A DNA stretch of 64,000 bases from assembly GCF_900110605.1 (NCBI RefSeq), contig NZ_FOFI01000003.1, forward strand, positions 372,001 through 436,000. Direction: 5' to 3'. Shown here piece by piece: positions 1 to 64,000 of this stretch (position 1 is the first letter of the stretch; the number at the start of each line of letters is the position of its first letter). The translations under genes and the position numbers were made by a program. Source of the DNA: Epilithonimonas lactis (lineage in GTDB: Bacteria > Bacteroidota > Bacteroidia > Flavobacteriales > Weeksellaceae). The notes beneath the pieces are model-generated. The model was not told the origin of the DNA. It worked only from the letters and a program-made list of their open reading frames with translations, and did no database searches.

Positions 1-131
1 GTCAGCTTTTGGTATTCTTCATTATGGTGGTTGCCGCTGCGGAAGTAGCTGTAGGACTAGCAATTATCGCTATGATGTACAGAAATACAAAATCTGTGGA
101 CGTGAGTATTTTTAATAAATTAAGAGGATAA
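1..131 (+). CDS. nuoK: NADH-quinone oxidoreductase subunit K, 3' end only
   Basis: The first 131 bases hold the last 42 codons of a gene cut by the window edge, in the frame starting at base 3. The tail begins QLLVFFIMVVAAAEVAVGLA and ends in a TAA stop at 129-131. A hydrophobic helix carrying the 'AAAEVAVGLAI' glutamate motif is typical of the third membrane helix of NuoK, a small proton-pumping subunit of respiratory complex I. The nuoL start lies 8 bases downstream, so the gene belongs to the nuo operon. The identification rests on this short tail plus the following nuoL-nuoM-nuoN order. Confidence 0.9.
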   Translation, partial: QLLVFFIMVVAAAEVAVGLAIIAMMYRNTKSVDVSIFNKLRG

Positions 132-139
132 TAAAAGGA

Positions 140-2053
140 ATGGAAAATTTAGTTTACGCGATCGTACTTTTACCTTTAATTGGATTCATCATCAACGGAC
201 TTTTCGGGAAAAACCTTCCGAAGATGGTTGTTGGAGGATTGGCAACATTGGTAGTTTTCGCTTCGTTTGTTATCACAGCAAGTATATTTTTTGGATTCAA
301 AAATGATAGCGCACCTGTTATCATCAAAGCTTTCGAATGGTTTAGAGTTAATGGTATTCAGGTTAATTTTGGATTCCAAGTTGATCAGTTATCCTTAATG
401 ATGGTGATGATCATCACAGGAATCGGTTCATTGATCCACCTCTATTCTATTGGCTACATGAGCCACGACAAAGGATTCTATAAGTTTTTCACTTACCTGA
501 ATCTCTTCATTTTCTCGATGTTGCTTTTGGTTTTAGGAAGCAATTATCTGATCTTGTTTATCGGTTGGGAAGGTGTTGGACTTTGTTCTTATTTACTAAT
601 TGGATTCTGGTACACCAACGAAGAATATGGAAAAGCAGCAAGAAAAGCTTTCATTATGAACCGTATCGGTGACCTTGGATTATTGATCGGAATCTTTGCC
701 ATTGCAGCAAACGTGAACGCTATAGATTATCTTTCTGTAGCTCAAAACGCTTCAAGCTTTGAATTGGATGGAACAGTGATCATCTTTATCACTGCAAGTT
801 TATTCATTGGAGCGACAGGGAAATCTGCTCAGGTGCCTTTGTACACTTGGTTGCCAGACGCGATGGCTGGACCAACACCAGTTTCTGCATTGATCCACGC
901 TGCGACGATGGTAACAGCTGGTATCTATTTGGTTGTAAGATCTAACTTCTTGTTTGTTCTTGCGCCAACAGTTCAGGACGGAATTTTATTGATTGGATTC
1001 TTGACTGCAGCATTGGCTGGTTTCTACGCACTTCGTCAAAACGATATCAAAAAAGTACTGGCATATTCTACAGTTTCTCAACTTGGATTTATGTTCATCG
1101 CTTTAGGTTTGGGTGCTTATTCTACAGCAATGTTCCACGTGATGACGCACGCTTTCTTCAAAGCTTTGTTGTTCTTAGGTGCAGGTTCCGTAATCCACGC
1201 GATGAGCAACGAACAGGATATGCGTTTTATGGGAGGCTTGAAAAAATATATTCCAATCACCCACATCACATTCCTGATCGGAACTTTGGCAATCTCAGGA
1301 TTTCCATTATTATCAGGGATGATCTCCAAAGACGAAATTTTGGTGGCAGCTTACGCTAAAAATCCAATTTATTGGGTGATGTTATTCATCTTGGCGGCCA
1401 TCACAGCAACTTATATGTTCAGATTGTACTATTTGACTTTCCACGGCGAATTCAGAGGGACAGAAGATCAAAAGCACCATTTGCACGAGAGTCCTGCAAA
1501 TATGACTTTGCCATTGATTGTTTTGGCTGTCCTTTCAGTAGTTGGAGGTTTTATCAATCTTCCTCACTTTATCGGTCACGGTAATTATGCTAAATTAATG
1601 GAATGGCTGAAACCTGTGTTGACGGAAGAAAGTTTCAAACAAATGGAAAACACACTTTCGGGGGTTCAATTCAACACAGAAATGATCCTTTTGGGAGCAA
1701 CAATCTTAATGTTTTTCACAGTCTGGTTCTTTGTTAAAAACACTTACGTGAAAAAACAGAAAAGAGCACTTCCGGAAGATCAATATACAGGTTGGGAAAA
1801 ATTATCAGCTAAGAAATTATTCGTTGATGAGATCTACAACGCCTGCATCGTGAGACCTTTCGAGGAAGCTGGTAAAGCTGCGGCGATGTTTGACAAAGCA
1901 GTTCTGGATCCTATCGTGAATTTCATAGGACTTGGCGCAGCAGATTCTGGAAGAGCGGCAAAACGCCTTCAGAACGGAAATGTAGAAAACTATGTGCTGA
2001 TCATGTCGTTGGCTGTAGGTATCGTATTAATTGTTAACTTTTTATTGAAATAA
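140..2053 (+). CDS. nuoL: NADH-quinone oxidoreductase subunit L
   Basis: Largest antiporter-like membrane subunit of respiratory complex I, which couples NADH oxidation and menaquinone reduction to ion pumping. The 637-residue product is almost entirely hydrophobic with about 15 predicted helices. It carries the family signatures 'GWEGVGLCSYLLIGFW' near residue 145 and 'KSAQVPLYTWLPDAMAGPTP' near residue 230, which include the conserved Glu, Lys and the TM-break segment. The length suits NuoL, including the C-terminal lateral helix and anchor. ATG start 8 bases after nuoK, and nuoM begins 7 bases after the stop, so the genes are co-transcribed. Confidence 0.97.
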   Translation: MENLVYAIVLLPLIGFIINGLFGKNLPKMVVGGLATLVVFASFVITASIFFGFKNDSAPVIIKAFEWFRVNGIQVNFGFQVDQLSLMMVMIITGIGSLIHLYSIGYMSHDKGFYKFFTYLNLFIFSMLLLVLGSNYLILFIGWEGVGLCSYLLIGFWYTNEEYGKAARKAFIMNRIGDLGLLIGIFAIAANVNAIDYLSVAQNASSFELDGTVIIFITASLFIGATGKSAQVPLYTWLPDAMAGPTPVSALIHAATMVTAGIYLVVRSNFLFVLAPTVQDGILLIGFLTAALAGFYALRQNDIKKVLAYSTVSQLGFMFIALGLGAYSTAMFHVMTHAFFKALLFLGAGSVIHAMSNEQDMRFMGGLKKYIPITHITFLIGTLAISGFPLLSGMISKDEILVAAYAKNPIYWVMLFILAAITATYMFRLYYLTFHGEFRGTEDQKHHLHESPANMTLPLIVLAVLSVVGGFINLPHFIGHGNYAKLMEWLKPVLTEESFKQMENTLSGVQFNTEMILLGATILMFFTVWFFVKNTYVKKQKRALPEDQYTGWEKLSAKKLFVDEIYNACIVRPFEEAGKAAAMFDKAVLDPIVNFIGLGAADSGRAAKRLQNGNVENYVLIMSLAVGIVLIVNFLLK

Positions 2054-2060
2054 ATAGATA

Positions 2061-3554
2061 ATGTCTTATTTACTATTAACATTATTACTTTTACCTCTTG
2101 TAGGTTCGGGTTTACTCTTTTTCTGGAAAAATGTTTCCAGTAAATATATCGCATTGGCCTTTGCCCTTGCACAGATGTTTTTGGCATTTTACATGTTGGG
2201 AAGTTTCGATTTCAATCCAACGGTGGATGCGCCATTGCAATACGAGATCACCTATCCTTGGTCCAGCTACATCAAAAGTAGCTTGAATTTCGGGATCGAT
2301 GGAATGAGTATGCTGATGGTTTTATTGACGAACATCTTGGTTCCATTGATCGTTTTGTCTTCTTACAATGAATCAAAAGGTTACCCAAATTCTTTCTACG
2401 CATTAATCTTGTTGATGCAATTCGGATTGTTGGGTGTCTTCACGTCTTTGGATGGATTACTTTTTTACATCTTCTGGGAAGTTACTTTGATCCCGATCTG
2501 GTTGATTGCCGGAATCTGGGGACAAGAAGATAAGAGAATCAAATTCACAACTAAATTCTTTGTGTACACATTCGTAGGATCGTTGTTTATGTTAATCGGA
2601 TTGATCTATGTTTACAACCACGCAGCGTCTTTCGCCTTGACAGATCTTTATAATGCCAACCTTAACATCAACGAGCAGAATGTGATTTTCTGGTTCATCT
2701 TCTTTGCATTTGCAGTGAAGTTGCCAGTTTTCCCTTTCCATACTTGGCAGCCTGACACGTACACCTACTCTCCTACTCAAGGATCGATGTTGCTATCAGG
2801 AATTATGCTGAAGATGGCTGTTTATGGTGTATTGAGATATCTATTACCAATCACACCATTAGCAATTGGCGGAATTTCCGGCGAAATCGTGATCATACTT
2901 TCAGTAATCGGAATTATCTATGGTGCATTGATCGCCATGATCTCTACAGACAGCAAACGATTGATCGCGTTCTCATCTCTTTCCCACGTTGGATTGATTG
3001 TCGCAGGTATTTTTGCCTCAGCAGTTGTAACAATGAGAACAGGATTGACTTTCGAAGGTGGACAAGGCGCGATGATCCAGAGTTTTGCTCACGGGATCAA
3101 CGTTGTAGGATTGTTCTACTGTGCAGATATTCTTTATAAAAGATTCAAAACAAGAGACATCAGAAAAATGGGAGGTCTGGCGAAAGTCGCTCCTAGGTTT
3201 GCAATCTTGTTTATGATCATCTTGCTTGGTGCAACAGGAGTTCCATTGACAAATGGTTTCATCGGAGAATTCATCTTGTTGAAATCAGTTTATACCTACA
3301 ATCATTTGATGGCAGTTTTAGCTGGATTGACAATCATTCTTTGCGCCGCTTATATGTTGAGATTCTACGGAAAAGCAATGTTCGGTAAAGGTGACGATTC
3401 AGTTTTGGCCACTACGAAAGATGTAAGCAATGTAGAGTTCACCGTATTGGCAAGTTTATCAGTTTTTGTAATCGTTTTGGGCGTTTATCCTCAACCGGTT
3501 ATAGAAATGGTGACAAGCTCGATCAGCTTCATTTATTCATCAATGATCAATTAA
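2061..3554 (+). CDS. nuoM: NADH-quinone oxidoreductase subunit M
   Basis: Second antiporter-like subunit of complex I in the cytoplasmic membrane. The 497-residue polytopic protein shows 'FYIFWEVTLIPIWLIAGIWG', with the conserved helix-5 glutamate, and 'KLPVFPFHTWQPDTYTYSPT', the Lys/His segment of the proton_antipo_M fold. It sits between nuoL and nuoN in the standard order. An 86-base spacer separates it from nuoN, longer than the other gaps in this operon. I see no convincing terminator in that spacer. Confidence 0.97.
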   Translation: MSYLLLTLLLLPLVGSGLLFFWKNVSSKYIALAFALAQMFLAFYMLGSFDFNPTVDAPLQYEITYPWSSYIKSSLNFGIDGMSMLMVLLTNILVPLIVLSSYNESKGYPNSFYALILLMQFGLLGVFTSLDGLLFYIFWEVTLIPIWLIAGIWGQEDKRIKFTTKFFVYTFVGSLFMLIGLIYVYNHAASFALTDLYNANLNINEQNVIFWFIFFAFAVKLPVFPFHTWQPDTYTYSPTQGSMLLSGIMLKMAVYGVLRYLLPITPLAIGGISGEIVIILSVIGIIYGALIAMISTDSKRLIAFSSLSHVGLIVAGIFASAVVTMRTGLTFEGGQGAMIQSFAHGINVVGLFYCADILYKRFKTRDIRKMGGLAKVAPRFAILFMIILLGATGVPLTNGFIGEFILLKSVYTYNHLMAVLAGLTIILCAAYMLRFYGKAMFGKGDDSVLATTKDVSNVEFTVLASLSVFVIVLGVYPQPVIEMVTSSISFIYSSMIN

Positions 3555-3640
3555 TTTAAAAATTAAAAATTAGCAGATCAAGAAATGGGAAATATTAATT
3601 TAAGTCTCATATCTCGTGTCTCGCTTCTCAAATCTATATT

Positions 3641-5023
3641 ATGAGTGTTTTAATAATTTTATTCCTTACGGCTGTTCTTGTATTATTCTCGGGTGTTTTC
3701 GAGAAAGGAAAATACGCAAGATATATTGGGATCGCAGGATTGATCGTTGGTCTGTATGTCAGTTTTCTTCCAGAATGCGAGTTTTTCGACCAGTACAAAT
3801 CGATGTACGAATACGGAAACAACGCCGCTTTGTTTACTAAGATCTCAGTGGTTGTTACGATGCTATTGTTATTTTTAGGAGGCTTTGCATTCAGCAATCA
3901 CAGAAGTCATCAGTCAGAATTATATGCTTTGATGTTGTTCGCACTTTGTGGTGGCGTTGTATTATTCGGTTTCCAAAACTTGGTAACATTATTCTTAGGA
4001 ATCGAGATTCTATCCATTCCATTGTACGTAATGGCCGGAGCCGATAAAACAGACCTTAGATCGACAGAAGCTTCTATGAAATATTTTCTTTTAGGTGCAT
4101 TTGCAACAGGATTCTTGCTATTCGGAGTCGCTTTGGTTTATGGAAGCGCAGGAAGTTTTGATTTGTATGCAATCCACGATTTTGCCATCAACAATCCAAA
4201 GAATTTGATGCTGATCATGGGAGCTATCTTGATGCTTTGTGCATTGGCTTTCAAAGTTTCATTGGCACCTTTCCACATGTGGAGTCCGGATGTTTACCAA
4301 GGTTCACCTTCTTTGATCACCGCTTTCATGGCGTCAGTGGTTAAAATCTCAGGATTCTTCGCACTATTCAAATTAATGACCATTGCTTTCAACGGCATTG
4401 CTGGAGATTGGATCAACGTCCTTGGCGTTTTCATCATCTTGACATTGTTACTTGCAAACGTAATGGGATTGGTTCAGACCAATGCGAAAAGAATGCTCGC
4501 CTACTCTTCCGTTTCCCATGCAGGTTACATCGCTTTGATATTCTTCGGCATCAATAATTTCTCAACTTACATTTTAGGATATTACTTGTTCGCTTATTCA
4601 TTAGCAACTGTGGGTGTTTTCATCAGTTTGCTTTGGGTAGAGAAGATTAAAAAAGAAACCTCATTCACAGCCTTCAACGGATTGGGAAAAAGAGAACCAG
4701 TTTTGGCAGTCGTTTCCACAGTTTCTATGTTATCCATGGCTGGGATTCCGTTAACTGCTGGTTTCATCGGGAAATTAGGGATTTTCAACCAAGCGATCAG
4801 CGGACATTATGAGTTCCTGGTTTTGATTGCAGTTCTTGGTTCAGCGTTGAGTATCGCTTACTATTTGAGATTGATCATCGCCATGTTCTTCTACAAAGAA
4901 GACAACTTCAACACAAAGGAAAGAGCGAGCATCACGTACAACATTGTTTCCGTGGTCATTATTTTAGCTTTGGTTTCAATGGGAATTGTCCCCGATTTAT
5001 TCGCAAAAATATTCGGATTGTAA
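3641..5023 (+). CDS. nuoN: NADH-quinone oxidoreductase subunit N
   Basis: Third antiporter-like complex I subunit and last gene of the nuo operon. The 460-residue membrane protein has 'GIEILSIPLYVMAG' (conserved glutamate near residue 123) and 'FKVSLAPFHMWSPDVYQGSP', the NuoN version of the Lys/His channel motif, near residue 205. Length and helix pattern fit NuoN. A stem-loop with a T-run lies 24 bases after the stop and closes the operon. Confidence 0.96.
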   Translation: MSVLIILFLTAVLVLFSGVFEKGKYARYIGIAGLIVGLYVSFLPECEFFDQYKSMYEYGNNAALFTKISVVVTMLLLFLGGFAFSNHRSHQSELYALMLFALCGGVVLFGFQNLVTLFLGIEILSIPLYVMAGADKTDLRSTEASMKYFLLGAFATGFLLFGVALVYGSAGSFDLYAIHDFAINNPKNLMLIMGAILMLCALAFKVSLAPFHMWSPDVYQGSPSLITAFMASVVKISGFFALFKLMTIAFNGIAGDWINVLGVFIILTLLLANVMGLVQTNAKRMLAYSSVSHAGYIALIFFGINNFSTYILGYYLFAYSLATVGVFISLLWVEKIKKETSFTAFNGLGKREPVLAVVSTVSMLSMAGIPLTAGFIGKLGIFNQAISGHYEFLVLIAVLGSALSIAYYLRLIIAMFFYKEDNFNTKERASITYNIVSVVIILALVSMGIVPDLFAKIFGL

Positions 5024-5046
5024 ATTCACATCCAAAAAACAAATAC

Positions 5047-5077
5047 AAACCTGATTCTAATAGAGTCAGGTTTTTTT
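5047..5077 (+). terminator. Rho-independent terminator of the nuo operon
   Basis: The arms AAACCTGA and TCAGGTTT enclose a short A/T-rich loop that can extend the pairing. The hairpin is followed directly by a run of seven T. It stands 24 bases downstream of the nuoN stop. Confidence 0.8.
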
Positions 5078-5103
5078 ATAAATATAACTCAAAACTTTTT
5101 CTA

Positions 5104-5153
5104 AAAACCCACCAACTCTCCAACTCTCAAACTCTCTAACTCTCAAACTCATT
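5104..5153. repeat. Degenerate tandem of an AACTCTC unit
   Basis: About six imperfect copies of a 7-8 base unit of the form (C/A)AACTCTC(A/C/T) lie head to tail between the nuo terminator and the structured element that follows. No coding potential is visible. This is a low-complexity tract, and its function is unknown. Confidence 0.6.
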
Positions 5154-5156
5154 CAT

Positions 5157-5283
5157 GGCGCCTATATCCGCGCTCCGTTCCCGCTTTTTTCTGTTATTGC
5201 TTTCCACCATTCACCATTGATAGGAAATTTAGTACATCGCAATAACAGAAAAAGAGCTCCACTCAGCTCGGGGCGCGCTTCGC
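5157..5283 (-). ncRNA. Flavo-1-like structured intergenic element, copy 1
   Basis: Read on the minus strand this starts GCGAAGCGC, followed by a GC-rich block with a TGAGTGGAGCTC segment. It then has a long arm (TTTTCTGTTATTGC), a 36-base loop, the exact complementary arm (GCAATAACAGAAAA), and a closing block GCGGGAACGGAGCGCGGATA. Three other copies in this window share the outer blocks but have different central arms that still pair. The pattern resembles, from memory, the flavobacterial Flavo-1 RNA motif. It fills most of the 356-base gap between nuoN and the esterase. The remaining about 95 bases before the esterase show nothing I recognise. Confidence 0.6.
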
Positions 5284-5379
5284 TAATTAGAAACTTGAGT
5301 CATCAAAACAAATTATCCAACAAGTTTCAACCATCAAATTACAAAAAAAACTAAATTCGTAATTCCAATCTTCAAGATT

Positions 5380-6228
5380 ATGAATCATATCTTATTATTC
5401 TTATTTATAATTTCTCTTTCCGGCTGTTCTCCTTCAAAATTAGATGGAACAAAGCAGCTAGAACTTACTGATGTGAAATACGGAAAATATGAAAGGAACC
5501 AAATGGATATTTACTTGCCACCCAACAGAACCGCAAATACTCCATTTGTTATAAACATTCACGGTGGCGCGTGGACAGTGGGTGATAAAAGTTTCGATAC
5601 TTCTTTCTCAAAATATCTCTTATCAAACGGAATCGCCGTTGCCAACATCAATTATAGATATGCCACTTCAGACACGCATCTTCCCGAATTATTGGATGAT
5701 GTCGATAACGTTTTCAAATATCTCATTGCACATTCCAAAGAATGGAATACCAGAAGCACCGGTTTTTCAATCACCGGTCAAAGTTCCGGCGCGCACGTTT
5801 CGCTGATGTATGCTTACACCAAAACCGATAAGATCAAAGCAATAGTTGACCGCTGCGGACCAACGGATTTTACAGATGCAAGCACACTTTGGCAATTCAG
5901 CAATCAGCAATTGTTGGATGCGGTCAACAAGATGTCCGGCAACAAAACGATTTGGAAAGAAGGCGATCCTATTCCGGAACTTTACATCAAATCCAGTCCG
6001 GTGAAATCTGTAAAGAATATTCCAATTCTAATCATCCATGGCGATCAGGATCCGGTTGTTCCCATTAAGCAATCTTATAATTTGATTGATGAACTCAAGC
6101 AAAAAAACTATCCGCACAAATTATTAATTTTCCGAGGAGCAGACCATTCTCTGGACGCATTGCCTGGTAATTCGGTCAAAAAAATCACATCAACCGCTGA
6201 GTGGATCAATAAATATGGGAAAAATTAG
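5380..6228 (+). CDS. Alpha/beta-hydrolase lipoprotein (carboxylesterase/lipase type)
   Basis: The 282-residue protein has a lipoprotein signal ending in the lipobox LSGC (Cys16), so it is probably anchored to a membrane outside the cytoplasm. The alpha/beta-hydrolase core is clear: oxyanion-hole motif HGGAW at 61-65, nucleophile elbow GQSSG with Ser135, an Asp in 'HGDQDP' near 224 and a His in 'GADHS' near 256. This is the BD-FAE/Lipase_3-like acetylxylan or carboxylesterase group. The exact ester is unknown. It lies 58 bases upstream of a second exported hydrolase on the same strand and the two may share a transcript. Confidence 0.85.
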   Translation: MNHILLFLFIISLSGCSPSKLDGTKQLELTDVKYGKYERNQMDIYLPPNRTANTPFVINIHGGAWTVGDKSFDTSFSKYLLSNGIAVANINYRYATSDTHLPELLDDVDNVFKYLIAHSKEWNTRSTGFSITGQSSGAHVSLMYAYTKTDKIKAIVDRCGPTDFTDASTLWQFSNQQLLDAVNKMSGNKTIWKEGDPIPELYIKSSPVKSVKNIPILIIHGDQDPVVPIKQSYNLIDELKQKNYPHKLLIFRGADHSLDALPGNSVKKITSTAEWINKYGKN

Positions 6229-6286
6229 CGTCAAAGTAATTTAATTCTCACTATCAAACTTTATCTTTATTCAAATTTTTAAGTCA

Positions 6287-8140
6287 ATGAACAAATTACT
6301 TTTTCTGCTCGTTGTTATCACATCCACATTTGGATTTTCGCAAGCAACTTCTGTCGAAGACAACTTCACCAAAAAAGAAGTCTACATCCCAATGCGTGAC
6401 GGCACAAAACTGTTTACCATCATCTACACACCAAAGGACATTTCGAAAAGCAACAAGTATCCGATGATTATGAACAGAACTTGTTACAGCATTGCACCTT
6501 ATGGAGAAACGAATTTTAGAAAAAAATTAAGTCCAAACAAATTCATTGAAAATGAAAAATACATCTTCGTTTTCCAAGATGTTCGCGGAAGGTACATGAG
6601 CGAAGGCACATTCACCAATATGACACCTCAGGTAGATCACAAAACAAAAAAAGACATCGACGAAAGTACAGATACTTACGACACTGTGGATTGGTTGGTA
6701 AAAAATGTACAATACAACAACGGAAAGGTTGGTCAATATGGAACCTCTTATCCTGGATTTTACACCGCAGTGGGAACTTTAGCCAATCATCCGGCTTTGG
6801 TAGCATCTTCTCCACAGGCTCCAATCTCTGACTTTTGGTACGACGACTTTCATCACAACGGTGCTTTCCTGATGGGTTACTTCAAAACTTTTCCTGTTTT
6901 TGGTGTTAACAAAACCAAGCCTGAAAAAGAATCTTGGTTTGCGGACAAAATGATCAAACCTACGTCAGATGACGGTTATCTTTTCTATAAAAATATGGGA
7001 ACTTTGAAGGAAGGTGTGGACAAATATTACAAAGACAACTTTTTCATGCAGGAAGTCGTAGAACATCCAAACTACGATGACTTTTGGCAAAAAAGAAATC
7101 TGCTGCCACACCTTAAAAACATCGATCATGCGGTGATGACTGTTGGCGGTTGGTTCGATTCCGAAGATCTGCGTGGACCTTTGGAAATCTATAAAACCAT
7201 CGAAAAATCTAGTCCAAAAGCTAAAAACACAATTGTGATGGGGCCTTTCTCTCACGGCGGCTGGAATTATGATAGCGGAAAGCATTTTCATAATGATATC
7301 TATTTCGGAGACAGCATTGCCACTTTCTATCAGAAAAATATTGAGCAGCCTTTCTTCCATCATTATTTGAAAGAAGATTCTAAAACAGCAGCAAAACTTC
7401 CAGAAGCTTACATGTTTGACACCGGGAAAAAAGAGTGGAAACAATTTGAAAACTGGCCACCAAAAGAAACTTCAAAGCAAAGTTTTCACTTGAATAGTTC
7501 TGGTACACTTTCTTCTACAGGAGAAAATCCGAAAACCTTTGCATCTTACATCTCTGACCCAAACAAACCAGTTTTGAGCAGTGAAAATTACAAGGACATG
7601 AATGGTTTTACACCAAAGAATTACATGAGCGAAGATCAGCGTTTTGCAAGCTATAGACCAGATGTTCTTACTTATACAACTGATGTTCTTGAAAACGACC
7701 TGTCTTTGGCTGGAGAAATCCTGACCAAACTAAAGATCATCTCTTCTTCCACCGATGCAGATTTTATCGTGAAATTAATCGATGTCTATCCATCAGACGA
7801 GAAATCGAATCCGGATAAACCAACTGTCGTTTACGCCAATTACCACCAAATGATAAGAAGTGAGATCATGCCGGCAAGATTCCGCAACAGTTTTGAAAAA
7901 CCGGAAGCATTGACACCAAGCAAGGTAACGAACGTTGATGTCAAACTGCAGGATGTTTTCCATACCTTTAAGAAAGGACACAGGATTCAAATCCAAGTTC
8001 AAAGTACCTGGTTTCCTTTGATGGCTATCAATCCTCAGAAGTTTTTAGAAAATCCTTACAAGGCAACAAAGGATGATTACGAAAAAGCCGATATCAAAGT
8101 TTCCAGTGGAAGTACCATAGAATTCGATGTTTTGAAATAA
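6287..8140 (+). CDS. CocE/NonD family (S15) exported hydrolase
   Basis: The 617-residue product begins with a Sec signal (MNKLLFLLVV...FSQA). It follows the X-Pro dipeptidyl-peptidase/cocaine-esterase plan: N-terminal alpha/beta-hydrolase domain with 'GQYGTSYPGF' carrying Ser154, 'VGGWFDSED' carrying the probable catalytic Asp, 'GPFSHGGWNYD' carrying His, then a C-terminal jelly-roll that includes 'FHTFKKGHRIQIQVQSTWFP'. Family members cleave peptides, esters or amides such as glutaryl-cephalosporins. Substrate cannot be told from sequence. It ends at a bidirectional terminator facing the convergent oxidoreductase gene. Confidence 0.9.
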   Translation: MNKLLFLLVVITSTFGFSQATSVEDNFTKKEVYIPMRDGTKLFTIIYTPKDISKSNKYPMIMNRTCYSIAPYGETNFRKKLSPNKFIENEKYIFVFQDVRGRYMSEGTFTNMTPQVDHKTKKDIDESTDTYDTVDWLVKNVQYNNGKVGQYGTSYPGFYTAVGTLANHPALVASSPQAPISDFWYDDFHHNGAFLMGYFKTFPVFGVNKTKPEKESWFADKMIKPTSDDGYLFYKNMGTLKEGVDKYYKDNFFMQEVVEHPNYDDFWQKRNLLPHLKNIDHAVMTVGGWFDSEDLRGPLEIYKTIEKSSPKAKNTIVMGPFSHGGWNYDSGKHFHNDIYFGDSIATFYQKNIEQPFFHHYLKEDSKTAAKLPEAYMFDTGKKEWKQFENWPPKETSKQSFHLNSSGTLSSTGENPKTFASYISDPNKPVLSSENYKDMNGFTPKNYMSEDQRFASYRPDVLTYTTDVLENDLSLAGEILTKLKIISSSTDADFIVKLIDVYPSDEKSNPDKPTVVYANYHQMIRSEIMPARFRNSFEKPEALTPSKVTNVDVKLQDVFHTFKKGHRIQIQVQSTWFPLMAINPQKFLENPYKATKDDYEKADIKVSSGSTIEFDVLK

Positions 8141-8144
8141 AAAA

Positions 8145-8177
8145 AAGAAAGCACAAACTTAAGTTTGTGCTTTTCTT
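8145..8177. terminator. Bidirectional terminator between convergent genes
   Basis: A near-perfect palindrome centred on AGCACAAACTT/AAGTTTGTGCT is flanked by an A-run on the left and T-run on the right. It can end transcription from the hydrolase (plus) and the flavin oxidoreductase (minus). Confidence 0.85.
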
Positions 8178-9170
8178 TTATAACGATTTAATGACCTCGG
8201 AAGCAATCTCGTAAGATCTTTGTTTTTTATCGAAATCATAAATATTTCCTGAAACGATAATCTCATTTGGTCGATAATCTTTCGCAAACTTCGAAAGTTT
8301 TTCTTTCAGTGTTTCCTTGTCACCGACAAATGTTTTTGCAGCCATTCTGTTGAGATGCAACGCCACATCATCGCCCATATTTGCTAGATCTGTCTCATCT
8401 GGCGGTAACAGTGGTTGTCTCTGATCCGTCAAAATATTAACAAAAACCTGAAAATGCGAAGTCGAAAGATAGTGCGCTTCATCCACAGAATCTGCTGCGA
8501 TAATATTAATACAAATCATCACGTAAGGCTCATCCAAAAACTCGGAAGGCTGAAAATGTTCTCTGTAGATTTCCAAAGCCACCTCCAACTGCGACGGTGC
8601 AAAATGGGCTGCAAATGCATAAGGCAATCCAAGCTTCGCTGCCAAAAAAGCAGAATCAGTCGAGCTTCCTAAGATGTAAAACGGAACATCTGCACCTTCT
8701 CCAGGAATTGCTCTTACTTTAGCTTCAGAGTTTTCCTTCGACATATATTTTTGAAGTTCTTTGATATGGAATTCAAAATTGTAATTTGGGCTGAAATTAT
8801 TTCCTCTCAGCGCACTCGCTGTAAGTCCATCGGTTCCTGGCGCTCTTCCCAAGCCAAGATCGATCCTGCCAGGATACAATCCGTCCAACGTCCCAAACTG
8901 CTCTGCTACTGATAGTGTGGAATGATTAGGAAGCATGATCCCACCGGAACCAACTCTTAGAGTTTGCGTCTGCCCAGCAACATGTCCAATCAAGATAGAA
9001 GTTGCCGCACTCGCCACATTAGGAAAATTATGATGTTCTGAGAACCAATATCTCGTGAAGCTCAACTTCTCAGCGTGTTGAGCAGATTTCACAGATTTTT
9101 GAAATGTTTTATTGATATCGTCACCTTTGACAATCGTCGCAAGGTCTAGAATTGAATATTTGATTGACAT
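8178..9170 (-). CDS. LLM-class flavin-dependent oxidoreductase (luciferase-like monooxygenase)
   Basis: Member of the bacterial luciferase-like family, (beta/alpha)8-barrel enzymes that use reduced FMN or F420. Supporting motifs are 'LSFTRYWFSEHHNFPNVASA' near residue 40, 'LRVGSGGIMLPNHS', 'RIDLGLGRAPGTD' and 'LGSSTDSAFLAAKLGLPYAF', all characteristic of the single-chain group once annotated YhbW. The frame is open to an ATG at 9188, but homologues start at MSIKYSILDL, so 9170 is preferred (330 residues). Substrate unknown. It is monocistronic, between a shared terminator and the aquaporin gene on the opposite strand. Confidence 0.85.
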   Translation of the reverse strand: MSIKYSILDLATIVKGDDINKTFQKSVKSAQHAEKLSFTRYWFSEHHNFPNVASAATSILIGHVAGQTQTLRVGSGGIMLPNHSTLSVAEQFGTLDGLYPGRIDLGLGRAPGTDGLTASALRGNNFSPNYNFEFHIKELQKYMSKENSEAKVRAIPGEGADVPFYILGSSTDSAFLAAKLGLPYAFAAHFAPSQLEVALEIYREHFQPSEFLDEPYVMICINIIAADSVDEAHYLSTSHFQVFVNILTDQRQPLLPPDETDLANMGDDVALHLNRMAAKTFVGDKETLKEKLSKFAKDYRPNEIIVSGNIYDFDKKQRSYEIASEVIKSL

Positions 9171-9286
9171 AATATGAAAGTTATACAACTGTTTAATTCA
9201 AAAAATAAACCATACTAAAATCGTATACTTAATCAGAAATTTTGTCCGTATTTAAGAAACATTTAACAATTGAATGAAAAAATTAT

Positions 9287-9294
9287 TACATTTG
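9287..9294 (+). promoter_or_regulatory. Putative -7 box (TAcaTTTG) of the aquaporin gene
   Basis: Matches the Bacteroidota -7 consensus TAnnTTTG, 28 bases before the aqpZ ATG. I do not see a good TTTG box at the usual 19-23 base spacing upstream. Confidence 0.45.
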
Positions 9295-9322
9295 CGACAA
9301 TAAAAAACAAAAAACATTACAA

Positions 9323-10036
9323 ATGGTATCTACAACTTCAAAATTTGTTGCCGAAATGATCGGCACCATGGTTCTTGTATTGATGGGCTGCGGAAGTGCG
9401 GTGATTGCAGGAGCTGACGGAACGACAGGCGTTGGCCTTCTAGGAATTTCTTTTGCATTCGGACTCAGTGTGGTCGCTATGGCTTATGCTATTGGTCACA
9501 TTTCTGGCTGTCACATCAATCCTGCCATTTCTATCGCTATGGTAGCAGCAGGCAGAATGAAAATGGCAGAAGCAGCTTATTACATCGCCGCTCAAATCGT
9601 TGGTGCAATCATTGGTGCTGGGATTCTCTATGTTATATTCACCAATCATCCAGGTGCTGAAATGGGACCTTGGGCTTTGGGATCCAATGGCTGGGGAACA
9701 GGTTATCTAGCCGAATACAACACTTTGGCAGCTTTTGTGGCTGAATTTGTTTTCACTTTTATCTTTTTGTTGGTGATCCTTGGATCGACTTCTACCAAGA
9801 ATATCCACGGTGGTTTCGCAGGTTTGGCCATTGGACTTTCATTGGTTCTGATTCACATTGTTGGGATCAAGATCACAGGTGTATCTGTAAATCCGGCGAG
9901 AAGTATTGGTCCTGCGATCTTTGCGCAAGGTGCAGCACTTTCTCAAATCTGGCTTTTCGTTGCGGCGCCGGTTTTAGGTGGCGTTTTTGCAGCATTCGTC
10001 TATAATCTTTTGATTGAGAAAAAAGAATTAGCATAA
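9323..10036 (+). CDS. aqpZ: Aquaporin Z-type channel (MIP family)
   Basis: The 237-residue six-helix membrane channel shows the two duplicated pore motifs: 'GCHINPAISIAM' near residue 65 and 'GVSVNPARSIGPAIF' near residue 190. It also has the N-terminal 'EMIGTMVLVLMGCGSAVIAG' helix-1 signature. The second NPA followed by Arg, a His in helix 5 ('LVLIHIVGI') and the overall size favour a water-selective AqpZ over a glycerol facilitator, although glycerol permeation is not excluded. ATG start chosen downstream of a TAcaTTTG box. Followed by a terminator shared with the convergent gene. Confidence 0.92.
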   Translation: MVSTTSKFVAEMIGTMVLVLMGCGSAVIAGADGTTGVGLLGISFAFGLSVVAMAYAIGHISGCHINPAISIAMVAAGRMKMAEAAYYIAAQIVGAIIGAGILYVIFTNHPGAEMGPWALGSNGWGTGYLAEYNTLAAFVAEFVFTFIFLLVILGSTSTKNIHGGFAGLAIGLSLVLIHIVGIKITGVSVNPARSIGPAIFAQGAALSQIWLFVAAPVLGGVFAAFVYNLLIEKKELA

Positions 10037-10058
10037 ATAATTTTCATTCATAAATTAA

Positions 10059-10087
10059 AAATCCTGTCAAGTCTCTTGGCAGGATTT
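10059..10087. terminator. Terminator after aqpZ, probably bidirectional
   Basis: The stem AAATCCTGtCAA/TTGgCAGGATTT with loop GTCTC is followed by TTATTTTTTA. It lies between convergent genes, overlapping the stop region of the minus-strand gene. Confidence 0.75.
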
Positions 10088-10634
10088 ATTTTTTACTTTT
10101 TGCTTCGAAGAAATTTTTGAAGATCAACTCCTCTTTTTTCCCTTTCAACTCGAATTTTTTGAAGAGCAAACTGCGGGCGAGGTTTCTCATAAATTGATCT
10201 TTGTCGCAAAGTTTCCAGTACGAATCCGGATGAATTGTTTTCGGTCCACGGATCTTATAAAATGTGGTTTCCCAATTGTCCTCATCGTGGTAAAATTCGA
10301 TGATGCCGCAGTGGTCCGGAATCATTTTGTGGTCGACCATTCCCATTGGTAGAAGAAAACTGAACGAATTGCAGATGTAGTCGCCGCAACCGATCTTGTC
10401 GTGTTTCAGGAATTTTTCGCCAGTTCTTTGGTTGGTATATTTTTTTTTGAAATCGTTTTTGAAATCTGATTTTGATAGTTTGATTTCAATTTCGTGACTG
10501 AAACCTTCGGTGCTGATGGACAAAATATCCGCTTCCCAATCGGAGTGGAAAAAATTGGTCAGCACAATTTCCTTATCAAAATCGCAATTGGCATTGATAA
10601 AGCTGTGAACGAGTTCTTCTATTTTCAACATCAT
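10086..10634 (-). CDS. Hypothetical protein with PD-(D/E)XK-like core (MmcB-like)
   Basis: The 182-residue soluble protein has no signal peptide. Residues 30-65 contain 'EADILSIS' followed about ten residues later by 'EIEIKLSKSDFKND', an Asp...Glu-X-Lys arrangement like the active site of PD-(D/E)XK nucleases. Short proteins of this kind include the MmcB group associated with DNA repair. A conserved-looking 'GCGDYICNSFSFLLP' follows. No substrate can be proposed. Its start lies 9 bases after the stop of the DUF5715 gene, so the two probably share a transcript. The nuclease assignment is inference from motif spacing. Confidence 0.55.
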   Translation of the reverse strand: MMLKIEELVHSFINANCDFDKEIVLTNFFHSDWEADILSISTEGFSHEIEIKLSKSDFKNDFKKKYTNQRTGEKFLKHDKIGCGDYICNSFSFLLPMGMVDHKMIPDHCGIIEFYHDEDNWETTFYKIRGPKTIHPDSYWKLCDKDQFMRNLARSLLFKKFELKGKKEELIFKNFFEAKSKK

Positions 10635-10643
10635 TATTTTGAT

Positions 10644-11249
10644 CTAATATCTACGAACTGTCACGTGGTAACAGCTTTGTTGTTTTTCCTTGATGTAAAA
10701 GATGCGCCCGAGATTTTTATACGATTCCAGGACTTTTTCCAATTCTTTTTCCAGTTTTGTATTGACCTTCAACTTGTGATCAAAACGGACATAGGAAATA
10801 TCAAAAGAATTTCCATAGTTGTGCGAACTGATCCCCAAAGAGGCATTGGAATTGACTTTTCTCAGTCTGCATTGGTCTTCCAAAGTTCTGGTGACAGAGG
10901 AAACCACGAAGAAACTTTTGGTCTCTGTAGCGAATTTGCCCGCCATATTTTCCAAGGTCGTTCTTGCTTTTTTGACCAAATACGGTCGGCTATATTCCAA
11001 GGTTTGCAAACGGTAGCCTCTGGATTTCTTCTTGACCTTCACGAATTTTCCTTTCGCAATATAGCGGTCTACAGATTTAGCATTTTCTAAAATATCCACT
11101 CCAAAATTCTGTGAAGCTAACAGATGAGCTCTGTACAAAGGTGTGGGTTCAACTTTGAGAACTTGCTTCAGGTCATAACATTTTTGTGATTTGAAAAATG
11201 AAAAGCATAATAAAAAAAATATGCAGAGAGAACGTGAATTGAAGGACAA
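10644..11249 (-). CDS. DUF5715 family exported protein, VanY/M15-like
   Basis: Residues 'LGISSHNYGNSFDISYVRF' resemble the SxHxxGxAxD zinc signature of D,D-/L,D-carboxypeptidases (M15/VanY), and a C-terminal 'CYHVTVRRY' supplies a further His, so a peptidoglycan-peptidase role is plausible but inferred. The frame is open up to an ATG at 11423, overlapping the upstream gene by 26 bases. Its first 58 codons, however, run mostly through the antisense of a structured RNA-like element (11267-11362) and look unlike protein. I prefer the TTG at 11249, which gives an export signal (SLCIFFLLCFSFFKSQKC). ATGs at 11363 and 11372 are alternatives. Confidence 0.65.
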   Translation of the reverse strand: MSFNSRSLCIFFLLCFSFFKSQKCYDLKQVLKVEPTPLYRAHLLASQNFGVDILENAKSVDRYIAKGKFVKVKKKSRGYRLQTLEYSRPYLVKKARTTLENMAGKFATETKSFFVVSSVTRTLEDQCRLRKVNSNASLGISSHNYGNSFDISYVRFDHKLKVNTKLEKELEKVLESYKNLGRIFYIKEKQQSCYHVTVRRY

Positions 11250-11266
11250 ATGTGTTTTGAAAGGGA

Positions 11267-11362
11267 AAGCCCGCAGCCCGGCTTGAGTGGAAATCCTTTT
11301 TTTTGCAAGGGGAAAAGCTTTGGCAAAAAAAGATTGGGAACGGAAGACGGATAAAGCTGCCA
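11267..11362 (+). ncRNA. Flavo-1-like structured intergenic element, copy 2
   Basis: Plus-strand reading: GCCCGCAGCCCGGCTTGAGT, a short linker, the arm TTTTTTTGC, an 18-base loop, the matching arm GCAAAAAAA, then GATTGGGAACGGAAGACGGA and AAGCTGCC. The 5' and 3' blocks match copies 3 and 4 closely. It lies between two minus-strand genes but is oriented on the opposite strand, which argues for an independent element rather than a leader of either gene. Confidence 0.6.
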
Positions 11363-11397
11363 TAATTTTCATTTTTCTAAGTTTAAAATCGGAATAT

Positions 11398-12384
11398 TTA
11401 CGAGACCAAAAGGCTGCAGCCACGAATATCGGAATGGTCTATCCTGCCCAAAACCTGAAAAGTGCCGTTCTCGCGCCTGCCCAGATCTTGTGTGGCGATG
11501 AAGGCGCAGGAATTCCTATTTGCCAGATCGATGATGTTGATCGCGCCAGTCCTACCTTCTTCAACGTAGGAAAATGGGTCTTCCGTATTTCTGATGAGAA
11601 TACGCATCCAATTTGGACTTTTATAAATATTTTCACCCAGAGAATAAGCTTGGGAAAGCAGTTCTGTCATCGAATATTCTGAGTAGATCTTGTCGGTTTT
11701 GAAGCCTTGTTGGAAGATCTTCAGCAATTCATCTTTGGTCATTTCCTCTTTTCTGCCTTTCATTCCGCCGGTTTCTATCACCGTGAGAAAGTTGGAGAGT
11801 TTGAGGGTTTGAGCGTTGGAGTCGCAGAAATCTAAAAAATCCAGTAGGGCAAACGAAACGCCGAAGAGGATAACTTTTTTGTCGGTCAACGTTTGCATCA
11901 AATCGAATAATTCCTGATGGTTGTAGAGGAAATATCCGTTCTCTGGTTTGTCTGATTTTTTCATCAGAAAATCGACCATATAAATCAATGACGAATGCGT
12001 GTTTTCTGAATAATTTGGAAGAAGCCCAAGGAAAATATAATCTTCTGGTTTTCCAATGAACTCTTCAAAACTTTTGTAGATGCTCTCTTCGTAAAGTGAA
12101 AAATCGGCGATGTAATGCTTGGAACGGTTCATCTGAGTGGTTCCGGAACTTTGAAAATAATGTTCTGCCTTCGAGTTTTTGTTGAGCACCAAATGGTTTT
12201 TGAACATCTCGATGGGAAGAAAAGGAATGTCCTCTACTTCTTTGATCAATGAGAGATCGATGTTCAAATAATCGACAAATTTTCTGTAAACCTCCACATG
12301 GTCATATTGATAACGAAAAGTTTCCAAACAAGCTGCCTGGAAATCTGATTCTGTTTGTATGTTGAAAATATTCTGCTGCATCAA
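11398..12384 (-). CDS. LuxE-like acyl-protein synthetase/acyltransferase
   Basis: The 328-residue protein resembles the LuxE/acyl-protein synthetase group, which belongs to the adenylate-forming (ANL) superfamily. Features are 'DIPFLPIEMFKNHLVL' near residue 55, the serine/threonine-rich nucleotide-binding loop 'YFQSSGTTQMNRSKHYIADF' near 80-100, 'TGGMKGRKEEM', 'SEYSMTELLSQAY' and a terminal 'DLGRRENGTFQVLGRIDHSD', matching the adenylate-binding Asp and hinge. In flavobacteria such stand-alone genes have no luciferase. The acyl substrate is unknown. It is 19 bases downstream of lpxH on the same strand, consistent with a lipid or envelope-related transcript. Confidence 0.8.
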   Translation of the reverse strand: MMQQNIFNIQTESDFQAACLETFRYQYDHVEVYRKFVDYLNIDLSLIKEVEDIPFLPIEMFKNHLVLNKNSKAEHYFQSSGTTQMNRSKHYIADFSLYEESIYKSFEEFIGKPEDYIFLGLLPNYSENTHSSLIYMVDFLMKKSDKPENGYFLYNHQELFDLMQTLTDKKVILFGVSFALLDFLDFCDSNAQTLKLSNFLTVIETGGMKGRKEEMTKDELLKIFQQGFKTDKIYSEYSMTELLSQAYSLGENIYKSPNWMRILIRNTEDPFSYVEEGRTGAINIIDLANRNSCAFIATQDLGRRENGTFQVLGRIDHSDIRGCSLLVS

Positions 12385-12403
12385 TTAAGTCAATTTTGAA
12401 AAT

Positions 12404-13168
12404 TTAACCTTCGAAAGTCTTCACTTCAAAAGATACGCCATCAAATACACCGTACGTGAAATAGACGATCCAGTCGCCAAGGTTGATATATTTTGCGCCT
12501 TTTTCCAGATCGAAGATCAATGGCAAATGGCGATGTCCGAAAACGAAATAATCCAGATTCTCGGTCTTCAGTTTTTCTTTGGAATATTGGATGAGAAATT
12601 CTTTGTCTTCACCAAGAAATGCTTTGTCTTCTTCTCCAGAGATCAATTTGTTTTTCTGAGACATGTAGTTGGCAATTCTCATCGCAATGTCTGGATGCAA
12701 CCATCGGAAAGCCCATTGCGCTAAAGGATTGGTGAACACTTTTTTCATTCTTTTGTAGCCTTTGTCGCCAGGTCCAAGTCCGTCGCCGTGTGCGAGAAGG
12801 AAATTTTTGTTGTTGATCTTGTAATATCTTTTATCGAAGTAGACTGGAATTCCCAATTCTTCTTCAAAGTAATTCTTCATCCAGAGATCGTGATTTCCAA
12901 CGAAAAAATAGATGTCAATACCAGAATCTTTCAGCTCAGCAATTTTTCCTAAAACTCGGATGTAACCTTTTGGAACGACGTATTTCCATTCGTGCCAGAA
13001 ATCGAAAAGATCACCCATCAAGAAGAGAACCTGTGCATCTTTCTTAATGGAATCCAGCCAACGGATGAACTTCTCCTCCCGAATTCTGCTTTCTTTTAGA
13101 TTAGGTACACCAAAGTGTTGATCGGAAGCAAAGTATATTTTTTTCCCTTGTATTAAATCGATTTGCAT
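12404..13168 (-). CDS. lpxH: UDP-2,3-diacylglucosamine diphosphatase (LpxH-type)
   Basis: Calcineurin-fold metallophosphoesterase expected to hydrolyse UDP-2,3-diacylglucosamine to lipid X in lipid A synthesis at the inner membrane face. All five metal-ligand motifs are present: 'SDQHFG' (15-20), 'GDLFDFWHEW' (52-61), 'GNHD' (91-94), 'AHGDG' (126-130) and 'GHRH' (211-214). The length (254) is that of LpxH rather than of general phosphoesterases, and the FDFWHEW segment is typical of the Bacteroidota branch. Co-oriented neighbours upstream and downstream lie within about 20 bases. Confidence 0.88.
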   Translation of the reverse strand: MQIDLIQGKKIYFASDQHFGVPNLKESRIREEKFIRWLDSIKKDAQVLFLMGDLFDFWHEWKYVVPKGYIRVLGKIAELKDSGIDIYFFVGNHDLWMKNYFEEELGIPVYFDKRYYKINNKNFLLAHGDGLGPGDKGYKRMKKVFTNPLAQWAFRWLHPDIAMRIANYMSQKNKLISGEEDKAFLGEDKEFLIQYSKEKLKTENLDYFVFGHRHLPLIFDLEKGAKYINLGDWIVYFTYGVFDGVSFEVKTFEG

Positions 13169-13188
13169 AAAGCTTTTGAATTTGATCT

Positions 13189-13389
13189 TTAATCAAAATG
13201 ATTACGTTCGTCGTTCTGATCTCTTTTGCTGTAGATCCACATTCCAACTCCTAAGCCAATTACGGCTGCAGAAGCTGTTAACAATGCTCTTGATAATTTA
13301 TCTGGTGCATCATTTCCGATGTAGTTCATTAGAAAGATGATGACAAATGTGATAATGCCGATCAGCAAATATTTGATTTTTGTGTTCAT
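13189..13389 (-). CDS. Small two-helix membrane protein
   Basis: The 66-residue protein has two hydrophobic stretches (about residues 7-24 and 37-53) separated by a polar loop, and ends in a charged tail 'SKRDQNDERNHFD'. I recognise no family. It starts 2 bases after the stop of the DUF3575 gene, so it is translated from the same transcript. The tight coupling, not similarity, is the support for its being real. Confidence 0.7.
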   Translation of the reverse strand: MNTKIKYLLIGIITFVIIFLMNYIGNDAPDKLSRALLTASAAVIGLGVGMWIYSKRDQNDERNHFD

Positions 13390-13391
13390 CT

Positions 13392-14009
13392 TTACAATTT
13401 ATAAGATATCATGACACCACCTTTGAAAGGGATGATCTCTCCACTCTTGTCCCAGTTTTCCACACGATCATATCTGTTTTCCTGAGTTTCCGGAAGACCT
13501 TCTACGTAGCCTTTGTAAAAACCTTGTTGGTTCCCTATTCCCAAAAATATATCCATGTTCCAACGCTCACCCAATTGAAACTGATAACCTGCAGTAGCAC
13601 CGATCATGTAAGAAAATCCTTTCTGATAAAGTTGATTCTTTCTGTACGGAAGAACCTCACCTTCTTTGGTCACATAAAGATCATTTTTCCAATAATTCCA
13701 TTTTTGAACATTGAAAACCCCAAAACCAATACTTGCTCCTACATAAAAATGTTTGAAGGCTTGATCAAAATAATATCTACCTTCAACGGTTCCTATTCCA
13801 AACTCAGCTCTATGTCCGCCAAACGATTTCCACGGTGAAACAAAAATATCTGCTTGTCCCGTGATATGTTCTGTAAAACCGTGTTCTACGCCTACATTTA
13901 TCATTCCTACTGGAAGAAATAAGGCGTTAGCTTTGATATAGGTTTCTTTCTTTTGTGAAAAGCTAAAGATGGATAGACAGAATAATGTGATTGATAATAC
14001 TTTCTTCAT
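13392..14009 (-). CDS. DUF3575-like outer-membrane beta-barrel protein
   Basis: The 205-residue protein has a Sec signal (MKKVLSITLFCLSIFSFSQ) and alternating aromatic/polar beta-strands such as 'HFYVGASIGFGVFNVQKWNY' and 'FSYMIGATAGYQFQLGERW', ending in a strand with C-terminal leucine ('GGVMISYKL'). This pattern suits an 8-stranded outer-membrane barrel of the DUF3575 type. It lies 2 bases downstream of a thioredoxin-fold gene and 2 bases upstream of a small membrane protein. Role unknown. Confidence 0.75.
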   Translation of the reverse strand: MKKVLSITLFCLSIFSFSQKKETYIKANALFLPVGMINVGVEHGFTEHITGQADIFVSPWKSFGGHRAEFGIGTVEGRYYFDQAFKHFYVGASIGFGVFNVQKWNYWKNDLYVTKEGEVLPYRKNQLYQKGFSYMIGATAGYQFQLGERWNMDIFLGIGNQQGFYKGYVEGLPETQENRYDRVENWDKSGEIIPFKGGVMISYKL

Positions 14010-14011
14010 TG

Positions 14012-15181
14012 TTATTTCTTATTCAGGATTTCGTTCATTTTTGTGGCATCTTTGTTTTCTTCTTTTGCGAAATTGGCTGCCATTCCTGCGAACATTTTTG
14101 CTTCGTCTTTTTTTCCTAATTTATCGTACAAAGTTGCCAGGATGCTGGTAGAATCATAATTCTCCGATGACATCACGACTTTTTCTGCCCATCTTGCAGC
14201 GCTTTGCAACGATGTTTTTGTGGAGACTTTGTCTGCGAAAACACTTGCTGCTGCCAACAATTCTGAATTGTTGAACTCATCCGGATTCTTGTAATATTCC
14301 AAAGCGGTTTTTTCGTAAGCTGGAAAGTTTTCGTGAGTAATGTAGTAATTCAATTTATAGATGTTCAGGCTTTTGGCAAGGTCTTCTTTTGGAAGCAAAC
14401 CTTCGCCTTCTTTCAGAACTTTCGCGTCGTCGATGGTTTTAGTTTTATCATCGGTTGCAGACGTTACGATTTTCATTAATTTCAAATAATTATCGAACTG
14501 CGTGTAATTTTTTTCGGTTAATAATTCTACGATTGCAGATTTATTTGCCGTAAAAACTTTGTAATTAGCGTCATCAACAGATTGTGTGAAATTCAGAAGA
14601 GCGTTGATTTCTTCGCCTGTGAAAGTCTTGTCTTTTTTGTTGGCAAAATATTTCTCTGAGGCTTGCTTAGCTATGATTGGGTCTTTACTGGCATAAAGAC
14701 TGATGAAATTCAACAATGCTGGCTGGTCCAATTTTCCTTTCTGAAATTCGTCTTTCAGATTGGTATTGACCAATTCAGGCTTGTTGTTTTTCTTTCCTAA
14801 AGCCAGGAATTCTTCGGTTTTGAGATATCCCAATTCTTTTCCAACGATTTCGCCTTCTCCATTCAGGAAAAGCAAAGTCGGGTAACTTCTGATGCCATAT
14901 TTTGCAGCAAGAGCAACACCTTCGCCTTTTTCCATATCAAAATGGGCGTTGATGAAATTTTTGTTGTAATAATCTGCTACATTTGCATCGGTGAAAACGT
15001 TGCGTTCCATCAGTTTACAAGGTCCACACCAAGCCGCATAAGCATCGAGAAAGATGAGTTTCTTTTCGGTTTTGGCTTTGGCAAGTAGAGTGGCAAAATC
15101 TGAATCTTCGAACTTGATGTTTTGCTGTGAAAATCCAAGCTGAATGGCGAATATTAAAAAGAAAAATGATATTTTTTGCAT
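14012..15181 (-). CDS. Exported thioredoxin-fold protein
   Basis: The 389-residue protein has an N-terminal signal (MQKISFFFLIFAIQLGFSQQ) followed by a thioredoxin domain with the redox pair in 'WCGPC' (Cys52, Cys55) and the cis-proline region 'RSYPTLLFLNG'. It probably acts as a periplasmic disulfide reductant or oxidase. Residues 150-389 are an alpha-helical, charged extension resembling a TPR-like array, common in Bacteroidota thioredoxin-family lipoproteins. First gene of a compact unit with the barrel and small membrane protein, so it may service disulfides of an envelope protein (inference). Confidence 0.85.
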   Translation of the reverse strand: MQKISFFFLIFAIQLGFSQQNIKFEDSDFATLLAKAKTEKKLIFLDAYAAWCGPCKLMERNVFTDANVADYYNKNFINAHFDMEKGEGVALAAKYGIRSYPTLLFLNGEGEIVGKELGYLKTEEFLALGKKNNKPELVNTNLKDEFQKGKLDQPALLNFISLYASKDPIIAKQASEKYFANKKDKTFTGEEINALLNFTQSVDDANYKVFTANKSAIVELLTEKNYTQFDNYLKLMKIVTSATDDKTKTIDDAKVLKEGEGLLPKEDLAKSLNIYKLNYYITHENFPAYEKTALEYYKNPDEFNNSELLAAASVFADKVSTKTSLQSAARWAEKVVMSSENYDSTSILATLYDKLGKKDEAKMFAGMAANFAKEENKDATKMNEILNKK

Positions 15182-15239
15182 TCTGAGAATAAATCGAATT
15201 ATCTTGCGAAGATAACCAATTCTGTAAGAATGGACAGAG

Positions 15240-15273
15240 TTTGAAATCCTAAAGTTTTAATTTTTTAACTTTG
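15240..15273 (+). promoter_or_regulatory. Bacteroidota-type promoter: TTTG-N22-TAacTTTG
   Basis: A TTTG box at 15240-15243 is followed, after 22 bases, by TAacTTTG at 15266-15273. Transcription would start near 15280 and run rightward through the RNA-like element at 15407-15501 and possibly into the DUF3822 gene. Confidence 0.5.
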
Positions 15274-15406
15274 CAAATCGCAAGGGAGATTTTGAGATTA
15301 AAGACGAATAGACAATAGACTTCAGAATTCGTTTTAAATTGAAAACTTAGTTTTGTCATTTTGTAGGATTGACAAAATGGGATTATGCATTGAATGGTTC
15401 AACTCT

Positions 15407-15501
15407 GCGAAGCGCAGCCCGACTTGAACGGAGCTCATTTTTTTGTGGCTGGAAAAGCAAAGGCAAAAAATAGCGGGAGTGGAAGGCGGAAAAGCTGCCA
15501 C
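15407..15501 (+). ncRNA. Flavo-1-like structured intergenic element, copy 3
   Basis: It starts GCGAAGCGCAGCCCGACTTG, continues AACGGAGCTC, the arm TTTTTTG, an 18-base loop, the arm CAAAAAA, then TAGCGGGAGTGGAAGGCGGA and AAGCTGCC. It occupies the 395-base gap between the divergent thioredoxin and DUF3822 genes, about 130 bases downstream of a good promoter, so it may be an autonomous transcript or part of a long leader. The rest of the gap shows nothing else I can support. Confidence 0.6.
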
Positions 15502-15576
15502 AAAAATTATTGGTAAATAGCTTTCGACATCAAGTCAAATAGCTGCCCAAAAAATTAATTTTATTGACTTTAAAAT

Positions 15577-16293
15577 ATGAGGAAATTATCCTTGCTTTTT
15601 ACGAAAGATGGCTTGCAATGGCAGATTTCTAAATCCAAAAAGGTTTTGGAAGAGAAAATCTGGCTGAAGGATGAGGAAACACCGGCGAATTTGGTGACAG
15701 AAAAACTGGATGAAGTTTTGGCTTCGGAAAAGTTTTCTGAAATCTCCGTGGTCTCGGCTATCAACCATTTTTCTGTGGTGGAAGAAGGTTTTGACCAGCA
15801 CGATTTGGGCTACGACCTGATTGCTTACAATGCGGACGTGAAAAAGGATTCTGAGGAATTGATGTTGTCTGTGAACAAAAAATTCGGCGTTCAGTTTTAC
15901 TACAGTTTTCCAAAGGATTACTATCAGAAAATCAAGGCGTTGGAAGTTCCGGTTCATTTTAATTTTTCTGGTGAAAAATTTCTTAACTCATTAAACGTGA
16001 AAAATCGAAAGGAAATCCACGTGAATCTGTATCATCAGCAGGCGGAATTTTTTGCCATCGAGAATAAAAAAGTGGTGCTTTATAATAATCTGGATGCGAC
16101 TTCGGAGGTTGATTTTCTATATTTCATAATGTTTACCTTGAGTAAAATTGATTTTGGAATTACGGAAACTTACTTCTACATCTACGGAGAAACCACGGAA
16201 AATGAAACCTTTATCTCTGAAATGCAGAAATTTGTGCCGAATTTGAAAATCGTTTTCGATAATTTGCACAAGAAGAACTTCGTTTTGAGTTAA
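15577..16293 (+). CDS. DUF3822 family protein
   Basis: The 238-residue soluble protein matches the Bacteroidota-specific DUF3822 layout: 'LLFTKDGLQWQISKSKKVL' at the start, a central 'SVNKKFGVQFYYSFPKDYYQ' and a C-terminal 'NNLDATSEVDFLYFIMFTLS'. The two-lobed arrangement suggests an actin/hexokinase-like fold, but no catalytic function is established and I infer none. DUF3822 is usually next to rsmD, as here (139 bases apart, same strand). Confidence 0.8.
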   Translation: MRKLSLLFTKDGLQWQISKSKKVLEEKIWLKDEETPANLVTEKLDEVLASEKFSEISVVSAINHFSVVEEGFDQHDLGYDLIAYNADVKKDSEELMLSVNKKFGVQFYYSFPKDYYQKIKALEVPVHFNFSGEKFLNSLNVKNRKEIHVNLYHQQAEFFAIENKKVVLYNNLDATSEVDFLYFIMFTLSKIDFGITETYFYIYGETTENETFISEMQKFVPNLKIVFDNLHKKNFVLS

Positions 16294-16432
16294 AGACTTT
16301 TTATTGTTTAAATCTCTCGCAGATTATGCAAATTTCGCAGATTCAATAAAAAATCTGCTGAATATGTGAAATCAGCTAGAAAATAATTTTAACTCTAAGA
16401 AATTAGAGAATATCATTTATCAACTATCAATT

Positions 16433-16999
16433 ATGTATCGAATCATATCCGGAAAATGGAAAGCGAAGAAAATTGCAGCTCCAAAAAACTTCGAAGTAAG
16501 ACCAACCACAGACTTTGCAAAGGAAGCGCTCTTCAGCATTCTTGAACATCGTTTTGACTTGGAATTCTGCTCCGTTTTGGACCTTTTTGCGGGAATTGGT
16601 TCCATCACTTTGGAATTTGCTTCCAGAGATTGCCAAGATATCACTTCCATCGAATTGAACCCAAAACACGCTGGATTCATCAATTCAACCGCACAGGAAT
16701 TGGGAATGGGATTGCAGGTGAACACACAACGTTTTGATGTTTTCGATTGGCTGAAAAGAAAGAAAAACCACGAGAAAAAATACGATATTATTTTCGCTGA
16801 TGCGCCTTTCGAAACAGACGAAAAAAAATATAATGAACTGATTGATTTGGTCTTGTCTAATGAGCTATTGAAACCAAACGGACTCTTCATTTTGGAACAT
16901 CAAAGCAGACAAAAATATCCGCATCCGAACTTGAAGGACACCAGAAAATATGGGAATATCAACTTCTCTTTCTTCGAGGCTCAACCCGTTTCTGAATAA
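16433..16999 (+). CDS. rsmD: 16S rRNA (guanine-N2)-methyltransferase RsmD
   Basis: SAM-dependent methyltransferase expected to modify G966 of 16S rRNA in the 30S subunit. The N-terminal 'RIISGKWKAKKI' and 'RPTTDFAKEALFSIL' are the RsmD signatures, and motif I is 'DLFAGIG' at 50-56. The catalytic motif IV, normally (N/D)PP(Y/F), reads 'DAPF' (about 123-126), so the first proline is alanine. The fold and length (188) are normal and the enzyme is probably active, but the substitution is worth noting. The next gene starts 8 bases downstream. Confidence 0.88.
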   Translation: MYRIISGKWKAKKIAAPKNFEVRPTTDFAKEALFSILEHRFDLEFCSVLDLFAGIGSITLEFASRDCQDITSIELNPKHAGFINSTAQELGMGLQVNTQRFDVFDWLKRKKNHEKKYDIIFADAPFETDEKKYNELIDLVLSNELLKPNGLFILEHQSRQKYPHPNLKDTRKYGNINFSFFEAQPVSE

Positions 17000-17007
17000 A
17001 ATTTGAA

Positions 17008-17460
17008 GTGAATATTAGGAATTTCAATATCAAATTTTTGAGCTTAATGATTTTATTTTTCAGCTTAAAAATCTCTGCACAGAATTCTTACATCAACCAA
17101 CACAAACCGCTAGCGACGGAACTTTCCAAGGAATTTGGGATTCCGTCGGCCATCATTCTTTCCATCGCCTATGTGGAAACTGGCGGTGGAAATAGCAAAC
17201 ACGCTCAGACTTTGAACAATCATTTTGGAATGGTTGGGAAAAACACGGTGAACAGTTCCAGATTCAAGAGTTTTGAGAGTTCCAAGGAATCTTTCCGTGC
17301 GTTTTGCGAGATGATTTCCCGAAAAAAGTATTATCAAAAAATGAAAGGAAATCTGGATTATTCCGAATGGCTGAATGCGATTGCTTCTGCTGGATACGCT
17401 GGAAAACCGACAGAATGGAAGCAGAAAATCAATACCGTAATTAAGAAATTCGGACTTTAA
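17008..17460 (+). CDS. Exported N-acetylglucosaminidase (GH73-like)
   Basis: The 150-residue protein has a Sec signal ending near 'ISAQN' and a glucosaminidase/GH73 domain. 'IAYVETGGGNS' carries the likely catalytic Glu57, followed by 'NNHFGMVGKN' and 'SFRAFCEMISRKKYY', which match the LytG/FlgJ-type fold that cleaves peptidoglycan glycans. The start shown is a GTG 8 bases after rsmD. An ATG at 17047 would still leave a signal peptide and is the main alternative. Probable role is cell-wall remodelling. Confidence 0.82.
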   Translation: MNIRNFNIKFLSLMILFFSLKISAQNSYINQHKPLATELSKEFGIPSAIILSIAYVETGGGNSKHAQTLNNHFGMVGKNTVNSSRFKSFESSKESFRAFCEMISRKKYYQKMKGNLDYSEWLNAIASAGYAGKPTEWKQKINTVIKKFGL

Positions 17461-17470
17461 AAATAATTTC

Positions 17471-17478
17471 TAACTTTG
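17471..17478 (+). promoter_or_regulatory. Putative -7 box (TAacTTTG) of the ABC-F gene
   Basis: Perfect TAnnTTTG match just after the glucosaminidase stop. It would give a leader of roughly 95 bases before the ABC-F ATG. The -33 region is weak. Confidence 0.45.
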
Positions 17479-17582
17479 CACCAATAATTATTCTCAAGAT
17501 TAAAATGTAAAATTTAATTTCTTTTCAGGCAATCTTCCGCAGGCAAACTTGTCTGCTATTGTTCAATTCTAAAAAAGAAATT

Positions 17583-19169
17583 ATGCTAATCTTACAGGAT
17601 TTATCCTATCAACTTCCCAATAAAGATGTTCTTTTTTCAAACATCAATCTTACACTTCATTCACAGGAAAAATTAGCCTTAATCGGAAATAACGGTTCCG
17701 GAAAATCGACTTTGCTCAAAATAATTGCTGGACAATTACAACCAAAAACTGGATTCGTAAAATCGGATTCCAATGTTTATTACATACCTCAAATCTTCGG
17801 TCAGTTCAATGATTTGAGTATTTCGGAAGCTTTGGGAATCGATAAAAAACTAATGGCTTTAAAGGAAATTTTGGATGGTTCTGTCACCGAAGAAAATATG
17901 GAAATTCTGAACGACGATTGGACCATTGAGGAAAGAATCAAAGAAGCTTTTGAATATTGGAATCTTCCCGATTTTGAATTAAATCTGAAATTGGAAAGCC
18001 TAAGTGGCGGACAAAAAACCAAACTTTTTCTCGCCGGAATGATGATTCATCAGCCAGATTTGATTTTGATGGATGAACCGACGAATCATCTGGATTTTAC
18101 GAACAGAAAATTACTTTATGATTTCATCCAATCAACTTCAAAAAGTCTGCTGATTGTGAGCCACGACAGAGTTTTGCTCAATCTTCTGGATAAAACCTGT
18201 GAACTTACAAAAAATGGAATTTCGGTTTATGGTGGCAATTATGATTTCTATTCTGAACAGAAAAAAATCGAAAATAACGCACTCGAGCAGAACATTCAAA
18301 ACCGAGAAAAGGAACTGAAAAAAGCCAAAGAAAAAGAGCGCGAAACGATTGAAAGACAAAACAAACTGGACGCTCGCGGAAAAGGCAAACAAGAGAAATC
18401 TGGCGTTTCCAGAATTATGATGAACACGCTCCGCAACAAAGCCGAAAACAGCACTTCAAAGTTGAAATCGATTCATCAAGATAAAATCGAAAACATCAGA
18501 GAAAACCTTCACGACCTTAAGGGAAACCTTTCTGGCATTGATAAAATGAAAATTAATTTTGATAATTCTCAGCTTCACAAAGGAAAAATTCTGGCGAAAG
18601 CTGAGGAAATTAATTTCTCATATAACCAAGAAAATCTTTGGGAAAACAACTTGGATTTTCAAATCATAAGCGGAGAAAGAATTGCGATAAAAGGCGACAA
18701 TGGTTCCGGAAAAACGACTTTGATAAAGATGATTTTGGGCGAAACCAAGCCAACTTCTGGAAATCTTTATTTAGCCGAAAAGAAAACCGTATACATCGAC
18801 CAAGAATATTCTGTGATTGAAAATGAACTTTCGGTGGAACAACAAGCGCAGAAATTCAACCTTACAAACCTTGAAGAACACGAGGTCAAAACGATTTTAG
18901 CCCGATTTCTTTTTTTCAAAAATGATTGGGACAAAAAGTGTGAATTCCTCAGCGGTGGCGAAAAACTAAAGCTTCTACTCTGCTGTCTTTCGATTCAAAA
19001 TCTTTCTCCAGATATGATAATTTTGGATGAGCCGACGAACAATCTCGATATTCAGAATATTGAAATTTTGACATCGGCCATCAATGATTATGAAGGAACT
19101 TTGATTGTAGTTTCTCACGACAATCAGTTTTTGGAAGATGTTAATATTAATAAAATTATCAGCCTATAA
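17583..19169 (+). CDS. ABC-F family ATPase
   Basis: Two ABC domains in one soluble chain without membrane segments define an ABC-F protein acting on ribosomes. Domain 1 has Walker A 'GNNGSGKSTLL', signature 'LSGGQKTK' and Walker B 'LILMDEPTNHLD'. Domain 2 has 'GDNGSGKTTLI', 'LSGGEKLK' and 'MIILDEPTNNLD'. The charged linker between them (about 230-330) is the P-site tRNA interaction motif. Subfamilies range from translation factors to antibiotic resistance (Vga/Lsa-like), and this one cannot be assigned. The frame extends to a TTG at 17559, but ATG 17583 gives the usual 'MLILQDLSY' start. Confidence 0.88.
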   Translation: MLILQDLSYQLPNKDVLFSNINLTLHSQEKLALIGNNGSGKSTLLKIIAGQLQPKTGFVKSDSNVYYIPQIFGQFNDLSISEALGIDKKLMALKEILDGSVTEENMEILNDDWTIEERIKEAFEYWNLPDFELNLKLESLSGGQKTKLFLAGMMIHQPDLILMDEPTNHLDFTNRKLLYDFIQSTSKSLLIVSHDRVLLNLLDKTCELTKNGISVYGGNYDFYSEQKKIENNALEQNIQNREKELKKAKEKERETIERQNKLDARGKGKQEKSGVSRIMMNTLRNKAENSTSKLKSIHQDKIENIRENLHDLKGNLSGIDKMKINFDNSQLHKGKILAKAEEINFSYNQENLWENNLDFQIISGERIAIKGDNGSGKTTLIKMILGETKPTSGNLYLAEKKTVYIDQEYSVIENELSVEQQAQKFNLTNLEEHEVKTILARFLFFKNDWDKKCEFLSGGEKLKLLLCCLSIQNLSPDMIILDEPTNNLDIQNIEILTSAINDYEGTLIVVSHDNQFLEDVNINKIISL

Positions 19170-19200
19170 AAAACGCCTCGAGCAATTTCGAGGCGTTTTT
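19169..19200. terminator. Bidirectional terminator
   Basis: A 13-bp perfect stem (AACGCCTCGA core) with a six-base loop has A-run and T-run flanks. It lies between the ABC-F gene (plus) and the monooxygenase-like gene (minus). Confidence 0.9.
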
Positions 19201-19202
19201 CA

Positions 19203-19490
19203 TTAAACTGATTTTGCAAGATAAATCTTCGCAGGTTCTTCTAATAATTCAGGTGCTTTTTCCGCAAATTCTTTGATGTAAGATTGTTGATTATGAGCAT
19301 CCAAACCTTCTTTGCTTTTCCAAATTTCGTGAAAGATGAAAACTGTTTCGTCCTCCAAACCTTGCTGTAATTCGTACTTTTCGCAGGCTTCTTCTTTTCT
19401 GGTATTCAGAACCATATTATCAAGGATGGATTTCAAATCCTGAATTTTATCTGTTTTCGATTTTAAAATCGCTGTTAAATAGATTGACAT
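19203..19490 (-). CDS. ABM-domain (YgiN-like) monooxygenase
   Basis: The 95-residue single-domain protein has the dimeric ferredoxin-like ABM fold: 'SIYLTAILKSKTDKIQDLKS', 'EACEKYELQQGLEDETVFIF', 'HEIWKSKEGLDAHNQQSYI'. The HEIW...HNQQ pattern is that of YgiN-type quinol monooxygenases. It starts 16 bases after an MdaB-like quinone reductase gene. In E. coli MdaB and YgiN are described as a quinone redox pair, so a quinone- or electrophile-handling unit is a reasonable inference. Confidence 0.8.
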   Translation of the reverse strand: MSIYLTAILKSKTDKIQDLKSILDNMVLNTRKEEACEKYELQQGLEDETVFIFHEIWKSKEGLDAHNQQSYIKEFAEKAPELLEEPAKIYLAKSV

Positions 19491-19506
19491 TTTTGATTAT
19501 ATTTAA

Positions 19507-20127
19507 TTAATTCAACACTTTTAGATTCTCAGTTTCCAAAGTATTTTTGAGATAATTCTTGTACTCAACTTCGTAATTATCAATACGTTCCTGAGTTGCC
19601 GATTTTTCCATATCGTGGAAATGGAAACTTCCCAAATGTTTCATTCCGGTGAACGCATTCATCCTGTGAAAACCGAATAAAACGCCTTCATCTACCGAAT
19701 GTTGGTTGAAAAATTCGCCTTCCAAAGTGAAAGCCGTTTCGGGTGCATTCCAACTTGTCGTAACGAAATAATGTTTGCCGTGCATCAAACCGCCAGTTCC
19801 GTAATTGATGGCGGGATTCACTCTGGAACGGCCGTCACTTTTGTAAAGTCCGTTGTTGTGACCAGCTGTGAAAACTTCGTCGATATAAAGTTTCAAACGA
19901 TTCGGAACCTGAAACCACCAAACTGGAAAATGATAAACCACAATATCCGCCCATTTGAAATTCTCAGCTTCCTGAACTGCATCAAATTCATCATTGACGT
20001 TTGTGATTCTGATTTCAAAATTCTCGTTTTCAAGAACTTCTTTTGTCCAGTTGGTAATGGTTTTGTTGAAGCTTCCGCCAGAATGCGCAAAGGTCTGTCC
20101 GCCGTTGATTACAAATATATTTTTCAT
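19507..20127 (-). CDS. NAD(P)H quinone oxidoreductase, flavodoxin fold (MdaB-like)
   Basis: The 206-residue flavodoxin-like oxidoreductase has an N-terminal 'IFVINGGQTFAHSGGSFNKT' loop that binds the flavin phosphate, then 'WADIVVYHFPVWWFQVPNRLKLYIDEV' split around the MdaB signature 'PVWWFQVP', and 'YGTGGLMHGKHYFVTTSWNA'. These fit MdaB/Kef-type NADPH:quinone reductases that use FAD to reduce quinones by two electrons. It forms a pair with the ABM gene and is divergent from a LysR regulator 101 bases away, the usual arrangement for a regulator of its neighbour. Confidence 0.85.
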   Translation of the reverse strand: MKNIFVINGGQTFAHSGGSFNKTITNWTKEVLENENFEIRITNVNDEFDAVQEAENFKWADIVVYHFPVWWFQVPNRLKLYIDEVFTAGHNNGLYKSDGRSRVNPAINYGTGGLMHGKHYFVTTSWNAPETAFTLEGEFFNQHSVDEGVLFGFHRMNAFTGMKHLGSFHFHDMEKSATQERIDNYEVEYKNYLKNTLETENLKVLN

Positions 20128-20199
20128 TAATTGATTATTTAAATTATTGATACTGCAAATTTCCGATAGAAAAACGAATTATAAAAATAATTTAAATCA

Positions 20200-20207
20200 T
20201 ACATTTG
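20200..20207 (+). promoter_or_regulatory. -7 box (TAcaTTTG) of the lysR gene
   Basis: Perfect TAnnTTTG match whose last three bases are a TTG in frame with the LysR gene. It sits 21 bases before ATG 20229, supporting the ATG as the true start and a very short leader. Confidence 0.5.
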
Positions 20208-20228
20208 CATTATAATTATGATGACAAA

Positions 20229-21125
20229 ATGATAAATCTAGAATGGCTCAGAACTTTTAAAAGTGTTTACGAAACCCAATCTTTCACGAAAGCGGCGAAG
20301 GAATTGTACATTTCACAGCCCGGCGTAAGTCTTCACATTGGCTCGTTGGAAGCTTATGTTGGTTATACGTTGTTCGAAAGAATTTCTAAAAAATTGATTC
20401 CGACAGAGAAAGCAAAGATCCTTTACAACTTCACGCTGGAACCACTTTTGAAACTGGAAACTGCTGAACAAACTTTCCATAAAACGACAAAAACGGAACG
20501 TTCAACCGTAAGCATCGGAATGTGTTTTGAGACCTTTCAATTCACTTTGGAAAAGCATATTCCTAATTTTGATTTTAATGTCATTATTCGTTTTGGGTTG
20601 TATGAACAGATGTTTTCGGATTTGGATAATGGCTTGTTGGATTTGATAATTACGCCACGAAAAGCAAATTTGAAAAACCTGAATTTCGATTCATTCTCCA
20701 AAGAAAAAATCGTTTTGATTAATGGAACCGCAACGGACACTTCGGAATTCAAAAATCTGATTAAGAAAAATAAAATCGAAGAAGCAGAAGCTTGGTTGAA
20801 ACAGCAAATCTGGTACAGCACAGCGGCGGATATGGAACATTTGAACAACTTTTGGAAAGCCAATTTCAATCGTCATCCCGACTTCAAACCAAATTATATT
20901 GTTCCCAATATTTGTTCGATTGTTCGCTGTTTAAGTAGAAATTCCGGATTCTCAATCGTCCCCGATTTCCTCTGTAAAAAAGAGATTGCCAGTGGCGGAA
21001 TCGAAATTGCTTGGGAAGGAAATAACAAAATTGAGAACACTCTTTATTTTGGCGAACGTGTGAAAAATAATGTTCAAAACGAGATAGACAAAATCAAAGA
21101 GATATTCCGAAATGAGAATTTCTAA
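20229..21125 (+). CDS. LysR family transcriptional regulator
   Basis: The 298-residue regulator has an N-terminal winged helix-turn-helix ('LEWLRTFKSVYETQSFTKAA', 'YISQPGVSLHIGSLEAYVGY', 'LFERISKKLIPTEKAK') and a C-terminal periplasmic-binding-like effector domain. It is divergent from the mdaB-like/ygiN-like pair, so it probably controls that pair in response to quinones or other electrophiles (inference from position). The frame is open to a TTG at 20205, but that TTG belongs to a promoter box. ATG 20229 gives the canonical 'MINLEWLRTF' start. Confidence 0.9.
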   Translation: MINLEWLRTFKSVYETQSFTKAAKELYISQPGVSLHIGSLEAYVGYTLFERISKKLIPTEKAKILYNFTLEPLLKLETAEQTFHKTTKTERSTVSIGMCFETFQFTLEKHIPNFDFNVIIRFGLYEQMFSDLDNGLLDLIITPRKANLKNLNFDSFSKEKIVLINGTATDTSEFKNLIKKNKIEEAEAWLKQQIWYSTAADMEHLNNFWKANFNRHPDFKPNYIVPNICSIVRCLSRNSGFSIVPDFLCKKEIASGGIEIAWEGNNKIENTLYFGERVKNNVQNEIDKIKEIFRNENF

Positions 21126-21130
21126 TTGGG

Positions 21131-21245
21131 TTAACCACATAGGCACATAGAAAATTGTGTTAATACTGAAAAAAAAGAAAAAATAGTAATTCGACTATTT
21201 TTTCTCAAATTTTATCAAATAAAAAAACTATGTGTCTATGTGGTA
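21131..21245. repeat. Short element with terminal inverted repeats and internal hairpin
   Basis: Outer arms at 21131-21150 (TTAACCACATAGGCACATAG) and 21228-21245 (CTATGTGTCTATGTGGTA) are complementary with about one mismatch. Nested inside is a perfect 11-bp hairpin, GAAAAAATAGT/ACTATTTTTTC (21177-21204), that can act as a bidirectional terminator. It fills the space between convergent lysR and murI. The outer arms resemble the 'accacaaaagtcac' elements at 56608 and 61917. Confidence 0.7.
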
Positions 21246-21255
21246 AAAATCTTGA

Positions 21256-22086
21256 TTAAAGAACTTTATGCTCCAAATCAATTGATTTTCCGAAGAATTT
21301 CTTTGAGATTTTTTCGAAATTTTTGGTAATATCAGATAAGAAAAATTGATACGTTGGCTTGTGATTTTCCTCGTTGAGAAGATTATGCTTGTCCAAAATC
21401 ATTTTCAATTGGTTGGCAACGATATTTGGAGAATCGATGACACGAACGCGGTTTCCGTAATATTGCTTGATTTCGTCTATCAAAAGTGGATAATGTGTAC
21501 AGCCGAGAATCAAAGTTTCAATATTTTTTAATTTACTATTACTCAAATAATTATAAATAATTGAGTGCGTAATCGGATGATTTTTAAAACCTTCTTCGAT
21601 GGCCGGAACCAAAAGTGGCGTTGCCAACTCATCAACCTTGATGAACTTGTTATGTTTACGGATTGATTTTTTATAAAGTCCTGAATTCACGGTTGCTTTG
21701 GTCGCAATGACGCCAACGTTGTTGTGAATTTCGTACGACACTTTTTCCGCCACAGGATTAATCACATCAATCACGGGAACTTTCTCCTCCACCAAATCCT
21801 GAACTTCCTTCAAGGCATTTGCCGTCGCAGAATTACAGGCAATGACGATGGCTTTGCAGTTTTTCTCCAATAGAAACTGTGTGATTTTGGTTGAATATCC
21901 GACAATCGCTTCACGGGATTTTTCGCCGTAAGGAAGATGTTTTGTGTCGCCAAAATAAATCAAATCTTCGTTTGGCAACAGTCGTTTAATTTCCTTTGCA
22001 ACCGTCAAGCCCCCAACGCCGGAATCAAAAATTCCGATGGGCTGATTGGCTGAAAGATGGGTGTAGTCGGCTTTTTTCTTTTTCAA
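21256..22086 (-). CDS. murI: Glutamate racemase
   Basis: Makes D-glutamate from L-glutamate for peptidoglycan precursors in the cytoplasm. Key features are 'PIGIFDSGVGGLTVAKEI', the first catalytic Cys in 'IVIACNSATANAL', the second in 'LILGCTHYPLL', and 'YFGDTKHLPYGEKS'. The start needs a decision. The longest frame begins at a TTG (22107) that is the end of a TATTTTTG promoter box at 22105-22112. I prefer the TTG at 22086, giving MKKKKADYTHLS, which resembles homologue N-termini. No in-frame ATG precedes the catalytic core, so a TTG start is likely either way. Confidence 0.9.
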   Translation of the reverse strand: MKKKKADYTHLSANQPIGIFDSGVGGLTVAKEIKRLLPNEDLIYFGDTKHLPYGEKSREAIVGYSTKITQFLLEKNCKAIVIACNSATANALKEVQDLVEEKVPVIDVINPVAEKVSYEIHNNVGVIATKATVNSGLYKKSIRKHNKFIKVDELATPLLVPAIEEGFKNHPITHSIIYNYLSNSKLKNIETLILGCTHYPLLIDEIKQYYGNRVRVIDSPNIVANQLKMILDKHNLLNEENHKPTYQFFLSDITKNFEKISKKFFGKSIDLEHKVL

Positions 22087-22104
22087 AATGAAAAAATGTT
22101 TTTG

Positions 22105-22112
22105 CAAAAATA
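22105..22112 (-). promoter_or_regulatory. Putative -7 box (TAttTTTG) of murI
   Basis: Perfect TAnnTTTG match on the minus strand, about 20 bases before the proposed TTG start at 22086. It overlaps the apparent earlier TTG start. Confidence 0.45.
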
Positions 22113-22148
22113 GTGAATAGATTTTAGATTTCTATCTCAAAATATCTT

Positions 22149-23273
22149 TTAAACTATAAACAAATCAGAAGCAATTCCGTCTGCTAAGAACCAATGTTTT
22201 TCGGGAATGAGAAGATGATTATTTTCGATTTTCAGAATTCCGGATTCTAGTTTTGGATTGATTTCTTTGTGAAGATAATCGATTATTTCTGAGGAAAAAT
22301 TTTGATTAATTTTATTCAAATCCACGCCCCAGATTGTTCTTAAACCAATCATCATCATTTCGTTGAAACGGTCTTTCTCTGATAGGATTTCGGTTTCTTT
22401 CGGGATGATATTTTGATTGATATTCTTGATGTAAAGTGGATTGTTGGATACATTCCAACTTCTTTCGAGATTACCGTTGTAAGAATGTGCGGATGGACCA
22501 ATTCCTAGATAAGGTTCAGATTTCCAATAAGCCGAATTATGTTTGGAATGAAAACCTGGCTTTCCGAAATTCGAAATCTCGTAGTGGTCGAACCCATTAT
22601 CTTTCAGAAAATCAGACATATAATAAAACTCTTGGTTCTGTTCGGCTTCTTCGGGGGAATTGACTTTTCCGTTTTCAATCCATTTTTCCAAAGCTGTTTT
22701 TGGTTCGACAGTTAATGCGTAAGAAGAAACGTGTGGGACTTGTAATTCAATGGTTTTGTTGAGATTGTCTTTCCAGATTTCGAAGTTTGAAGTGGGTGAA
22801 CCGTAAATCAAATCGATGCTGATGTTTTCCAGTCCAAAATCCTGAGCGCGCTTGATGGAACTTTCTGCTTCGGAAGCGTTGTGCGCGCGATTCATCAATT
22901 TCAAATCTTCATCAAAAAAACTTTGTGTTCCGATGGACAATCGATTAATTTCTGTTTGGGATAATTCTTTCAGGAAATTTTTATTGAGGTCGTCTGGATT
23001 GGATTCCAAAGTGATTTCAATATTCTCATCAAAATTGAAATATTTTTGAAATTCGTCTATTAAAGATTTTATTTCATCAACACTGAGAACTGAAGGCGTT
23101 CCTCCACCGAAATAAAGCGATTTGATGGTTTTATTTTCGAGCTCGTGATGTCTTAATCCTATTTCTTTTTTGATGGCCAGAAGCATTTCATCTTTCAAAC
23201 TAAACGAAGTCGAAAAATGAAAATTACAGTAACTGCATTTTTGCTTGCAGAAAGGAATATGAAGATATATCAT
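22149..23273 (-). CDS. hemW: Radical SAM protein HemW (heme chaperone)
   Basis: The 374-residue radical SAM enzyme of the HemN/HemW family has the cluster motif CxxxCxxC in 'CKQKCSYCNFHFS' next to 'YLHIPFC', then 'SLYFGGGTPSVL', 'ESNPDDLNKNF', 'RLSIGTQSF' and a HemN C-terminal domain. The motif CNFHFS, rather than the CxxxCxxCxC of HemN, points to HemW, which carries heme rather than oxidising coproporphyrinogen. The frame extends upstream to 23303, but ATG 23273 gives the normal 'MIYLHIPFC' start. This ATG follows directly on the T-run of the preceding gene's terminator. Confidence 0.88.
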   Translation of the reverse strand: MIYLHIPFCKQKCSYCNFHFSTSFSLKDEMLLAIKKEIGLRHHELENKTIKSLYFGGGTPSVLSVDEIKSLIDEFQKYFNFDENIEITLESNPDDLNKNFLKELSQTEINRLSIGTQSFFDEDLKLMNRAHNASEAESSIKRAQDFGLENISIDLIYGSPTSNFEIWKDNLNKTIELQVPHVSSYALTVEPKTALEKWIENGKVNSPEEAEQNQEFYYMSDFLKDNGFDHYEISNFGKPGFHSKHNSAYWKSEPYLGIGPSAHSYNGNLERSWNVSNNPLYIKNINQNIIPKETEILSEKDRFNEMMMIGLRTIWGVDLNKINQNFSSEIIDYLHKEINPKLESGILKIENNHLLIPEKHWFLADGIASDLFIV

Positions 23274-23275
23274 TA

Positions 23276-23302
23276 AAAAAGCCCTGAAAAATTCAGAGCT
23301 CA
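23276..23302 (-). terminator. Terminator-like hairpin between porP/sprF and hemW
   Basis: On the minus strand the stem AGCtCTGAA/TTCAGgGCT with loop TTT is followed by six T and, 2 bases later, the hemW ATG. It ends the porP/sprF transcript and would attenuate any read-through into hemW. Confidence 0.7.
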
Positions 23303-23323
23303 AATTTATTTAAATTAAATTAA

Positions 23324-24277
23324 TTATCTGTATCGGTAACCTCGCGCATTGATGAAATTCTCGATATTGAAACCGATGGACAACATAAAGCTGTTTCCAA
23401 AATTCTCAGTCAATTCTGACACGCCAAAGTTGTAAACACCACCAAATGTAAAGCTTCCTACGCGACCTCTGATGATAGGTGATAATCCCAGATTCTGGCT
23501 TCCAACGGCGCTTTTGGCACTACGGAAACTGATTCCAGCGGAAATATTGTTCTTCTCACCAAATGCGGTTGCCATCAAGTTATAATCGAATATCCTTGAA
23601 GAATTGGTATTAAGATTCATCATCAATGACGGCGTTAGAAAGATACCATCTGTGAAGTGCCAATCGTAGCCTGCGTTCAGATAAAATTTTGTCGGAGACG
23701 GCTCTATTCCGTTGACAATTGGAAGATCATTGCTGATCGGAATATCTGTCACCGATAATCCGGCGAAGAACTTTTTGAATTTCACAGCAGCTCCTAAATT
23801 GGCATAAGCTATAAAAATATCGTTGGTATTCTCACCTAAAAGTTGATCGCCTTGTTGTGCCGCGTTGATCTTGCCGTAATCGATGTTCATGTTATAAAGA
23901 CTAGTGCCAACACCGAAAGAGAACTGGTCTTGACGGTCTTCCTCATCGCTCAATGGAATGAAGTATGATGCACCCAAGGTCAATCCATTCGATGAAATGG
24001 GACCATTCTGATCTCTGAAAAATGAGATCCCTGCACCTACCCTGTCGAATACATTAGCATGCAAACCTATGGATTGGACGTTTGGCGATTCACTCAGCTG
24101 TGAAAATTGCTTTTGATAATTGAGATTCAGAACCACGTCATCTGTCTTTCCCAACAATGCGGGATTGAACAGAAAATCACCATCAACAAGATATTGCTGA
24201 TAAAAAGGCAATGTTTCCTGAGATTTTAATCCCATGGAGCAAACTGCAAGTAGTAGTAAAAATATTTTATTTAGCAT
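23324..24277 (-). CDS. PorP/SprF family type IX secretion membrane protein
   Basis: The 317-residue outer-membrane barrel has a Sec signal (MLNKIFLLLLAVCSMGLKSQ), the family opening 'LPFYQQYLVDGDFLFNPALL' with its 'NPA' motif, and a C-terminal barrel strand. PorP/SprF proteins work with the type IX secretion or gliding machinery, often for one cargo protein encoded nearby. No obvious T9SS cargo adjoins this copy. The frame is open much further upstream (to 24502), overlapping the pseudouridine synthase gene, but the signal peptide fixes ATG 24277. Confidence 0.85.
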   Translation of the reverse strand: MLNKIFLLLLAVCSMGLKSQETLPFYQQYLVDGDFLFNPALLGKTDDVVLNLNYQKQFSQLSESPNVQSIGLHANVFDRVGAGISFFRDQNGPISSNGLTLGASYFIPLSDEEDRQDQFSFGVGTSLYNMNIDYGKINAAQQGDQLLGENTNDIFIAYANLGAAVKFKKFFAGLSVTDIPISNDLPIVNGIEPSPTKFYLNAGYDWHFTDGIFLTPSLMMNLNTNSSRIFDYNLMATAFGEKNNISAGISFRSAKSAVGSQNLGLSPIIRGRVGSFTFGGVYNFGVSELTENFGNSFMLSIGFNIENFINARGYRYR

Positions 24278-24311
24278 GTAATTTCTGTTCACAATGCAAA
24301 GATATAAAACT

Positions 24312-25379
24312 CTAGTTATTATCGAGATATTTTCTCCAACGTTCGGAAGCTTCCTGCATATCCTTTGGCATCGGGCTTTCAAAAAACATTTCCTCTTTTG
24401 TCGTAGGATGGATAAATCCCAATGTGTGCGCATGCAGAGCGTGTCTTGGTAAGACCTCAAAAACATTTTGTACAAATTTTCTGTACTTCGGCAGATCAAC
24501 ACCTCTCATTGCAATATTGCCTTCGTATCTGGCATCATTGAATAAAGTATGCCCGATATGTTTGAGATGCGCCCGGATCTGGTGCGTCCTTCCTGTCTCC
24601 AATTTGCATTCTATCCAGGTCATGTAGCGGAATCGTTCTAAAACCTTGTAATGGGTTACCGCGTGTTTGCCGTGGCTGCCATCATCATAGGTGTACATCT
24701 GCATTCGGTTTTTTGGATGTCTGCCGATGTGTCCAGTTACAGTTCCTGTATCATCTTTCACATTGCCCCAGACAAATGCCCAATAGAGGCGTTTGGTAGT
24801 TCTATCAAAAAACTGTTTTGCCAAAAAGCTCAAAGCATATTCTGTTTTAGCAATCACCAATAATCCTGAAGTATCTTTATCAATCCTATGCACCAAGCCC
24901 ACTCTATCGAGGTCTGAGTTATAATTTGGGTCTTTTGAGAAGTGATAAGCCAAAGCATTCACCAATGTGCCGTCCCAATTCCCAAATCCTGGATGCACAA
25001 CCATTCCTGGATCCTTGTCCACAACCACCAGATCATTATCCTCATAAACAATATTGATCGGAATATCTTGCGGAATAATCGTGTTTTCTCTTGGTGGATG
25101 TGCCAATAGAACGCTGATCTCGTCACCAGGTTTAACTCTGTAATTTTGTTTTACAGGATTTCCGTTCACGATGACGTTTCCAGCTTTGCACGTTTGGGCA
25201 ATTTTGTTTCTTGAAGAATTCTGACGGAAGATCAATAAAAACTTGTCTATCCTAAGTGGTTCTTGTTTCTTATCCACTGTAATGTTGACGTGTTCAAACA
25301 ATCCGCTGTTTTCTTCATCAGCAGAAATGTCTTGATTAATTAATTCGTCTTCCAGAAAATCTTCGGTCTCGTCTAGCAT
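24312..25379 (-). CDS. RluA/RluD family pseudouridine synthase
   Basis: The 355-residue protein has an S4 RNA-binding domain ('PLRIDKFLLIFRQNSSRNKI') followed by the RluA catalytic domain with 'GLVHRIDKDTSGLLVIAKTE', whose Asp is the nucleophile, and 'RTHQIRAHLKHIGHTLFNDA'. The expected role is to make pseudouridines in 23S rRNA helix 69 as RluD does, though the exact site cannot be told. An acidic 45-residue N-terminal extension precedes the S4 domain. A terminator separates it from the upstream PASTA gene. Confidence 0.9.
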   Translation of the reverse strand: MLDETEDFLEDELINQDISADEENSGLFEHVNITVDKKQEPLRIDKFLLIFRQNSSRNKIAQTCKAGNVIVNGNPVKQNYRVKPGDEISVLLAHPPRENTIIPQDIPINIVYEDNDLVVVDKDPGMVVHPGFGNWDGTLVNALAYHFSKDPNYNSDLDRVGLVHRIDKDTSGLLVIAKTEYALSFLAKQFFDRTTKRLYWAFVWGNVKDDTGTVTGHIGRHPKNRMQMYTYDDGSHGKHAVTHYKVLERFRYMTWIECKLETGRTHQIRAHLKHIGHTLFNDARYEGNIAMRGVDLPKYRKFVQNVFEVLPRHALHAHTLGFIHPTTKEEMFFESPMPKDMQEASERWRKYLDNN

Positions 25380-25390
25380 ATTTTAATTCT

Positions 25391-25423
25391 AAAAAGGCTT
25401 CAACAGATGTCGAAGCCTTTTAA
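25391..25423 (-). terminator. Terminator between PASTA gene and pseudouridine synthase
   Basis: Minus-strand stem AAAAGGCTTCgAC/GTtGAAGCCTTTTT with loop ATCT and a T-run, 9 bases after the PASTA gene stop. Confidence 0.75.
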
Positions 25424-25431
25424 TTTTTTAT

Positions 25432-26481
25432 TTATTCAATCACCACCTTTTTTGGCTTTGGTTTCTCTACAGGTTTTGTAGATGATGGCGTTGTTGTACT
25501 TTGTTTCACAGGTGTTGCAGTGTTTGCAGGCTGTGTTGTTGTCGGTTTTGGTTTCGGCGTTGTCGTCGCAGCTCCCGAAGTTGATGGCGTGTTAGAAACC
25601 GGCGGTTTTACAACTGCCGGTCTCTGTTCAATCGTTGGTGGCGGCACTTCATTGTATTGAATTGGAGCCAACGTGGTGTCAATCTTCGGACGGTACATGT
25701 CATCCAACTGCTGTATTTTGCTTTGCATCTCGGCTGGCGTCTTTTTACTTGCCCAGAGATCGATCTGCATGCCTTGATCTCGAAGAGAACCAAAACTTGG
25801 ATCTTGGTAATAAACAATATCAGAATCATCTTTTCCGCCATCTTCATGGTCTACGATCCCAACCTCAAACAATGCTTTTCCAATGATCTGCTTAGCTTCC
25901 TGAACGGTTCTTCCCACCACATTAGGAACTGAAACATTTCTCAACGGTCCAGAACCAATGACCAGATCGACGCTGGAGAACTTTGGTAGCAGGGTTCCAG
26001 GTTTGATGCTTGATCCATTAAAAATAATTCTAAGAACGGCATCTCTCTGGATACTCGGTTCGAAAAGTGTATCGCCAACCTTTAATCCAACAAGCGTCAA
26101 TTGATTAAATGCCAAACCTTTATATCTGTCAATAATGTCCGGAACGGCCACTTTTGCCCAAGTTCTAGGATTGACCTTCAGAACGATTGCTCTCCCGCTT
26201 TTCACACTTGCTCCAGGCGATGGGAAAACTGCCAATACCTGAAAAGGACGGAATTTTGGGTCATATTTGAAACTATCGACCTCATATTCCAAACCGGAAT
26301 CATCAAGGATCTTGATAGCATCGTGCACCTTCATATTCATCACATTGGGTACAGGAACTTCATCTCCGTGGTGGGTATGATACTCCAACCAACGGAATGT
26401 AAGCCAAACCAAACCGGCGAAAAACGCCATTGCCAATACGATATTAAGTAATACTTTCCAGTGGAAAAGCGATTTGAACAT
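25432..26481 (-). CDS. PASTA domain membrane protein without kinase domain
   Basis: The 349-residue protein has a short cytoplasmic start, one transmembrane helix (about 9-30) and three extracytoplasmic PASTA domains (about 42-108, 110-182, 184-250) with openings 'VPVPNVMNMKVHDAI', 'VAVPDIIDRYKG' and 'VSVPNVVGRTVQEA'. A Pro/Thr/Lys-rich tail follows from about 275. PASTA domains bind muropeptides or beta-lactams in Ser/Thr kinases and PBPs, but here no kinase or transpeptidase domain exists. A peptidoglycan-binding or scaffold role is inference. It is divergent from hpt. Confidence 0.85.
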   Translation of the reverse strand: MFKSLFHWKVLLNIVLAMAFFAGLVWLTFRWLEYHTHHGDEVPVPNVMNMKVHDAIKILDDSGLEYEVDSFKYDPKFRPFQVLAVFPSPGASVKSGRAIVLKVNPRTWAKVAVPDIIDRYKGLAFNQLTLVGLKVGDTLFEPSIQRDAVLRIIFNGSSIKPGTLLPKFSSVDLVIGSGPLRNVSVPNVVGRTVQEAKQIIGKALFEVGIVDHEDGGKDDSDIVYYQDPSFGSLRDQGMQIDLWASKKTPAEMQSKIQQLDDMYRPKIDTTLAPIQYNEVPPPTIEQRPAVVKPPVSNTPSTSGAATTTPKPKPTTTQPANTATPVKQSTTTPSSTKPVEKPKPKKVVIE

Positions 26482-26507
26482 AATTATTCTTTTTCAGAAA
26501 CGTAACG

Positions 26508-26515
26508 CAAATATA
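26508..26515 (-). promoter_or_regulatory. Putative -7 box (TAtaTTTG) of the PASTA gene
   Basis: Perfect TAnnTTTG match on the minus strand, 26 bases before the PASTA ATG, in the space divergent with hpt. No convincing -33 box. Confidence 0.45.
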
Positions 26516-26597
26516 GATAATTAAATTGTATTACCCTTTTCTATGAATTGTAAAAAGCGATTAAAAAAAGAAAATGGGAGGTTTGGTTTAAAAATCT

Positions 26598-26605
26598 TAT
26601 TTTTG
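26598..26605 (+). promoter_or_regulatory. Putative -7 box (TAttTTTG) of hpt
   Basis: Perfect TAnnTTTG match, 15 bases before the hpt ATG at 26621. It lies inside the longer open frame, which supports the internal ATG. Confidence 0.45.
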
Positions 26606-26620
26606 CACTTTGAAATACAT

Positions 26621-27175
26621 ATGGAGTCTATACAAGTTCACGACAAAAGTTTCGTACCATACCTGAAACACGATGAAATTCAGGCAATTATTAAAGAATT
26701 AGCAGAAAAAGTTTACGAAGATTACAAAGATGAAACCCCAATTTTCATTGGTGTTCTGAATGGTGTCATCATGTTTTTCTCAGATTTTTTAAAATATTAT
26801 CCTGGTAAATGTGAAATTGCCTTTTTGCAAGTAAGTTCTTATTCTGGGACGCAATCTACAGGAATTGTTTACAAAAAAATGGAATTGACAAAAGATGTTA
26901 TGGATCGTCATATCATTCTTATGGAAGACATTGTTGACACTGGAAATACATTAGAAAATCTCTTTGAATATTTCAAAAACACGCAACGTCCTAAGTCTTT
27001 GAAAGTGGCATCTTTACTTTTAAAACCAGATGTTTTCAAAAAAGATTTCATCGTGGATTATGTTGCTAAAGAAATTCCAAACAAATTTGTATTAGGCTAC
27101 GGATTAGATTATGATGAGTTGGGAAGAAATTTACCAGACCTATATCAATTGGAAGAAGGTAGAATCAATCATTAA
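26621..27175 (+). CDS. hpt: Hypoxanthine phosphoribosyltransferase
   Basis: Purine-salvage enzyme joining hypoxanthine or guanine to PRPP to give IMP or GMP. The 184-residue type I PRTase has 'IFIGVLNGVIMFFSDFL', 'LQVSSYSGTQSTG' and the PRPP-binding signature 'HIILMEDIVDTGNTLENL'. The frame is open to 26543, but the upstream 26 codons lie across the promoter box, and ATG 26621 gives the usual 'MESIQVHDKSFVPYL' start. It stands 47 bases before adk on the same strand, a natural pairing of purine enzymes. Confidence 0.92.
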   Translation: MESIQVHDKSFVPYLKHDEIQAIIKELAEKVYEDYKDETPIFIGVLNGVIMFFSDFLKYYPGKCEIAFLQVSSYSGTQSTGIVYKKMELTKDVMDRHIILMEDIVDTGNTLENLFEYFKNTQRPKSLKVASLLLKPDVFKKDFIVDYVAKEIPNKFVLGYGLDYDELGRNLPDLYQLEEGRINH

Positions 27176-27222
27176 TCTCTACTAAAAATAGAAAGAAATA
27201 AATCTAAATAAATTAAAGTAAT

Positions 27223-27801
27223 ATGATCAATATTGTTCTCTTTGGCCCTCCAGGAAGTGGAAAAGGAACCCAGGCTCAGCATCTCATCGAGAAATTCAAT
27301 CTGAAACAAATTTCTACCGGAGATCTTTTTCGATTTAATATGAAAAATGATACAGAGCTCGGAAAATTAGCAAAATCATACATCGATAAAGGACAATTGG
27401 TTCCCGATCAAGTCACAATTGACATGTTAATTGATGAGTTGAGAAAACCGACAGAAACCAACGGATTTATTTTTGACGGATTCCCTAGAACTGCAGTTCA
27501 GACAGAAGCTTTGGAAACCATCGTGAAAGAAGAATTGAATTCGGAGATCAGCATTTGTCTTTCATTAATTGTAGATGATGCAGTTTTGGTGGAAAGACTT
27601 CTAAAAAGAGGAGAAACCAGCGGAAGAACAGACGATTCTAATGAGGACATCATCCGAGATAGGATCACAGAATATTATACAAAAACTGCAGAAGTTGCAG
27701 AATTATACAAAAAACAAGGCAAATATGCAGAAGTGATCGGCGTTGGCGACATCTCCGAGATCTCTGAAAAACTTTTTGCTGAAGTAGAAAAAATTAAATA
27801 A
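27223..27801 (+). CDS. adk: Adenylate kinase
   Basis: Interconverts ATP + AMP and 2 ADP in the cytoplasm. P-loop 'GPPGSGKGTQ' (7-16), AMP-binding 'STGDLFRFNM' and 'IFDGFPRTAVQTEAL', and the lid region 'LLKRGETSGRTDDSNEDIIR' are visible. At 192 residues, without the four-Cys or long LID insertion, this is the short-LID form common in Bacteroidota. It follows hpt closely and is separated from obg by an inverted repeat. Confidence 0.95.
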   Translation: MINIVLFGPPGSGKGTQAQHLIEKFNLKQISTGDLFRFNMKNDTELGKLAKSYIDKGQLVPDQVTIDMLIDELRKPTETNGFIFDGFPRTAVQTEALETIVKEELNSEISICLSLIVDDAVLVERLLKRGETSGRTDDSNEDIIRDRITEYYTKTAEVAELYKKQGKYAEVIGVGDISEISEKLFAEVEKIK

Positions 27802-27804
27802 GCC

Positions 27805-27858
27805 GGAAGATGGAAGTCGGAAGCGGGAAGTTTTCCCATCTTCGGACTTCCATCTTCC
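27805..27858. repeat. Inverted repeat between adk and obg
   Basis: A perfect 14-bp arm, GGAAGATGGAAGTC, at 27805-27818 has its complement at 27845-27858 with a 26-base centre. There is no long T-run, so it is not a classical terminator. The purine-rich motif looks like an interspersed flavobacterial repeat, and it may be an mRNA processing or protection hairpin. Confidence 0.65.
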
Positions 27859-27873
27859 ATTAATAAAAATATT

Positions 27874-28857
27874 ATGTCAAATTTCGTAGATTACGTAAAA
27901 ATCCACTGTAAAAGCGGTCACGGCGGTGCTGGATCGGCTCACCTTCGTAGAGAAAAATATATTCCTAAAGGTGGCCCGGATGGTGGCGATGGCGGACGCG
28001 GTGGCCACGTGATCATGAGAGGAAACGCTCACGAATGGACGCTTTTGCCATTGAGATACACGCGTCACATCAAAGCAGAACGTGGACACAACGGTCAAAA
28101 AAACCAGTTGACAGGTGCTTACGGCGAGGATGTTTACATCGATGTGCCAATGGGAACGATTGCCAGGAATGAAGAAGGTGAGATCGTAGGCGAAATCCTG
28201 GAAGATGGGCAAGAGATCATCTTGATGGAAGGTGGAAAGGGCGGAAAAGGAAATGAGCATTTCAAATCCTCTACCAACCAAACACCAAGATTTGCACAAC
28301 CAGGAATGGATGGACAGGAAGGTTTTGTGACTTTCGAATTGAAATTGCTTGCTGATGTTGGATTAGTTGGATTCCCGAATGCTGGAAAATCTACGCTTCT
28401 TTCATCCGTTTCTGCAGCAAGACCAAAGATCGCTGATTATGCTTTCACCACGTTGAAACCAAATCTTGGAATCGTAGAATGGAGAAATTACAAATCTTTC
28501 GTCATGGCCGATATTCCTGGAATCATCGAAGGTGCTGCGGAAGGGAAAGGTCTTGGCCACAGATTCCTAAGACATATTGAAAGAAACTCAATTCTATTAT
28601 TTTTAATTCCGGCCGATTCTGAGGATCATTTCCAGGAATTTAAAATTTTGGAAAACGAACTTAAGGAATACAATCCTGAACTTTTGGACAAAGATTTCCT
28701 TCTATCCGTTTCGAAAGCTGATCTTTTGGATGATGAATTGAAAAGAGAGATCGCAGCAGAATTCCCAGAAAACAGACAACCATTATTCTTCTCCGGTGTG
28801 ACTGGCGAAGGACTTCAGGAATTGAAAGATGCTATCTGGAAAAAATTGCACGGATAA
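27874..28857 (+). CDS. obg: GTPase Obg/CgtA
   Basis: Ribosome-associated GTPase involved in 50S assembly and stress control. Residues 1-158 form the glycine-rich Obg fold ('[20 protein letters not shown]'). The G domain has '[20 protein letters not shown]' (G1), 'FTTLKPNLG' (G2), '[20 protein letters not shown]' (G3) and 'SKADLL' (G4, with SKAD instead of NKxD). At 327 residues it lacks the variable C-terminal OCT domain, as in other Bacteroidota. It follows adk with a hairpin in between. Confidence 0.95.
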
Positions 28858-28899
28858 TTTTCGGAACAATTATTGAAAGTCTAAACACAAAAAAATACG

Positions 28900-29385
28900 A
28901 TGAAATACTTATTCAGCTTACTGTTTATTTTAGGATTAATGTCCTGCACGACTTCTCAAGTTTCAAAATATTCTGCGATAGAATATCAAGTTGGACCTTG
29001 TTTCGGATTCTGTCCAACCTACAAGATCACCATCGATTCCAATCGAAATGCAATCCTGGAAGCAGAACATTTCAACTTTTCCGAAGGTGGATCCAAGGAT
29101 GATTTGAACAAACCAAGAGAAGGCACCTTCAAAGCGAACTTGAGTACTGAAGATTACAAGAAATTGGTGGATGCGACAGATGCCGCAAACATCAAAACAC
29201 TAAATGAGAGTTACATCGACAAAAGAATCATGGACGCTTCGAAAGTAAATCTAAGAGTTACTTTTGCTGACGGAACCAAAAGAGATATCGCAATGTCGGC
29301 TGGTGAAAAACCAAAAACATTGACCGACCTGACTACGTTGATCGATGAAATTAAGCAAAATCAAAAGTGGGTAAAAGTTAAATAA
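28900..29385 (+). CDS. DUF6438 lipoprotein
   Basis: The 161-residue protein has a lipoprotein signal and lipobox LMSC (Cys16). The mature part begins 'YSAIEYQVGPCFGFCPTYKI' with a characteristic GPCFGFCP motif followed by an Ig-like beta-rich domain, the DUF6438 pattern. Function unknown. The paired cysteines may form a disulfide outside the cytoplasm. It is 42 bases downstream of obg on the same strand. Confidence 0.78.
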   Translation: MKYLFSLLFILGLMSCTTSQVSKYSAIEYQVGPCFGFCPTYKITIDSNRNAILEAEHFNFSEGGSKDDLNKPREGTFKANLSTEDYKKLVDATDAANIKTLNESYIDKRIMDASKVNLRVTFADGTKRDIAMSAGEKPKTLTDLTTLIDEIKQNQKWVKVK

Positions 29386-29415
29386 GACTTAATCTCGACT
29401 TTATTTTAAATAAGT

Positions 29416-29423
29416 TACCTTTG
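29416..29423 (+). promoter_or_regulatory. Putative -7 box (TAccTTTG) of the RhlE-like gene
   Basis: Perfect TAnnTTTG match. The transcript would begin near 29430, so the hairpin at 29433-29459 would lie at the very 5' end of the helicase mRNA. Confidence 0.45.
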
Positions 29424-29432
29424 CAACATATT

Positions 29433-29459
29433 AATTCCTCCTAATATACGGAGGAATTT
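29433..29459 (+). terminator. Stem-loop in the leader of the RhlE-like helicase gene
   Basis: A perfect 9-bp stem AATTCCTCC/GGAGGAATT with an 8-base loop is followed by TTTTTA. It could end the DUF6438 transcript, but it lies downstream of the helicase promoter box, so it may also act as an attenuator or leader hairpin. Which it is cannot be told from sequence. Confidence 0.55.
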
Positions 29460-29489
29460 TTACTTTATTAAATTAAAAAAATATTCCAT

Positions 29490-30737
29490 TTGAATTTTGA
29501 CGAATTAGGCTTGATCAAGCCAATATTAGACGCCTTAAAAGCGCAAGGTTACGAACAACCTACACCAATACAAGAAAAAGCGATCCCATCTATCCTGCAA
29601 GGCAGAGACCTTTTGGGAAGCGCACAGACAGGAACAGGAAAAACAGCGGCATTTGCCATCCCTATTCTACAAAATCTTTCTTCTGCCAAAGAACCACACA
29701 GAAATCAGATCAAAGCATTGATTCTAACGCCTACGCGTGAATTGGCAATCCAAATTGAAGAAAACTTCCAAGACTACGGAAAACATCTGAAACTGAGATC
29801 ACTTGTGGTTTTCGGGGGTGTGAAACAGCACGCACAAGAACAGCAACTTAAAAGAGGCGTTGATATTTTGATCGCGACGCCAGGAAGATTGTTGGATTTT
29901 ATTTCCCAAGGCATTGTGAAACTTCATCACTTAGAAATTTTTGTTCTGGATGAAGCGGATAGAATGTTGGATATGGGATTTGTTCACGATGTTAAGAAGA
30001 TCCTGAAATTGATCCCAGCAAAAAGACAAAACCTTTTCTTCTCTGCAACGATGCCGAAAGAAATCGCAAAGTTGGCTTCTGAGATCTTGATCAATCCGGT
30101 AAGAGTTGAAGTAGCTCCGGTTTCTTCGACAGCTGATACGATCCAGCAAAGTATTTATTTTGTTGATAATAACAACAAGACCGATCTTTTGATCCACCTT
30201 TTGGAGGATCCGAAATTCGATCAGGTTTTGGTTTTCTCGAGAACTAAACATGGCGCAGATAAGATAGTCAAGAAATTGTACCAATCAAACATTTCTGCAG
30301 AAGCAATCCACGGAAACAAATCTCAGAATGCAAGACAGAACGCACTTTCCAACTTCAAATCAAAAAGAACGAGAATCTTGGTAGCGACAGACATCGCAGC
30401 GAGAGGAATTGATATCGACGAGTTGAAATATGTTGTGAATTACGAATTGTCCGACGTTTCCGAAACTTACGTTCACAGAATCGGAAGAACTGGTAGAGCC
30501 GGATCAGAAGGAACTTCTTTCTCATTCGTAGATGCTTTGGATCTTGCGAATCTTAGAAATACCGAGAAATTGATCGGGAAGAAAATTCCTGTTGTAACGG
30601 ATCATCCTTTTCACACAGACAATCTTGTAGAGCAAAAGAGAGACAGCAACAACAAGCCTTTCACACCGAGACCAAGAACAAACGGTCAACGCTCCGAAAA
30701 AACTAAGAATAAAAGCAATTTCTACAGAAAAAAATAA
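29490..30737 (+). CDS. DEAD-box RNA helicase, RhlE-like
   Basis: The 415-residue ATP-dependent RNA helicase has the Q-motif 'GYEQPTPIQEKAI', Walker A 'AQTGTGKT', 'PTRELAIQ', 'VLDEADRMLDMGF', 'FSATM', 'ATDIAARGIDID' and 'HRIGRTGRAG'. The RhlE-type C-terminus is short and basic ('KNKSNFYRKK'). The start is a TTG at 29490: the protein's first conserved residues follow at once ('MNFDELGLIKPIL'), and no ATG is available upstream in frame. Likely roles are ribosome assembly or cold-adapted RNA remodelling. A terminator follows immediately. Confidence 0.9.
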   Translation: MNFDELGLIKPILDALKAQGYEQPTPIQEKAIPSILQGRDLLGSAQTGTGKTAAFAIPILQNLSSAKEPHRNQIKALILTPTRELAIQIEENFQDYGKHLKLRSLVVFGGVKQHAQEQQLKRGVDILIATPGRLLDFISQGIVKLHHLEIFVLDEADRMLDMGFVHDVKKILKLIPAKRQNLFFSATMPKEIAKLASEILINPVRVEVAPVSSTADTIQQSIYFVDNNNKTDLLIHLLEDPKFDQVLVFSRTKHGADKIVKKLYQSNISAEAIHGNKSQNARQNALSNFKSKRTRILVATDIAARGIDIDELKYVVNYELSDVSETYVHRIGRTGRAGSEGTSFSFVDALDLANLRNTEKLIGKKIPVVTDHPFHTDNLVEQKRDSNNKPFTPRPRTNGQRSEKTKNKSNFYRKK

Positions 30738-30741
30738 AAAG

Positions 30742-30770
30742 AAAACCGGAAGCAATTTCCGGTTTTTTTT
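30742..30770 (+). terminator. Terminator of the RhlE-like gene
   Basis: Ten-bp stem AAAACCGGAA/TTCCGGTTTT with loop GCAAT and T8 tail. The A-rich left flank could also serve the convergent minus-strand gene. Confidence 0.9.
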
Positions 30771-30787
30771 ATTTTAAGTCGAATAAA

Positions 30788-31060
30788 TTATGCTGGTTTC
30801 TTTTTCACCAAATTGATGATCGATATCACCGTAATTGCACCGCCCATTCCGAGTAAAAAAAGCGCTATCGAATTACCTCCGACCTCACTCCTATTATTCG
30901 CAGAGATCTGTCTTGCTGCTTCTTCTGCGCTGGTAGCTGTTGTAGCAATTTCTATATTTTTTTGATTGACCGCGTCACCATCAACTTGAAAGTAAAGATA
31001 TCCGCCAATGACCAAAGCAATGATGCCTATGATCAGTAAAATTTGAGGTTTGTTTTTCAT
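30788..31060 (-). CDS. Small hypothetical membrane protein
   Basis: The 90-residue protein has a helix near the N-terminus (ILLIIGIIALVIGGYLYF), a polar Ala/Glu-rich middle exposed on one side, a second helix (SIALFLLGMGGAITVISIIN) and a basic end KKKPA. I recognise no family. It lies 22 bases after the TatD gene on the same strand, so probably co-transcribed. Confidence 0.65.
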   Translation of the reverse strand: MKNKPQILLIIGIIALVIGGYLYFQVDGDAVNQKNIEIATTATSAEEAARQISANNRSEVGGNSIALFLLGMGGAITVISIINLVKKKPA

Positions 31061-31082
31061 ACGTAGACTATTAGATTTATTA

Positions 31083-31853
31083 TTAGTCTAAAGTACTAAA
31101 AATTTTATTGGCATTTTCAGTCGTAATCCTATCAATCTCAGCAAAGTCTTTACCGTAAATATCAACCAACTTTCCAGCAACTAACTCTACGTAAGAACTT
31201 TCGTTTCGTTTTCCACGGAACGGAACTGGCGCCAAATAAGGTGAATCTGTTTCCAGAACGATTTTGTCTAATGGAATTTGATTCAAGAACTGATCGATCT
31301 TTCCATTTTTAAATGTCACTACACCTCCGATTCCTAAAACAAATTGAAGGTCGATTGCCTGTTTTGCTTGTTCCAGATTTCCCGAAAAACAATGGAAGAT
31401 CCCGCGTAATTTCGGATGTTTCTTTCGCTCCAAAACTTCAAAGGTCTCATCAAAACTTTCTCTGGAATGGATCACGATGGGAATATCTTTCTCAATCGCC
31501 CAATCGATCTGCTGTTCGAAAGCTTTGACTTGAATATCCAAAGTTGATTTATCCCAATACAGATCGATCCCGATTTCGCCAATGGCCACAAAGTCGCGCT
31601 GGGAAAGATAATTCTGAACGAGATTCAATTCGTTTTCCCAAGATTCTGGCTGTACGGAACAAGGATGCAATCCCATCATCGAAAAAATTTTGCCCGGATA
31701 TTCGGTTTCGAGAAGGAGCATTTTCTGATGTGTTTCGGAGTCAATTGCCGGAAGGAAGAATTTCTCCACGCCTTTGTCCAAAGCCCGCTGGATCATCTCT
31801 GTGCGGTCTTCATCGAATTGTTCGGAATATAAATGGGTGTGTGTGTCTATCAT
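31083..31853 (-). CDS. TatD family metal-dependent hydrolase/DNase
   Basis: The 256-residue TIM-barrel hydrolase has the metal ligands in 'DTHTHLYSEQFDEDR', 'GEIGIDLYWDKS', 'PIVIHSRESFDET', 'GIFHCFSGN' and 'LETDSPYLAPVPFRGKRNES'. The family removes nucleotides from DNA 3' ends or handles D-tyrosyl-tRNA-like substrates. A nuclease role is the default expectation. ATG at 31853; the 65-base upstream space to GSCFA has an imperfect inverted repeat built of 'gttagttg'/'caactaac'-like words. Confidence 0.88.
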   Translation of the reverse strand: MIDTHTHLYSEQFDEDRTEMIQRALDKGVEKFFLPAIDSETHQKMLLLETEYPGKIFSMMGLHPCSVQPESWENELNLVQNYLSQRDFVAIGEIGIDLYWDKSTLDIQVKAFEQQIDWAIEKDIPIVIHSRESFDETFEVLERKKHPKLRGIFHCFSGNLEQAKQAIDLQFVLGIGGVVTFKNGKIDQFLNQIPLDKIVLETDSPYLAPVPFRGKRNESSYVELVAGKLVDIYGKDFAEIDRITTENANKIFSTLD

Positions 31854-31918
31854 TGTTAGTTGTTAGTTGATTGTTGCTGGTTGTCAGAAGAATCCTATCA
31901 ACTAAAAACCATCAACTA

Positions 31919-32872
31919 TCAACCGAATATTTTATGTTTTACTTTCTTCTGCTGATAAAGGATCTTTTGATTGATCTTTTCCAAGAATTCCTGATATTTT
32001 GGATTCTTTTCATCGGCTGTTTTGTGATTCAGCGCAGTGAGAATCTTATTATTTTCATTAATGAAAAGCTTGGTCTCATCGGTAAAATAAGCATTCCCGA
32101 ATTTTTCCCAAATGTATTGAACAGCCTGAGAATTCGGATGGATCATATCTTCCTTGTAAAATCTGTACTCGCGGAGATCATCCATCATCAATTCGTAGAT
32201 TGGAAGATAATGGCACGTTTCTTTTCCAGAAATCGATTCGTGGATGGCCGTTATCAATTTTGATTTGCTTAATTGATTTTCGACAATACCATCTTTGGTG
32301 TGACGAACTGGCGAAACCGTGAACAGGATCTTCACATCTTTTTTACAAATATCCTTCAGAGTATCAATAGTTTGATTGATGGATTCCGTCAATTCCTGAT
32401 TGGACAAAAATCGTTTCTCGAAAAATTTCTGAGGAATCTTGTGACAGTTGGCAACCAACTTTTTCTTTGGAAGAAATTCATAAATGTAAGATGTTCCAAA
32501 TGTGATAATTACAAAACTCGTGTTCTGCAAAAACTGATTCGCTTCTTCAATATTTTTGTTGATCTGCTCCAACGATTGTTTCGCAAACCGCGAATCGAAG
32601 GACGAATGATGATCGAGACTGATGTAACTTTCATTGGCCAATATCAAATCACTTTCTTGATATTCCTTCGCATCATAGATCTGCTGGATCGCATTATTGA
32701 TCGAATACGGATTGAAGATTGTCCCAAATGGATTGTTCAAAGATTGGATTTGGCCTTCAGAAAATTTGTCGTGCATCTCCGTCGCAAAACACGATCCTAT
32801 GGAAAAGATGCAATCATCTGTCCCAATTTTTCTCTCACTTGCATTAATATCTACTTCTGTTCTGAATTTCAT
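31919..32872 (-). CDS. GSCFA domain protein
   Basis: The 317-residue protein carries the GSCFA signature near its N-terminus ('CIFSIGSCFATEMHDKFSEG'), which gives the family its name, then 'NPFGTIFNPYSINNAI', 'FVITFGTSYIYEF' and 'FTVSPVRHTKDGI', 'MIHPNSQAVQYIWEKF'. The Ser and the terminal Asp/His-like 'DMIHPNS' suggest an SGNH/GDSL-type esterase fold, which is inference. GSCFA proteins are common in Bacteroidota and lack a firmly assigned role. Confidence 0.85.
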   Translation of the reverse strand: MKFRTEVDINASERKIGTDDCIFSIGSCFATEMHDKFSEGQIQSLNNPFGTIFNPYSINNAIQQIYDAKEYQESDLILANESYISLDHHSSFDSRFAKQSLEQINKNIEEANQFLQNTSFVIITFGTSYIYEFLPKKKLVANCHKIPQKFFEKRFLSNQELTESINQTIDTLKDICKKDVKILFTVSPVRHTKDGIVENQLSKSKLITAIHESISGKETCHYLPIYELMMDDLREYRFYKEDMIHPNSQAVQYIWEKFGNAYFTDETKLFINENNKILTALNHKTADEKNPKYQEFLEKINQKILYQQKKVKHKIFG

Positions 32873-32956
32873 TTTTTTAAATGTAGCAATTTATCAATGT
32901 AAAAATTTACCAATATCTGAGATTTTATGAGACTGGTAAATCGGTACATTGTTATA

Positions 32957-33928
32957 TTAAGATTCTCTTCTCAAAAGATAATTCGCCAGTTCTCGGAAAG
33001 GCAATTTTTTCTCGTCTGGAAGGTTGATCTGATCAAGATAACTTTGACCAATTTCGTTGTGTTTTTGAATCAGTCTTAGAACTTTGTCATCCACTTTTGT
33101 TCTGCGGAAGATCTTCTCGACGCTATAAACCTTGTCGACATTGTCAGTTTTTTTGGAATACCAATAATTCAGTTCAGATAATTCCTCTGGATTGGCGTGC
33201 TCTAGGGCCAAAAGATAAAGAATGGTTTTCTTATTCTCATAAATATCACCAGCATGTTTCTTCCCAAATTGTTCCTGATTTCCGAAAACATCCAGATAAT
33301 CATCCATAATTTGGAATGCGATCCCGATGTGTTTCCCGAAGTTATACATCGCTTCTGCATCTTCTTCTGATGCTCCAGCGATCAATGCTCCGATCTGGAA
33401 AGATGAGGCACTTAGAACACCCGTTTTGAAAGTGATCATTTGGATGTAATCGTCGTAAGAGACATTTGACATATTCTCAAAATTGATGTCAAACTGCTGA
33501 CCTTCGCAAAGAACGGCGCCAGTTTCAGAAAATATCTTGATACACTTTTTGAATAATTCCGGTTCCAGATCTTCGAAGAATTGATACGCTTTGATCAATA
33601 AAGCATCTCCGGAAAGGATCCCAACATTGATTCCATGAAGAGTATGGATCGTTGGTTTATTTCTCCTCAATGGCGCTTCATCCATAATATCATCGTGGAT
33701 CAAGGTAAAATTGTGGAAAAACTCAATGGCCAAAGACGGTTTCAATGCTTTTTCCAAATCGCCTTGGAAAAGATCGCAGGCCATTAGCAACATGATCGGA
33801 CGAAGCCTCTTTCCACCATGAGAAATGATGTAATTCATCGGGTGGTACAACTCGTCTGGTTTGTTGGTAAACGTATGTTTTTCGATAGCGTCTGCTACAA
33901 TTTTCTGATACTGATCTAGGAATTCCAT
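32957..33928 (-). CDS. Trans-polyprenyl diphosphate synthase
   Basis: The 323-residue all-helical prenyltransferase joins isopentenyl diphosphate units. The first Asp-rich motif is 'LIHDDIMDEAPLRR' (about residue 80), the second 'FQIMDDYLDVFG' (about 211), and 'HGGKRLRPIMLLM' binds the diphosphate. The position before the first Asp-rich motif (FFHNFTLIHDD) has bulky residues, typical of medium chain lengths. The product could be geranylgeranyl to hexaprenyl diphosphate for menaquinone, and the length cannot be fixed from sequence. Confidence 0.87.
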   Translation of the reverse strand: MEFLDQYQKIVADAIEKHTFTNKPDELYHPMNYIISHGGKRLRPIMLLMACDLFQGDLEKALKPSLAIEFFHNFTLIHDDIMDEAPLRRNKPTIHTLHGINVGILSGDALLIKAYQFFEDLEPELFKKCIKIFSETGAVLCEGQQFDINFENMSNVSYDDYIQMITFKTGVLSASSFQIGALIAGASEEDAEAMYNFGKHIGIAFQIMDDYLDVFGNQEQFGKKHAGDIYENKKTILYLLALEHANPEELSELNYWYSKKTDNVDKVYSVEKIFRRTKVDDKVLRLIQKHNEIGQSYLDQINLPDEKKLPFRELANYLLRRES

Positions 33929-34011
33929 TTAAAAACTTGTTTGAGGCAAAAATACGTTTTTTACAATTGTTCTACCAAGATTTTGAATCTTGTTTTATGA
34001 GAATTAATCAT

Positions 34012-34039
34012 AAAAAAAGCTTCCCAAAACTGAGAAGCT
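34012..34039 (-). terminator. Terminator of the DUF47-PiT unit
   Basis: Minus-strand stem AGCTTC/GAAGCT with a 10-base loop and seven T, 26 bases after the transporter stop. Confidence 0.8.
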
Positions 34040-34064
34040 ATATGTTTTAAATTTAATTTCAAAA

Positions 34065-35207
34065 TTAAAATACCAATATAAAAAGCAGATAAGTAATTCC
34101 TGCAACGATGGCGCTGATCGGAATCGTAAGGATCCAAGCCCAAAGCAAACTTACGGTAATTCCCCATCTTACAGCCGAAACCCTTTTAGTCAATCCAACC
34201 CCGATGATCGCACCTGTAACAGTGTGTGTCGTAGAAACTGGAATCCTCAATTGTTCTGTGATGAAAAGCGTGATAGCACCTGCTGTTTCCGCAGCTACAC
34301 CTTCCAGTGGCGTTACTTTCGTTATCCTGGTTCCCATCGTCTTGATGATCTTCCAACCACCACTCATCGTACCCAAAGCGATTGCTAAGAAAGACACAAC
34401 TGGTACCCAAAGGTAATGTTCTGCAAAGAAGTTAAAACGGTCAGCTTCCGGAATGTTCAGATACAAAGGATCTTTCATCATATTCACGTGGAAATAGATC
34501 ATCGCTGCTCCAATGATTCCCATTACTTTTTGCGCATCATTGGTCCCGTGTCCAAGACTGAATAAAGCTGAAGAAACCAACTGTAATTTCTTGAAAACAC
34601 GTTCCGCCTTATGTGGATTTGCTCTTTTACAGATATTAACGATGATCAAAGTAATGATAATTGATATCGCCATACCGATAAGCGGCGCCATAAAGATGAA
34701 TAGGAAAATTGGGATCACCACTTTGTACTTCACAACATTCTGTGTAAAAAGCTGCACAAATGCTTGGTAGGCCTTTTCGAAGAAAGAATAATCTGGATGT
34801 GTGATGGCGATGACATGATAATCGGTGATCAAAGCGTGCATCAATGCTGCTCCGATGAATCCTCCAATCAAGGTATGCGATGATGAGGACGGAATCCCGA
34901 ACCACCAAGTGAGCAAGTTCCACGCGATCGCAGCGATAAGCCCTGCAAAAATAACCTCAAGTGTGATGAAGTTCTCATCCACGGTCTTGGCAATCGTGTT
35001 ACCAATTTTGAATTCGCCTACAACGTAAGCAGCTATGAAAAACGCGGCAAAATTCCAGAATGCTGCCCAAAGAACAGCTTGAAAAGGCGTCAGTACTTTT
35101 GTAGAAACAATGGTTGCGATAGAGTTGGCTGCATCGTGAAAACCATTGATGTAATCGAATATTAACGCAAGCGCGATAATGACAATTAGTAGAATTGGAA
35201 ATTCCAT
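34065..35207 (-). CDS. PiT family inorganic phosphate transporter
   Basis: The 380-residue polytopic membrane protein has the duplicated PiT signature: N-terminal 'DYINGFHDAANSIATIVSTK' near residue 20 and C-terminal 'PVSTTHTVTGAIIGVGL' near 315, plus 'IPSSSSHTLIGGFIGAALMH' and 'SLGHGTNDAQKVMGII'. It is a low-affinity phosphate (metal-phosphate) symporter driven by H+ or Na+. The DUF47 gene stops 23 bases upstream, a pair seen widely, where the PhoU-like partner modulates the transporter. Confidence 0.92.
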   Translation of the reverse strand: MEFPILLIVIIALALIFDYINGFHDAANSIATIVSTKVLTPFQAVLWAAFWNFAAFFIAAYVVGEFKIGNTIAKTVDENFITLEVIFAGLIAAIAWNLLTWWFGIPSSSSHTLIGGFIGAALMHALITDYHVIAITHPDYSFFEKAYQAFVQLFTQNVVKYKVVIPIFLFIFMAPLIGMAISIIITLIIVNICKRANPHKAERVFKKLQLVSSALFSLGHGTNDAQKVMGIIGAAMIYFHVNMMKDPLYLNIPEADRFNFFAEHYLWVPVVSFLAIALGTMSGGWKIIKTMGTRITKVTPLEGVAAETAGAITLFITEQLRIPVSTTHTVTGAIIGVGLTKRVSAVRWGITVSLLWAWILTIPISAIVAGITYLLFILVF

Positions 35208-35230
35208 TCGTATATTTTTAGATACTGCTT

Positions 35231-35869
35231 TTATGCGTATTTGATAACTATGCTCTCCATCGTGTTGGCAACATCTTCTGCTTTGTCTGTAACGATCTCT
35301 AGATAATCCAAGATCGATTTTTGCTTGATGATCAAAAGCGCGTCATTGGTTTCAAACAACTTTACAATTGCCTGGCTCAAAACATCGTCAGCAATATTCT
35401 CGTAAGAATTGATCTTGATGCAAGATTCTCTCACCTCGTTTGGATTTTTGAAATCTTTCAGGTTCTCCAACGCTTTCTTGATCTCGATACAACATTTGTG
35501 GATCAAAAGAGAAAACTCAGAATACACTTTGTTCTCCGGACTTTTATATAAATAAATATATTTTGCAGAAGCGTAGATGTAATCAGCAATATCATCCAAT
35601 CCAGAAGCCAGATAGTTGATATCCTCTCTGTCAAACGGCGTAATGAAGTTCTCACCTAGTTGTACATAGATCTCGTGAGTCAAATCATCCAATTTATGTT
35701 CGTAATCACTCATTTGATTCAACAATGTTTCATCATTGATATCAAAATCCAGCAAACCGTCGTGAAATGTTTTTGACATCTCCACCAAGTTATCTGCTAC
35801 ACGAAGAAACAGTTCAAAAAAGATTTTATCCTTAGGCTGAAACGCTCTGAAAAGATTACCTATTCCCAT
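35231..35869 (-). CDS. DUF47 (PhoU-like) PiT accessory protein
   Basis: The 212-residue all-helical protein resembles PhoU through the DUF47/Pit-accessory family, with metal-binding-type Glu/Asp patterns such as 'DYEHKLDDLTHEIYVQLGEN' and 'FDREDINYLASGLDDIADYI'. It is the first gene of a two-gene transcript with the PiT phosphate transporter and probably tunes phosphate uptake. Weak promoter-like CATATTTG lies about 20 bases before the ATG. Confidence 0.9.
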   Translation of the reverse strand: MGIGNLFRAFQPKDKIFFELFLRVADNLVEMSKTFHDGLLDFDINDETLLNQMSDYEHKLDDLTHEIYVQLGENFITPFDREDINYLASGLDDIADYIYASAKYIYLYKSPENKVYSEFSLLIHKCCIEIKKALENLKDFKNPNEVRESCIKINSYENIADDVLSQAIVKLFETNDALLIIKQKSILDYLEIVTDKAEDVANTMESIVIKYA

Positions 35870-35958
35870 TATTTTTGTTTAATTTGTGCAAATATGACTA
35901 AAAAACAAAAGGCAATGGAAATTTTTATGTTAATTAATTATTAAGATTAAATAACACA

Positions 35959-35983
35959 AAAACCTGCTGATTAGCAGGCTTTT
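35959..35983 (-). terminator. Terminator after the DeaD-like helicase gene
   Basis: Minus-strand stem CCTGCT/AGCAGG with a 4-base loop and T5 tail, 38 bases after the helicase stop. Confidence 0.7.
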
Positions 35984-36020
35984 ACGTTTTATAAATTTTA
36001 TAAATTTTCGGCTTTTTTGA

Positions 36021-37745
36021 CTATTGAGCTACTTCTGCTCTCATTTCTTTTCCCCGAAACTTCATACTAGTTAATCCATCCATAACTTCATTCTTGTACG
36101 ACTTTTCAATTTCGAAGAAACTGAATTTGTCCAAGATCTCGATCTCACCAATATCCGCTCTTTTCTTAGATTTAGAAGTCGCTTTGTTTATGATCTCCAG
36201 CATGTCCACTTTTTTCAATTGGTCTCTTTTTCCAAGATTGAAGAAGAATCTTACCATATCTTCGTTGTTACGTCTAGGCTTACGGTCTCTACCGCCATCT
36301 CTAGATCCACCACGATCTCCTCTGCCATCTCTGTCTCGGAAAGAACCGCCATCTCTAGAACCTCTATCTCTGTCTCTGCCGTCTCTATCTCTTCTTCCTG
36401 GCTTGTCGTCTCTGCTGTTACCGAATTTCTGATCTGCAAGATCATTGCTATTCTGATAGTAAGTAGCCATTTCCTTCAATTGGAATTGCAATAGTTGGCT
36501 TACCAACTGCTCCTTAGTGAAAGCTGAAAGATCCGGGATCAAACTCTCGTCAAAATCGATAACGTCTACGTGCTCCGTCAATAACTTTTCGAAAACACCG
36601 CCAACTTGCGCTTTAATAATTTCTTTTCCAGTAGGGATTTTTTTCTCAACGATTTCGATCTTGGTTTCAGCCTTGATCTGCTTCATTTTTCTGCTTTCCT
36701 CTGGTTTTGCCAACGTCATCGAGATTCCGTTTTTACCTGCACGTCCTGTTCTTCCACTTCTGTGAACGAAAACTTCCGGATCATCTGGTAAAGAGAAATG
36801 GATCACGTGTGTCAAAGAATCCACATCCAATCCTCTAGCTGCAACGTCTGTCGCTACTAAAATATCGATGTTTTTCAGTCTGAATTTCTTCATTACTGTA
36901 TCTCTTTGCGCCTGAGAAAGATCACCGTGAAGTGCATCTGCCGCGTAACCATTCTGCATCAAGAAGTCTGCAACCTCCTGAGTTTCCATTCTTGTTCTAC
37001 AGAAAATAATGGAATATTGGTTTGGATTAGCGTCGATCAGTCTCTTAAGAGCTTCTTTCTTCTGTCTGTAACCAACCACATAAAATTCGTGCGTGATGTT
37101 TTTCTTCACTTCATTGACAGATCCGATAGTAATTCTATGAGGATTAGTCAAATAATTTTTAGAAATACGTTCCACTTCTTTGCTCATTGTAGCAGAGAAA
37201 AGGAAAGTTTGTTTTGTATCTGGCGTTTCTCTCAATATAGTTTCCAAATCATCTTTGAAACCCATAGAAAGCATTTCGTCAGCTTCGTCTAACACTACCC
37301 ATTGAGCTTCAGAAAAGTCCAATGCTTTTCTGTTGATCATGTCGATCACACGTCCTGGAGTTCCCACGATGATCTGTGGTTTTTCTCTAAGAGATTTGAT
37401 CTGATCCATAATACTGCTACCACCATAGACTGCAGTAGTCTTGATGTCTCTAAGGTATTTAGTATAATTCTTGATGTCTTTGGTAATCTGGAGGCAAAGT
37501 TCTCTAGTAGGGCAAAGCACCAATAATTGGATTTTACGACTCTTGTCGTCTATCATATCCAAAATCGGAAGCGAAAACGCTGCTGTTTTGCCTGTTCCTG
37601 TTGCCGCAAGTGCGATAAGATCGCGAGTATCTGTAGAGATAAAAGGAATAGTCTGTTTTTGGATTTCTGTCGGCTCTACGAAGCCGAGGTCGCCAATCGC
37701 CTGAAGAACTTCAGCGCTAAGATTGGATTCCGTAAATAAATTCAT
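36021..37745 (-). CDS. DEAD-box RNA helicase, DeaD/CsdA-like with DbpA-type RNA-binding domain
   Basis: The 574-residue protein has the helicase core ('EPTEIQKQTIPF', 'AATGTGKTAAF', 'VVLDEADEMLSMGF', 'LFSATM', 'ATDVAARGLDVD', 'HRSGRTGRAG'). A low-complexity Arg/Asp/Gly tract at about 440-485 ('RDRDGRDRDRGSRDGGSFRD') follows, then a DbpA RNA-binding domain ('MVRFFFNLGKRDQLKKVDML' ... 'FRGKEMRAEVAQ'). The RGG-like linker and DbpA domain fit a DeaD helicase for 50S assembly and mRNA turnover in the cold. It has a well-formed promoter and no co-directional partner close by. Confidence 0.9.
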   Translation of the reverse strand: MNLFTESNLSAEVLQAIGDLGFVEPTEIQKQTIPFISTDTRDLIALAATGTGKTAAFSLPILDMIDDKSRKIQLLVLCPTRELCLQITKDIKNYTKYLRDIKTTAVYGGSSIMDQIKSLREKPQIIVGTPGRVIDMINRKALDFSEAQWVVLDEADEMLSMGFKDDLETILRETPDTKQTFLFSATMSKEVERISKNYLTNPHRITIGSVNEVKKNITHEFYVVGYRQKKEALKRLIDANPNQYSIIFCRTRMETQEVADFLMQNGYAADALHGDLSQAQRDTVMKKFRLKNIDILVATDVAARGLDVDSLTHVIHFSLPDDPEVFVHRSGRTGRAGKNGISMTLAKPEESRKMKQIKAETKIEIVEKKIPTGKEIIKAQVGGVFEKLLTEHVDVIDFDESLIPDLSAFTKEQLVSQLLQFQLKEMATYYQNSNDLADQKFGNSRDDKPGRRDRDGRDRDRGSRDGGSFRDRDGRGDRGGSRDGGRDRKPRRNNEDMVRFFFNLGKRDQLKKVDMLEIINKATSKSKKRADIGEIEILDKFSFFEIEKSYKNEVMDGLTSMKFRGKEMRAEVAQ

Positions 37746-37771
37746 TTAAAAAGATCGTCTAATAATTGGTG

Positions 37772-37802
37772 CAAAGATACACTTTTTATTTTTGATAACA
37801 AA
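37772..37802 (-). promoter_or_regulatory. Bacteroidota-type promoter of the DeaD-like gene: TTTG-N19-TAtcTTTG
   Basis: On the minus strand a TTTG (37802-37799), a 19-base spacer and TAtcTTTG (37779-37772) match the -33/-7 consensus and spacing. The -7 box is 26 bases before the ATG. Confidence 0.65.
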
Positions 37803-37858
37803 ATGACTTCTTTTTTAACGATTCCTTATTACGGAAAATTAATATTGGAATATTCGAT

Positions 37859-39094
37859 TTATAAAGTCTCGGTCTTTTTCAAATACAAATTCCTATTCGT
37901 TTTAAAATAGATAAAATAGGCGACCAAAAAAAGTTGGTACCATTCAAAATCAAGTTTGAATCTGGTCATGGCCGCATGTCCTATCGTGTAAGGTAAAGTA
38001 AAATTAGCAAATAAGACAAGTGTAAAGATCAATAGAAACAAATGACGTCTTTTATACATTTCTATCATGGCCAATATTGACATAATATTAATAACAATCA
38101 CGTAGAGTTTGCGACCTAGTAATATCGATAAAGAATTGTCATAAAAATATCTGGACGGCACATACCACAACATCAATGCATTTGCGAAAGCCTTTCGAAC
38201 AGAGATATATCGGTCATTTTTTTCAAGTTCCTTGACTTCCTTTTTGTAAAATGCCTCCATCGTGAATTCATCTGTTTTGGAACGTCGTCTTTTGATCTCC
38301 TCTCCTTTTTCAAATGGTATTTTTTGCAAAGATTCGAAAATTTGCACTTCGGAAAAATAACCAAAATGTATGTTTTGCCACACTGGCGTCTTTGCAATGA
38401 TCAACTTATCAAAAACGACATAATTACGGATCACCCAAGGCGAATATAAAATACCAACGGTGCAAATTATAAAGAAGAACTGTTTCAATTTTACCTTCTT
38501 AAAAATCAACAAAGAAAACAATAAAACAATTGAAAACGGAACTGCAATGACCTGAGTCAGGAAAAGCAAAGTTGTACTGATAGCTAGAATTATTGATCTT
38601 CTGCTCAAACTCCCTTTTTCCCAGATAAGCAAAAACCAGAACAGAAAATTGAGAAAAATAATGATAAAAACATTCGTGATCTCCAGAGTATTGGAATAGA
38701 AAAAGTAAGCTGGCGATAAGATAAAAAGATAGCTCGTGACAAGACCGATCATTAGCTTATCAAAGATCTTCGAAATCGAAATGATCAATAATGGAATCAA
38801 AAAATAAATGAGATGCTGAAAAATGATGACAGCCGCCATCGCATGATCGCCAAAAATTTTTATGAAAATCGACAATAAAATTGGATACAAAGGAAGCTTG
38901 TAAGCCGTAGGACCAAGATTGATATATTCAGAATAGACATTGTATTTCGCTAGATTGTTGGCGATGCTCCAATCTTCAAAGGTCAATCCTTCAAAACCAT
39001 GCAATGACGAATAAAATATTTTGGCGCACAGAACCAGAATATTGAATAAAATAAATATTTTTTGCTGAAGGAAAAATCGAATTACTTTTTTCAC
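37859..39094 (-). CDS. Polytopic membrane protein, GT39/ArnT-like glycosyltransferase candidate
   Basis: The 411-residue protein has about nine hydrophobic helices. An N-terminal first luminal loop ('GFEGLTFEDWSIANNLAKYN' and 'YSEYINLGPTAYKLPLYPI') resembles the acidic loop and 'PxYPxL' motif of GT-C/PMT-type glycosyltransferases. The central helices are rich in Phe and Ile. No sugar donor can be named; such proteins use polyprenyl-phosphate sugars. It starts 32 bases after the serine dehydratase gene stop, on the same strand. Family assignment is tentative. Confidence 0.6.
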   Translation of the reverse strand: MKKVIRFFLQQKIFILFNILVLCAKIFYSSLHGFEGLTFEDWSIANNLAKYNVYSEYINLGPTAYKLPLYPILLSIFIKIFGDHAMAAVIIFQHLIYFLIPLLIISISKIFDKLMIGLVTSYLFILSPAYFFYSNTLEITNVFIIIFLNFLFWFLLIWEKGSLSRRSIILAISTTLLFLTQVIAVPFSIVLLFSLLIFKKVKLKQFFFIICTVGILYSPWVIRNYVVFDKLIIAKTPVWQNIHFGYFSEVQIFESLQKIPFEKGEEIKRRRSKTDEFTMEAFYKKEVKELEKNDRYISVRKAFANALMLWYVPSRYFYDNSLSILLGRKLYVIVINIMSILAMIEMYKRRHLFLLIFTLVLFANFTLPYTIGHAAMTRFKLDFEWYQLFLVAYFIYFKTNRNLYLKKTETL

Positions 39095-39126
39095 AATTTA
39101 AATTTAGCCAAAAAAATTCAAATATA

Positions 39127-40545
39127 TTAGCATTCCGCAACATTCACCGCCACAGCCAAACCACCTTCCGAGGTTTCTTTGTATTTCGAATTCATGTCCA
39201 ACGCCGTTTCCCACATTGACTTGATAACACTGTCCAAAGAGACTTTCGCTTTCGAAGGATCGCCATCTAACGCCAAAGATGCTGCTGTGATTGCTTTCAT
39301 CGCACCCATAGAATTTCTTTCTATGCAAGGAATTTGAACAAGTCCGCCAATTGGGTCGCAAGTCAGTCCTAGATGATGTTCCATTGCGATTTCTGCGGCC
39401 ATCAAAACTTGGGCTGGTGTTCCACCCGAAATCTCTGTAAGTCCAGCTGCTGCCATTGCGGACGAAACGCCCACTTCTGCCTGACAGCCACCCATTGCAG
39501 CAGAAATAGTTGCATTTTTTTTGAATAAAGTTCCAATTTCACCTGCAACCAATAGGAATCTGATAATATCTTCCTCAGAATTAAATTCAGTAAAAACCTG
39601 CGAATACATCAGAACTGCTGGAATCACACCACTTGCGCCGTTTGTAGGTGCCGTGATAATTCTTCCGAAAGAGGCATTTTCTTCATTGACAGCGAGTGCA
39701 AAACAAGAAACCCATTTTGTCACAGAACTGAAGGTTTTCTGGTCGCTTTTCACCATTTCGAACCACTCGTTCTTGTTTTTGTAAATCTGGGTTCCTAGGA
39801 GTTTTTCATTCATTTCAGAAGCTCGTCTTGTGACGTTGAGTCCGCCTGGTAAAATTCCTTTTTTGTTGATGCTTTTGTAAACGCAATCTTTGATGTTTTC
39901 CCAGATTTCCAATGCTTTCTGGCGCGTTTCTTCGTGCGTTCTCCAGGATTCTTCGTTTTGAAAAACCAAGTCTGAGATTTTATTAAGCTTGAGTTTATCA
40001 ATATATTTCAGAATGTCGCTACCGTGATGACAAGGATAAAGCGTGCGGACACAACGGTCTTCCATCGAATTATCTTCGGTAGTGGCAACAAATCCGCCTC
40101 CAACGGAATAATAATCCTGACTGAAAACTTCACCATTTTCGAAAACCACTTTGAAAATCATCCCGTTTGGATGAAAATCGAGGGATTTTTCTTTGTTAAG
40201 GATTAAATGATGACCATAAATAAATGGCAACCAAATCTCTCCGCCAAGATGGATTTTTTGTTCTGATTTTATTTTATCAATTTTCTCATCAATCTTATTG
40301 GTATCAATCGTTCGGAAGTTTTCTCCGCTGAGGCCGAGCATTCCTGCAATATCGGTTCCGTGACCAACGCCAGTTTTTGCCAATGAGCCGAAGAATTCCA
40401 CAAAAACTTCCTTCACTTCCTGCAAAGAATGATTGCGCTTGACCAAATCCAAAAACATCTTGGATGCGTTCCAAGGTCCCATTGTGTGGGAAGATGATGG
40501 TCCGATTCCGATTTTTATAATATCAAAAACACTGATAGATTCCAT
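39127..40545 (-). CDS. sdaA: L-serine ammonia-lyase (iron-sulfur, single chain)
   Basis: Deaminates L-serine to pyruvate and ammonia with a [4Fe-4S] cluster. The 472-residue chain joins the beta domain ('IGIGPSSSHTMGPWNASKMF') and alpha domain. The alpha domain has 'RIITAPTNGASGVIPAVLMY', 'MGGCQAEVGVSSAMAAAGL', 'GLTCDPIGGLVQIPCIERNS' (Cys ligands) and a C-terminal Cys 'VAVNVAEC', which in this family occupies the active site as a tail. Length and domain order are normal. Confidence 0.93.
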   Translation of the reverse strand: MESISVFDIIKIGIGPSSSHTMGPWNASKMFLDLVKRNHSLQEVKEVFVEFFGSLAKTGVGHGTDIAGMLGLSGENFRTIDTNKIDEKIDKIKSEQKIHLGGEIWLPFIYGHHLILNKEKSLDFHPNGMIFKVVFENGEVFSQDYYSVGGGFVATTEDNSMEDRCVRTLYPCHHGSDILKYIDKLKLNKISDLVFQNEESWRTHEETRQKALEIWENIKDCVYKSINKKGILPGGLNVTRRASEMNEKLLGTQIYKNKNEWFEMVKSDQKTFSSVTKWVSCFALAVNEENASFGRIITAPTNGASGVIPAVLMYSQVFTEFNSEEDIIRFLLVAGEIGTLFKKNATISAAMGGCQAEVGVSSAMAAAGLTEISGGTPAQVLMAAEIAMEHHLGLTCDPIGGLVQIPCIERNSMGAMKAITAASLALDGDPSKAKVSLDSVIKSMWETALDMNSKYKETSEGGLAVAVNVAEC

Positions 40546-40943
40546 TAAGAAAAATTGATTGCGGTAAAAGTAATTGATTTTTGAAGTCTATGCAATTCGT
40601 CGTAAAAAATAGCGTTAAATCAAGCATCAATTAAAAATTACGATTTGAATATTAATCAACAAAATACATTATTTAAATGAATATAAAATATCAATTAGCC
40701 AAATATCATGAAAATAATTTAATTTTCATTTTATCGCATCAATATTTTATTTAACTTAGATAAGCGTTTATTTTTCAACGACTTCACTTGAGTAAATTAT
40801 ATTTTTCACCTTTAATTCTAAGTTTTATTGATTCAAAAATCAAATTATCATTAATGAAAAAAAATTAGAAATAGAAGATGATGTAAAATCGAATGCAAAA
40901 AGTGGGAAAATCACTTCAAAAAAATAACCATAAAACTAAACCA
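40546..40943. other. AT-rich intergenic gap between sdaA and the prolyl oligopeptidase
   Basis: About 400 bases divergent between the two genes. It is strongly AT-rich with many A/T runs. Apart from the sdaA promoter-like boxes I see no ORF, hairpin, repeat copy or RNA gene. The AT-richness is compatible with a regulatory or horizontally acquired junction, but there is no direct sign of either. Confidence 0.5.
40565..40595 (-). promoter_or_regulatory. Possible sdaA promoter: TTG-N20-TActTTTa
   Basis: The minus-strand -7-like box TACTTTTA differs from the consensus only in the last base. It has a TTG 20 bases upstream and lies 19 bases before the sdaA ATG. Confidence 0.35.
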
Positions 40944-43097
40944 ATGAAAATTCAAATTCTTGCTTTCTCTGCTATCATAGTAGCAACAAGCACCTTAAAA
41001 GCTCAATATCAATATCCCAAATCAAAAACAGTGGATGTTGTAGAAACGCATTGGGGAATGAAAATCAATGACCCGTACCGTTGGATTGAGGATATCAAAA
41101 ATCCTGAAGTCATCAACTGGTTCAAAGCGCAATCGGAATACACCAATTCTCAATTGGCAAAAATGCCAGGGCAGGAAAAATTAGTCCAAGAATTCCGAGA
41201 CCTGGATGCGATGCGCTCTGTGCGTTACAATCCTGTTGCAAAAGCTGGCGGACTGTCCTTTTATGATAAAAGTCTGCCCGGCGAGCAGGTGAATAAGTTT
41301 TATTCTAAAGACATCAAAACAGGAAAAGAAACCTTGATATTTGACCCGCAAACCCACGTGGCAGGTAAGACATTTGACTTTGAAACCTTTGTTAGCAATG
41401 ATGGTTCGCGCATTCTATTTTCTCTGAGTGAGGCGGGAAATGAAGTGAGTGATTTGCATATTTATGATGTGAAATCAGGAAAATTTTTACCCGAAATCAT
41501 TCCTTTGGCGCTTGGCCCATCGTTCGTTTCGGGAAGCAACGACCAAATCACGTACACACAACTGAAAAATTACGATGTGCACGACCCAGAAACGATGCTG
41601 AATATGCCGTGTAAAATTCACATTGTTGGAACGCCGGTTTCATCGGACAAAATTGTAATCAGCGCAACGACGCATCCAGATTTTGGTCTGCAACCGCAGG
41701 AAATGCCGAGCTTGATGACTTTTGAAAATTCTCCTTATCTATTCTTGGTAAAATTAACGGTTGAAAAAAATCTCACCATCTATTTTGCTCCCAAATCTGA
41801 ACTGAATCAAACCAAAATCAATTGGAAACCTCTGACCTCAGCGTCTGACGAAGTTCAAAACATCATTGCTTACGGAAACGATTTGTACTTGCTTTCGGCC
41901 AAAGGAAATCCTCATTTTAATATTCTCAAAACCAATTTACAAAACCCGGACTTGAAGAAGGCAGAAATTGTTTTCAAAGGAAATCCAGAATGGAAAATTT
42001 CCAAAATATATTCGGCCAAAGATTTTATCATCATCAATAAAAGTAAAAATGAATTAATCATCAAACAATCCTTTTATGATTTGAAGACGGGAAAAATCTC
42101 ATCACCAGAAATCAATTTGCAAGGAAATATCAAAGCGAGAAATATCTCCACGCAAGACAATGAAATATTGCTTGTGAACAGTGGTTGGAATATTCCCAAT
42201 CAATTTTCAACCTTTGATTTGGAAACAGAGAAGATGACCAAAAATCCATTTGAAATCATTTACAAAATGCCCTTCGTCAAAAATCTGGTTGTGGAAGAAA
42301 TTGAGGTGCGTTCACACGACGGCGCGATGGTTCCTCTGAGCATCATCTACGACAAAACCAAGGTACAGCGCGACGGAAAGAGCATCGGCTATATGTATGG
42401 CTACGGTTCTTATGGCACTTCGCTCACGCCGACTTTCCGTACGGAATTCATTCCACTACTAACAAAAGGAACCGTGATTGCCGTTGCGCACATACGTGGC
42501 GGTGGTGAAAAAGGCAACGACTGGCATTTGGGCGGAAAGAAAACGAACAAACCAAATACCTGGAAAGATTTCAATGCCTGTGCAGAATATTTGATTCAGA
42601 ATAAATATGTTTCTGCTAAAAAATTGGCAATTACTGGCGGAAGCGCAGGCGGAATATTAATCGGGCGTGCAATAACAGAGCGACCAGATTTGTACAGAGT
42701 TGCAATCCCAGAAGTAGGAATGATGAACACCTTGCGTGCTGAATTTGACCCCAATGGTCCTGGAAATATTGCAGAATTTGGAACAATCAAAGATGAAACG
42801 GAATTCAAATCTTTGTTGGAAATGGATGCGTACCACCACATCAAAAAAGGTGAAAATTATCCTGCAATTCTGGTTACAACAGGTTTCAATGACCCAAGAG
42901 TGGCAAGTTACAATCCAGCAAAATTTGCAGGTAAAATGCAAAATGAAAATGGCTCCAAAAATCCCGTTTTCTTAGATGTGAATTACAATGCTGGACATTT
43001 TGGAGGCAGTACAAAAGATGAATATTTCAAAGAAGAATCTAAGAAAATCGCTTTTATCCTTTGGCAATGTGGACATCCGGATTTTCAAATTAAATAA
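40944..43097 (+). CDS. Prolyl oligopeptidase (S9A)
   Basis: The 717-residue protein has a signal peptide (MKIQILAFSAIIVATSTLKA), so it acts in the periplasm or outside. An N-terminal 'DPYRWIEDIKNPEVINWFKA' segment and seven-blade propeller are followed by the alpha/beta-hydrolase domain: 'AVAHIRGGGEKGNDWH', Ser in 'TGGSAGGILIGRA', Asp in 'VTTGFNDPRVASYN' and His in 'NYNAGHFGGS'. It cleaves short peptides after proline. The open frame continues upstream to 40893 but ATG 40944 starts the signal. The cupin gene follows after 34 bases. Confidence 0.92.
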   Translation: MKIQILAFSAIIVATSTLKAQYQYPKSKTVDVVETHWGMKINDPYRWIEDIKNPEVINWFKAQSEYTNSQLAKMPGQEKLVQEFRDLDAMRSVRYNPVAKAGGLSFYDKSLPGEQVNKFYSKDIKTGKETLIFDPQTHVAGKTFDFETFVSNDGSRILFSLSEAGNEVSDLHIYDVKSGKFLPEIIPLALGPSFVSGSNDQITYTQLKNYDVHDPETMLNMPCKIHIVGTPVSSDKIVISATTHPDFGLQPQEMPSLMTFENSPYLFLVKLTVEKNLTIYFAPKSELNQTKINWKPLTSASDEVQNIIAYGNDLYLLSAKGNPHFNILKTNLQNPDLKKAEIVFKGNPEWKISKIYSAKDFIIINKSKNELIIKQSFYDLKTGKISSPEINLQGNIKARNISTQDNEILLVNSGWNIPNQFSTFDLETEKMTKNPFEIIYKMPFVKNLVVEEIEVRSHDGAMVPLSIIYDKTKVQRDGKSIGYMYGYGSYGTSLTPTFRTEFIPLLTKGTVIAVAHIRGGGEKGNDWHLGGKKTNKPNTWKDFNACAEYLIQNKYVSAKKLAITGGSAGGILIGRAITERPDLYRVAIPEVGMMNTLRAEFDPNGPGNIAEFGTIKDETEFKSLLEMDAYHHIKKGENYPAILVTTGFNDPRVASYNPAKFAGKMQNENGSKNPVFLDVNYNAGHFGGSTKDEYFKEESKKIAFILWQCGHPDFQIK

Positions 43098-43131
43098 AAA
43101 AAAAAATCTTATAACCCTAAACTCAAACACA

Positions 43132-43677
43132 ATGAAACGAAAAAAATTTATCGCAAGTGCTTTGCTGGCAATACCGACACTTTCGTTTGCTGGCATCATC
43201 AATTTTGACCGTAAAAAAACCAATATTGACCAAGCTCCAAAAAAAGGAATTGTCATACGAGCGGACGAAAGCAGGTTTAATGGAAAACTTACAAAACCCA
43301 AAGATGCTTTTTTGCATTGCAAGGTTTCCTCGGTGGACACGCAGGAAGGCTTATTCATCCAAACCTCGACGCCCAAGATTTTCGAACGGATTGGCGGTCC
43401 GCCACCGCATATTCACAAGTACGAAGACGAAACCATTTACGTCGTTTCGGGTGAATTTGTCGTGCACATCGAAGGCGAGGATTTCAAAGTGAAAACCGGC
43501 GACACGGCTTTTATTCCGAGAGGAACTTTGCACACCATCATCAATCCAATTGAAAATAATCCTGGAACTGTGGTCGTCATTTGTTCACCGGCTCCTAAAA
43601 AAGTGGAAGATTTCTTCGGTTATATCAGTGAAAATGGAACCATTTCGCCAGACATTATTCCGGAAGGTTGGGATTAA
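43132..43677 (+). CDS. Exported cupin domain protein
   Basis: The 181-residue protein has a twin-basic start and export signal (MKRKKFIASALLAIPTLSFA). A cupin_2 barrel shows 'GGPPPHIHKYEDETIYVVSG' with the His-x-His...Glu metal ligands, followed by 'EFVVHIEG' and 'GDTAFIPRGTLHTIIN' with the final His. It may be a small-molecule dioxygenase or isomerase, or just a binding protein. Substrate unknown. ATG 43132 was chosen over the longer frame (to 42988), which would overlap the peptidase gene without a signal. Confidence 0.8.
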   Translation: MKRKKFIASALLAIPTLSFAGIINFDRKKTNIDQAPKKGIVIRADESRFNGKLTKPKDAFLHCKVSSVDTQEGLFIQTSTPKIFERIGGPPPHIHKYEDETIYVVSGEFVVHIEGEDFKVKTGDTAFIPRGTLHTIINPIENNPGTVVVICSPAPKKVEDFFGYISENGTISPDIIPEGWD

Positions 43678-43683
43678 TTTTCA

Positions 43684-44325
43684 TCAAACAAAAATCGTCT
43701 TCAAAATCTCGGACACTTCTTTCGGTTTGGTGGCTGGGAAAAGGTGTGTTGCATTTTTGATAACGAAATCTGGTTGGGAATTTTTAATCGGAAAAACGAT
43801 GTCTTTGTCCGCCAAAATCTGAATGACATCGGGAATTTTATCGAATTTCCAATGCGCGACCTTGTCCATAGACCATTTGAGGTAATAGGGGTCTTTCACT
43901 CGGAAATATTGATTTAATCTCGGATTTTTCGGGTCGAATAATTTTCTAAAAAATGAATAAAACAGAGTCGTGTTGCCATTGAAAACCCTCGTCGGAATGT
44001 ATTTGATAGCGTTGGTTTTTTGGCCAGCTTTTATTAGCCTTGACTTTTCTGCATCACAACGAATACTTCCCAGAATGACGATTTTTTTTGCAGGTTTCAA
44101 TTTGTGAATTTCCTGTACGATGATTCCGCCGAAAGAATAACCTAACAAATAAAATTCCTCGGAATCGTCTATGGATTCTGACATTCTTAAAATATATTCG
44201 TAGAAATCTTCGTTGAGATTCGGAATCAGCCAAGGAATGTGAACGACCTCAATATTTGGATTGAAGGTGAGTTTTTCCAGGACTTTTTCGTCTGCACCGA
44301 GACCGCTGATGGTGTAAAGTTTCAT
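43684..44325 (-). CDS. Alpha/beta hydrolase (esterase type)
   Basis: The 213-residue cytoplasmic protein has the opening 'MKLYTISGLGADEKVLEKL', nucleophile elbow 'LLGYSFGGIIVQEI' with the catalytic Ser near residue 79, an Asp in 'ILADKDIVFP' and a His in 'ATHLFPAT'. It belongs to the small alpha/beta-hydrolase_1/6 type. Substrate unknown. It is convergent with the cupin gene with only 6 bases between stops. Confidence 0.8.
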   Translation of the reverse strand: MKLYTISGLGADEKVLEKLTFNPNIEVVHIPWLIPNLNEDFYEYILRMSESIDDSEEFYLLGYSFGGIIVQEIHKLKPAKKIVILGSIRCDAEKSRLIKAGQKTNAIKYIPTRVFNGNTTLFYSFFRKLFDPKNPRLNQYFRVKDPYYLKWSMDKVAHWKFDKIPDVIQILADKDIVFPIKNSQPDFVIKNATHLFPATKPKEVSEILKTIFV

Positions 44326-44345
44326 TAATCAAATTTAATAACAAA

Positions 44346-44374
44346 AAAAGAGCAGAAAAAATCTGCCCTTCAAA
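44346..44374 (-). terminator. Terminator of the YceI gene
   Basis: Minus-strand stem GGCAGA/TCTGCT with a T-rich loop and seven T, about 20 bases after the yceI-like stop. Confidence 0.75.
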
Positions 44375-44394
44375 ATTATCTATTTTAGGTAAAA

Positions 44395-44961
44395 TTATTT
44401 TACGCTGATTTTCACTTTCATATCAACTTCGTCTTTTACCATTACATCTTGCATTGTAGATTTGTAAGCCACGTCAAATTTCTGTCTGTCGAAAGAGAAT
44501 TTGTCAGACTCCAAAGTCACAACACCGTTTGCAGAAGTGATTTTTGCAGGGAAAGAAACTGGTGCTGTTTTACCTTTCACAGTCAAGTTTCCGTTTACCA
44601 CAAAGTTGTAATCTTTGTTTGTGTTTTTCTTTACAGAAGTGATTTTGTAAGTCGCAGTCGGGAATTTTTCAACTTCGAAGAAATCACCATTTTTCAAGTG
44701 ACCGTTCAGTTTTCCTTGGTATTCGCCAGTCAAATCTGTAGCCGTCAAACTTGTCATATCCAATACGAAAGTTCCACCTACAACTGCTCCATTTTTAAGA
44801 ACAAGGTTTCCAGATTTTACGTTTACAGTTCCATCGTGAGAAGATGCTTCTGTTTTAGCGATTTTATATCCCCACCAGTGTACGTCTGAGCTTGTCAATT
44901 TTTTTGTTTGTCCGAAAGCCAATCCGCTAACCAATACTGCAAGTAATGCTACTTTTTTCAT
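44395..44961 (-). CDS. YceI family lipid-binding-like protein
   Basis: The 188-residue protein has a Sec signal (MKKVALLAVLVSGLAFGQT) and an eight-stranded antiparallel barrel of the YceI type: 'DVHWWGYKIAKTEASSHDGT', 'GGTFVLDMTSLTATDL', 'LNGHLKNGDFFEVEKFPTAT' and a C-terminal 'FDVAYKSTMQDVMVKDEVDM'. YceI relatives bind polyisoprenoids such as ubiquinone-type chains in the periplasm. Ligand unknown. A TAgaTTTG box lies on the minus strand at 44986-44993. Confidence 0.88.
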   Translation of the reverse strand: MKKVALLAVLVSGLAFGQTKKLTSSDVHWWGYKIAKTEASSHDGTVNVKSGNLVLKNGAVVGGTFVLDMTSLTATDLTGEYQGKLNGHLKNGDFFEVEKFPTATYKITSVKKNTNKDYNFVVNGNLTVKGKTAPVSFPAKITSANGVVTLESDKFSFDRQKFDVAYKSTMQDVMVKDEVDMKVKISVK

Positions 44962-44985
44962 TATTTTTTTAATTATTTAATGATG

Positions 44986-44993
44986 CAAATCTA
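44986..44993 (-). promoter_or_regulatory. Putative -7 box (TAgaTTTG) of the YceI gene
   Basis: Perfect TAnnTTTG match on the minus strand, 24 bases before the ATG. The nearest TTG upstream is at non-standard spacing (12 bases). Confidence 0.45.
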
Positions 44994-45043
44994 CTTAGAA
45001 TCATTCAAAATAAATATTGATGTATGATAAGTTTTTAAAAAAT

Positions 45044-45071
45044 AAAGCCCACATTCGAAAATGAGGGCTTT
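45044..45071 (-). terminator. Terminator of the outer-membrane barrel gene
   Basis: Minus-strand stem AAAGCCCtCAT/ATGtGGGCTTT with a T-rich tail, 68 bases after the gene's stop. Confidence 0.75.
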
Positions 45072-45139
45072 AATTGTACATAGTTTATTGAAAAATGTTT
45101 TGATTTCTCCGGTTCATCAAAGAACGAAAAAATTAGAAT

Positions 45140-45724
45140 CTACTTACCTAATGGAATGTTGTAGCTAAATCCTACACCAATCGCGCCAGCGTTATATTTC
45201 TGGTCTGCAATCTGGCCTTTGTCACCAGTAAAAGTCTTGTTGTACTGTGCAAAGAAGTTCCAATCACGGTTGTGGTAACCAATTTCTGGTTTGATGTAGA
45301 AACCTCCGTCTGGTCTTGTAACAGCTACGTTTTCTGCAACATAATCATCTCCAACGATGAATCCGTAACCAACATCAGCTCCGAAATAGAATCCCATTTC
45401 TTTTGGATACACTCGGAAAAGTGCTGCTACTGGAATTACTCCAAAGTCATTGTTTCTCACATCTACGTTCACGCCGTTGATGGCTACATTTCTATCTTTT
45501 CCAAAATAGTTGTTGTAACCAGTGGCGATACCCAAACCAAAACCTGGCGTCACCAAATGTTGGTAAGATAAATCTACACCAAGGTTTGCAGCCGTGTTAC
45601 CACCTGTAGAAACACCGCCATTCAAGCCTACTTTTAACATATTAGTCATATTTGCACTTTGTGCAGACAATAATCCTCCTGCCAAAATTCCGGCTCCTGC
45701 TATTAATTGTTTTAAAGACTTCAT
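45140..45724 (-). CDS. Outer-membrane beta-barrel protein
   Basis: The 194-residue protein has a signal peptide (MKSLKQLIAGAGILAGGLLSAQ) and glycine/aromatic beta-strands ('FGLGIATGYNNYFGKDRNVA', 'MGFYFGADVGYGFIVGDDYV', 'AGAIGVGFSYNIPL'). The plan is that of an OmpW/OprF-like eight-stranded barrel, a common abundant porin-like protein in flavobacteria. No ligand is suggested. A well-matched promoter lies directly upstream and a terminator downstream, so it is monocistronic. Confidence 0.78.
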   Translation of the reverse strand: MKSLKQLIAGAGILAGGLLSAQSANMTNMLKVGLNGGVSTGGNTAANLGVDLSYQHLVTPGFGLGIATGYNNYFGKDRNVAINGVNVDVRNNDFGVIPVAALFRVYPKEMGFYFGADVGYGFIVGDDYVAENVAVTRPDGGFYIKPEIGYHNRDWNFFAQYNKTFTGDKGQIADQKYNAGAIGVGFSYNIPLGK

Positions 45725-45745
45725 ATTTTTAAATTTTAAATTTTA

Positions 45746-45776
45746 CAAAGGTCTTACTTGTAAATACCGTGCCAAA
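45746..45776 (-). promoter_or_regulatory. Promoter of the barrel gene: TTTG-N19-gAccTTTG
   Basis: On the minus strand TTTG (45776-45773), a 19-base spacer and gAccTTTG (45753-45746). The -7 box deviates from TAnnTTTG only in its first base; spacing is standard. Confidence 0.55.
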
Positions 45777-45941
45777 GCTGAAATATTGTTTGACCAATCT
45801 AACATTAGAAAAATCAATCGTCTAATTTTCAATCCATTAAAATCACAATTAAATATTAAAACTTATTCACAAACCGATGTTTTCATAATTTTTGATGTCA
45901 TCATTACTTTCAAATTTCTGTAATGGAAAAAATTGACAGAT

Positions 45942-47309
45942 ATGAACAACTTTCTTAAGAATAAACATTTGGCTTCCAGAGCGGGTTTTGGCGTTCACCA
46001 CAACAATATCGAGAAACTGAAGAGCAGCAATCAAAAGAAACTTTATGAGCAATTGAAGTCAACTTCCAACTATAAACCGATTGAAATTGAAGCTTACAAA
46101 ATCTCTTATGCTCAGTATCAAGAAATGTCCAAAGCGACTGATAAAAAGCCAGTTAATCTTTATAATAAAAACCACAATGCAGCCATAGGAAAGGCTTGGC
46201 AGGATTTGATGATTAACAGTCCCAATCAGCTTCAGGAAAAGATGGCGCTTTTCTGGCACGGCCATTTTGCCACGAGGATTCAGCAATCTCTTTTTAATGT
46301 TGATATCATTAATATTTTCAGGAAGAATGCCCTGGGAAGTTTTCGGGATTTGGTCTTCGAAGTTTCAAAATCGCCGGCTATGTTGAATTTCCTTAATAAC
46401 CAACAAAACAAAAAAGCCAAAGCCAACGAGAACTTCGCCCGGGAATTGATGGAACTTTTCACGGTTGGCAGAGGAAATCTTTACACTGAGAAAGACATCA
46501 AAGAATCTGCAAGAGCTTTCACAGGCTGGAGTTATGACGAAAATGGAGAATTCCGTGAAAACTTAAAACAGCACGATTCCGGAGAAAAGGAATTTCTTGG
46601 AAAGCGAGGAAACTTTACAGGAACCGATATCATTAATATGATTCTTGAAAAACCTGAATGTGCGGAATTTATCACCAGAAAAATTTATAAATATTTGGTC
46701 AATGAAACGCCGGAAGAGAAATTAATCAAATCCTTAAGCCAGAAATTCTCCGAATCGGATTACCAGATTTTGACTTTGTTGGATGAGATTTTCCTTTCCA
46801 ACTGGTTTTATTCTGAGAATAATATTGGCGCCAGAGTCAAATCCCCGATTGATTTGATTGTCGGAATCCGCAGAATAATGCCAATGGACACGAAAGACGG
46901 AAATATGATTTACAACTTCGAAAGACTTCTCGGACAACATCTTTTACAGCCACCAAACGTCGCAGGTTGGCCATCCGGAACTGAATGGATTGACAGCTCT
47001 ACCCTATTATTAAGGATGAAAATCCCATCTGTAATGGCTGGCTACAAAACGCTTGACGTAGAACCAAAACCGAACGACGACGTGAATATGGGAAGAGGCG
47101 AAAACAAAGTGGTCGTGAACAAAAATCAGAATAAAATCAGCATCCACTGGGAAAGTATTAGTAACATTTTGGATGAAGACCTGTTCAGTTTGCTCCTGCC
47201 AAATCCCACCGAAAAACTCAGAAATATGATTAATGAGTTCAATACGGATAAGAGCAAACAACATTTGATGATTAGTATAATGTCGACGCCGGAATATCAA
47301 CTTTGTTAA
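45942..47309 (+). CDS. DUF1800 family protein
   Basis: The 455-residue protein has no obvious signal peptide. It matches the DUF1800 family: 'LASRAGFGVHHNNIEKL' near the start, 'QEKMALFWHGHFATR', 'NFARELMELFTVGRGNLYTE', 'ARAFTGWSYD', 'LVNETPEEKL' and 'LLQPPNVAGWPSGTEWIDSS'. DUF1800 almost always precedes a DUF1501 gene, as here (12 bases apart). The pair is widespread in environmental bacteria, with no firmly established reaction. The frame reaches a TTG at 45933, but ATG 45942 is preferred. Confidence 0.85.
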   Translation: MNNFLKNKHLASRAGFGVHHNNIEKLKSSNQKKLYEQLKSTSNYKPIEIEAYKISYAQYQEMSKATDKKPVNLYNKNHNAAIGKAWQDLMINSPNQLQEKMALFWHGHFATRIQQSLFNVDIINIFRKNALGSFRDLVFEVSKSPAMLNFLNNQQNKKAKANENFARELMELFTVGRGNLYTEKDIKESARAFTGWSYDENGEFRENLKQHDSGEKEFLGKRGNFTGTDIINMILEKPECAEFITRKIYKYLVNETPEEKLIKSLSQKFSESDYQILTLLDEIFLSNWFYSENNIGARVKSPIDLIVGIRRIMPMDTKDGNMIYNFERLLGQHLLQPPNVAGWPSGTEWIDSSTLLLRMKIPSVMAGYKTLDVEPKPNDDVNMGRGENKVVVNKNQNKISIHWESISNILDEDLFSLLLPNPTEKLRNMINEFNTDKSKQHLMISIMSTPEYQLC

Positions 47310-47321
47310 AAATAAGCCGTT

Positions 47322-48518
47322 ATGATTATCAATAGAAAAACGTTTATACGAACCAGCAGTCTTGCCGCTGCCTCATTTCTGTTCCCAAATTTCCTAAGTG
47401 CGCTGACACTTCCGGAAGCGATTGAAATGAATGGAAAAACGCTCATCATTCTTCAACTTTCTGGTGGTAATGACGGACTGAATACCATTATTCCTATTAA
47501 AAATGATATCTATTACAGCTCAAGAAATCAAATCTCCATCAAAGAAGAAACGGCGCTCTTGCTGACGGATGATGCAGCCATCAATCCGAGTTTGAAATAT
47601 TTCAAAAACCTCTACGATAATGGCGAATTGGCGGTGATGAACAATGTTGGTTATCCTGAACCGAACAAATCGCATTTTCGAAGTATGGACATCTGGCAAT
47701 CCGCAAGTGGGAGTAACGAATTCATCAATTCCGGCTGGCTTGGACGATATCTGGATGAGGCTTGCCACGACTGCACCAATCCGACGCAAGCGATTGAAGT
47801 TGATGACCTGCTAAGTCTCGCAATGAAAGGCGAAAACAAAAAAGCAATCGCTTTGAAAGACCCAAAAAAGTTATTCGATAACAGTCAGGAATCGCTTTAT
47901 AAAAAACTGGCCGCGGACAATCACGACCACGACCACGATTTGGCAAGTTATCTTTACAACACGCTGGGAAATACGGTCAACAATTCAGAATATGTCTTCA
48001 AAGAAAGCAAAGCTAAACCGACGGACAAAGTTTATCCAAGCACGCAGATTGGAAAAGACTTCAAAACAATTGCGTCCTTGATTAAATCGGATATCAATAC
48101 GCAAGTCTATTACCTTTCTGTTGGCAGTTTTGATACGCACACCAATCAGAATCAAAGACAGAATCAGTTGTTTAAAACGATTGATGAAGCGGTGGAAGTT
48201 TTTGTGAAGGATATGAAGGAGAACGGGAAATTCGATGATGTGATGATTATGACCTTCTCAGAATTCGGGCGACGCGTGGCGCAGAATGCAAGTAACGGAA
48301 CCGACCACGGAACGGCCAACCAAATGTTCTTCATCAGCGGCGGACTCAAGAAAAAAGGACTTTTGAATCCACTTCCGGACTTAACCAAACTTAATGACGG
48401 TGACTTGATTTACACTGAAGATTTCCGAAAAGTTTACGCCACAGTTCTGAAAAGATGGTTGAATACCAATGACCAGAAAATACTTGGAAAGGATAATGGT
48501 TACTACGATTTTATTTAA
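47322..48518 (+). CDS. DUF1501 family exported protein
   Basis: The 398-residue protein has an N-terminal export signal of Tat-like type ('NRKTFIRTSSLAAASFLFP', lacking a clean RR). The sulfatase-like DUF1501 fold shows 'LIILQLSGGNDGLNTIIP', 'RSMDIWQSAS', 'STQIGKDFKTIASLI' and 'MTFSEFGRRVAQNASNGTDH' with likely metal ligands in the last. It is translationally coupled to DUF1800. Together they may form a secreted or periplasmic complex (inference). Confidence 0.85.
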   Translation: MIINRKTFIRTSSLAAASFLFPNFLSALTLPEAIEMNGKTLIILQLSGGNDGLNTIIPIKNDIYYSSRNQISIKEETALLLTDDAAINPSLKYFKNLYDNGELAVMNNVGYPEPNKSHFRSMDIWQSASGSNEFINSGWLGRYLDEACHDCTNPTQAIEVDDLLSLAMKGENKKAIALKDPKKLFDNSQESLYKKLAADNHDHDHDLASYLYNTLGNTVNNSEYVFKESKAKPTDKVYPSTQIGKDFKTIASLIKSDINTQVYYLSVGSFDTHTNQNQRQNQLFKTIDEAVEVFVKDMKENGKFDDVMIMTFSEFGRRVAQNASNGTDHGTANQMFFISGGLKKKGLLNPLPDLTKLNDGDLIYTEDFRKVYATVLKRWLNTNDQKILGKDNGYYDFI

Positions 48519-48543
48519 TTTCTAACTTTAAAAAGCATCTTTA

Positions 48544-48578
48544 TAGTTTACATCAATCATTCATTTTGATGTAAACTA
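48544..48578. repeat. Perfect 13-bp inverted repeat upstream of ohr
   Basis: Arms TAGTTTACATCAA (48544-48556) and TTGATGTAAACTA (48566-48578) are separated by 9 bases. It sits 25 bases after the DUF1501 stop and 10 bases before the ohr -33 box. It could terminate DUF1501 or be an operator for a regulator such as OhrR; the short T-run after it (CATTTTAT) makes either possible. Confidence 0.6.
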
Positions 48579-48587
48579 CATTTTATG

Positions 48588-48620
48588 TTGCACACAATAT
48601 AATTTTACACCATACATTTG
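48588..48620 (+). promoter_or_regulatory. Promoter of ohr: TTG-N22-TAcaTTTG
   Basis: TTG at 48588-48590, a 22-base spacer and a perfect -7 box TAcaTTTG at 48613-48620, which is 32 bases before the ohr ATG. Confidence 0.55.
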
Positions 48621-48652
48621 TACCATCAAATAATAATTAAATCATCAACAAA

Positions 48653-49075
48653 ATGAAAACATTGTACAGCATTGGCGCTACAGCCACAGGAGGCAGAAAC
48701 GGAAACGTAAAAAGTGATAACGGAATTCTTGACCTAGAAGTGAGAATGCCAAAAGGATTAGGTGGCGCAAACGACGATTTTGCCAACCCAGAAATGCTTT
48801 TTGCAGCAGGATATTCAGCTTGTTTTGACAGCGCACTGAACTTGGTCATTAAACAAAGTAAAATAGAAACTGGCGAAACGACCGTAATAGCAAAAGTTGG
48901 AATCGGACAAATCGAGAACGGTGGTTTTGGATTGGAAGCCGAATTGCACGCGAACATTCCAGGTGTTTCTTTGGAACAAGCTCAGGAATTGATTGAGAAA
49001 GCACATCAAATCTGTCCATATTCCAATGCAACAAGAGGAAATATGGAAGTGAAATTGACGGTAAGCAACGACTAA
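48653..49075 (+). CDS. ohr: Organic hydroperoxide resistance protein (Ohr/OsmC)
   Basis: Thiol peroxidase that reduces organic hydroperoxides. The 140-residue protein has the Ohr opening 'LYSIGATATGGRNGNVKSDN', the peroxidatic Cys in 'AAGYSACFDSALNLV' (about residue 62) and the resolving Cys in 'AHQICPYSNATRGN' (about 126), and ends with 'VKLTVSND'. It is followed about 100 bases later by a MarR/OhrR gene on the same strand, the usual regulatory pair. Confidence 0.93.
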   Translation: MKTLYSIGATATGGRNGNVKSDNGILDLEVRMPKGLGGANDDFANPEMLFAAGYSACFDSALNLVIKQSKIETGETTVIAKVGIGQIENGGFGLEAELHANIPGVSLEQAQELIEKAHQICPYSNATRGNMEVKLTVSND

Positions 49076-49136
49076 AATTTGTTTGTCCAAACTCGTCCTC
49101 AGACTCAGTTCAGGATGACACAGAAATAAAATCTGT

Positions 49137-49144
49137 TATCTTTG
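49137..49144 (+). promoter_or_regulatory. Putative -7 box (TAtcTTTG) of ohrR
   Basis: Perfect TAnnTTTG match 33 bases before the ohrR ATG, followed by TTGCAAACGATT. It would let the regulator be transcribed separately from ohr. No clear -33 box. Confidence 0.4.
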
Positions 49145-49177
49145 AAAATTGCAAACGATTAAATTAAAAAGACCAAT

Positions 49178-49606
49178 ATGGAAGATCTACTAAAACTCGA
49201 CAAGCAATTATGTTTCTCCGTTTACGTTTTACACCGCGAAATAATGCAGTGCTATCGATCAATCCTAAAAGATATTGGCTTGACTTATCCGCAATACATT
49301 GCAATGATGACACTTTGGGAAAAGGACGATTTGACCGTCAACCAAGTTGGAGAAATCTTGCAATTGGATAATGGAACTTTGACACCGTTGCTGAAACGTT
49401 TGGAATCCAAAGATTATCTGACTCGCAAACGAAGCAAAGAAGACGAGCGTGTGGTGAAAATCCACCTTACAGAAAAAGGCAGAAAGCTGAAGGAAAAAGC
49501 CATTTGCATTCCCTTCGAATTGGCGAAAGCAATGAATTTGAGTGTCGAAGAAATGACGCAACTGAAAGCTTTATCCGATAAAGTCGTCAAACAAATCTAT
49601 GAGTAA
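49178..49606 (+). CDS. ohrR: MarR family peroxide sensor OhrR
   Basis: The 142-residue winged-helix repressor has the redox-sensing Cys in 'LDKQLCFSVYVLHREI' (Cys12, corresponding to the OhrR sensor cysteine) and a second Cys25. The DNA-binding region is 'LTVNQVGEILQLDNGTLTPL', with wing 'LTRKRSKEDERVVKIHLTEK'. Lipid hydroperoxide oxidises the Cys and releases ohr. Its location next to ohr supports the call. The second Cys may allow intramolecular disulfide control (inference). Confidence 0.92.
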   Translation: MEDLLKLDKQLCFSVYVLHREIMQCYRSILKDIGLTYPQYIAMMTLWEKDDLTVNQVGEILQLDNGTLTPLLKRLESKDYLTRKRSKEDERVVKIHLTEKGRKLKEKAICIPFELAKAMNLSVEEMTQLKALSDKVVKQIYE

Positions 49607-49607
49607 C

Positions 49608-49645
49608 AAAAAGTGCTATTTGGAAATCCGAATAGCGCTTTTTTT
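49608..49645. terminator. Terminator after ohrR
   Basis: Long stem AAAAAGtGCTATTtGG/CCgAATAGCgCTTTTT with mismatch bulges and T-run, between convergent ohrR and fabH. Confidence 0.85.
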
Positions 49646-49663
49646 ATTTTTAATGGAATTGAA

Positions 49664-50686
49664 TTAATATTCAAAAAGGACACTTCCCCAAGTGAAACCA
49701 CTTCCGAAAGCGGACATACAAACCAAATCGCCGCGTTTCATTCTGCCTTCCAAGATGGCTTCACTCAAAGCAATTGGAATAGAAGCAGCGGTTGTGTTTC
49801 CATATTTTTGGATATTCACGAAGACTTTCTCGTCTGGCAAATGCAACAATTGCTGAACGTATTGTGCAATTCTGATATTCGCCTGGTGTGGAATGAGTAA
49901 ATCCAAATCGTCAATCTTCTTACCTGCTTTTTCCAAAGCTTCCAATATCGTTTCTGGGAATCTTGTCACAGCGTGTTTGAAAACGAAGTTTCCATTCATT
50001 ACTGGATAGATATCTTCTGAGGTTACAGAGTCTGGGTTTGTCAGTAAGGTGTCGCTCCAACCCAATTTGGTTCCAGGGAATTTCACGGCCAGTTCTTCTG
50101 CATATTTCCCTTCGGAGTGCATATTGACAGACAAGATTCCTTTCGCATTGGCATCTTCACTGGCTGATAAAACCACTGCCCCAGCGCCATCTCCGAAGAT
50201 GACAGAAACACCTCGGCCAGCATCAGAAAAATCCAGTCCGAAAGAGTGGATCTCTGCACCGACTACCAAAACATTCTTGTACAATCCAGATTTGATGAAA
50301 GCATCTGCGACGCTCATTGCATAGACGAATCCTGAACACTGATTTCTAACATCCAAGGCGCCTATCGTTCCACAACCCAACAAATCCTGCAAAAGAACAC
50401 CTGAACCTGGAAAATAGTAATCCGGAGAAAGCGTTGCAAAAACAATATAATCAATGTCTTGGGCGGTGAGGTTGGCATTTTTCAGAGCGATTTCTGATGC
50501 TTTGAAACCGTAGAAAGAAGTCGTCTCTTCGGAATCGACGCGGTTCTTGCGGTGTCTTCTTTCTTTGATGCCTGTTCTCTCGGTGATCCACTCATCGTTG
50601 GTGGTCATCAGTTTGGAAAGGTCATCGTTGGTCACGATATTTTCAGGAACGTAATGGCCTACGCCTGAGATTACACTTTTGATCAT
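49664..50686 (-). CDS. fabH: 3-oxoacyl-ACP synthase III (FabH-like)
   Basis: Condenses acetyl- or branched acyl-CoA with malonyl-ACP to begin fatty acid synthesis. The 340-residue thiolase fold shows the Cys-His-Asn triad: Cys117 in 'RNQCSGFVYAM', His in 'LLIPHQANIRIAQY' and Asn in 'QKYGNTTAASIPIAL', plus 'WITERTGIKERRH' near residue 35. Bacteroidota often have several FabH paralogues, so a role in branched-chain or specialised lipid synthesis is also possible. It is monocistronic here. Confidence 0.88.
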   Translation of the reverse strand: MIKSVISGVGHYVPENIVTNDDLSKLMTTNDEWITERTGIKERRHRKNRVDSEETTSFYGFKASEIALKNANLTAQDIDYIVFATLSPDYYFPGSGVLLQDLLGCGTIGALDVRNQCSGFVYAMSVADAFIKSGLYKNVLVVGAEIHSFGLDFSDAGRGVSVIFGDGAGAVVLSASEDANAKGILSVNMHSEGKYAEELAVKFPGTKLGWSDTLLTNPDSVTSEDIYPVMNGNFVFKHAVTRFPETILEALEKAGKKIDDLDLLIPHQANIRIAQYVQQLLHLPDEKVFVNIQKYGNTTAASIPIALSEAILEGRMKRGDLVCMSAFGSGFTWGSVLFEY

Positions 50687-50815
50687 TTTGGTATTTTAAA
50701 AGTACCTGCAAAAATAATTATTTTATTTGTTACATAGGTTTTTTTATTGGAAGTTAGAATTGAGAGGTTAGATATTAGACTGATTCACAAGCAAATAAAT
50801 AACACAAAATGGATA

Positions 50816-50855
50816 GTTCTTTTGTCTTGACACAAAAGAACCAAAAAGTCAAGAC
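50816..50855 (+). ncRNA. Candidate pseudoknotted RNA element
   Basis: Stem 1: GTTCTTTTGT (50816-50825) pairs perfectly with ACAAAAGAAC (50832-50841). The six-base loop CTTGAC (50826-50831) is perfectly complementary to GTCAAG (50848-50853), after a six-base linker, giving an H-type pseudoknot. It lies between fabH and corA, upstream of the Flavo-1-like element. Folding is inferred from base complementarity only. Confidence 0.45.
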
Positions 50856-51038
50856 GGGGAAACTCAGCTAAAATTTTAAATAAATTCCTAAAAAATCCAA
50901 ACTTGCCGCCAGCGCATTTCCAGCATCAGCTTCAAACAGTGGATTTTTCTTAACGTAATTTCTTTAAAATTTCTTAACGCTTCCGTTTCCTATGTCGAAG
51001 TAGGTGAAAGCTTCAATGGATGACAAATCTTGATTGTT

Positions 51039-51151
51039 GCGAAGCGCAGCCCGGCTTGAACGGAAATCCTTTTTTGCTTTGACTTAATGTTCTCCTTAAA
51101 CCGAAATGGTCTGCAAAAAAGATTGGGAGTGGAAGACGGATAAAGCTGCCC
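51039..51151 (+). ncRNA. Flavo-1-like structured intergenic element, copy 4
   Basis: GCGAAGCGCAGCCCGGCTTG, then AACGGAAATCC, the arm TTTTTTGC, a 35-base loop, the arm GCAAAAAA, then GATTGGGAGTGGAAGACGGA and AAAGCTGCCC. Its outer blocks match copies 2 and 3 nearly base for base. Confidence 0.62.
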
Positions 51152-51170
51152 AAATAATTTGAATGACCGA

Positions 51171-51205
51171 TTTGTATCAAGTGATTGTAATTTTATTTAG
51201 TTTTG
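51171..51205 (+). promoter_or_regulatory. Promoter of corA: TTTG-N23-TAgtTTTG
   Basis: TTTG at 51171-51174 and a perfect -7 box TAgtTTTG at 51198-51205. The ATG at 51210 lies only 4 bases after the box, so the mRNA should be leaderless or nearly so. Confidence 0.5.
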
Positions 51206-51209
51206 CGAT

Positions 51210-52112
51210 ATGCCAATCGAACAGAAATACAAATCAAAGCACTGGGAATGGGTGGATGTCACGGCTCCCACCGAGGAAGACCTGCAGTTCCTGCATCAGC
51301 GTTATCATATCAATTACCTGCTTTTGGAGGATACGATAGACCCAAACCACCTTCCAAAATACGAGGAAGTGGGCGATGTGAAGTTCTTTCTGACCCGCGA
51401 ATCCACCGACCTGGAGAAGAGAACGCTGAACACCATCAGTGATATCAGCAGTAAGCTCGGCATATTCTTGCTGCCAAAACTCATCATCACCACGCACCGG
51501 ACCAAGAGCAAAAGCATCAATGAACTATGCTCGGAACTGGACAAGGAAGATATCGATTCGGTCAAAATTGATGATCTGGCCTTGCGATTGGCTCTCAAAA
51601 TCATGAAAAGTTTTGACGACGAAAGTGCCAGTCTGCTGGAGGTGATGGATGCGATGGAGAACGAGATCTTCCTGAAAAACACCAACGATTCTGTACAGAT
51701 CAGAAGACTCTATAAACTGAAACGCAAGTCTGGCCTCAATACCAGGATCCTGAATATGTCCGGCGAATGGATCTCAAAATTCAAAACCCTGGATCTAGAG
51801 GATGTGCAGGTGATGGACCTCATCGACAAGCAGAAGGATGTGATTGCAGATTTTGACCACCTGAATGCGCAGACGACCAACTTGATATCGATGTTCCTGG
51901 CGCTATCTGACCAGAAAGCAAACCAGGTGATGAAGCTTTTGGCCATCTATTCGGTATACTTTTTACCGATCACCTTCATTGCAGGTGTCTACGGGATGAA
52001 CTTCGATAATATGCCGGAACTCCATCATAAGCATGGTTATTTCATCACCATCGGCGTGATGCTGACCATCGTTGCTGTCACCTTTATCTATATGCGTAGA
52101 AAACGTTGGTAG
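51210..52112 (+). CDS. corA: CorA family divalent metal transporter
   Basis: The 300-residue protein has a large soluble N-terminal domain ('WVDVTAPTEEDLQFLHQRYH', 'DPNHLPKYEEVGDVKFFLTR'), a long stalk helix, and two C-terminal membrane helices. The selectivity motif Gly-Met-Asn is in 'AGVYGMNFDNMPEL'. It takes up Mg2+ (also Co2+/Ni2+) as a pentamer in the inner membrane. It ends with basic 'YMRRKRW'. The nuclease-like gene starts 5 bases downstream, so the two are co-translated. Confidence 0.9.
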   Translation: MPIEQKYKSKHWEWVDVTAPTEEDLQFLHQRYHINYLLLEDTIDPNHLPKYEEVGDVKFFLTRESTDLEKRTLNTISDISSKLGIFLLPKLIITTHRTKSKSINELCSELDKEDIDSVKIDDLALRLALKIMKSFDDESASLLEVMDAMENEIFLKNTNDSVQIRRLYKLKRKSGLNTRILNMSGEWISKFKTLDLEDVQVMDLIDKQKDVIADFDHLNAQTTNLISMFLALSDQKANQVMKLLAIYSVYFLPITFIAGVYGMNFDNMPELHHKHGYFITIGVMLTIVAVTFIYMRRKRW

Positions 52113-52117
52113 CACCT

Positions 52118-53029
52118 ATGGATTCAGAATTGATGATGTTCTACAATGTGGAGAATCTCTTTCCGCCCGATTCTGGAGCTGATGAAAAGCCTGCTTCCGG
52201 ATTTCGCAATTGGGACAGCTACAAGTACAATCTGAAGATCCGAAAACTCAGCAATTTCTTTCGATTCGTAGAGGAAGATCATGGGCAATTGCCGTCCATC
52301 ATTGGTTTGGCAGAGATTGGCGACAGGTCGGTCTTAGAAGATCTGCTTAATGAAAATTCACCGATTCAGAATTATGAGATCATCTATCAAAAATCCCAGG
52401 ATTCCAGAGGATTGAGTGTAGCGCTGTTGTTTGATCAGGCGAAATATACCTTGGTACAATTCAATACTTTGAAGTTTCTGATGGATGAAAGTGTGGCATT
52501 CGATACCCGAGACATTCTTCATGTTGAACTCTTATTTGAGGGGAAGAAGCTTCACATTTTTGTTTGCCACCTACCTTCCAAAAGAGAGAAAGATATTAAG
52601 AAAGCACAACGGAATTATATCATTAACCAACTACATTATACCATTCAGAATTTTGTTGACAAAGGAGAACCAATCATCTTGATGGGTGATTTTAATGAGA
52701 ATCCTGATGCTGAGGAATTGCAACAATTCCTAACTAATGATAATGGCAAAAAGATGCTGAGCAATCCTTTTGAAGCGCTGTTTCTTGATGGTCAATTCTC
52801 GACCTATCACGGCAAGAAAGGTCTTTGTTTTGACCAGATCTTCTACAGTGAGAATTTGCTTATCGAACAATTTAAATTTCAAACCATCTCTGCTGAAATC
52901 TATAACACTCCCCGACTTCGAAACAAAGACCGCAAGAATAGCAACTATCCAATGAGGACTTATTCCGGGTCGAGGTATATTGGTGGGTGGAGTGACCACT
53001 TTCCGGTGGTGGTGAAGCTTAGCAAGTAG
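52118..53029 (+). CDS. Endonuclease/exonuclease/phosphatase family protein
   Basis: The 303-residue cytoplasmic protein has the EEP fold. 'MMFYNVENLF' has the start-strand Asn, 'IIGLAEIGDRSVLEDLL' the metal-binding Glu, then 'FVCHLPSKRE', 'ILMGDFNENPDAEEL' the catalytic Asp/Asn, and 'GWSDHFPVVVKL' the final Asp-His pair. It could be a phosphodiesterase on nucleic acid or phospholipid. The frame is open to a TTG at 52106, but ATG 52118 fits the short distance from corA; ATG 52133 is another option. Confidence 0.85.
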   Translation: MDSELMMFYNVENLFPPDSGADEKPASGFRNWDSYKYNLKIRKLSNFFRFVEEDHGQLPSIIGLAEIGDRSVLEDLLNENSPIQNYEIIYQKSQDSRGLSVALLFDQAKYTLVQFNTLKFLMDESVAFDTRDILHVELLFEGKKLHIFVCHLPSKREKDIKKAQRNYIINQLHYTIQNFVDKGEPIILMGDFNENPDAEELQQFLTNDNGKKMLSNPFEALFLDGQFSTYHGKKGLCFDQIFYSENLLIEQFKFQTISAEIYNTPRLRNKDRKNSNYPMRTYSGSRYIGGWSDHFPVVVKLSK

Positions 53030-53057
53030 ATAACACTCCAAATATGTACATTAAAAA

Positions 53058-53079
53058 AATCCACTCTCTCAAGTGGATT
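53058..53079. terminator. Bidirectional terminator
   Basis: Perfect 8-bp stem AATCCACT/AGTGGATT with a 6-base loop. On the minus strand it is followed by T7, ending the DUF6266 gene; on the plus side it is less T-rich. Confidence 0.75.
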
Positions 53080-53086
53080 CTTCATT

Positions 53087-53728
53087 CTAAATCACGGTAT
53101 GCTCGCCTAGATAGAAACTGTTGCTTGCAAAGGTCTGCCTCTCTGTATTGAGATAGGCCCAGACCTCTATGCTTTTGCCAATGCAGAAGCTTGGGAGTGT
53201 GACACTGGCTAGCAGGTCTGAGCGTATCGCGATGCCTTCAAAGATTTGAAAATCGTTCAGTTCTTTGCAGTAGCTTACCAGATTGACTTGGTCTGATGCC
53301 GACGCATTGCCTTGTGCACTATTGTCTTCCCACTCCAGATCTAGAACACCGCGTGCCTGGGGCGTGAGCACCGCATTTTGAAAGCCCGTGAGTTCACCTT
53401 TAGTGATCATGACTTTGTTGTAGATCAGTTCTGGAATGCCAGCCACCACTTGGATGGCTTCATTGATGGTGTACGAGGTCGCCAGATTCACTCTGGATTT
53501 TACCCCACTACTCGACCCAAAATACTCAGACAGGATGGTTTTGAGCGGTTGTAGAAAAGCCACCGCCAGTTTGAACCTGGCCTGTTGCAGAAGCTGTTTC
53601 TCGGTGGGTTCTTTCTGTGATGGTTTTGGAAGACTTCGCATGATGTCTTTGCCACGCCAGTTGGCGCCCACTACAGTCCCTACTTTTCCTGAAAATCCGC
53701 CAAGGATCCCTTTGTTGAATGTTGCCAT
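53087..53728 (-). CDS. DUF6266 family protein
   Basis: The 213-residue protein opens 'MATFNKGILGGFSGKVGTVV' and 'GKDIMRSLPKPSQKEPTEKQ', the DUF6266 pattern seen in Sphingobacteriia and Flavobacteriia. The N-terminal Gly-Gly-rich segment looks like a coat or assembly-type protein. No signal peptide. Function unknown; relatives are often near phage or mobile genes. It is next to an excisionase-like HTH gene and a perfect 22-bp hairpin. Confidence 0.75.
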   Translation of the reverse strand: MATFNKGILGGFSGKVGTVVGANWRGKDIMRSLPKPSQKEPTEKQLLQQARFKLAVAFLQPLKTILSEYFGSSSGVKSRVNLATSYTINEAIQVVAGIPELIYNKVMITKGELTGFQNAVLTPQARGVLDLEWEDNSAQGNASASDQVNLVSYCKELNDFQIFEGIAIRSDLLASVTLPSFCIGKSIEVWAYLNTERQTFASNSFYLGEHTVI

Positions 53729-53876
53729 ACCTAATAATTTTTAATGTTTGGTAAGGCGAAATTAAAACAGAAAACAATCGCTTGTACATGCCTGACGGGC
53801 TTTGACCGATTTTGACTGGATTTGGTAGGAAATGACTGGTTGCTTTTGGTTTCCTTCGGGTCATCCAGCACTTTTA

Positions 53877-53924
53877 TTCGGGTCTTGTTCGGAAAAAAGA
53901 TGTTTTTTCCGAACAAGACCCGAA
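53877..53924. repeat. Perfect 22-bp hairpin in the DUF6266/HTH intergenic space
   Basis: The two arms (53877-53898 and 53903-53924) are exact complements over 22 bases with the 4-base loop GATG. The stem includes A6/T6 next to the loop and a CGGGTCTTGTTCGG core. It lies upstream of the DUF6266 gene and downstream of the HTH gene on the minus strand. It may be a strong terminator, a recombination site or a protein-binding site. Confidence 0.9.
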
Positions 53925-53949
53925 GGAATGCCGAAGATGATCCGAAGCT

Positions 53950-54219
53950 TTACCTCTTTTTCTTCAGCACAGAAGAGATGTCGTAATAAATTTTGCCCTT
54001 TCTGATAACAAAATCTATCAGACCTTCCTTGCGCCAACGATAGAGGGTGCTGTCGCTTATTTTCAGTTCACGTTTTGCGTCAGCGGCATCTTTATAGTCG
54101 GTCTCCTGATGATTGACTGGTATTGGAAGTCGTTCTTTTAGTAGATCTGTCAATTCTTGGTAGGAGTTAGCAATGTAAAGGAACAGATCCTCCAATGTAA
54201 AATTGTTTTTGTTTTTCAT
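53950..54219 (-). CDS. Helix-turn-helix (excisionase-like) protein
   Basis: The 89-residue protein has a C-terminal HTH_17/MerR-like DNA-binding motif: 'AADAKRELKISDSTLYRWRK' followed by 'EGLIDFVIRKGKIYYDISSV'. Such small proteins act as excisionases or operon regulators in Bacteroidota mobile elements. The N-terminal 40 residues ('LEDLFLYIANSYQELTDLLK') are helical. No integrase is near, so its partner, if any, lies outside this window or has been lost. Confidence 0.75.
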   Translation of the reverse strand: MKNKNNFTLEDLFLYIANSYQELTDLLKERLPIPVNHQETDYKDAADAKRELKISDSTLYRWRKEGLIDFVIRKGKIYYDISSVLKKKR

Positions 54220-54478
54220 AATTTGTGGTTTTTGATGGGATTAAATTAATAAAAAAAACAAAACAATAATCTCCATAAGTCACAAAAATTCAATACTTTA
54301 AAGACTTAATAATGATAATAAAATATATTTTTAATTTGTTCAAAAAACAGTTTTGATGAGGTCACCAACTACCATTTTAACTTCAGTCAATTTCACGGTT
54401 CCTATTTTGAAAATTTTGGGATGATGCAATCTTCAGTTTTCATTACAAAACACTATTTTCGCTTTTCAAAACTTAGAG

Positions 54479-56602
54479 ATGACTTCTTCAGACTTTATAC
54501 AGAAACAGCTAAATATATCCTCCAAAAGCATAGATAGCACCCTTCAGCTCCTTGCAGAAGATTGCACCATTCCCTTCATTGCCCGCTACAGAAAAGACCG
54601 CACCGGTAATCTGGACGAGGTGGCGATTGAAAATATCTTCAAGCTAAACAAACAGTTTGACGAGATCACGAAACGGAAAGAAAGCATCCTGAAATCCATC
54701 GAAGAACAGAATGCGCTGAGTCCTGAACTCAAACAAAAAATAGAACAGAGTTTTGACCTTCAGGAATTGGAAGACCTCTATCTGCCTTACAAAAAACGAA
54801 AGAAAACCAAAGCGGATTCAGCCAGAGAAAAAGGTTTGGAACCGTTGGCTAAAATCATTATGAGTCAGCGCAATGACGATGTGGAATTTCTTGCTTCAAA
54901 ATACCTCAACAAGGATGTGGCAAATGAAGTAGAAGCTTTGCAAGGCGCGAGAGACATCATGGCAGAATGGATCAATGAAAATCTGTACATCCGAAAAAAC
55001 CTCCGAAGACTTTTTCAAAGAAAAGCAATTATTACTTCGAAAGTTGTAAAGGTTAAAAAAGAAGATGAAGCCGCTCAGAAATTCTCCCAATATTTTGAAT
55101 GGCAGGAAGCACTGAACCGAATCCCAAGCCACAGATTGCTGGCAATGCTCCGAGCAGAAAATGAAGGTTTTGTGAAAGTTTCTGTCGATGTTGACAAAGA
55201 AGAAGCGCTAGAACTGATGGAAAATGCCGTCATCAAAAGCAACAATTCCACGACTAAACAAATAGAACTCGCCATTGCAGATTCTTACAAACGACTGTTG
55301 GAACCAGCCATTTCCAATGAAACGTTGCAGGAATCCAAAGAAAAAGCGGACATCAAAGCTATTGAAGTTTTCTCTGAGAATCTTCAGCAATTATTGCTAG
55401 CGTCGCCATTGGGAGAAAAAAGGATTTTGGCCATCGACCCAGGATTCAGAACCGGTTGCAAAGTCGTCTGTCTAGATGAAAAAGGCGACCTGCTAAACAA
55501 CGAAACCATCTATCCACACGCGCCACAGAACGAAACCGGAATGGCGATGAAGAAAATCCGCTCGATGGTGAATGCCTATAATATTCAGGCCATTTCCATT
55601 GGAAACGGAACGGCAGGACGAGAAACGGAATTTTTCATTAAGAAAATCGCTTTTGATAAACCAATTCAGGTTTTTGTGGTGTCAGAAGCTGGAGCCTCCA
55701 TCTATTCGGCTAGCAAGATTGCCCGAGATGAGTTCCCAAATTATGACGTCACGGTTCGAGGTGCAGTTTCCATCGGACGAAGATTGGCCGACCCGTTGGC
55801 AGAACTCGTAAAAATAGATGCCAAATCCATTGGTGTTGGGCAGTATCAGCACGATGTGGACCAGACCAAACTGAAAGAGGAATTGGACAATACGGTCATC
55901 CGCTCCGTGAACTCAGTTGGTGTGAACCTGAATACAGCCAGCAAATCGCTATTAAGTTATGTTTCTGGAATCGGAGAGAAAATGGCCGAAAACATCGTTA
56001 ACTATCGAACAGAAAATGGCGCCTTCACGGAAAGAAAAGAACTTAAAAAAGTACCAAGATTGGGCGAAAAAGCATATCAACAAGCTGCAGCTTTTGTCAG
56101 AATCAAGAATGCAAAAAATCCTTTGGATAATTCGGCGGTGCATCCGGAAGCTTATAAGACCATTGAGAAAATGGCGAAAGACCTAGGCCTTAAAACCGAA
56201 AATTTGATTTCAAATAAAGAAAAAATCGCCCTCATCAATCCAGAAAAATACATCACGCCAGAAATAGGAATTCTAGGAATTAAGGATATTTTGAAAGAAT
56301 TAGAAAAGCCAGGATTAGACCCAAGAAAAGCAGCTAAAGTTTTCGAGTTTGACCCAAATGTAAAATCAATTAAAAATCTCAACCCAGGAATGATTCTTCC
56401 AGGCATCGTGAACAACATTACGGCGTTCGGTTGCTTCGTAGACCTTGGAATCAAAGAAAGTGGATTGGTTCATATTTCACAATTGAAAGACGGTTTTGTT
56501 TCGGATGTGAATGAAGTGGTGAAGCTTCATCAGCACGTTCAGGTGAAAGTGGTTGAAGTGGATGAGGCGAGGAAAAGAATCCAGTTGACGATGATTTTGT
56601 AA
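54479..56602 (+). CDS. tex: Tex family RNA-binding transcription accessory protein
   Basis: The 707-residue Tex/Spt6-like protein has an N-terminal helical region with 'TIPFIARYRKDRTGNLDEVA', a YqgF-like RNase H fold ('ILAIDPGFRTGCKVVCLDEK'), a helix-hairpin-helix module ('LSYVSGIGEKMAENIVNYRT') and a C-terminal S1 domain ('GIVNNITAFGCFVDLGIKES'). It binds RNA and affects transcription. About 10 residues before the C-terminus the S1 motif ends in 'RKRIQLTMIL', shorter than some Tex homologues with a basic tail. Confidence 0.93.
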   Translation: MTSSDFIQKQLNISSKSIDSTLQLLAEDCTIPFIARYRKDRTGNLDEVAIENIFKLNKQFDEITKRKESILKSIEEQNALSPELKQKIEQSFDLQELEDLYLPYKKRKKTKADSAREKGLEPLAKIIMSQRNDDVEFLASKYLNKDVANEVEALQGARDIMAEWINENLYIRKNLRRLFQRKAIITSKVVKVKKEDEAAQKFSQYFEWQEALNRIPSHRLLAMLRAENEGFVKVSVDVDKEEALELMENAVIKSNNSTTKQIELAIADSYKRLLEPAISNETLQESKEKADIKAIEVFSENLQQLLLASPLGEKRILAIDPGFRTGCKVVCLDEKGDLLNNETIYPHAPQNETGMAMKKIRSMVNAYNIQAISIGNGTAGRETEFFIKKIAFDKPIQVFVVSEAGASIYSASKIARDEFPNYDVTVRGAVSIGRRLADPLAELVKIDAKSIGVGQYQHDVDQTKLKEELDNTVIRSVNSVGVNLNTASKSLLSYVSGIGEKMAENIVNYRTENGAFTERKELKKVPRLGEKAYQQAAAFVRIKNAKNPLDNSAVHPEAYKTIEKMAKDLGLKTENLISNKEKIALINPEKYITPEIGILGIKDILKELEKPGLDPRKAAKVFEFDPNVKSIKNLNPGMILPGIVNNITAFGCFVDLGIKESGLVHISQLKDGFVSDVNEVVKLHQHVQVKVVEVDEARKRIQLTMIL

Positions 56603-56607
56603 GCGTT

Positions 56608-56740
56608 AACCACAAAAGTCACAAAAGAGAAATCTACATTCATCATTGCAGAAGAGCAAAAAAGAAAACTACATAACTTTGACCTTTTTTCACTTTTGAA
56701 TAACTTACAAAGAATTACAACTTTTGTGACTTTTGTGGTT
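56608..56740. repeat. 133-bp element with perfect 20-bp terminal inverted repeats
   Basis: The left arm AACCACAAAAGTCACAAAAG (56608-56627) is the exact complement of the right arm (56721-56740). The centre is AT-rich without an ORF. It sits between tex and the FAD monooxygenase. A degenerate relative is at 61917-62040 and a weaker one at 21131-21245, so it is a dispersed non-coding element, possibly MITE-like. Confidence 0.8.
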
Positions 56741-56786
56741 ATAAAAATTGATAAAGTTCAAATCCTATCAGAACGACTATAATAAA

Positions 56787-58232
56787 ATGCAAACCAAAAC
56801 ACCTTTTTTCACCACCTGCACAGACTGCCTAGGCCTCGGAAAGAAAAAGCGGAGAATCAAGAAAAGTGCGCGCTTTCATTACCAAAAAGCCTTGTTGGAA
56901 TTTGAGAAAGCAGGCCGTGATGGAATTGAACCCACACCACCGGAAGCGCATTGGTATGTTTGCCCAACTTGCTCTGGCTCAGGATTGATTGCTTCGGATA
57001 GTTTTCCTGTTCCAGATACAGAGAATCTTCCGCACGTTGCCATCATTGGTGCTGGGATTGGTGGCGTGGCATTGGCCGTGGCTTGTCTGCACCGTGGCAT
57101 TCCGTTTACCATTTATGAGCGTGACAATAGTTTTAATGAACGGTCGCAAGGTTACGGGCTGACTTTACAACAAGCCAGCAAAGCAATTGAAGGTTTTGGG
57201 ATTTCAAAGTTGGAAAAAGGTGTGGTCTCCACAAGACATCTTGTTCACACACCCGACGGAAAAGTGGTTGCTGAATGGGGAATGCGAAAGTGGCTTCAAA
57301 ATTCCGAAAAGCAATCTCCTAAAAAGACCAATATCCATATCGCCAGACAATCGCTCCGTTCCGCATTCATAGAACAATTGGGCGGAAATGACAAGATAAA
57401 ATGGGGACATCAACTCATTGATTTTAATGAAAATAAAGAAGGTAAAATTGACCTAAACTTTCAAGTCAATGGCGTATCAACAATTGAAAAAGCAGATATC
57501 ATAGTCGGTGCAGACGGCATCCGAAGTGCGGTTCGGAATATTTTAATTGGTGAAGAAATTTCCCCTTTGCGCTATTTGGATTGCATCGTTATTTTAGGCA
57601 TTTGCCCGTTGAGTGCGTTAGAAAATCCAGACCATCACTTACTAGACTCAGCAACGGTTTTTCAGACAGCCAATGGGAACGAAAGGATTTATATGATGCC
57701 ATTTGATGCTGATTCCATAATGTGGCAACTCAGTTTTCCAATGTCTGAGAACGAAGCAAAAAACCTTAGCAGTAAAGGTTCAGAAGCATTTAAAGAAGAA
57801 GCCATTAAAAGGACCAATTGGCATTCTCCTATTCCCGAAATCATTAGTTCCACATTGGCAAGTCAGATTTCTGGATATCCCGTTTATGACCGCGCGTTGC
57901 TATCATCAGAATTAATGAAAAACTTCGGAAAAGCCACGTTGATTGGTGATGCCGCACATCCGATGAGTCCTTTCAAAGGGCAAGGTGCCAATCAGGCTTT
58001 GTTGGATGCGCTGTCTTTAGCTCGTGAAATCTCAAAAAAATGCAGACCATTATCGCAATGGCGAACCGATGGAATCAGGAAAAGTGTCCTATCCGATTTC
58101 GAATCAGAAATGATACAGCGAAGTTCCATTAAAGTTGAAGATTCTGCGGCCGCCGCACAGTTCCTTCATTCCGAAATTGCGCTCTATGAAGGGAATGAGC
58201 CACGGGGGAAAGTCTTGAAAAGGAAAGATTAA
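56787..58232 (+). CDS. FAD-dependent monooxygenase with N-terminal zinc-finger-like domain
   Basis: The 481-residue protein has residues 1-75 carrying two CxxCxGxG motifs, 'CTDCLGLG' (Cys11, Cys14) and 'CPTCSGSG' (Cys59, Cys62), spaced like half of a DnaJ zinc-binding domain. Then follows a class A flavin monooxygenase: GxGxxG in 'IIGAGIGGVALAVA' (88-93), 'GADGIRSAVR' and 'IGDAAHPMSPFKGQGANQAL'. Hydroxylates an unknown small molecule. The zinc domain is unusual for this enzyme class. The frame extends to a TTG at 56748; ATG 56787 is preferred. Confidence 0.85.
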   Translation: MQTKTPFFTTCTDCLGLGKKKRRIKKSARFHYQKALLEFEKAGRDGIEPTPPEAHWYVCPTCSGSGLIASDSFPVPDTENLPHVAIIGAGIGGVALAVACLHRGIPFTIYERDNSFNERSQGYGLTLQQASKAIEGFGISKLEKGVVSTRHLVHTPDGKVVAEWGMRKWLQNSEKQSPKKTNIHIARQSLRSAFIEQLGGNDKIKWGHQLIDFNENKEGKIDLNFQVNGVSTIEKADIIVGADGIRSAVRNILIGEEISPLRYLDCIVILGICPLSALENPDHHLLDSATVFQTANGNERIYMMPFDADSIMWQLSFPMSENEAKNLSSKGSEAFKEEAIKRTNWHSPIPEIISSTLASQISGYPVYDRALLSSELMKNFGKATLIGDAAHPMSPFKGQGANQALLDALSLAREISKKCRPLSQWRTDGIRKSVLSDFESEMIQRSSIKVEDSAAAAQFLHSEIALYEGNEPRGKVLKRKD

Positions 58233-58239
58233 TCCAATA

Positions 58240-58275
58240 AAAAAGCGGTTCTACATTGTTGTAAAACCGCTTTTT
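58240..58275. terminator. Bidirectional terminator
   Basis: Stem AAAAAGCGGTTcTAC/GTAaAACCGCTTTTT with loop ATTGTT, between the FAD monooxygenase (plus) and the SDR gene (minus). Confidence 0.88.
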
Positions 58276-58292
58276 GCTTTTTTATTCTAAGC

Positions 58293-59006
58293 TTAAGGAT
58301 TTGTTGAGAAAATAGAACCGTTGGCAATCAATGCACGTCTGTTCATTTTCAGGATATCTCTTACCCATTCTGCAAAATCTTCCGGCTGAAGGACTTTGTC
58401 TGGATTGCCGTCCGTCAAACCGCCGTTGATGCTCATATCCGAAGCAATCGTGCTTGGCGTCAAAGTGATGACACGGATGTTTTCCTTTCTCCATTCCGCC
58501 ATCATCGATTGTGATAATGAAACCACTGCGGCTTTCGAAGCGGCGTAGGCTGACATATTCGGTCCGCCTTTCAAACCTGCTGTGGAAGCTACATTTACGA
58601 TATCGCCCTGACCTTTTTCTTTCAAGAAAGGATGAACCGCTTTCGCCACGTAATAAACACCGAAAAGATTGGTTCTAATCACTTGTTCCCAAGTCTCAGA
58701 AGGCATTTCCTCGATGCTTCCAAAGTCGCCTATTCCAGCGTTGTTGACCAAAATATCCACACCGCCAAGTTGCTCTGCCAGCGACTCGATTCCGGCTTTC
58801 ACTTCCAATTCGTTGTCAACATTGAAAACCGCGTAAGCTACTTTCACACCAGTTGCTTTCAGTTCGTTTGCTGTTATTTTAAGATAATTTTCGTTTCTTC
58901 CTGTGATGCCGACGTTCACGCCTTCATTGGCTAGGATTTGCGCAACCGCTTTCCCAAGGCCTCTTCCACCACCAGTGATGATGGCGTTTTTTCCTTTTAA
59001 ATTCAT
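58293..59006 (-). CDS. Short-chain dehydrogenase/reductase (FabG-like)
   Basis: The 237-residue classical SDR has NAD(P) motif 'TGGGRGLGKAV' (11-21), 'NNAG' (88-91) and the catalytic Tyr154-x3-Lys158 in 'SAYAASKAAVVSL'. It resembles 3-oxoacyl-ACP reductases and glucose/ribitol-type dehydrogenases. Substrate unknown. The C-terminus 'DILKMNRRALIANGSIFSTN' is a family feature. A TAaaTTTG box on the minus strand at 59026-59033 precedes the ATG. Confidence 0.87.
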   Translation of the reverse strand: MNLKGKNAIITGGGRGLGKAVAQILANEGVNVGITGRNENYLKITANELKATGVKVAYAVFNVDNELEVKAGIESLAEQLGGVDILVNNAGIGDFGSIEEMPSETWEQVIRTNLFGVYYVAKAVHPFLKEKGQGDIVNVASTAGLKGGPNMSAYAASKAAVVSLSQSMMAEWRKENIRVITLTPSTIASDMSINGGLTDGNPDKVLQPEDFAEWVRDILKMNRRALIANGSIFSTNP

Positions 59007-59025
59007 TGTAATCGTTTTGAAGGTG

Positions 59026-59033
59026 CAAATTTA
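59026..59033 (-). promoter_or_regulatory. Putative -7 box (TAaaTTTG) of the SDR gene
   Basis: Perfect TAnnTTTG match 19 bases before the SDR ATG on the minus strand; the upstream -33 region has only a weak TTTC. Confidence 0.45.
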
Positions 59034-59111
59034 CCAAACGATTGTTTAGAAAAGAAACATTGCAATTAGATTTAATGAAATCTTATCATTTGGTAAGTCG
59101 ATAATATATGT

Positions 59112-59182
59112 CTTCGAGAGCCTCAGAATGACATCTTTGCAATCAAACAGTAATAAGAGTTGTCACACTGAGGCTCTCGAAG
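59112..59182. repeat. Inverted repeat with a CTTCGAGAGCCTCAG arm
   Basis: The left arm (59112-59133) and right arm (59161-59182) are complementary with two mismatches in 22 bases. The core is CTTCGAGAGCCTCAG. It is a common type of flavobacterial interspersed repeat. A shorter unpaired relative, CTCAGTTCAGGATGACA, is at 49104-49120. Confidence 0.75.
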
Positions 59183-59239
59183 TGCATTAAAATTAAAATT
59201 TCTAATTTATCTGAGTTCGATTATAATAATCAATTGCGT

Positions 59240-59355
59240 CGGGCTTTAGCCCGATGTAGTATTTTTTGAAAAAAAAGGCTTTAGCCGAAAATTATTAATA
59301 TGTTTTGGCTAAAGCCAACTATCCACTACTCTTTTTTAAAACGGGCTAAAGCCCG
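59240..59355. repeat. Palindromic GGGCTTTAGCCC repeat cluster
   Basis: Four related palindromic words are arranged as nested inverted pairs: CGGGCTTTAGCCCG (59240-59253) with CGGGCTAAAGCCCG (59342-59355), and GGCTTTAGCC (59277-59286) with GGCTAAAGCC (59307-59316). Each can form its own small hairpin or one long cruciform. With the preceding repeat it fills the 394-base gap between the SDR and GDPD genes. Confidence 0.8.
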
Positions 59356-59400
59356 TTCCTATTGATATTCGAAAATGATTTAATAATCGAACTCAGTTTA

Positions 59401-60144
59401 TTAATCTTTCAATTGGTCAGGAACATTCGTGGTGACGAATTTCAAGCCTTGTTCTTTTAGTTTTTTATAAACTTCAAGGTCATTCACAGTCCAGGAATTG
59501 GTGATTAATCCTAATGAATTCGCTTCTGAAATCCAAGTTGGATTCTTTTCGAAAACGCTGTAATGATAATCGATGCCGTCCAATCCTTCTGCTTTTATCT
59601 GTTGAGGCGAAAGATTGCCTTCCAGATATTGTACTTTGAAGTTCGGTTCTACTTTTTTGATTTCCTTACAAACATTAAAACTAAAAGAGATGAATTCGCT
59701 CTGAGATTCCAGCTTCAAATCCTTGATGGTTTGAATGGTTTTCTTCACAATCTCGTTTTCAAGTTCTGGCGTTTTTGCAGGTTTGATTTCAACAATTAAT
59801 TTGAGAGACGAATCTTTTTTACCTTGTTTCAAATAATCTTTCAAGGTGGGAAACTTCTCGCCATTGGAAAGTTTGAGTTTTTCCAATGTTTTGAAATCCG
59901 TTTCAGAGACTTCCATTTTCCCGTGGTGCTCATCGTGGTTGATGACGAGAACGCCATCTTTGGTCATTCTCACATCGAATTCTGCGCCGTAGATTTTCAG
60001 CTTTTGCGCATTCTCCAAAGCCTTCAAAGAATTTTCAGTCGTTGGCGGATTGGTTTGCCAATAGCCTCTGTGCGCGATGATTTGAGTTTGGGCATTCATT
60101 ATTATGGAACTTAAAATCGTTAATCCTAGAATTAGTTTCTTCAT
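59401..60144 (-). CDS. Exported glycerophosphodiester phosphodiesterase
   Basis: The 247-residue protein has a signal peptide (MKKLILGLTILSSIIMNAQT), so it is periplasmic. The GDPD TIM-barrel begins at 'IIAHRGYW' with the catalytic His, 'NSLKALENAQKLKIYGAEFD' with metal-binding Glu/Asp and 'DGVLVINHDEHHGK' with His. It releases glycerol-3-phosphate from lipid-derived diesters. Monocistronic; the upstream about 120 bases hold a degenerate 'gcaaaggcac' repeat. Confidence 0.88.
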   Translation of the reverse strand: MKKLILGLTILSSIIMNAQTQIIAHRGYWQTNPPTTENSLKALENAQKLKIYGAEFDVRMTKDGVLVINHDEHHGKMEVSETDFKTLEKLKLSNGEKFPTLKDYLKQGKKDSSLKLIVEIKPAKTPELENEIVKKTIQTIKDLKLESQSEFISFSFNVCKEIKKVEPNFKVQYLEGNLSPQQIKAEGLDGIDYHYSVFEKNPTWISEANSLGLITNSWTVNDLEVYKKLKEQGLKFVTTNVPDQLKD

Positions 60145-60268
60145 TTTTAATATTATTGAGAATTGAAATTTAACGCAAAGGCACTAAGATTTAATCATAT
60201 AAAACTTATGATTTTAAGGCACAAAGTTTAACTTCGTTAAAACCTCAGCTTAGCACAATTGGAAATTA

Positions 60269-61831
60269 TTATTCGTCGTTGCTCGTTCTTTTCGGCTCGC
60301 GTGCAACTGGCCATTTCATTGGTTCGCCTTTTTCGTCATTTGGCATCACTCTTTTTTCACGGCTTGTAAATTCTGGGTCTTCGGAAGCCATATAAGCTAA
60401 AGTGGCTGTCAGAATCACATTGTTCTTCAATTCATCAAAAACAATTTTGTCATAAGTGTCTTTGGTCGTGTGCCAAGTGTAACCGAAATAGCCCCAGTTA
60501 AGTGAACTCAAAGAGAATCCGGGAACGCCAGCCGAAACGAAAGAAGCGTGGTCGGAACCGCCTCCACCAGGCATTCCAGGGAAGTTGGTCTTAATGTTGT
60601 CCTTCACTTTTTTAGGAACTGCCTCCAGCCATTTTCCAATGTACGCGTAGGAATCTTTGAAACCTTGCCCGCTGATGTCCACCACTCTACCCGTTCCGTT
60701 GTCTTGATTGAAGACCGCCTGTACGCCTTTGATGATTTCAGGATTGTCGGCAACGAAACCACGTGAGCCGTTCAGTCCTTGCTCCTCGCTTCCCCAAAGT
60801 CCGACGATGATGGTCCGTTTGTTATTTGGATAATATTTTTTGAGGATTCGCATTGTTTCGAGCATCGTCAACGTTCCCGTTCCGTTGTCCGTCGCACCTT
60901 GTGCGCCGTCCCAAGAATCGAGGTGAGCAGAAAGAATGATATATTCGTTGGGTTTCTCTTTTCCTTTGATGATTCCGATGGTGTTGAAGGATTTCGCTTC
61001 TGGTAGCACTTTGGATTGCGCATCGATTTTGATTCTCGGTTTCGCTCCTTTTTCTGCCATTCTGTAAAGCATTCCGTAATCTTCCAAATCAATATCGAAC
61101 ATTGGAGTCTTTTTGGTCTTGGCTCCGAAAATACGGTTGGTGCTCATAATTCCCGTCCAGTTGGAAATGGCGATGCCTGATGCACCCGCTTTTTCCAAAG
61201 CTTCTGGCAACGTGTTATTATCGTAACCAATATTTTTAATGTATTCTTGGAAATCTTTGGTCGCCTGTTGTTTTTCAGCTTTCAGTTTGTCGTACAATTC
61301 TGGCGTTGCAAATTCCTTGATTTGCTCATCGGAACGACCAATTTTCTGATATTGCGCCATCAAAACAATTTTTCCTTTCACCGATGGCAACCATTTGTCA
61401 AACTCGGCTTTGGAAGTCACTTTCGGAAGAATTACCAATTCTGCTTCAACTGCTTTTTTGGTTGATGGACTCCAAGCCAATTGCGTTGCCGACAATGTTT
61501 TAGTTCTTGGAAAAACCATATCCACGTGCGTGGTTCCACGTTGCCAACCTTTCCACGTTCCAAATTGCTGAAGATTCGCTTCGATGCCCCAAGATTTCAG
61601 TTTATCGGCGGTGTAATTATTGGCAGAAAGCATTTCGGGTGTACCTACCAATCTTGGTCCTATGCCGTCCAAAAGTTCGTAGGCCATATCCTCGAGTTGG
61701 GAATTGTTGTTGGCCTCGTTGACAAAACTTTCGACAATCGGATTGAGTTTTTCTGTTGATTTGGTTTGAGCGTTAGAAAATTGGACTGCAAAGAAAACTG
61801 CAGACATCGTGAACAAAGTGTTTCGCTTCAT
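60269..61831 (-). CDS. M28 family metallopeptidase
   Basis: The 520-residue exported peptidase has a signal (MKRNTLFTMSAVFFAVQFSNA). A PA-type insert (about 120-260, 'SGIAISNWTG') precedes the M28 catalytic domain, with zinc ligands in 'LSAHLDSWDGAQGATDNGTG' (His, Asp), 'GLWGSEEQGLNGSRGF' (catalytic Glu), 'FNQDNGTGRV' and 'GGGGSDHASFVSAGVPGF' (Asp-His). It likely removes N-terminal amino acids from peptides outside the cell. The C-terminus is short and charged. Confidence 0.9.
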   Translation of the reverse strand: MKRNTLFTMSAVFFAVQFSNAQTKSTEKLNPIVESFVNEANNNSQLEDMAYELLDGIGPRLVGTPEMLSANNYTADKLKSWGIEANLQQFGTWKGWQRGTTHVDMVFPRTKTLSATQLAWSPSTKKAVEAELVILPKVTSKAEFDKWLPSVKGKIVLMAQYQKIGRSDEQIKEFATPELYDKLKAEKQQATKDFQEYIKNIGYDNNTLPEALEKAGASGIAISNWTGIMSTNRIFGAKTKKTPMFDIDLEDYGMLYRMAEKGAKPRIKIDAQSKVLPEAKSFNTIGIIKGKEKPNEYIILSAHLDSWDGAQGATDNGTGTLTMLETMRILKKYYPNNKRTIIVGLWGSEEQGLNGSRGFVADNPEIIKGVQAVFNQDNGTGRVVDISGQGFKDSYAYIGKWLEAVPKKVKDNIKTNFPGMPGGGGSDHASFVSAGVPGFSLSSLNWGYFGYTWHTTKDTYDKIVFDELKNNVILTATLAYMASEDPEFTSREKRVMPNDEKGEPMKWPVAREPKRTSNDE

Positions 61832-61916
61832 ATCTTTTTATTTGATTCCGATAAAGATAGGAAAATCGGGAGAAAACTGGACTTGGCGCTGGCTCAAAAA
61901 TGACAAAAAAGTCTTA

Positions 61917-62040
61917 AACCATAAAAGTCACAAAAGAAAAATTAAAAATGCAAAGACTTTCAAAGATTAAAAAAGATTACGATTTTTATTCTGAACATTT
62001 GATAAACTAAAAAAATACAGCGTTTGTGAATTTTGTAGTT
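61917..62040. repeat. Degenerate copy of the 'accacaaaagtcac' element
   Basis: The left arm (61917-61936) differs from that at 56608 at one base. The right arm (62021-62040) differs at three. Length 124 against 133. It is in the 311-base gap between the M28 and ligA genes; the remainder of the gap carries only the ligA promoter box. Confidence 0.72.
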
Positions 62041-62115
62041 TTTAAAACAAATTAAACAAGCTCTTAATCTTGATAAAATTTTGATTTAAAATTATCAACT
62101 TGAGGTTTTCATTAA

Positions 62116-64000
<1,885 letters not shown>

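Follow-up and report, generated by a model that had tools for sequence, protein, structure and literature searches.

The window, by which we mean the whole 64,000-nt stretch of DNA that was analysed, carries a complete gene whose product joins a small, DnaJ-like finger to a class A flavin monooxygenase. Two CxxCxGxG motifs, here called knuckles, lie at residues 11-18 and 59-66, and the enzyme follows from residue 83, with the Pfam family FAD_binding_3 covering residues 84-417 (E 9e-17). In the ORF reading of the window, the gene runs from ATG 56787 to a stop codon ending at 58232. A TTG at 56748 offers a second start further upstream; we prefer the ATG because it aligns with the start ATG of relatives down to ~78% identity, and the residues preceding it are common only to the nearest of them. 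The features discussed here are the following:

56787..58232, plus strand: complete gene through its stop codon; N-terminal half-DnaJ finger joined to a class A flavin monooxygenase, 481 aa in all
56817..56840, plus strand: knuckle 1, CTDCLGLG, residues 11-18; C11, C14 and G18 invariant in 48 sequences
56841..56879, plus strand: basic strand and helix start, residues 19-31; net charge +8, positions 19-27 acid-free in 48 sequences
56862..56909, plus strand: helix by prediction, residues 26-41; reduced or absent in the Myroides/Paenimyroides branch
56961..56984, plus strand: knuckle 2, CPTCSGSG, residues 59-66; C59, C62, G64 and G66 invariant in 48 sequences
57048..57065, plus strand: GxGxxG FAD-binding motif GAGIGG, residues 88-93; G88, G90 and G93 invariant in 48 sequences
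57513..57536, plus strand: DG motif DGIRSAVR, residues 243-250; D243, G244, S247 and R250 invariant in 48 sequences
57945..57986, plus strand: GD motif GDAAHPMSPFKGQG, residues 387-400; 14 of 14 positions invariant in 48 sequences
58143..58229, plus strand: conserved tail, residues 453-481; S453, A456, L460, H461, S462, P472 and R473 invariant

What kind of enzyme follows the finger? The GxGxxG, DG and GD motifs are all present and the fold agrees with them, which makes this a class A flavin monooxygenase. The whole-protein model reaches a pTM of 0.79, and its core (residues 80-474) gave Z scores of 29.9-35.3 in a fold comparison (best 50 of 1000 chains aligned). The tropone monooxygenase TrlE (8rqh_B; Z 35.3, rmsd 2.6, 349 aligned) and PhzS (2rgj; Z 34.7, rmsd 2.8, 346 aligned) are among the matches, which together with HpxO and TetX fall at Z 32-35. 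TrlE, PhzS, HpxO, TetX, AbsH3 and AfoD all share the fold and the cofactor motifs with residues 80-474 at ~20% identity; the alignments span the enzyme and not the finger. Because relatives of the same fold lack it, the finger lies outside the catalytic fold. The preliminary description had set this architecture apart from the standard TetX and PHBH forms, and homologue comparison agrees, as do the scores against the TetX tetracycline destructase models, which stay far below their cut-offs (NF033111, 62 versus 750 bits; NF033476, 45 versus 550 bits). A substrate is not readable by homology, with all NCBIfam models shown scoring far under cut-off. Class A enzymes take their electrons directly from NAD(P)H, and going by the class A motifs the default reading would be a hydroxylase that depends on FAD and NAD(P)H. 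Within the core, C266 (57582-57584) and C273 (57603-57605) lie seven residues apart on one predicted strand and are invariant in 48 sequences.

Could the two knuckles be a coincidence of composition? None of 200,000 shuffled versions of the protein contained two motifs and 135 contained at least one, and of the 113 stop-to-stop frames of at least 100 codons in the window, only the monooxygenase gene contains a CxxCxGxG. All 87 distinct genes of the family retain CxxC...CxxC, and 84 of them retain both exact CxxCxGxG motifs; in the remaining three, Ser or Ala replaces the first glycine of motif 1. The 87 genes are those left after removal of duplicates (identical last 300 residues), loci without a BLAST match at 1e-5 and eight outgroup loci. 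Cysteine codons swap between TGC and TGT from relative to relative with the residue unchanged. Six of the eight cysteines in the protein are invariant in the 48-sequence alignment, a selection from ~62 distinct sequences, and the other two, C100 and C419, reach at least 90% conservation. The shuffles and this conservation rule out a chance motif. Close homologues lacking the cysteine motifs had been set beforehand as the refuting result; they were sought and none was found among the 87.

The proposed two-motif, DnaJ-like half-domain ahead of a class A monooxygenase was thus borne out by Pfam, homologue alignments and motif conservation, and the count of only two of DnaJ's four repeats is also correct. 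Both motifs were named correctly as well; their separation was given as 44 residues, which is the distance between the CxxC pairs, and the spacer proper measures 40 residues (19-58). An artefactual fusion or a wrong frame is ruled out by the identical fusion in all family members read. We therefore give an accidental or mis-annotated fusion practically no weight: nothing was found in its favour, the TTG at 56748 leaving open just the exact first residue, and it would have to account for 87 of 87 distinct genes in two phyla and for 0 of 200,000 shuffles. For annotation, two CxxCxGxG knuckles together with the GDAAHPMSPFKGQG core make a clean signature.

The finger and its enzyme subfamily travel together. 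Among 296 genomes from the taxonomic family to which the window belongs, 56 have a match at 54-100% identity, each beginning at residue 1-10; the next best match in those genomes has 33% identity and begins at residue 83. Thirty of the 56 were read as sequence and 26 are known by alignment range only. Three of the latter (G036, G030 and G007) are flagged with one in-frame stop each, which could reflect a pseudogene, an assembly error or a stop near the match end. Across 395 Bacteroidota genomes, a search with the full protein returned 22 at 53% identity or more and then only matches at 33% or less, and the finger profile alone picks the identical 22 genomes at E 9e-21 or better. Nearly all matches at or below 33% begin at residue 78-85, past the finger, and a few begin at 56-67, with no match to knuckle 1; by their sequence, these homologues are ordinary monooxygenases without a finger.

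Outside Bacteroidota, 7 of 145 genomes from the order of a Marinomonas are positive, with eight copies at 61-67% identity, and further carriers are a Zhongshania (L058), a Sulfuriflexus (L064) and another Marinomonas (L048). The 87 distinct members come from Bacteroidota and Gammaproteobacteria, relatives having been sought around Bacteroidota and Pseudomonadota centres, with one contig scan using exact short peptides of the protein. In a tree that takes in 41 of the 87 distinct finger-bearing rows (it omits L058 and L048, and the window's own row was dropped as a duplicate with its neighbours L032 and L033 included), all finger-bearing rows fall on one side of a branch with support 99/95, found in 98% of bootstrap trees. 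This pattern points to a distinct monooxygenase subfamily that probably gained its finger once. Twelve gammaproteobacterial rows, the named ones all Marinomonas, group inside the Bacteroidota rows (joining branch 90/83, not starred in the tree), which argues for horizontal transfer from Bacteroidota; the outgroup comprises eight rows, two of them on very long branches, and this leaves the rooting uncertain. One genome, G1076, contains a decayed copy of the gene start (L145:1492-1605) in addition to an intact copy.

Does the finger also occur without the enzyme? Strong matches to a finger profile are fused to the monooxygenase in 29 of 29 genomes, in open frames of at least 477 aa. These genomes comprise 22 of 395 Bacteroidota, 3 of 369 from the class of a Marinomonas and 5 of 388 Pseudomonadota, one genome being shared by the last two sets. 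The profile was built from 43 of 61 distinct sequences, with the window copy replacing L001 and four short-spacer forms left out; a free-standing finger was not found with it in the 395, 369 and 388 genomes, although short forms could escape such a search. Viral contigs gave 76 pattern matches for the finger, none confirmed, and the window's finger had no match among the plasmids and phages searched. The weak profile matches, six in the 395 Bacteroidota genomes (E 0.003-0.01) and one in the 369-genome set, were read individually and rejected as free-standing fingers: three are RNase E/G-like chains matching at a CPxCxGxG, one is a DnaJ, two are short Cys-rich frames, and L095 showed no CxxCxGxG frame; the names RNase E/G and DnaJ come from inspection of the sequences. 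The sole weak match in the 388 Pseudomonadota is a decayed gene copy. In the three RNase E/G-like chains (L092, L094 and L097), CPxCxGxG is followed by V/I-QS, resembling knuckle 2.

Modelled alone, the finger reaches a pLDDT of 82 and a pTM of 0.47, and the whole-protein model gives identical secondary structure: strands 7-10 and 19-21 flank knuckle 1, a helix spans 26-41, and strands 56-58 and 67-70 flank knuckle 2. Foldseek placed DnaJA2 at a probability of 0.98 (E 0.17), a BSD2 homolog at 0.66 and anti-TRAP at 0.63, followed by lambda Q and the DnaJA3 finger and, lower, UvrA and some unrelated proteins; all these matches have E above 0.1 and are weak. VIA-align ranked anti-TRAP first (Z 4.2, rmsd 7.9, 46 aligned; best 13 of 44 chains compared) and then DnaJA2 (Z 3.6, rmsd 3.3, 51 aligned), with BSD2, E. 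coli DnaJ, lambda Q and UvrA following in this order among the matches listed. At E up to 0.1, DnaJ_CXXCXGXG is matched by 42 of 43 fingers and Anti-TRAP by 39 of 43. The window's own finger stays below all Pfam cut-offs (PF00684, 20.5 versus 32.7 bits; Anti-TRAP PF15777, 17.5 versus 32 bits) and is consequently not a formal member of PF00684, whose four CxxCxGxG repeats compare with two in this protein. The agreement of individually weak matches, together with the 42 of 43 Pfam hits, makes it likely that the modelled finger is built of DnaJ-type knuckles.

In DnaJ, repeats 1 and 4 share one zinc site, and the spacer of 40 in the finger compares with 45 between those repeats in E. coli DnaJ (read from the 1exk alignment). 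The DnaJ/Hsp40 cysteine-rich domain thus offers the same knuckles and, in DnaJA2, the top Foldseek match, whereas the finger has two motifs instead of four, lacks a J domain, and carries a basic strand and helix in place of repeats 2 and 3. Anti-TRAP (AT, RtpA), described in PMC2896485 as zinc-dependent with two CxxCxGxG per chain, gave the best Z of the finger; unlike the finger, it is a 53-residue regulator with 6 residues between the motifs, without an enzyme and without a basic helix insert. In the cysimiditide/type II pamtide precursors, according to PMC13001092, two CxxCxGxG bind zinc and present the intervening stretch; these are methyltransferase substrate peptides, not oxygenase parts. 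By anti-TRAP and cysimiditide precedent, the finger is likely to bind a single zinc ion with its two hairpin knuckles. As a matter of chemistry, a CxxC...CxxC geometry could also hold iron, in which case the site would resemble rubredoxin and pass electrons to the FAD, making the enzyme self-sufficient. This is very improbable: both CxxC continue as CxGxG, the zinc signature of DnaJ and anti-TRAP, and the motifs of a class A enzyme, which is reduced by NAD(P)H itself, are intact. Foldseek and VIA-align list no rubredoxin among the finger matches, though one could have gone unlisted.

Between the knuckles, 47 of 48 sequences have a basic residue at positions 19 and 26 and 38-42 of 48 have one at positions 20, 22, 23 and 25, and the first 10 residues after motif 1 contain 4-7 K/R in all 86 scorable members of the 87. 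The spacer in these 86 is 40 residues long in 77 and 39 in five; lengths of 18, 19, 28 and 32 occur once each, in L062, L065, L040 and L060, all within one branch of the tree. In the two Paenimyroides members (L062 and L065; spacer 18-19), the helix and the loop after it are largely gone, with the knuckles and a GKxKQRIRKK strand kept. Since both survive the deletion of the helix, knuckles and basic strand are the retained core of the module. Measured between the window and 12 relatives, dN over residues 1-80 exceeds that of the core by a factor of 1.7-4.8, and this faster change outside the cysteines is as compatible with a spacer or stabiliser as with a surface for docking. The basic strand can alternatively pack on the enzyme itself.

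These patterns bear on whether the finger might be purely structural, its one zinc stapling the N terminus, stabilising the core or joining subunits with no part in recognition. Such a role would suit a module in which cysteines and glycines are fixed while spacer and linker drift. It also has precedents: the CPxCxGxG motif of RNase E/G, the point at which three weak profile matches met the finger, links subunits through zinc, and anti-TRAP oligomers are described as requiring zinc (PMC2896485). Class A enzymes of the same fold nevertheless manage without a finger, and a staple has no need of a conserved positive strand that is acid-free at 19-27 in 48 sequences. We regard a purely structural role as the main rival to the docking reading given below, possible yet less probable than it.

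The surroundings of the gene give no pointer to a partner, as no neighbour is conserved: when 371 predicted ORFs were clustered over 39 loci, no neighbour occurred in more than 8 loci, the best clusters recurring in 6-8 of 39. Tex-like, glycerophosphodiesterase-like and M28-like peptidase genes, named by reading, are found only in the Epilithonimonas/Chryseobacterium relatives and L035, and a short-chain dehydrogenase cluster, also named by reading, occurs additionally in one Flavobacterium locus. A promoter scan found no sigma-70-type site, Bacteroidota promoters being of another type, and terminators were at chance level. Just upstream of the gene, at 56607-56741, lies a perfect inverted repeat of 21 nt, TAACCACAAAAGTCACAAAAG, whose arms are separated by 93 nt. 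Its 18-nt core has 29 copies in the genome at no more than one mismatch versus 0 for the reversed control, and many of these copies form facing pairs ~105-115 apart. On this sequence evidence, the inverted repeat is a dispersed MITE- or REP-like element.

The absence of a conserved thiol or redox gene nearby speaks against a further reading, in which the four cysteines act as a redox switch: oxidation would expel the zinc and disulfides would toggle the enzyme, or the CxxC pairs would exchange thiols with the substrate. The strict conservation of the cysteines described above would suit such a switch, and PMC5818400 reports thiol-disulfide activity for the DnaJ cysteine-rich domain. The same source describes ZnJ2 as binding zinc yet lacking oxidase action, and the knuckle glycines are conserved too, which a plain dithiol would not require. 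Nor did the sequence, structure and neighbourhood comparisons give any sign of a thiol substrate. We consider redox control improbable and rank it behind a structural role.

What, then, does the finger do? The preliminary description had suggested that it may recruit a protein-bound or thiol substrate or regulate the enzyme by redox. In general, a class A flavin monooxygenase works on small molecules by itself, without a recognition domain. That the module is kept across two phyla with all cysteines held suggests that it is needed for the job of this enzyme. The reading we prefer, with a probability of roughly 50%, is docking: the half-DnaJ finger would attach the hydroxylase to a macromolecular partner of acidic character or to a macromolecule-bound substrate. 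We infer the following scheme: the two knuckles would hold one zinc, and the strand and helix between them would form a strongly positive arm; the core would use FAD, NAD(P)H and O2 to hydroxylate a substrate, as class A enzymes usually do; and the zinc module would do no chemistry itself, serving to dock the enzyme onto the acidic partner or substrate. Docking is favoured because zinc knuckles of this type are often found in proteins that contact another macromolecule: structure entries are titled for BSD2 bound to Rubisco large subunits and for lambda Q bound to DNA, and anti-TRAP is described as binding TRAP (PMC2896485). As far as the protein sequence can tell, the knuckles and the strongly basic strand favour docking over redox control. 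Identifying the partner would reveal either a new way of delivering substrate to such monooxygenases or a bacterial oxygenase that acts on macromolecules.

Finally, we would like to place the docking reading next to a known arrangement. Each part of the protein is known, and the combination of finger and monooxygenase has no name in the Pfam, NCBIfam or PHROGs results; no description of the architecture was found in the open-licence PMC literature by title or abstract start. The nearest functional idea is the eukaryotic MICAL, by a likeness of description and not as a shown relative. According to PMC3645671, MICAL combines a flavin monooxygenase-like domain with protein-interaction modules, including LIM, and acts on the cytoskeleton; its enzyme is N-terminal with the other modules after it, whereas in our protein the finger comes first. 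It is tempting, though speculative and on balance unlikely, to see a bacterial counterpart of MICAL here: a flavin hydroxylase modifying a protein, a nucleic-acid-bound or a carrier-bound substrate recognised by the one-zinc finger and its positive arm. If true, Bacteroidota would possess a new kind of macromolecule hydroxylation, which Gammaproteobacteria then acquired from them. At the other end of the protein, the C-terminal tail is modelled at pLDDT <50 from residue 463 despite its conservation, and may become ordered only on binding a partner or substrate.
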